Below are positions 1-5,661 of a stretch of DNA of 5,661 nucleotides, piece after piece. A model generated the notes under the pieces. It was not told where the DNA came from. It worked only from the letters and a program-made list of their open reading frames with translations, and did no database searches. Positions within the stretch are counted from its first letter, which is position 1, and every line of letters starts with the position of its first letter. This stretch comes from Pseudomonadota bacterium. Lineage in GTDB: Bacteria; Pseudomonadota; Alphaproteobacteria; Sphingomonadales; Sphingomonadaceae. A program made the position numbers and the translations under genes. The DNA lies in the NCBI GenBank assembly GCA_023424275.1, contig JAFAED010000070.1, positions 1 to 5,661 on the forward strand, read 5' to 3'.

Positions 1-546
1 GGCGACCCGGTGCTGGCACAGCGGGCCGTCGACCTGCTTGCGGGGCATGGCCTTGCCGTCACCGCCGATCCCGAACGCGGGCTCGACCATGGGGCGTGGG
101 TGCCGCTGTCGCTGATCTATCCCGACGCCGACATTCCGGTGGTCCAGCTCTCAATCCATTCGAACGCCTCGCCCGAATGGCATCATGCGCTGGGACGAGC
201 GCTGGAACCGCTCCGCGACGAGAATGTGCTGGTCATCGGATCGGGCAGCATCACGCACAACCTCCGCGCGCTCTTCTCGGCGCGCTTGCCGATCGATGCC
301 CCGGCGCCGGCGTGGGTCACCGATTTTACCGACTGGATCGCCGACCGCATGGCCGCCGGCAGCATCGACGACGTACTGCACAGCGTCGAACGCGCGCCGC
401 ACGGGCACGACAATCATCCGACGCCCGACCATATATTGCCGCTGTTCGTGGCGATGGGCGCGGGCGGGGCGCCGTTCAACGCCAAGCGCCTGCATCACAG
501 CGTCACCTATGGCCTGCTCGCGATGGACGTTTACGCTTTCGACTGA
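1..546 (+). CDS. DODA/LigB-type extradiol ring-opening dioxygenase (5' truncated)
   Basis: Class III extradiol dioxygenase of the DODA/YgiD (LigB) family, a metal-dependent cytoplasmic enzyme that opens catechol-type rings; the substrate cannot be told from sequence. The frame is open from base 1, so the visible 181 residues are the C-terminal two thirds of a protein that is usually about 260 aa. Family marks, numbered from the first visible residue, are GLDHGAWVPL (His30), YPDADIPVVQLSIHSN (about 40-55), SGSITHNLRAL (His86, matching the conserved catalytic His region) and HPTPDHILPL (His144, matching the late metal-ligand His). The N-terminal metal ligands lie outside the window. The stop is TGA at 544-546. 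A 96-base gap with inverted repeats separates it from the next gene, so it may be a separate transcription unit. The family call is strong because the order and spacing of all C-terminal motifs resemble E. coli YgiD; the physiological role is open. Confidence 0.92.
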   Translation, partial: GDPVLAQRAVDLLAGHGLAVTADPERGLDHGAWVPLSLIYPDADIPVVQLSIHSNASPEWHHALGRALEPLRDENVLVIGSGSITHNLRALFSARLPIDAPAPAWVTDFTDWIADRMAAGSIDDVLHSVERAPHGHDNHPTPDHILPLFVAMGAGGAPFNAKRLHHSVTYGLLAMDVYAFD

Positions 547-573
547 CCGGCAGGCCGGCGCATTTCTTTGAGA

Positions 574-629
574 GCCTGATTCACGGTATCGGCAAAAGCG
601 CGAGGCGCTTTCCCCTCAACCGATCAGGC
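574..629. repeat. Nested inverted repeat between dioxygenase and rluA-like gene
   Basis: An outer pair GCCTGAT (574-580) and ATCAGGC (623-629) encloses an inner perfect hairpin AAAGCGC-GAG-GCGCTTT (595-611). Transcribed, this could fold into a long stem with an internal loop and a 7-bp apical stem. A short CCGG-CAGG-CCGG hairpin (547-558) followed by a T-rich stretch lies directly after the dioxygenase stop. Together these could terminate the upstream transcript or form a structured leader. There is no clean U-tract after the inner hairpin, so a standard intrinsic terminator is not proven. Confidence 0.45.
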
Positions 630-631
630 CC

Positions 632-637
632 TATAGC
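632..637 (+). promoter_or_regulatory. Possible -10 element giving a leaderless rluA-like transcript
   Basis: TATAGC lies 5 bases before the ATG at 643, where transcription would start at or next to the A of the start codon. No Shine-Dalgarno sequence is visible before this ATG, which fits a leaderless message. The context CCTATAGC resembles the alphaproteobacterial -10 form GCTANAWC in 6 of 8 positions. No convincing -35 is seen, so this is weak. Confidence 0.28.
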
Positions 638-642
638 GCGCC

Positions 643-1326
643 ATGCTCCTTTCAGATCGCATCCTCTTTCTCGATGGCGAAGCCCTCGTCATCGACAAAC
701 CAGCAGGGCTTCCGGTCGACGCGCCGCGCGACGGTAGCCTCAGCCTCGAAAATCATCTCGACAGCCTGCGCTTTGGTTTCAAACGCTGGCCGCTCGCGGT
801 CCACCGGCTCGACCGCGACACCTCGGGCTGCCTTCTGCTCGCGCGCAATCCCAAGGCGCACGGCCGCTTCACGCGCGCCTTCGAAGGCCGCGAGGTCGAA
901 AAGCAATATCTCGCGATTGTCGACGGCGTGCCCGAAGGGGACAGCGGCACGATCGACCTGCCGCTGTCGAAGGTTTCGACCCCCGAAGAGGGCTGGCGCA
1001 TGGTCGGCGATCCGAAAGGCAAGCCGTCGGTTTCGCATTGGGAAAAGTTGGCGGTCGTCGGCGATCGCGCGCTGCTCCGTTTCCGCCCCGAAACCGGCCG
1101 CACGCACCAACTGCGCGTCCACGCGCTCGAGGGACTCGGCTTTCCGCTCGTCGGCGATCCCGTCTACGGCCGTGGCGGCACCAAAACGCGCACCCTGCTC
1201 CATGCCGAACGGCTGGTCGTAAAACGTGACGTCAAGCCGCCAATAATTGCCGAGGCGCCTTTTCCCGACAGCTTCGTCGCGCTGGGCTTTGCGGCGCCGG
1301 AGGGAGCGGAGCCGACGCGTGGCTGA
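643..1326 (+). CDS. RluA-family RNA pseudouridine synthase
   Basis: Converts specific uridines in rRNA and/or tRNA to pseudouridine in the cytoplasm. The 227-residue protein has the RluA/RsuA catalytic domain from its N-terminus and no S4 RNA-binding domain, a size close to E. coli RluA (about 219 aa). Visible motifs are VIDKPAGLPV (17-25), the catalytic motif HRLDRDTSG (54-62) with nucleophile Asp57, EKQYLAIVDG (86-95) with the conserved Tyr89, GRTHQLRVH (152-160), GDPVYG (171-176) and LLHAERL (185-191). All key positions are intact. The target site (23S rRNA, tRNA or both) cannot be decided here. The start is the first ATG, just upstream of the conserved core; no ribosome binding site is evident. 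The 3' end overlaps the next gene by 8 bases, implying co-transcription and translational coupling. Confidence 0.93.
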   Translation: MLLSDRILFLDGEALVIDKPAGLPVDAPRDGSLSLENHLDSLRFGFKRWPLAVHRLDRDTSGCLLLARNPKAHGRFTRAFEGREVEKQYLAIVDGVPEGDSGTIDLPLSKVSTPEEGWRMVGDPKGKPSVSHWEKLAVVGDRALLRFRPETGRTHQLRVHALEGLGFPLVGDPVYGRGGTKTRTLLHAERLVVKRDVKPPIIAEAPFPDSFVALGFAAPEGAEPTRG

Positions 1327-1717
1327 TATCCCCGAAAATGCGATCAGCGAGAAGTTCCTCGCGGGGTCGGGTCCGGGGGGCCAGAATGTCAACAAGGTCG
1401 CGACCGCATGCCAGCTGCGCGTCGACGTGTTCGCACTGGGGCTCGCCCCCGATGCCTATCGGCGGCTCAAGGTGCTGGCGGGAAGCAGGATGACGGCGGC
1501 GGGCGAACTCGTCATCCTCGCGCGCAGTTTCCGCACACAGGAAGCCAATCGTACCGACGCGCGTGCGCGGCTGAACGAACTGGTCGACGCCGCGCTCGTC
1601 CGCCCCGAACGGCGGATCAAGACCAAGCCCAGCAAGGCGGCCAAGGCAAAGCGTGTCGATACCAAGAAGGCGCGTAGCAACGTCAAGGCCGGGCGCGGCC
1701 GCGTGCGCGTCGATTAG
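1319..1717 (+). CDS. arfB: ArfB-type peptidyl-tRNA hydrolase (ribosome rescue, GGQ protein)
   Basis: Rescues ribosomes stalled without a stop codon by hydrolysing the peptidyl-tRNA ester. The 132-residue product has the release-factor-like domain at about 1-95 with GSGPGGQNVNK at 16-26, where GGQ (20-22) is the catalytic loop. A Lys/Arg-rich tail follows (about 97-130), the part that in E. coli ArfB (YaeJ, 140 aa) sits in the empty mRNA channel. There is no stop-codon-recognition domain, which separates it from RF1/RF2. The GTG start was chosen because IPENAISEKFLAGSGPGGQ aligns with the family N-terminus, and purine-rich GGAGGGA (1299-1305) and GGAG (1308-1311) lie upstream. A longer in-frame reading upstream is only the shadow of the previous gene. 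The gene begins inside the pseudouridine synthase gene and ends 2 bases before the SRAP-like gene. Its place after an RNA-modifying enzyme fits a translation-related operon. Confidence 0.92.
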   Translation: MADIPENAISEKFLAGSGPGGQNVNKVATACQLRVDVFALGLAPDAYRRLKVLAGSRMTAAGELVILARSFRTQEANRTDARARLNELVDAALVRPERRIKTKPSKAAKAKRVDTKKARSNVKAGRGRVRVD

Positions 1718-1719
1718 GC

Positions 1720-2307
1720 ATGCAGCTCTACCGGCTCGATGCCACCGCCACGCAGATTTCGGGCGTTTTCGGCGTCGATGCGGGCGACGACCCCTGGACC
1801 GGCGACTATGTGACGCCCGGCCGTCCCGCGCCGGTGATCGCGCCCGACAGCCGCGGCGGACCGCGCCGTTACCTGCGCCCGAAACTGTGGGGCGTCCCGC
1901 CACCGCCGCAGGGCACGCAGCCCGTCGCGACGGTTCGCAACCTGTCGAGCCCCTTCTGGATCGGCACGCTGCGCCATCCCGAGCTTCGCTGCCTGATCCC
2001 CGCGACCAGCTTTGCCCTGTGGTCGGGTCCGGCGGGCGCGAAACGCCAGCGCTGGGCATCGGTTTCGGGCCGTCCGATCTTCGCTTTTGCCGGCATCCAG
2101 CGCCAGAATGAGGATTGGCCGGGCTTCGCGGTGCTGACGACCGACCCGAACGGCCTGCTCGAGCGCCTCGCCCCCGGCGCGATGCCGCTGATCCTGCATG
2201 CCGAGGATCATGAGCGCTGGCTGACCGCCGAATGGCGCGACGCGGTGCAACTCGTCACGCCCTTCCCCAGCCATTTGATGACGGTCGGCGACCGGCCGCC
2301 AGTATAG
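1720..2307 (+). CDS. Divergent SRAP-family (YedK/HMCES-like) protein, catalytic residues apparently lost
   Basis: Resembles SOS-response-associated peptidase (SRAP) proteins, which bind abasic sites in single-stranded DNA and shield them through a covalent link to Cys2. Scaffold similarity over 195 aa: LYRLDA near the N-terminus, TVRNLSSPFW (71-80), RCLIPATSFALW (90-101), RPIFAFAG (118-125), FAVLTTDPNGLL (137-148), AMPLIL (154-159), a DHERWL stretch (163-168) and a C-terminal PFPSHLMTV. Against the E. coli YedK active site (Cys2, Asn75, Glu105, His160), residue 2 is Gln with no Cys nearby, the Glu before the conserved Trp is Leu100, and the His before AMP is Ala151. The Asn of the N-x-R motif appears to be Thr71, although Arg73 remains. 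The start is firm: the preceding in-frame codons encode no Cys and the gene begins 2 bases after arfB. It is probably a non-catalytic paralogue; DNA binding is possible but unproven. The reading frame is intact, so it is not an obvious pseudogene. Confidence 0.8.
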   Translation: MQLYRLDATATQISGVFGVDAGDDPWTGDYVTPGRPAPVIAPDSRGGPRRYLRPKLWGVPPPPQGTQPVATVRNLSSPFWIGTLRHPELRCLIPATSFALWSGPAGAKRQRWASVSGRPIFAFAGIQRQNEDWPGFAVLTTDPNGLLERLAPGAMPLILHAEDHERWLTAEWRDAVQLVTPFPSHLMTVGDRPPV

Positions 2308-2392
2308 GCGAATTTCACTATATTTCTTCACTTTGAGGTAACCAACGGCGGCGTAAGACGGAGCGAATCAAGAGTACGCTGGGACCAAAGCA
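2308..2392 (+). promoter_or_regulatory. Intergenic leader of the PilZ gene; possible promoter region
   Basis: This 85-base gap opens with a markedly AT-rich stretch (about 2311-2334) that stands out from the GC-rich surroundings. It contains TATATT (2319-2324) and two direct copies of TTCACT (2314-2319 and 2327-2332, 13 bases apart). GGTAACC, a perfect palindrome, follows at 2337-2343. No -35/-10 pair with good spacing could be assigned. The region separates the SRAP-like gene from PilZ and probably carries a separate PilZ promoter. Confidence 0.3.
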
Positions 2393-2719
2393 GTGTTGGG
2401 AAATCGCACCATCGAAGCCAGTCAGGCGCCCGCGTCGGCCCGCCGTGCCGAACGCACGTCGATCGACGGCCGCGCCCGTTTTCGCGAAGCCGGATCCAAT
2501 CCGTTCGACGCCGAACTGTTCGACCTGTCCGCGAACGGCTTTCGCATGTTCACCTTTTCGCGCCAGGCGATCGGCAAGCATATCTGGGTGAACCTGCCCG
2601 GGCTGCAACCGGTGGAAGCCGTGGTGCGCCGGCAGGACGGCAATAATTACGGCTGCGAATTCATCAGTCCGCTGCACCCGTCGGTCGCCGACCATCTGAA
2701 GGCGAAGCTGGCGAAATAA
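2393..2719 (+). CDS. Small single-domain PilZ protein (putative c-di-GMP receptor)
   Basis: A 108-residue protein that is essentially one PilZ domain, the fold that binds cyclic di-GMP and passes the signal to motility, surface or polysaccharide machinery. Both ligand motifs are present: RRAER (R17-x3-R21) and DLSANG (D44-x-S46-x-x-G49). The late beta-strand motif NYGCEFISPL (about 84-95) is also typical. There is no signal peptide or membrane segment, so it is cytosolic. The start is GTG at 2393; the frame closes upstream at a TAA (2354-2356), and the only other early start is the adjacent TTG. The Shine-Dalgarno sequence is weak (GGGAC about 8 bases upstream). It is probably monocistronic, with an AT-rich gap upstream and a terminator-like hairpin right after the stop. 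The output partner cannot be told from the neighbours. Confidence 0.88.
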   Translation: MLGNRTIEASQAPASARRAERTSIDGRARFREAGSNPFDAELFDLSANGFRMFTFSRQAIGKHIWVNLPGLQPVEAVVRRQDGNNYGCEFISPLHPSVADHLKAKLAK

Positions 2720-2721
2720 TC

Positions 2722-2767
2722 GCCCGCACCGCGCGCCGGTTCAGCTTGCGGGCTTTTCCGATTTTTT
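2722..2767 (+). terminator. Probable intrinsic terminator after PilZ (possibly bidirectional)
   Basis: GCCCGCA (2722-2728) and TGCGGGC (2747-2753) form a perfect 7-bp GC-rich stem. It is followed at once by TTTT (2754-2757) and a second run of six T (2762-2767). Within the loop, ACCG and CGGT (2728-2731 and 2737-2740) could make a second small stem. It begins 2 bases past the PilZ TAA and extends into the 3' coding end of the convergent EVE gene. On the minus strand the stem is followed by a weaker AT-rich run, so it may also end EVE transcription. Confidence 0.6.
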
Positions 2768-3166
2768 CAGGATATGCTTCCATTCGGCGGGCGTGACGCG
2801 CCCGACCGACAGCCGCGACTGGCGGATCAGGTCCATGTCGGCGAGCGCCGGATCGGCCTTGATCGCCGCGAGCGTCACCGGATGCTTCAGCGCGCGCACC
2901 GGCGCGACGCGCACAATGACCCAGGGCGATCCCTGTTCCGCGGTCGGGTCGGGTGAGGCGGTTTCGGTGATCGTCATGATCCCCACGCATTCCTTGCCGA
3001 TATTGCTGTGATAGAAGAGCGCCTCGTCGCCGACCTTCATCGCCATCAGGTTCAGCTTCGCGGTGTGATTGCGCACCCCGTCCCACATCCCCGTGCCTTC
3101 ACGCACAAGCTGGTCCCACGCATAGGCGTCGGGTTCGGATTTCATCAGCCAATATTGCTTTGCCAT
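2741..3166 (-). CDS. EVE domain-containing protein (PUA-like superfamily)
   Basis: A 141-residue single-domain EVE protein, of the PUA/YTH-like fold related to human THYN1. EVE domains have a pocket for modified bases in DNA or RNA; what this one binds is unknown. Marks are QYWLMKSEPDAYAWDQL at the start (4-20), WDGVRNHTAKLNL (28-40), KVGDEALFYHSN (44-55), VGIMTITETA (61-70) and the C-terminal RLSVGRVTPAEW (118-129). Start: ATG at 3166-3164, because family members begin a few residues before YWLMKSEP; a 29-residue upstream extension is Arg/Ala-rich and unconserved. No ribosome binding site is clear. It converges with PilZ and diverges from the 2OG oxygenase gene. The link to nucleic-acid quality control with the nearby RluA/ArfB/SRAP genes is only suggestive, since it is on the other strand. 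Confidence 0.92.
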   Translation of the reverse strand: MAKQYWLMKSEPDAYAWDQLVREGTGMWDGVRNHTAKLNLMAMKVGDEALFYHSNIGKECVGIMTITETASPDPTAEQGSPWVIVRVAPVRALKHPVTLAAIKADPALADMDLIRQSRLSVGRVTPAEWKHILKKSEKPAS

Positions 3167-3297
3167 GGCGGCGGGCTTAGCCGAGCGGCGCGCGGGACGA
3201 AACCGCCTTTTTCCCTTTAACCGCAGCCGCGCAGCGCCTAAATCGCGACTCATGACGCGCCCATGGGCGCCGCCCCTTATCAGATGGACTATCCCGC
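3167..3297. promoter_or_regulatory. Divergent promoter region between EVE and 2OG oxygenase genes, with a 14-bp palindrome
   Basis: These 131 bases must hold promoters for both divergent genes. A perfect palindrome GCGCCCATGGGCGC occupies 3257-3270, 27 bases before the oxygenase ATG, and could be an operator or just GC-rich chance. On the minus strand GCTAAGCC (3181-3174) sits 7 bases before the EVE ATG and resembles an alphaproteobacterial -10 in 6 of 8 positions. An AT-richer patch lies at about 3208-3221. No Shine-Dalgarno is visible before either start. Confidence 0.4.
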
Positions 3298-4227
3298 ATG
3301 ACTGCTGCCGTTCCCGTCATTTCCATGTCGCTTCCCGCCGACCAGTTCGCGAAGGATTTCGGGGCGTCGTTCGAACGCTTCGGCTTCGCGATGATCACCG
3401 ACCATGGCATCGACGCCGCGCTGATCGACGAGGCCTGGGACAAGGCGAAGGCTTTCTTCGCGCTGCCCGAGCAAACCAAGCGCGCCTATCATATCGCGGG
3501 CGGCGGCGGCGCGCGCGGCTATACGCCGTTCGGTACCGAGATCGCCAAGGGCGCGAAGGAAGTGGACCTCAAGGAATTCTGGCACGTCGGCCGCGACCTG
3601 CCCGAAGGCCACCGCCTCGCGGCGCAGCAGCCGAACAATGTCTGGCCGAAGGAAGTCGAGGGCTTCCGCACCGCCTATGACAAGCTCTTCGCCGAATTCG
3701 ACCGCGTCGGCGGCCGCCTGCTGTCGGGCATCGCGCGCTACCTCGGCCTCGCGCCCGATTTCTTCGACGACACCGTCGCCGACGGCAACAGCGTGATGCG
3801 CCTGCTCCACTATCCGCCCGTCGAGGCGCCTGCCAAGGGTATCCGCGCCGAAGCGCATGAGGATATCAACACGATCACCCTGCTGCTCGGTGCCGAAGAG
3901 GCGGGGCTCGAAATCCTCGACAAGGACGGAAGCTGGCTCCCCGTCTCGCCGCCGCCGGGCGCAATGGCGGTCAATGTCGGCGACATGCTGCAGCGGCTGA
4001 CCAACAACAAGCTGCCCTCGACCACCCACCGCGTGCGCAATCCCGATGCGGGCCGCGCCAGCGTCGCGCGTTACTCGATGCCCTTCTTCCTGCACTTCCG
4101 GTCGGACTATCCGATCGAGACGCTGGAAAGCTGCGTCGATGCGTCGCACCCGAACCTCTACCCGACGCCGATCACTGCGGACGAATATCTGCAACAGCGG
4201 CTGCGCGAGATCGGGCTGAAGAAATAA
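3298..4227 (+). CDS. Isopenicillin-N-synthase-like 2-oxoglutarate/Fe(II) oxygenase
   Basis: Non-haem iron oxygenase of the isopenicillin N synthase/2OG-Fe(II) family, 309 aa, soluble and cytoplasmic; the substrate is unknown. An N-terminal DIOX_N-type region (about 5-115) includes FERFGFAMITDHGID (25-39) and RGYTPFGTE (73-81). The jelly-roll 2OG-FeII_Oxy domain (about 164-268) includes MRLLHYPP (167-174). The iron triad is intact: H187 and D189 in EAHEDINTITLLLG and H244 in STTHRVRNP. R258-x-S260 in the motif RYSMPFF is the expected site for the co-substrate carboxylate. AVNVGDMLQRLTNNK (224-238) is also typical. The start is ATG 3298, with no visible ribosome binding site. Family members range from antibiotic and flavonoid enzymes to many uncharacterised bacterial proteins, and nothing nearby suggests a biosynthetic cluster. 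A housekeeping or catabolic oxidation is as likely as a secondary-metabolism role. Confidence 0.93.
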   Translation: MTAAVPVISMSLPADQFAKDFGASFERFGFAMITDHGIDAALIDEAWDKAKAFFALPEQTKRAYHIAGGGGARGYTPFGTEIAKGAKEVDLKEFWHVGRDLPEGHRLAAQQPNNVWPKEVEGFRTAYDKLFAEFDRVGGRLLSGIARYLGLAPDFFDDTVADGNSVMRLLHYPPVEAPAKGIRAEAHEDINTITLLLGAEEAGLEILDKDGSWLPVSPPPGAMAVNVGDMLQRLTNNKLPSTTHRVRNPDAGRASVARYSMPFFLHFRSDYPIETLESCVDASHPNLYPTPITADEYLQQRLREIGLKK

Positions 4228-4237
4228 GCGAACGGCG

Positions 4238-4939
4238 TCAGGGCAGCGGCGCGAAGCGGTTGTTCCGCTCGCGCCATAGCCGGAGCAGCTTTGCCCCGTC
4301 GCTGCCCTGATAGGGAAGCAGGTTGCCGAGCGCCGATACAAAGGCGACGACCATCAGCATGGACGCCAGCGCGGCCGCTCCGCGCTGTCGCTCGGCGGCA
4401 GAAAGCCGGGCGGCGAGACGTTCATGATCTTCCACCGAGGGCAGGTCGCTTCGGATATCCACCGCATCTTCGGGCGCGCCGTCATAGGCGATGATCGCGG
4501 CGACCGACGGGGGTGATGCCGACGTCGACGGGGTCAACCAGATCGCAGCCGTCAGCGCGATCAGGGCGAGGCCCGCGTCCGCAAGCGGCCCCGCCGCAAC
4601 GACGATCCCGCGTTGCCGCCGCGTCCAGTTCCCCGGAGGCGGACGATAGGCGACATATCCCGCCAGATCGCCTCCCTTCGGGAGCGCTTTCAGGGCGAAG
4701 CGCCGCAATGATGGCGCATAGGTCAGGCCAAGGACCGATATTTCGATCACCGTGCCGCGCTGTCGCCATACCGCCAGCGCATGACCGAGTTCGTGCACCG
4801 TCGTCACCAGAAAGGAGAGGCCGAGACAGGCAAGCAGGACAGCATAACCCTCCCACGACGGCGGCGCATATTCATGCAAGCCGGCGATCAGCATCAGCGT
4901 GAGGACGAGGCGCAAAAGGGACAGTCCGAATGCGGCCAT
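4238..4939 (-). CDS. M50-like intramembrane zinc metalloprotease (HELGH)
   Basis: Polytopic membrane protein of 233 aa with the hallmarks of site-2-protease/M50-type peptidases. TTVHELGHALA (46-56) gives the zinc ligands His49 and His53 and catalytic Glu50. AAGPLADAGLA (115-125) and GNLLPYQGSDGAKLL (205-219) match the conserved GP segment and the LLP...DG segment with the third ligand, Asp214. Predicted membrane spans are about 5-22, 32-50, 111-134 and 188-209. A polar Glu/Asp/Arg-rich loop of about 50 residues lies between the last two. No PDZ or CBS domain is present, so it is a minimal form; the substrate is unknown. The ATG at 4939-4937 was chosen because it lies just before the first hydrophobic segment and 2 bases after the stop of the upstream gene; a longer reading is overlap shadow. 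It is last in a likely three-gene operon. Confidence 0.82.
   Translation of the reverse strand: MAAFGLSLLRLVLTLMLIAGLHEYAPPSWEGYAVLLACLGLSFLVTTVHELGHALAVWRQRGTVIEISVLGLTYAPSLRRFALKALPKGGDLAGYVAYRPPPGNWTRRQRGIVVAAGPLADAGLALIALTAAIWLTPSTSASPPSVAAIIAYDGAPEDAVDIRSDLPSVEDHERLAARLSAAERQRGAAALASMLMVVAFVSALGNLLPYQGSDGAKLLRLWRERNNRFAPLP
4248..4275. repeat. Strong hairpin at the convergent junction
   Basis: GGCGCGAAGCGG (4248-4259) and CCGCTCGCGCC (4265-4275) pair over 11 bp with a single bulged A, around a 5-base loop TTGTT. It lies 20 bases past the oxygenase stop and within the last codons of the convergent metalloprotease gene. No T-run follows on either strand, so it is not a standard intrinsic terminator. 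It may still slow polymerase or protect 3' ends. Confidence 0.4.
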
Positions 4940-4941
4940 CC

Positions 4942-5298
4942 TTACCGCTCTGCCCAATAATCGAACACCGCCTGCTGTTGCTCGCGAATGAAGCGCGCCG
5001 CCGCCGCGCCCTCCCACGGGCCGTCATAGCCCAGCAGCAGCGCCGTTCCGCCGACCCACCAGCCCTGCCCCGGCAGCCGGTCGCTCTCGCGCACCACCAG
5101 CACCGCCATGTCGGGTTCGCCGTCCAGTGCGCAGAGGCGATCGACCTCCTCGAGCGTCCGGCACACCGCGCGCATCTTGGGCCGGGTGAAACGAAAGCCG
5201 AGGTCGCCGAGCAGTTCGGAGTAACTCACGCTGCGCCCCTCGCGCGCCGCGGCGGTCAGGATCGCGCGGATGCGCGGCGCGTCGCCCAGCGCCGACAC
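4942..5298 (-). CDS. Small conserved protein of unknown function
   Basis: A 118-residue protein I cannot assign to a characterised family. It has an N-terminal helical part (about 6-57) with SVSYSELLGDLG (23-34) and TRPKMRAVCRTLEEVD (38-53), then a hydrophobic strand MAVLVVRESD (64-73) leading into LPGQGWW (75-81), then a C-terminal helix ending FDYWAER. The order 'SY-EL-LG, helix, VLVVR, LPGQGW' recalls a group of small uncharacterised bacterial proteins. I recall some sphingomonad relatives being labelled 'ribose-phosphate pyrophosphokinase', but no PRPP-binding motif is visible, so that name should not be trusted. There is no signal peptide or membrane span. The GTG start at 5298-5296 was chosen for the GAGGAA 12 bases upstream and because sequence before it overlaps the preceding gene and looks unconserved. 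Its stop is 2 bases before the metalloprotease start, so translation is probably coupled. Confidence 0.75.
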   Translation of the reverse strand: MSALGDAPRIRAILTAAAREGRSVSYSELLGDLGFRFTRPKMRAVCRTLEEVDRLCALDGEPDMAVLVVRESDRLPGQGWWVGGTALLLGYDGPWEGAAAARFIREQQQAVFDYWAER

Positions 5299-5310
5299 AT
5301 CGGCCGGGCG

Positions 5311-5316
5311 TTCCTC
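5311..5316 (-). promoter_or_regulatory. Shine-Dalgarno sequence deciding the GTG start at 5298
   Basis: GAGGAA on the minus strand lies 12 bases before the GTG at 5298-5296, in the 35-base gap after the DUF1295 gene. It is one of the clearer ribosome binding sites in the window and supports the short 118-residue reading over starts inside the upstream gene. The spacing is somewhat long. Confidence 0.5.
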
Positions 5317-5333
5317 GCCGCCGAGGCCGCCGT

Positions 5334-5661
5334 CTAACGCGCCTTTGGCGGCCAAGGGATGAAGCCGGAGGTTCGCGCGACATAGGCGGCATAATCGGGC
5401 CGCGTCTTGTGCAACCCCTTTTCGAGCAGCGCCTTGCCCGACCATCGGGTAAGGGTGAAGGTCAGGAAGACCGGCCCGATCAGGCTTGCCAGCGCGGGTG
5501 CCCAGCCAAGGTCAAGGACCACGAGCCAGATGCCCCACCACGCCAGCGCGTCACCGAAATAATTGGGGTGGCGCGTGTAGCGCCACAGGCCGGTGTCGAG
5601 CACCTTGCCCTTGTTCGCGGGATTTTTGCGAAAGGCGTCGAGTTGCGCATCGCCGACGGTT
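5334..5661 (-). CDS. DUF1295 / steroid 5-alpha-reductase-like membrane protein (5' truncated)
   Basis: C-terminal 108 residues of a DUF1295-type integral membrane protein; the frame remains open to the window edge, so the N-terminal half or more is missing (whole proteins are typically 250-300 aa). Family marks are VGDAQLDAFRKNPANKG followed by LWRYTRHPNYFGDALAWWG, the nucleotide/substrate-binding segment shared with steroid 5-alpha-reductase and isoprenylcysteine methyltransferase relatives. A hydrophobic pair of spans, about WWGIWLVVLDLGWAPALASL and IGPVFLTFTLTRWSG, comes next, and the usual C-terminal KTRPDYAAYVARTSGFIPWPPK closes the protein. An internal GTG at 5603-5601 is not the true start, because conserved residues lie upstream of it. 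The stop is TAG at 5336-5334, 35 bases before the next gene on the same strand, consistent with an operon. The enzymatic activity of bacterial DUF1295 proteins is mostly unproven. Confidence 0.9.
   Translation of the reverse strand, partial: TVGDAQLDAFRKNPANKGKVLDTGLWRYTRHPNYFGDALAWWGIWLVVLDLGWAPALASLIGPVFLTFTLTRWSGKALLEKGLHKTRPDYAAYVARTSGFIPWPPKAR

Follow-up and report, generated by a model that had tools for sequence, protein, structure and literature searches.

What can a protein of the SRAP family do once the residues that bond it to DNA are gone? The question is raised by a 195-residue protein encoded on the forward strand at positions 1720..2307 of the window, by which we mean the whole stretch of 5,661 nucleotides analysed here, sphingomonad DNA whose nearest relatives are Sphingopyxis. 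The accepted function of SRAPs is to shield abasic sites by a covalent bond. In YedK, ring opening of the sugar depends on Glu105 and His160, a Schiff base forms through the alpha-amine of residue 2, assisted by Glu105, and the cysteine thiol then closes the thiazolidine. In PMC3765255, Cys2 of SRAP is described as "absolutely conserved". Our protein has SRAP as its single Pfam match (PF02586, 49.2 bits versus a gathering score of 27.1), an NCBIfam search of the window gave no match, and the fold is, by homology and by a confident structure prediction, that of SRAP (BB1717-like).

Alignment, the Pfam match and the structure model together confirm what the earlier note had claimed, namely that an SRAP-fold protein is encoded here without the residues of SRAP chemistry. 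Its N-terminus reads M-Q-L-Y, where relatives have, for example, M-T-N-L-Y or M-C-N-L-Y, and in the structure comparison the first residue of the model is matched to residue 2 of YedK. A cysteine as second residue, exposed after removal of the methionine, is absent, and its column is occupied by Met1, at the start codon (1720..1722). Further along the same strand, Thr71 (1930..1932) replaces the Asn of the N-x-R motif (YedK Asn75), Leu100 (2017..2019) the catalytic Glu (YedK Glu105) and Ala151 (2170..2172) the catalytic His (YedK His160). All four equivalents of E. coli YedK and of the HMCES SRAP domain are hence replaced, in contrast to Atu5096 (AGR_pAT_140, PDB 2aeg), which carries the full set (MCNLYR, TNVR, TSFAE and IHEKAMP). 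We saw no catalytic residue supplied from another position, alignment and structure agreeing on the columns. What is kept is the Arg of N-x-R, Arg73 (1936..1938), which, counting along the alignment, matches Arg86 of 1zn6. According to PMC3765255, Arg86 and Arg180 of 1zn6 are predicted to contact DNA; the second of them is Ala154 in the window protein, and an alanine in intact orthologues too. Judged on its sequence, the window protein is a member of the SRAP superfamily by descent (PF02586) that stands outside the YedK/HMCES-type cross-linkers, and it should neither cross-link DNA nor act efficiently as a lyase.

These replacements do not stem from a mis-called start, since there is no in-frame ATG, GTG or TTG upstream of 1720, and the start codon of relatives (mostly ATG, some GTG or TTG, a few CTG or ATT) lies at the same place or one codon earlier. 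The frame itself is intact, as had been claimed.

The earlier note envisaged a conserved clade without the cysteine, and such a clade does exist. Among the query and the best 120 of 1154 relatives from the protein search, Cys is present in 2, Asn in 14, Glu in 27 and His in 17, while Arg is present in 121 of 121. Orthologues were those scoring at least 282 bits, against 176 bits for the next group, and by this threshold 70 of the 80 genus genomes, counted by hand, have a copy and 10 have none. The Cys column of these 70 copies holds Thr in 46, Met in 18, Leu in two and Ser, Val and Cys in one each, with one copy cut off; Asn is kept in two, Glu in 14, His in 12 and Arg73 in all 70. The sole complete copy is L189, and the one lacking its N-terminus (L186) holds Asn, Glu and His. 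Intact members of the same orthologous group are found nonetheless: P0116, 65% identical to the query, and L058 from Chakrabartia, 57% identical, differ from the window gene in that their C-N-R-E-H set is whole. Threonine, the main replacement of the cysteine, lies two base changes away from a Cys codon, and in this column it would be exposed by removal of the methionine.

Did the cysteine disappear once or repeatedly? A careful tree of 66 rows was built with the catalytic columns left out, after removal of the outgroup rows L139, L145 and L146 and of 17 near-duplicates from 86. Arg73 is Arg in all 66 rows, and changes between Cys and not-Cys number four, giving four groups without the cysteine: the Sphingopyxis clade, a Sphingobium-type clade, a pair from N. 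panipatense and a large Novosphingobium clade, the last being sister to the intact L056 (100/99). A single ancient loss behind all the dead lines is rejected by the AU test: with groups named after the first tree was seen, and with the long branches L046, L063, L076 and L132 included, one clade of all 53 dead rows was rejected (p-AU 0.0034), as was one clade of the 20 dead rows outside Sphingopyxis (p-AU 0.022). The N. panipatense pair is only weakly placed (it joins L049 at 87/31), which makes three losses the safe count and four the parsimony count; from these sequences, three separate losses of the cysteine look safe. Half-way stages also occur. P0100 has kept Cys and His and lost Asn and Glu, while L049 has kept Cys, Asn and Glu and has Asn in place of His, a pair of patterns which implies that the order of loss differed.

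Loss has been concentrated on the catalytic columns. We compared 68 dead copies with nine rows of the intact group, having excluded L189 and L186 from the dead set (they hold C-N-E-H or N-E-H) and L042 and the distant intact L076 from the intact set. Seven columns are fixed among the intact rows but lost from the dead copies: 1 (Cys2), 2 (the position next to it), 71 (Asn), 100 (Glu), 151 (His), 153 (a Lys two residues beyond the His) and 184. Fixed in dead and intact copies alike are 54 columns, the Arg beside the pocket among them. A second comparison, with the same exclusions and with L049 (Cys kept, His lost) in neither set, started from the 66 columns that are identical in eight strictly intact rows. 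The four least retained of them in the 68 dead copies are Cys (0%), Asn (0%), His (15%) and Glu (18%), with a hypergeometric p of 1.4e-6, although part of this contrast is built in, because intact rows were picked for C-N-E-H and two such genus copies were excluded from the dead. With the Cys column set aside, Asn, His and Glu still rank lowest in retention among the remaining 65. Taken line by line, the four catalytic columns are all among the eight lost in the Sphingobium-type line (p 1e-4) and among the 13 lost in the large Novosphingobium line (p 1e-3); of the 17 lost in the N. panipatense line, three are catalytic, Glu being kept (p 0.05). Arg73 is retained at 100% in every dead line. The loss of Asn by itself says little, given that N75A alone has only a modest effect on YedK (PMC9436759).

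A tree of 40 syntenic copies and the query yields a similar view of rates. N71 has changed 10 times (89th percentile), E100 13 times (95th) and H151 14 times (96th). The Cys column, with only five changes (68th percentile) and Thr in 46 of 70 orthologues, may not be free of selection.

Retention under purifying selection, another claim of the earlier note, finds support in substitution rates. Between the query and ten relatives the median dN/dS is 0.16 for the SRAP gene, compared to 0.12 for RluA, 0.09 for ArfB, 0.16 for EVE, 0.09 for 2OG and 0.32 for PilZ; over the 753 of 820 pairs with dS below 1, the SRAP median is 0.25. On the syntenic tree, 55 of 195 columns have not changed at all. Slow decay of the gene is a reading to which we give hardly any credence. 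One could invoke for it the SRAP rate, which is above those of ArfB and 2OG, the absence of a copy from 10 of the 80 genus genomes, and a frameshift near the C-terminus of the copy in Sphingopyxis sp. PET50. But in 68 of the 70 copies the match runs free of internal stops and of a break like that of PET50, the TAA in G025 is an ordinary stop that comes a few residues early, and a dN/dS near 0.16 goes together with the 55 unchanged columns and the 54 fixed in dead and intact copies. For the clade as a whole, the 70 orthologues, low dN/dS and unchanged columns speak against the idea of a lone decaying gene. As for PET50 (L053, 6001-6580), its genome is complete and has a single SRAP match, of the dead type, and the frameshift near residue 162 is either real decay or a sequencing error.

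What, then, would be selected? Our main reading is that the window protein is an SRAP pseudoenzyme, which lacks all four cross-linking residues, is maintained by purifying selection and likely binds abasic or single-stranded DNA without a covalent bond; we put its probability at about 0.5. With Cys, Glu and His gone, there would be no ring opening, no efficient Schiff base and no closure of a thiazolidine. The groove, in turn, may still take up single-stranded DNA or an abasic site by means of Arg73 and a conserved frame comprising W57-G58, V72-R73-N74-L75, S77-P78-F79-W80 and G82-T83-L84-R85-H86. Such a protein could work as a reversible shield or sensor at abasic or single-stranded sites, leaving behind no DNA-protein cross-link to be repaired, and the covalent job would be left to a live SRAP, mostly present in the same cells. 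As Arg73 and the invariant frame around it have been kept, a reversible grip on single-stranded or abasic DNA seems to us the most economical reading. The fold might also accommodate RNA or another protein.

A weaker form of chemistry might also have survived: the protein could act as an AP lyase whose Schiff base with abasic sites is made by the free alpha-amine at its N-terminus, that of Met1 or, in relatives, that of Thr once the Met has been removed. Methionine before threonine can be cleaved by methionine aminopeptidase. Met1 sits at the Cys2 position in the structure model, Thr occupies the column in 46 of the 70 orthologues, 14 of the 70 keep Glu, and in YedK C2A the N-terminal amine can still form a Schiff base (PMC9436759). 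However, the query has no Glu, the lyase activity of YedK C2A E105Q is 25-fold slower than that of C2A (PMC9436759), and the Glu column has changed 13 times on the syntenic tree, all of which renders this chemistry most improbable. It is also very unlikely, if somewhat less so, that the pocket has been re-used in a new enzyme or a ligand-binding protein. In its favour, Arg53, Ala95, Ser102, Pro134 and Asp43 have become almost invariant in the dead clade alone (in the Asp43 column only two intact rows align); against it, residues at the Asn, Glu and His columns are unconstrained, which one would not expect of a new active site there.

The gene neighbourhood varies between loci and for that reason says little about function. 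Upstream in the window and on the same strand lie a gene for an RluA-type pseudouridine synthase (643..1326, PF00849) and an RF-1-domain gene of ArfB size, here called ArfB (1319..1717; its PF00472 match is on a longer frame, open from 1247, and the GTG start at 1319 was chosen by eye). The two overlap by 8 nt, and the second ends 2 nt before the SRAP start. Downstream is a gene for a PilZ-domain protein (2393..2719, forward strand, PF07238), and beyond it Pfam identifies an EVE gene on the opposite strand and then a 2OG-oxygenase gene. The Pfam neighbours in the window are LigB, RluA, RF-1, PilZ, EVE, 2OG and M50, none of them a DNA-damage gene, which counts against a reversible DNA binder, as does Ala154 at the place of the second predicted contact Arg. 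Mutagenic polymerase genes (umuDC, imuAB-dnaE2, dinB), which adjoin the SRAPs of SOS clusters, are not among the window neighbours of this one. Scanning 500-3300 for promoters and terminators gave nothing exceeding chance, and no tRNA was found in the window or in five loci with an insert between ArfB and SRAP.

The description of the gene as part of a tight operon fits the window, with its 8-nt overlap and 2-nt gap, and fails as a general rule. The order RluA-ArfB-SRAP is found in 40 of 80 loci, which form our syntenic set, and the spacing between the ArfB and SRAP matches is 5-28 nt in 30 of these 40 and 291-314 nt in the other 10. In the ten wide-spaced loci, the SRAP gene is preceded by a small ORF and by a stretch resembling TTGACA that is conserved, so that joint transcription is not general. 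Outside the syntenic set, a scan of 20 neighbours showed surE, guanylate kinase, enoyl-CoA hydratase, rpsL, LigAB and others adjoining. This bears on the proposal that the protein has moved to RNA, as an SRAP-fold RNA binder serving the co-directional pseudouridine synthase and ribosome rescue genes. The shared gene order in half of the loci and the close packing in the window count in its favour. Yet the small ORF, the TTGACA-like stretch and the 291-314 nt between ArfB and SRAP in 10 of the 40 syntenic loci speak against it, as do the unrelated genes (surE, rpsL, etc.) that adjoin dead and intact orthologues outside the syntenic set, and we regard it as quite unlikely. The inserted ORF (L003:2118-2408 and nine more loci) is conserved, of some 50-60 codons, and has a hydrophobic start with Gly-Cys that by eye resembles a lipoprotein; in the same ten loci the stretch before SRAP reads ATTGACA.

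A different kind of role would depend on other SRAPs in the cell. At least one SRAP exceeds the Pfam cut-off in each of the 40 genomes searched, and a normal Cys2 SRAP, for which the earlier note had proposed to look, is present in most of the same genomes: 24 of the 27 Sphingopyxis genomes have a strict C-N-R-E-H SRAP elsewhere, or 25 of 27 when C-N-E-H is counted, the one extra being a C-N-E-H form without the Arg. In the underlying live/dead census, which skipped six repeat loci and in which the second SRAP of G036 was not seen, L142 (broken), L140 and the pieces L104, L148 and L149, which have no N-terminus, were counted as dead by rule, and some of these five may be live genes that have been cut. 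The single Pfam match of G036 is another, live SRAP (MCN, TNVR, TEFAE, IHPKAM). In three of the 40 genomes (G025, G027 and G029), the sole SRAP match is the Cys-less one, whose frame is shifted in G027 but intact in the other two; the G029 copy retains Glu. Dependence on a live paralogue is therefore not a general feature, and the suggested regulation of an active paralogue is weakened accordingly.

SRAPs are known as monomers, which counts against a partner or regulator of the live SRAP in the same cell, acting for instance in a mixed complex or by competition for abasic sites. For such a partner speak the C-N-E-H SRAP found elsewhere in 25 of 27 Sphingopyxis genomes and the three other dead SRAP types that adjoin a live SRAP, so that dead-plus-live pairing does occur in these bacteria; moreover PET50, one of the three genomes without a live SRAP, has a frameshifted dead copy. 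Nevertheless, two of the three genomes with the Cys-less form only have it in an intact frame, and none of the 80 loci that surround genes of the query type shows a second SRAP frame. On balance we consider this role unlikely.

Returning to the non-covalent pseudoenzyme, we tentatively extend it, at somewhat less than even odds, to a recurrent class: in sphingomonads, parallel changes at the same positions may have converted the DNA-protein cross-linker more than once into a protein that reads DNA without bonding to it, with three further dead types kept beside live SRAPs, some in repair cassettes with dnaE2-, imuB- and AlkB-like genes. If this were true, suicide chemistry would be only one of two jobs of the SRAP fold. 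The repeated removal of the chemistry, with fold and predicted DNA-facing Arg kept, points to a selected role without cross-linking. Inactive paralogues of DNA-repair enzymes kept in DNA-damage pathways, ImuB and SulA among others, are described in PMC3765255. They resemble the window SRAP in being catalytically dead, but have other folds, and they are paralogues, whereas live and dead SRAP forms here are orthologues and not only paralogues. A Cys-less SRAP group appeared in no title or abstract among the matches listed from the open-licence PMC literature, which is no proof of absence. Since intact orthologues share about 55-65% identity with them, these proteins offer naturally occurring separation-of-function variants that could probe what SRAPs do besides bonding to DNA; the database names "SOS response-associated peptidase" and "YedK" would then mislead for some of them.

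The three other dead types differ in residues and arrangement. In 18 of 25 loci examined by tblastn, a live SRAP of the MCNDYRLEV type stands head to head with a dead 192-residue SRAP that has no Asn, Glu or His (L125:704-1345, minus strand, and L125:1308-1883, plus strand; also L197:5601-7376). In L197, the dead gene shares 4 nt with a gene for an AlkB-type 2OG-oxygenase, with an imuB-like gene nearby, and an AlkB-like gene is seen in seven of the 18 head-to-head loci, several others being too short to show it. A second type, MSRLYTLAA or MSRLH, has Ser, Leu and Asn for Cys, Asn and Glu, and Asn for His, and is followed by a C-N-E-H SRAP in L198:1231-7355 (G013), L084, L114, L121, L131 and L134, some 0.6-0.7 kb further on in L121, L131 and L134. 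The pair in L198 lies behind genes for a dnaE2-like polymerase and ImuB-C (DUF6504) and before an AlkB-like gene. The third type, of 172-249 residues, has LK or LQ for N-x-R and neither Glu nor His, and lies immediately upstream of a live SRAP (L085:969-2172, L089, L091-L095, L103, L105, L111, L113 and L196:5235-6468). The broken SRAP of L142, from G034, is of the live type. Finally, four C-N-E-H SRAPs (L110, L121, L131 and L134) have NNIAD for N-x-R, which means that there the Arg was lost and the chemistry kept, the reverse of what happened in the window gene.
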